The notes under the pieces were generated by a model, which saw nothing but the letters and a program-made list of their open reading frames with translations, searched no databases and had not been told where the DNA came from. A stretch of 7,578 nucleotides of DNA, taken from assembly GCA_016235915.1 (NCBI GenBank), contig JACRIC010000034.1, positions 1 through 7,578 on the forward strand, read 5' to 3'. The position numbers and the translations under genes are program-made. Below are positions 1 to 7,578 of the stretch, in pieces. The number at the start of each line of letters is the position of its first letter. Within the stretch, counting starts at the first letter, position 1. The stretch comes from Candidatus Peregrinibacteria bacterium (GTDB taxonomy: Bacteria; Patescibacteriota; Gracilibacteria; UBA1369; JACRIC01).

Positions 1-316
1 ATTTGTCGAGATCGACAATTCGGTAATTGGTGATGATGACCACCTTGAGATAATAGTGGAAAATACGAAGGAAAAAACGATGAAGAAGCCAAATAAAAAG
101 AACGGTGATAAAAAGAAAAATTCCTTTGGAATACGACGCGGAATCAATGGTGGGAAAATTCCCGCGAAGATCGAGGAAAACAATAAAAGCAAAAAGAAAA
201 AGGACAATAAAAAAACCGACCAGAGAGGGTAAAATGACAATCCAATGTCTCCGAAAGGTACAGATCACTTCCTCGTATTGAAATTGGCCTTTGAAATGTT
301 TGTTGGTATTATTCAT
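1..316 (-). CDS. Membrane-anchored bacterial PH-domain protein (YdbS/bPH_2-like), 3' end outside window
   Basis: The frame is open from an ATG at 316-314 to the window edge, giving 105 codons with no stop. Residues 1-22 are polar, then FRRHWIVILP leads into a first membrane helix (about 27-49). A short polar loop follows (50-64), then a second helix (about 65-80) and a basic/aromatic linker. The visible part ends in LKVVIITNYRIVDLDK. A hydrophobic strand followed by TNYRI is typical of the first beta strands of bacterial PH domains placed after a two-helix anchor (bPH_2/DUF304, YdbS-like). Such proteins are membrane proteins of mostly unknown role. About half of a typical protein is visible. 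No Shine-Dalgarno sequence precedes the ATG; the leader is the arm of the 321-485 inverted repeat. The family call is by pattern only; exact function is unknown. Confidence 0.72.
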   Translation of the reverse strand, partial: MNNTNKHFKGQFQYEEVICTFRRHWIVILPSLVGFFIVLFLFAFIVFLDLRGNFPTIDSASYSKGIFLFITVLFIWLLHRFFLRIFHYYLKVVIITNYRIVDLDK

Positions 317-320
317 AATA

Positions 321-485
321 CTGAGGCACTGTAAAAAAATAAGTTGCGCAGATATACGCTGAGACGCTCATCCTCCGAGGCACGAGGAGCGCGCATACCG
401 GAAGTATGTAAGCGACGAGTAACGACGGAGGATGAGATGTATCAGCGTAGAGATGCGCATAAGTTATTTTTTTACAGTGCCTTAG
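321..485. repeat. Long imperfect inverted repeat (hairpin element, MITE- or REP-like)
   Basis: The outer arms AGGCACTGTAAAAAAATAA (324-342) and their exact reverse complement (464-482) pair over 19 bp. A middle segment (346-365 with 439-458) pairs at 16 of 20 positions. Inner arms CTCATCCTCCG (367-377) and CGGAGGATGAG (426-436) pair over 11 bp. The centre has a small hairpin, CATAC-CGGAA-GTATG (about 394-408). As RNA the whole unit would fold into one long, slightly bulged hairpin on either strand, and each strand has a T7 tract on the 3' side, so it could also act as a two-way terminator. No target-site duplication is evident and no protein is encoded. It looks like a dispersed non-autonomous element, but copy number cannot be judged from one window. 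Confidence 0.85.
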
Positions 486-699
486 AAAGGAGATAACTGG
501 CATAGGCGGTGAGAGTCACCGTCATCACGATATACGCCACGGCCACATGACGAAGATGCACAAAACCAAACAAGAGCTCGTATTGACTGCGTTCAAATCG
601 AAATTTCCGAATATAGCTGTAAAGTGACCGCAAAGCCAACGCGGTAATCGCGAGAGAAACAAGATGCATGAGAATGAAAAAAATGGTAAAAAGAGGCAT
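472..699 (-). CDS. Small two-helix hydrophobic membrane protein, hypothetical
   Basis: This is a 75-codon frame with two clear hydrophobic segments (about residues 3-27 and 50-71) around a basic, aromatic loop (YSYIRKFRFERSQYELLFG). It reads the same way as the PH-domain gene downstream, with 155 bp of repeat element between them, so the two may share a transcript. I do not recognise a family. The last codons and the TAA stop (474-472) lie inside the outer arm of the inverted repeat, so the present C-terminus may have been set by the insertion. No Shine-Dalgarno is close to the ATG at 699; an AGGAGGGA tract on this strand (738-731) is about 31 nt upstream, too far to serve it. It could be a chance frame in AT-rich DNA, but the balanced loop and helices favour a real protein. 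Confidence 0.45.
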   Translation of the reverse strand: MPLFTIFFILMHLVSLAITALALRSLYSYIRKFRFERSQYELLFGFVHLRHVAVAYIVMTVTLTAYASYLLSKAL

Positions 700-751
700 G
701 GAATGAAAATGAAGGTATTTTTAATATTACTCCCTCCTATATCTCGTCGCA

Positions 752-2260
752 ATGGAATTTTTAACCGCTAACACGGTCGTTCCTAAGGAACCTAATCAGA
801 AATCTTTTCAAGGAACAATCCGGACATTTTCTTATTTTCTGCTCTTTGCCTTCTTATTTCTGCTTCCCTTTCACGCATTTCTGGTGACATGGATGAGGGG
901 AATGGGACTTGATTCGATCTGGGTGACGCTGTGGAGGGAAATTATTCTGGGAATTTTGACGGTGCTGGCCGTTGCAAATGTCACATGGGGGCGACTTTTT
1001 GTTACCATGAAGCGCTCCGTTATCACCCTAAGCCACACTCCTGTCACCCTGAGCCTGTCGAAGGGTGAATCCGAATCTTGGCAAGTGCGGTTGAAAAAAA
1101 TTCGCCTGCTTGATTGGTTGATCGCGGCTTATTTTCTCCTCGGCGCGGTGTATTTTTTTTATAAAAGGGAAAGTATGGAACAATGGCTCCTCGGCGCGCG
1201 GTACGATTTTGAATTTTTATATTTTTATTTACTTGTTCGGATTTTCGCATTTGGCGAAAAAGAGATACGTGGATTTTTGAAAAGCGCGTTGTTCGCGGCC
1301 GTATTGGTTGTTATTTTTGGCTGGATTCTCAATTTTTTGCCGCAGAATTTCCTCACACAGTTTGGATATGCGCCATATGCGGATGAATGGAGTCAAAAAA
1401 CAGCAGTATTTGCATGTCATTATGTGGAATTTGACCAAAATTTCTGTCGAATGCAGTCCACATTCGGCGGTCCGGGACGGTATGGACTATATTTGTTGTT
1501 TGTGATCATCGCGAGTGGCGTCATGGCGAGGAGCGAGCGAGCGACGAAACAATCTCAACCTGTCTCCGCTTTTTGGCCACTTTTTTTCCTCTTAAGTCTC
1601 GGCGCCCTCTATCTCACACTTTCCCGTAGCGCATGGATCGGACTTTTTGGAGTAATCGGCATCGGCGTATTTTTCTTTATTAAAAATTTGTCCCAGTGGA
1701 AGCGCATTTTTTGGAAATCCGCACTCATTGCTCTTCCAGTCGCTCTCATTTTCACTTTTCTGTCCCCAATTTCTTTTGAGACGATTTTTCTTCGTCCCGC
1801 TTCAAGTTCCGCCCATTTTGAAGCATTGGCAAAAGGCATCCAAACAGTCATGGAAAATCCGTTCGGAATTGGTTTAGGAAAAGCAGGCCCGGCATCCATC
1901 CCTTTTGAAAAATTCCTCACGGAAAACGCTTATCTCCAAATCGCGGTGGAAATGGGTTGGCTGGGCGGCGTGCTGTTCCTCGCGATTCTTATTGTCATTC
2001 TGAGGGAAATCGCCTGTGGCGACCGACCAACTGCTTCTTCGATGTCATTCTCGAGCGAAAGGTTACCTCAAACGACCACTTCGGATCGGAAATCTCCCCA
2101 AATATTACACCACCCACTCGCCACGATCACCCTCCTCACCCTCATCGCCCTCATGATCTCTGGCCTGTTCGTCCACTCTTTTGAAGAAATGAGCTTAAAC
2201 CTGACATTGTTCGGATTTATAGGATTGTTATCATGTAAGTATCAGCACGCAAGTTTTTGA
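752..2260 (+). CDS. O-antigen ligase/polymerase family (Wzy_C) polytopic membrane protein
   Basis: The 502-residue protein has about 12 predicted membrane helices. Family landmarks are a large external loop (about 195-238) followed by FGGPGRYGLYLLF (238-250), LTLSRSAW (288-295) with the expected Arg at the helix edge, and a second large external loop with NPFGIGLGKAG (369-379) leading to ENAYLQIAVEMGW (391-403), the usual HN.YL...E.G motif with Glu in place of His. Wzy_C proteins transfer or polymerise undecaprenyl-linked glycans on the outer face of the membrane. Ligase and polymerase cannot be told apart here, and no glycan cluster adjoins. It is long for the family because three palindromic repeats sit in frame (residues 98-106, 256-268, about 415-449). 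Cys222 and Cys232 share one external loop. No Shine-Dalgarno precedes the ATG; a weak -10-like TATATC (738-743) would give a leaderless start. The 3' end overlaps murG by 30 bp. Confidence 0.85.
   Translation: MEFLTANTVVPKEPNQKSFQGTIRTFSYFLLFAFLFLLPFHAFLVTWMRGMGLDSIWVTLWREIILGILTVLAVANVTWGRLFVTMKRSVITLSHTPVTLSLSKGESESWQVRLKKIRLLDWLIAAYFLLGAVYFFYKRESMEQWLLGARYDFEFLYFYLLVRIFAFGEKEIRGFLKSALFAAVLVVIFGWILNFLPQNFLTQFGYAPYADEWSQKTAVFACHYVEFDQNFCRMQSTFGGPGRYGLYLLFVIIASGVMARSERATKQSQPVSAFWPLFFLLSLGALYLTLSRSAWIGLFGVIGIGVFFFIKNLSQWKRIFWKSALIALPVALIFTFLSPISFETIFLRPASSSAHFEALAKGIQTVMENPFGIGLGKAGPASIPFEKFLTENAYLQIAVEMGWLGGVLFLAILIVILREIACGDRPTASSMSFSSERLPQTTTSDRKSPQILHHPLATITLLTLIALMISGLFVHSFEEMSLNLTLFGFIGLLSCKYQHASF
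1043..1068 (+). repeat. Dispersed palindromic repeat of the CCCTGAGCCTGTCGAAGGG type, inside the ligase gene
   Basis: Arms TCACCCT (1044-1050) and AGGGTGA (1062-1068) flank GAGCCTGTCGA. This matches from memory a widespread intergenic palindrome in bacteria that is often mistranslated as VTLSLSKG. Here it is read in frame as residues 98-106 (VTLSLSKGE) in the loop after the second membrane helix. A partial copy of its left half, ATCACCCTAAGCC, lies just upstream (1022-1034). Confidence 0.8.
1519..1556 (+). repeat. Dispersed repeat of the CGTCATTGCGAGGAGCG...GCGACGAAGCAATCTC type, inside the ligase gene
   Basis: The stretch begins CGTCATGGCGAGGAGCG and ends GCGACGAAACAATCTC, a near match to a well-known dispersed bacterial repeat recalled from other genomes. 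It is translated in frame as residues 256-268 (GVMARSERATKQS), a hydrophilic basic peptide between two membrane helices, predicted to face the cytoplasm. Confidence 0.75.
1993..2098 (+). repeat. Composite degenerate repeat starting TGTCATTCTGAGGGA, inside the ligase gene
   Basis: Two copies of TGTCATTCT (1993-2001 and 2043-2051) each begin a repeat-like unit. The first continues GAGGGAAA and carries the perfect hairpin TCGCC-TGT-GGCGA (2010-2022). The second continues CGAGCGAAAGG and ends AATCTCC (2091-2097), the usual tail of GTCATTCTGAGCGAAGCGAAGAATCTC repeats. It is read in frame as about residues 415-449, a polar Ser/Thr/Arg-rich insert between membrane helices. Boundaries are approximate because the copies have decayed. 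Confidence 0.6.
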
Positions 2261-3331
2261 AAGAAAAATTTTGCTCCACTCGTCTGATTTTTCAACAGAA
2301 CAAAAAAAATCATTCGCCCGCTTCCCCATTTGTTTCAAGCGTTTTTTATCCTTCAGCATCGATAAAATCCTCTTCGCCAACGCTTTCCCATCCAACGTAT
2401 TTTCGTCAAAAACGATGCTCGCTCCCTCCTTTTCCAGAATTGACGCATTCGCGATCTGATCTCCGCGACTGGCGTTCCGGCCAAGAGGGATCAGCATGGT
2501 CGGTTTCGATAATGCCATATATTCAAAAAGAGCATTCGCGCCGGCTCGGCTGATGCAAAGATCGGCAGATGCCAAAACATGCGCATATTCCTGATCGAGC
2601 GACTCAAAAACTTTGTAACCTTTTATAGTACGCTCTTTTGAAACTTGCCCCTTCCCTTTTCCCGTAAAATGCACCACCTGACAGTGCGGTAAAAGGAGCG
2701 GCAGTGCTTCGACAACCAATTCGTTCAGCCGTTTCGCCCCGAGACTCCCGCCAGAAACAAAAATCACAGGTTTACCTTTTCGAAAACCGGTAATCCGAAA
2801 TCCTTCATCAGCATCCGCCTCAAGAATCGATTTCCGTATCGGTATTCCGGTTAACACCGTTTTTTTCGCAGGAAAAAATTTCATAGCTTCTTTCCATGCC
2901 ACGCAAATCGTATGAGCGAAAGGCGCCGAAAGTCGTGTAGTAAGCCCGGGAATCGCATCCGAATCATGAATAATAATGTTCGCTCCAAGCATACGCCCCG
3001 CTAAAACCACAGGAAACGCCACATATCCTCCTTTACTGAAAATCACATCGGGCTTGAAATCACGCAGAATCCGTTTCGCCTCAAAAAAGCCCGCAGGAAA
3101 TTTCAAAACATCCCGCACATTTTTCAAAGAAAAATACCTCCGAAATTTCCCCGCAGAAATCCCGGAAAATGGCACGCCATATCGCAGGCAGACATCCTCC
3201 TCCATGCCGCTCTTTTCGCCAACATAGAGAATGTCGCGGGTCAGAGCGCCCGAGGCCTTAAGCATTTCGAAAACGGCGATATTTGGGAAGATATGCCCCC
3301 CGGTTCCGCCGCCGGTCAGTACGATACGCAT
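2231..3331 (-). CDS. murG: UDP-GlcNAc:lipid I GlcNAc transferase (MurG)
   Basis: MurG adds GlcNAc from UDP-GlcNAc to undecaprenyl-PP-MurNAc-pentapeptide (lipid I), forming lipid II on the inner face of the cytoplasmic membrane. The 366-residue length fits a two-domain GT-B (GT28) enzyme. The N-domain has the glycine loop TGGGTGGH (6-13), SKGGYVAFP (99-107) and HDSDAIPG (122-129) in place of E. coli HEQN. The C-domain has SGGSLGAK (193-200, usually GGSQGA), SRAGANALFE (261-270) with the sugar-binding Glu270, and RGDQIANA (289-296). The ATG is fixed by the canonical MRIVLTGGGTGGH start, though no Shine-Dalgarno precedes it. It begins inside ftsW (74 bp overlap), suggesting coupled translation, and ends 30 bp inside the convergent ligase gene with no terminator visible. 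Confidence 0.97.
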   Translation of the reverse strand: MRIVLTGGGTGGHIFPNIAVFEMLKASGALTRDILYVGEKSGMEEDVCLRYGVPFSGISAGKFRRYFSLKNVRDVLKFPAGFFEAKRILRDFKPDVIFSKGGYVAFPVVLAGRMLGANIIIHDSDAIPGLTTRLSAPFAHTICVAWKEAMKFFPAKKTVLTGIPIRKSILEADADEGFRITGFRKGKPVIFVSGGSLGAKRLNELVVEALPLLLPHCQVVHFTGKGKGQVSKERTIKGYKVFESLDQEYAHVLASADLCISRAGANALFEYMALSKPTMLIPLGRNASRGDQIANASILEKEGASIVFDENTLDGKALAKRILSMLKDKKRLKQMGKRANDFFCSVEKSDEWSKIFLSKTCVLILT

Positions 3332-4475
3332 GGTCGAGAGTGTATTGAGAAATATTCAAAAGAATGCCGACGCCGATGAGGGTGGCGGTGAGCGACGATC
3401 CGCCATAACTCACGAACGGCAGAGTAATTCCGGTTATGGGAAAAAGCGAAATATTCACGGCAATATTGATGAAAGCTTGGCTCACAATCCAAGTCGTGAT
3501 GCCGACCGCGGTCAACATCCCAAATTTTGTTGGCGCATGAAGCGCAATGCGAAAACCCCGATACGCAATCACAAGATAGAGAATCACCACAGCCACGGTG
3601 CGAAAAAATCCCATTTCTTCCGAAGATGCCGCAAAAATAAAATCATCAGTCGCTTGTGGAAGCCAATACGATTTTTGAATACCCTGCGTGAGACCAGCTC
3701 CCCACAATCCTCCGCTTCCCACCGCGATTTTCGCCTGTTCCGCCTGCCAACAATAGCTTTCGGTGCAGTCATCGGACGGAAAAAGGAAAGCCTGAAAACG
3801 TTTATGGAGATAGTCAACATTGAGAATGAGTGAAACGCTGATCACGGTTGCCACGAGCGCTCCAAAAAAAAGGTCGCGGATTCGGACTCCAGCCACAAAA
3901 TAGATGGCAACCGCGATAGTGACGAGAACGAGGGTCGCCCCAAGATCAGGCTGAAAAAGCACCGGAAGTACAAGAATGCCCATGATGACGCAAAAGGGAA
4001 TAAACCCGTTTTGAAAGGAACGCAATTCGTCGCTTTTTCGTCCCATCCAGTGTCCGAGATAAAAAATAAGAGCGAGTCTGGCGAATTCCGCGGGCTGGAT
4101 GGAGGCTTCCCATACATTAAACCAGCTCCTCGCAAAGGTATTGTTGGTTGATCCGAAAATGAGTACGGAAAGAAGGAGAAGCAAGGTGCCACCGAAGAAA
4201 AAAAGAGATGTTTTGCGCCAAAATTCGTATGGGATTTTCGATGCCACCCACATCAGGGCGAATCCGATCAAAATTCGCACAACATGTTTTTTGAGAATAA
4301 AATAGCAATCCACGGTATCTTCGGAGCAATTTGGAAACGCCACATTCGGCGCAGACAGCTTGATCGAGCGTGGCACGCCGATAGAAGTAATCATGATCAG
4401 GCCGAATACAATAAGAATGAGCACTGAGCCCAGAAGAATGTAGTCCCAAGCGTGATGGTGATGGGTGGTTTGCAT
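3258..4475 (-). CDS. ftsW: SEDS-family peptidoglycan glycosyltransferase, FtsW type
   Basis: SEDS proteins polymerise lipid II into glycan strands, with FtsW at the division septum alongside a class B PBP. The 405-residue protein has about ten membrane helices. Diagnostic motifs are ARSWFNVWEASIQPAEFARLALIFYLG (115-141 region), QPDLGATLVL (175-184), IAVGSGGLWGAGLTQGIQK (250-268 region), PQATDDFIFAASSEEMGF (273-290) with Asp278 at the catalytic position of the usual HTDFIF, and GITLPFVSYGGSSL (349-362). Adjacency to murG favours FtsW over RodA. Oddities are a natural HHHH near the N-terminus, Cys pairs C50/C57 and C237/C242 in external loops, and a very basic C-terminal tail (about residues 382-405) that lies wholly within the overlap with murG. 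Start: ATG at 4475, preceded by an extended -10 and no Shine-Dalgarno. Confidence 0.95.
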   Translation of the reverse strand: MQTTHHHHAWDYILLGSVLILIVFGLIMITSIGVPRSIKLSAPNVAFPNCSEDTVDCYFILKKHVVRILIGFALMWVASKIPYEFWRKTSLFFFGGTLLLLLSVLIFGSTNNTFARSWFNVWEASIQPAEFARLALIFYLGHWMGRKSDELRSFQNGFIPFCVIMGILVLPVLFQPDLGATLVLVTIAVAIYFVAGVRIRDLFFGALVATVISVSLILNVDYLHKRFQAFLFPSDDCTESYCWQAEQAKIAVGSGGLWGAGLTQGIQKSYWLPQATDDFIFAASSEEMGFFRTVAVVILYLVIAYRGFRIALHAPTKFGMLTAVGITTWIVSQAFINIAVNISLFPITGITLPFVSYGGSSLTATLIGVGILLNISQYTLDHAYRTDRRRNRGAYLPKYRRFRNA

Positions 4476-4485
4476 GCGTAACGAA

Positions 4486-4494
4486 ATTTTACCA
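4486..4494 (-). promoter_or_regulatory. Extended -10 promoter for ftsW-murG, leaderless or nearly so
   Basis: On the minus strand TGG-TAAAAT (TGn plus -10) occupies 4494-4486. A start about 7 nt beyond the box falls about 4 nt before the ftsW ATG, leaving no room for a Shine-Dalgarno. No convincing -35 is present, as is common for extended -10 promoters. Confidence 0.55.
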
Positions 4495-4514
4495 TAAGTC
4501 CCGCTAAAAATTCA

Positions 4515-4523
4515 TGCTATAAT
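4515..4523 (+). promoter_or_regulatory. Extended -10 promoter for lspA, leaderless
   Basis: TGC-TATAAT at 4515-4523 is a perfect consensus extended -10. The expected transcription start (about 7 nt downstream) coincides with the lspA ATG at 4531, so the mRNA should be leaderless. The sequence between box and ATG (ATTCCCA) has no Shine-Dalgarno, and no good -35 is seen at 16-18 bp. Confidence 0.65.
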
Positions 4524-4530
4524 ATTCCCA

Positions 4531-4992
4531 ATGAAAAAAGAACACACTGTTTTGTTGCTCGAAACTCTTATTTTGCTCTTTTGCGATCAACTCCTGAAAA
4601 ACAGGGCGGAGTTTTTTTTCGCTCAAAAACCGCTGGTACTCAATTCTTTTATTTCTTTTGAATACACAAAAAATACAGGAATAGCGTTTGGAATTCCTCT
4701 CACAGGAACATTGCTTCTTATTATCAACATTATAGCGGTTATCATCGTCATGGGAACTCTCTGGAAAATCGTTAATTTTTCCAAAAAAATTACTGTGGTA
4801 AGCACTGCCCTCATATTTGCAGGAGCGCTTGGAAATCTCATCGACAGAGTTCAATTCGGTTTTGTGCGGGATTTTATTTCGATCGGTCCATGGCCGACGT
4901 TTAATCTTGCAGATGCTTACATCACCATGGGAATTATAGTATTGCTTATTTTTCATAAAAAAATTTTATCCCTTAAAAAGGAGTCCTTATGA
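4531..4992 (+). CDS. lspA: Lipoprotein signal peptidase II (prolipoprotein signal peptidase)
   Basis: LspA is an aspartyl protease in the cytoplasmic membrane. It cleaves signal peptides of diacylglyceryl-modified prolipoproteins before the lipobox Cys. The 153-residue protein has four helices and all conserved blocks: CDQLLKN (18-24) with conserved Asp19, TKNTGIAFG (46-54), AGALGNLIDRV (97-107) with catalytic Asp105, GFVRDFI (110-116), and WPTFNLADAYI (121-131) with catalytic Asp128. The length is normal. It is first in a two-gene unit: its TGA overlaps the next ATG (ATGA at 4989-4992). It is transcribed divergently from ftsW and its mRNA is probably leaderless. Confidence 0.96.
   Translation: MKKEHTVLLLETLILLFCDQLLKNRAEFFFAQKPLVLNSFISFEYTKNTGIAFGIPLTGTLLLIINIIAVIIVMGTLWKIVNFSKKITVVSTALIFAGALGNLIDRVQFGFVRDFISIGPWPTFNLADAYITMGIIVLLIFHKKILSLKKESL
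4979..4983 (+). promoter_or_regulatory. Shine-Dalgarno AGGAG for the lspA-linked membrane protein
   Basis: AGGAG lies at the end of lspA, 5 nt before the ATG at 4989. Together with the ATGA stop-start overlap it supports translational coupling, and it is the only well-placed Shine-Dalgarno I see in the window. Confidence 0.75.
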
Positions 4993-5810
4993 ACCAACCC
5001 GTTGAAAATATCACCCCGTATCAGCCGACAGCGGTCAGTCTCATGTTGCGAATTTTAAGCGGTTTTTTAGGAGGAATCGGTGGAACCATTATGATGGCCA
5101 CGATATTTCTGGTGAGTTCTTCGACGCTCAAACCCATTTTTCAACCAGATGGAACGGAGAAAACAGTCGGTGGTCTTTTTATTTTTATTTTCATGGGAAT
5201 GATTTTTCTCGGAATAATGGCCGCAAATATGATGGTAACGATTCTTTCGGCTATCAGTGAGCGAGGTAAATATTCCCGTTTAAACTCGGCTCTGTATCAA
5301 ATTTTTATTGTCAATGTCATTATATTTATACTTTTAGCGCCGATGTATGTGATGGTTTCGGGAGCGGGACTGATGGTCGCTGGATACATTGCCGGCTTTC
5401 ATGCAATTATAAGCGCCATTGCCAGTGTGATGATTTTGGAATTGATAGGAAATCCTTCTCACGCTCTTATCGGCGTGTACAGCGTTGTTTTGGGGCTTCT
5501 TGGTCTAGCAGGATTCATCGTTCTCACATTTTTTGCATTGGCCATGACATCGAATCCCGCGGGAGTCATTTTATTTGTAGGACTTCCATTGTTGTGGACA
5601 TTGCTCAGTACGGCAGGGGCTTTCTCGGATCTTCTCTACAAATTCATTTACAGTCTCTACGGCGTGGATTTTTTACGAACGGATGTGTCTTACGGTCGCG
5701 ATGTGGTTGGAGGAGAAGAAGATGAACTAACACAGGAAGAAATCGAAGCACAGGTGGCTCAAGAAAAAAAAGATGTGAAAGGAAGGGATTTTTTGGAAGG
5801 GAAAAAGTAG
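4989..5810 (+). CDS. Hypothetical six-helix membrane protein coupled to lspA
   Basis: I do not recognise a family. The 273-residue protein has a short polar N-terminus (1-17) and about six hydrophobic segments (roughly 18-45, 61-90, 103-123, 126-152, 159-186 and 192-212). The helices are rich in Gly, Ala, Ile and Met. A C-terminal tail (about 229-273) is strongly charged, acidic first (GGEEDELTQEEIEAQ) and then mixed Lys/Glu, and is likely cytoplasmic and partly helical. A good AGGAG and the ATGA overlap with lspA fix the start. Strict coupling to lspA suggests matched expression and perhaps a role in lipoprotein or membrane biogenesis, but that is inference from position only. The gene ends in TAG 14 bp before the convergent aroE stop, with no strong terminator hairpin between them. 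Confidence 0.85.
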   Translation: MNQPVENITPYQPTAVSLMLRILSGFLGGIGGTIMMATIFLVSSSTLKPIFQPDGTEKTVGGLFIFIFMGMIFLGIMAANMMVTILSAISERGKYSRLNSALYQIFIVNVIIFILLAPMYVMVSGAGLMVAGYIAGFHAIISAIASVMILELIGNPSHALIGVYSVVLGLLGLAGFIVLTFFALAMTSNPAGVILFVGLPLLWTLLSTAGAFSDLLYKFIYSLYGVDFLRTDVSYGRDVVGGEEDELTQEEIEAQVAQEKKDVKGRDFLEGKK

Positions 5811-5824
5811 CAAGCGCTATCATA

Positions 5825-6670
5825 TTATTTCGCGCCAAGCCCACACAAAGCCTCATCCAGCGTTTTTTTCATCACAGAAATCGGCGCGGATTTCCCGGTC
5901 CAAATTTTAAATTGAACCGCCCCTTGATGAAGGAGCATGGAATCACCGGTCAAAATGGACAGACCCGCCTCTTGCGCGAGGCGCAAAAATTGAGTTATTC
6001 GGGGCCGGTACACAATATCAAAAACGAGGAGATGACGCGGCGCAACTCGAAAATAGTGAGGGTCGCAGGAAATTGACTCGATATTCGGCTCCATTCCAAC
6101 ACTCGTCGCATTGATAAGAATATTCGGTTGCCATTGAAAAAGAGTTGAAAGTTCTCCGCTCTGACATCCAAAATCTCGCGCCAGAGTATCGGCCTTTGAT
6201 TGAGTTCGATTGAGAATAATGACCTCAGCTCCTTCCTGCTGCAATCCATACACTATCGCTCTCGCCGCACCACCAGCCCCAATGACCACAACGGTTTTTC
6301 CGCGAAGTTCATGGAGCGCCGTGGCAGAACAAGCCTTCGTAAGAGCCGAAATAGCCCCGGAAAAGTCCGTATTAAATCCGCGAAGCACCCCATTCTCATT
6401 GTAAACCGTATTGACCGCCCCGATTTTTTGAGTGGATGAATCGAAAGAATCAAGATACTCCAAAACCCGCTCTTTATACGGCAGAGATACGGCCAGTCCA
6501 TGAATGGGTGCACGCCGCATCCGCTTAAAAAAAGCTGGCAGTCGCGAAGGAGCTACATCAAAAATTTCAAATCGTGCATGAATGCCGAGAGCCCGAAACG
6601 CCGCATTGTGCAGAATCGGAGAAAGCGAATGACCAGTCGGATGCCCAAGAATTCCGTAAATATCCATCAT
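5825..6670 (-). CDS. aroE: Shikimate 5-dehydrogenase (AroE)
   Basis: AroE reduces 3-dehydroshikimate to shikimate with NADPH, a step towards chorismate and aromatic amino acids; it is cytoplasmic. The 281-residue length is usual. Substrate-domain motifs are GHPTGHSLSPILHN (9-22) with the shikimate-binding Ser pair, SLPYKE (62-67) with catalytic Lys66, IGAVNTV (83-89) and GFNTDFSG (98-105) with catalytic Asp102. The Rossmann part has GAGGAARA (131-138) and NRTQSKA (154-160), where Asn-Arg suggests NADPH preference. NATSVGM (187-193) and HQGAVQFKIWTG (248-259) complete the pattern. GGAGG lies upstream on this strand but 15 nt before the first ATG, a long spacing; an in-frame TAA just upstream rules out an earlier start. 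No other aromatic-pathway gene is in the window. It is divergent from the MscS gene. Confidence 0.96.
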   Translation of the reverse strand: MMDIYGILGHPTGHSLSPILHNAAFRALGIHARFEIFDVAPSRLPAFFKRMRRAPIHGLAVSLPYKERVLEYLDSFDSSTQKIGAVNTVYNENGVLRGFNTDFSGAISALTKACSATALHELRGKTVVVIGAGGAARAIVYGLQQEGAEVIILNRTQSKADTLARDFGCQSGELSTLFQWQPNILINATSVGMEPNIESISCDPHYFRVAPRHLLVFDIVYRPRITQFLRLAQEAGLSILTGDSMLLHQGAVQFKIWTGKSAPISVMKKTLDEALCGLGAK

Positions 6671-6685
6671 ATTTTCTTAACTTTA

Positions 6686-6690
6686 CCTCC
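6686..6690 (-). promoter_or_regulatory. GGAGG, possible aroE ribosome binding site with long spacer
   Basis: On the minus strand GGAGG is followed by 15 nt before the aroE ATG at 6670, against the usual 5-9. It is the only candidate near the start. The spacing makes it weak or non-functional unless the leader folds. Confidence 0.35.
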
Positions 6691-6710
6691 AAATTTTTCC
6701 GATCGCAAAG

Positions 6711-6739
6711 TTGAATTTTTTGTTAAAATTTGGTATAAT
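6711..6739 (+). promoter_or_regulatory. Strong sigma-70-type promoter for the MscS gene
   Basis: TTGAAT (6711-6716), a 17 bp spacer and TATAAT (6734-6739) preceded by TGG give a -35, an extended -10 and a consensus -10 together. Transcription should begin near 6746, leaving a leader of about 15 nt before the ATG at 6761 with no Shine-Dalgarno. It is the best promoter in the window. Confidence 0.75.
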
Positions 6740-6743
6740 AACA
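6735..6743 (-). promoter_or_regulatory. Candidate aroE -10 overlapping the MscS-gene -10
   Basis: On the minus strand TGT-TATTAT (6743-6735) reads as an extended -10 with five of six consensus bases. A start near 6728 would give aroE a leader of nearly 60 nt containing the GGAGG. No -35 is convincing. The similarity may only reflect the near-palindromic nature of TATAATA. Confidence 0.3.
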
Positions 6744-6760
6744 AGATAATTTTTCGTCGA

Positions 6761-7578
6761 ATGATGATTCTTCAATTTTTGCCAATTCAAACAGCTTTTG
6801 CCCAAGCCTCTCGTATAACAGGAAAAGGGAGTGAAACAGTCGCCACAAGCGGTGCGGCTGTCGGCGATTTTTTCAACACTTTTTGGGACAAACTCGATAA
6901 TTGGATTGCGGCGCTGATTGTGGTTGGAATTTCTATTTATTTAGCGAATCTTTTTCGAAAAATCGCAGTCGACAAAATTGCCGAACACGTCGACGAGGAA
7001 CATCAAGATCTTTTAATTTTAGCGGGAAGAGCCACTTACGTGGTGGTTTTTGGACTGGGGATAACCATAGCGCTGAAGGTGGTGGGCATCGATGTCACCT
7101 CCATTGTGGCGGCTTTCGGGCTGGGAGTGGGTTTTGCCATGAAAGATCTGATTATGAATTTTTTGGCGGGAATTCTTCTCATGATTGCGCGAAATTATAC
7201 TATTGGCGATTATATTCAAGTGAACAATACATTTGGGCAAATCGTGGAAATACAGGGACGGGCGACGATTTTACGATTGCTCGATGGCACCAAAGCGATT
7301 ATTCCGAATGCCGAACTTTTTACGAGTCAAGTAATAAGTTTTACTTCGAATCCGTTTCGGCGGTTCGACATCAATGTGGGAGTGGAATATGAAGCAGATT
7401 TGAAAAAAGTCGTAGAAATAGGGAAAAAAGTGCTTGAAGAAAATAAAAATATCGTCCAAGAGCCAAAGCCGGCGGTGCTCGTATCGGAATTTGGAGAGAG
7501 TTCGATCAATCTTGTTCTGCGTTTCTGGGTAGATTCAAGGAGTAATTGGTGGGAGATTCGATCTCAAACCATGATGGA
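6761..7578 (+). CDS. MscS-family mechanosensitive channel, 3' end outside window
   Basis: MscS channels open under membrane tension to release solutes during osmotic downshock. The 272 visible codons show a short hydrophobic N-terminus ending TAFAQA (11-16), a polar stretch, helices at about 48-65 and 86-109, then the pore helix region with GLGVGFAMKDLIMNFLAGILL (120-140 region). The beta domain begins NYTIGDYIQVNN (145-156) and carries GTKAIIPNAELF (176-187), matching the family's VIIPN signature. The alpha-beta domain reaches RFWVDSRSNWWEIRSQ (254-269). The residues after the second helix (AVDKIAEHVDEEHQDLLILAGR, 69-90 region) are typical of small MscS/YggB proteins. The first of two tandem ATGs is taken as start; a TAA in the frame just upstream excludes anything longer. 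There is no Shine-Dalgarno. The C-terminal end is missing only because the window stops. Confidence 0.93.
   Translation, partial: MMILQFLPIQTAFAQASRITGKGSETVATSGAAVGDFFNTFWDKLDNWIAALIVVGISIYLANLFRKIAVDKIAEHVDEEHQDLLILAGRATYVVVFGLGITIALKVVGIDVTSIVAAFGLGVGFAMKDLIMNFLAGILLMIARNYTIGDYIQVNNTFGQIVEIQGRATILRLLDGTKAIIPNAELFTSQVISFTSNPFRRFDINVGVEYEADLKKVVEIGKKVLEENKNIVQEPKPAVLVSEFGESSINLVLRFWVDSRSNWWEIRSQTMM

Follow-up and report, generated by a model that had tools for sequence, protein, structure and literature searches.

Palindromic repeats that lie inside protein-coding genes have been described in several bacterial systems. Rickettsia palindromic elements (RPEs; Ogata et al. 2000, 2002, as described in reviews) comprise several families of palindromes found in frame in many unrelated, often conserved genes; one review gives 44 integrations in genes of R. 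conorii, and the element length is put at 105 to 146 bp or about 150 bp (PMC2229807, PMC10969869). CGTC/GTAG REPs have in-frame copies in DNA-repair and tRNA-synthetase genes; genes hit at two sites and different REPs at about one site in two recB genes, a precedent for a shared loop, are also reported, and the passages that name phyla with CGTC repeats do not include Patescibacteria (PMC3733652). REPIN doublets are reported, in an excerpt of PMC3116915, to have spread through extragenic space. ORF-bearing bacterial MITEs (the 107-bp form of Correia and RU-1 to RU-3) are, according to passages of PMC2229807 and PMC2759123, small inverted-repeat elements whose open frames are fused to genes.

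Here we describe in-frame repeat copies in three predicted cytoplasmic loops of an O-antigen ligase from a Candidatus Peregrinibacteria bacterium, and we consider it likely (a probability of roughly 0.8) that the three families concerned have spread as small mobile elements that are non-autonomous and akin to REPs and REPINs. We infer that the units are mobile and are moved by a Y1-type enzyme, and that the resulting peptides are neutral and remain in the proteins. The kind of element is already known from RPEs, intragenic REPs and ORF-bearing MITEs (PMC2229807, PMC3733652, PMC10969869). Among the matches listed for open-licence PMC full text there was no earlier report from this lineage, and neither 27-nt modules that have an inverted partner nor the occupation of the same loop in two genera was found in print. 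A paper search with the letters of the repeats gave no repeat papers by title among the matches listed, and the main text of PMC12306157 contained none of the terms 'Patescibacteria', 'candidate phyla' and 'intragenic'.

Repeat units in an O-antigen ligase

The genome analysed comprised 683,189 bases in 120 contigs and was 80% complete. The window, by which we mean the whole stretch of 7,578 nucleotides under study, was one of these contigs (C113) and held the following features:

321 to 485, no strand assigned: separate intergenic palindrome of 165 bp upstream of the ligase, with 25-nt arms that are 92% complementary; outside the three families
752 to 2260, + strand: O-antigen ligase (Wzy_C/WaaL-like) ORF of 502 aa, host of the repeats
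1019 to 1041, + strand: degenerate upstream half of the family-1 composite ATCACCCTAAGCCACACTCC; from 1019 to 1068 (50 nt) the sequence is an 88% match to C32:1435-1484, which lies within MurC
1042 to 1068, + strand: family-1 unit of 27 nt, a hairpin, at site 1 (loop 75-118), translated (P)VTLSLSKGE
1519 to 1556, + strand: family-2 unit at site 2 (loop 260-270), translated VMARSERATKQS; profile E = 6.7e-9
1993 to 2025, + strand: unit A of the third repeat, at site 3; weak match to the family-B profile (E = 0.017), DNA matches at E 0.04 and 0.25
2043 to 2095, + strand: unit B of the third repeat, at site 3 (loop 418-455); profile E = 1.1e-13, DNA matches at E 2.4e-4 and 0.003

The host ORF scored above the Pfam cut-off for Wzy_C and also showed the WaaL fold. 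It is 15% identical to the WaaL O-antigen ligase (7tpg), and three of its loops are longer than those of most homologues. Its orthologue (P0005) in G001, the sole genome of the same family among the relatives, is annotated as an O-antigen ligase family protein, and its neighbours in the window are ordinary (MurG-like, FtsW-like, signal peptidase II, shikimate dehydrogenase and an MscS-type channel). A reading made from the sequence alone had proposed that three repeat units lie within this ORF and leave its frame unbroken, and we confirmed this for the units at 1042-1068, 1519-1556 and 1993-2025 plus 2043-2095. Its placement of all three sites in cytoplasmic loops was borne out by topology prediction, and structure prediction modelled the inserts at pLDDT under 50.

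At site 1, family 1 reads TGTCACCCTGAGCCTGTCGAAGGGTGA with 0 mismatches to the pattern. Across the 683 kb, 23 copies of family 1 were found at up to 3 mismatches versus 0 for the reversed pattern, and the 5' end of family 2 had 28 matches versus 1 for its reversed-pattern control; both families are high-copy. Unit B could be aligned with four other copies and stops right before a conserved QIL. The families are multi-copy, and the third unit resolved into two adjacent units, of which A is the weak match. A further family, family 4 (TGTCATGGTTCGAGAGCCTCACCATGA), had 13 copies in the stretches taken and 0 in its control; units of families 1 and 4 are both 27 nt long and have a common core, TGAGGCTCTCGAA, in opposite orientation.

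All three families had been called palindromic; by fold comparison this suits family 1, but not family 2 or the window copy of B. When single-strand DNA folds were compared with those of shuffled sequences, the window copy of family 1 (7-bp stem, 11-nt loop) reached z = -3.1; a stretch containing family 4 likewise folded better than shuffles, as did, at z = -5.1, a copy of B from elsewhere. The window copy of B did no better than shuffles (z = -0.8), and family 2 was a poor hairpin with no stable stem in the window copy (z = +1.8) or another copy (z = +1.6). Two further copies of family 2, at C65:8336-8390 and C111:743-800, contain an internal CCCTGAGC...GTCGAAGGG hairpin. Families 1, 2, 4 and B begin with TGTC, and the window copy of family 2 begins with CGTC, the terminal tag of CGTC REPs, which in these REPs has frequently become TGTC. 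The TGTC start, the short units, the many doublets and the in-frame intragenic copies are all reminiscent of CGTC/GTAG REPs; unlike these, the present units occupy three separate sites in one gene, and the copies folded here lack the CGTC REP stem of 8 to 9 bp that starts with A-T pairs and closes a loop of 4 to 5 nt. Family 2 was rejected as a CGTC REP on this stem.

Loop lengths were counted between fixed anchors in an alignment with 13 homologues, taken from the 18 that the listing gave at E <= 1e-20. Site 1 has 57 residues in the window ligase versus 26 to 28 in 11 of the 13 homologues (38 and 40 in the remaining two), and site 3 has 52 versus 20 to 31 in 11 of them (59 and 142 in the others). 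Site 2 has 39 residues versus 29 to 39 in 12 homologues and 52 in one; this equals the length in one homologue, is below that in another, and exceeds the four closest by only 4. The net gains are thus about 31, about 4 and at least 21 residues at sites 1, 2 and 3, and the idea of a foreign peptide absent from homologues held for sites 1 and 3 but hardly for site 2. Because the net gain there is only about 4 residues, the repeat at site 2 seems, from the alignment, to have replaced loop sequence rather than merely added to it. The large external loops had been described as clean and are indeed no longer than in homologues, at 32 residues (32 in 12 of 13) and 42 residues (42 in 10 of 13).

Host genes across the genome and its relatives

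Genes were called in 37 stretches, nearly all around hits, and in the window, together about a third of the genome. A simple codon model gave 205 genes (85% coding) with rough starts; the ligase, for example, was called from 902, the ORF starting at 752. Splitting the genome-wide count of families 1 and 2 by location, as had been suggested at the outset, placed 19 of 51 copies wholly inside called genes and in frame, 9 across gene ends and 23 in intergenic DNA; among the 19, the copy at C60:16127, with 3 mismatches, is probably a chance match. With four profiles applied at E <= 0.02, units were found in 24 of the 205 called genes (38 units, 28 sites), some of these units being weak or near a gene end. 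By Pfam and NCBIfam the hosts include MurC, a class IV aminotransferase, CoaBC, Tgt, MnmA, IleRS, RsmA, an ABC exporter, TilS, ValRS, a UvrD-nuclease, a radical SAM protein, TsaB, FemAB and pyruvate kinase; a unit confined to the C-terminus was seen in a P-type ATPase, RmlD and an ATP synthase subunit. Alignment with solved structures showed extra residues at the unit in seven of eight genes (Tgt, RsmA, CoaBC, the aminotransferase, ValRS, MurC and MnmA), and for the eighth, IleRS, the aligned structure has a loop of its own at that position. Tgt has 47 residues in the unit region versus 29 to 39 in 114 of 119 homologues and 43 to 61 in the other five. MurC (L126:886-2457:-, on C32) has units at two separate sites in one essential gene, a doublet near aa 308-340 and a second, degenerate family-1 unit, CHPKPVEGD, at aa 161-170.

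With multiple copies, in frame in unrelated genes, and residues absent from homologues, the analogy to RPEs drawn in the sequence-only reading is supported. As with RPEs, several families lie in frame in many unrelated genes; unlike RPEs, families 1 and 4 are 27 nt and families 2 and B about 30 to 60 nt long, and the lineage is different. A search of NCBIfam, a library that should include RPE models, with 12 proteins gave no RPE model and no repeat domain among the matches listed.

The gathering of three families in one gene had been thought unusual, which it is only mildly. Three sites in some gene arose in 16% of simulations (P = 0.16 for any gene), and we rejected the triple hit as remarkable by itself; the estimate is rough because the stretches had been chosen for holding copies. 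Three sites in the ligase specifically arose in 0.1% of simulations, a figure to be read knowing that the ligase was picked for its triple hit; with units in 24 called genes, the repeats are not peculiar to it.

Among the 99 genomes searched, family 1 was found in 6, including its own genome, and family 2 in 10, some with a single weak match. The motif as such is widespread: in the species-level collection, 35 stretches contain the exact 29-nt palindrome of family 1, and they come from Bacteroidetes, Nitrospinota, Alphaproteobacteria, Eremiobacterota, Patescibacteria and other groups. The relatives yielded 33 copies of family 1, 23 of them with loci, and 8 ORFs from these loci were scanned by Pfam. 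In two related genomes, G034 and G042, the copies are in frame and a Pfam family was found in all eight ORFs scanned, with the copy inside the domain in four (TsaD, QRPTase, a flavoprotein and iPGM), between domains in three (MutL, an aspartokinase-like protein and HisA-HisF) and before the domain in one. In the HisA-HisF case (L176:798-2294, G042) the two proteins form one open frame with the family-1 unit exactly at the joint (aa 234-243), and it looks as if an insertion had fused two neighbouring genes.

A different palindrome in the same ligase loop of a sister genus

The ligase orthologue of G001, from the sister genus, is the homologue with 142 residues at site 3. Its DNA there includes a 63-bp tandem repeat and a 164-bp palindrome with arms of 27 and 22 nt, the latter unrelated to the families of the window. 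The palindrome is high-copy in G001, with at least 74 rows when a palindrome is counted on both strands and 40 of 146 candidates are scored. We read 20 loci, at which 18 copies fit a strict pattern; 16 of the 18 are exactly 164 bp long, and a 4-bp duplication is perfect in 13 and has one mismatch in 5. In the ligase copy the duplication is AAAA. An element of 164 bp with its 4-bp duplication adds 168 nt, or 56 codons, and thus inserts without a frame shift. Another copy lies within a QueE gene. With inverted arms, a high copy number and a target-site duplication, the element qualifies as a MITE and has the form of the ORF-bearing MITEs; unlike those, its 4-bp duplication brings it to 168 nt net and leaves the frame unshifted.

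Like unit B in the window, the G001 element stops just before the conserved QIL motif. Since no family 1 (up to 3 mismatches) and no family 2 (up to 2 mismatches) was found in G001, which holds the 164-bp palindrome instead, two unrelated element types have, to judge by these sequences, taken one ligase loop in two genera. The third ligase loop is probably permissive, because the unrelated palindrome occupies it in the sister genus. The tandem repeat (L047:2457-2582, 2.1 copies) adjoins the palindrome, so two kinds of growth contributed to the G001 loop. One sense frame is open in most palindrome copies among those read (L186-L205) and gives a similar 54-residue peptide, GNPDKYAYYCKLQNS..., and several copies closely precede long ORFs, whose N-termini they may extend.

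The intergenic palindrome at 321-485 of the window is near the sister-genus element in size and different in sequence. In its own genome it matched only itself, and among 98 relatives it had one partial match (G039, 86% over about 50 nt); being single in the assembly, it was rejected as a family of this genome. The one Rfam match was to this palindrome (321-486) and fell short of the cut-off, scoring 26.4 bits where 144 are required (E 0.048).

Proposed spread of the units

Under the mobile-element reading, new copies would be inserted, possibly by a Y1/HUH-type transposase that acts on single strands, and most insertions into genes would be purged. Surviving in-gene copies would add a length divisible by three, leave the gene's frame free of stops and sit in a loop tolerant of extra residues. 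As such survivors would be frame-neutral, stop-free and in tolerant loops, no benefit to the protein would be needed, and the ligase would be a gene in which at least three insertions survived. The search of the genome itself for Y1_Tnp returned one fragment, which scored 23.2 bits and is truncated at a contig end; the 700 bases read beside it showed no unit. Families 1 and 4 form doublets (n = 10, spacers of 3 to 21 nt) that, like REPINs, consist of two related units inverted around a short spacer; unlike for REPINs, no RAYT is shown beside the units. The complete doublets inside genes are 75, 57 and 72 nt long, 3 of 3 being multiples of three versus 2 of 7 of the others, though these numbers are small. 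At C60:15123-15184 a family-1 unit is nested within a family-2 unit, an arrangement that fits insertion and may be read with or without a 5-base duplication.

Copies might instead have spread by recombination, gene conversion or slippage between existing copies. Composite units are common to different loci, units adjoin or nest within one another, and no consistent target-site duplication was seen for family 1, all of which would suit such exchange. Outside the unit, however, the unrelated host genes have no sequence in common that could guide recombination, and we regard this origin as unlikely.

Retention for usefulness, whether through hairpins formed in the mRNA or through a benefit of the peptides, seems to us improbable. 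It would accord with the folding of family 1, family 4 and one copy of B, and with the restriction of the ligase units to cytoplasmic loops. Against it, the window copies of family 2 and B do not fold, and the pattern fits purging; moreover, a single peptide function is hard to reconcile with units that appear in both orientations and in several frames across unrelated enzymes.

The sequence-only reading had also raised the prospect of a spread mechanism that favours coding DNA. That 38 units lie in 24 called genes, with in-gene copies in two related genomes too, might seem to point to repeats that seek out coding DNA, but their density inside genes is 0.10 to 0.13 of that outside, or 0.20 to 0.26 if only half of the frames are taken as open. 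We therefore see no preference for genes and rejected the claim that the repeats favour coding DNA, and we regard a coding-seeking mechanism as very improbable; the pattern fits insertion anywhere followed by loss of most in-gene hits. That the loop residues are native and resemble repeats by chance or composition is scarcely credible: although loop length does vary in the ligase family (at site 3, from 20 to 142 residues) and the match of unit A is weak, it is refuted for family 1, family 2 and unit B by a 27-nt copy that has no mismatch and belongs to a family with 23 copies and a control of zero, by the E of 1e-13 for unit B and by the same units across many unrelated genes.

If the mobile-element reading is true, mobile palindromes of the Rickettsia type inside genes extend to a Patescibacteria lineage with small genomes. 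The load looks comparable: about a third of the genome, selected around hits, yielded 38 units at 28 sites inside genes, and one review gives 44 RPE integrations in genes of R. conorii. The copies would amount to natural insertion data on which loops of basic enzymes such as ValRS, MurC, CoaBC and Tgt accept foreign peptide, and the two genera would offer a case of one loop taken by unrelated elements. More tentatively, in the small genomes of Patescibacteria, frame-neutral mobile palindromes (of 27 nt, or of 164 bp plus 4 bp) might continually supply proteins with new loops and even give rise to gene fusions.
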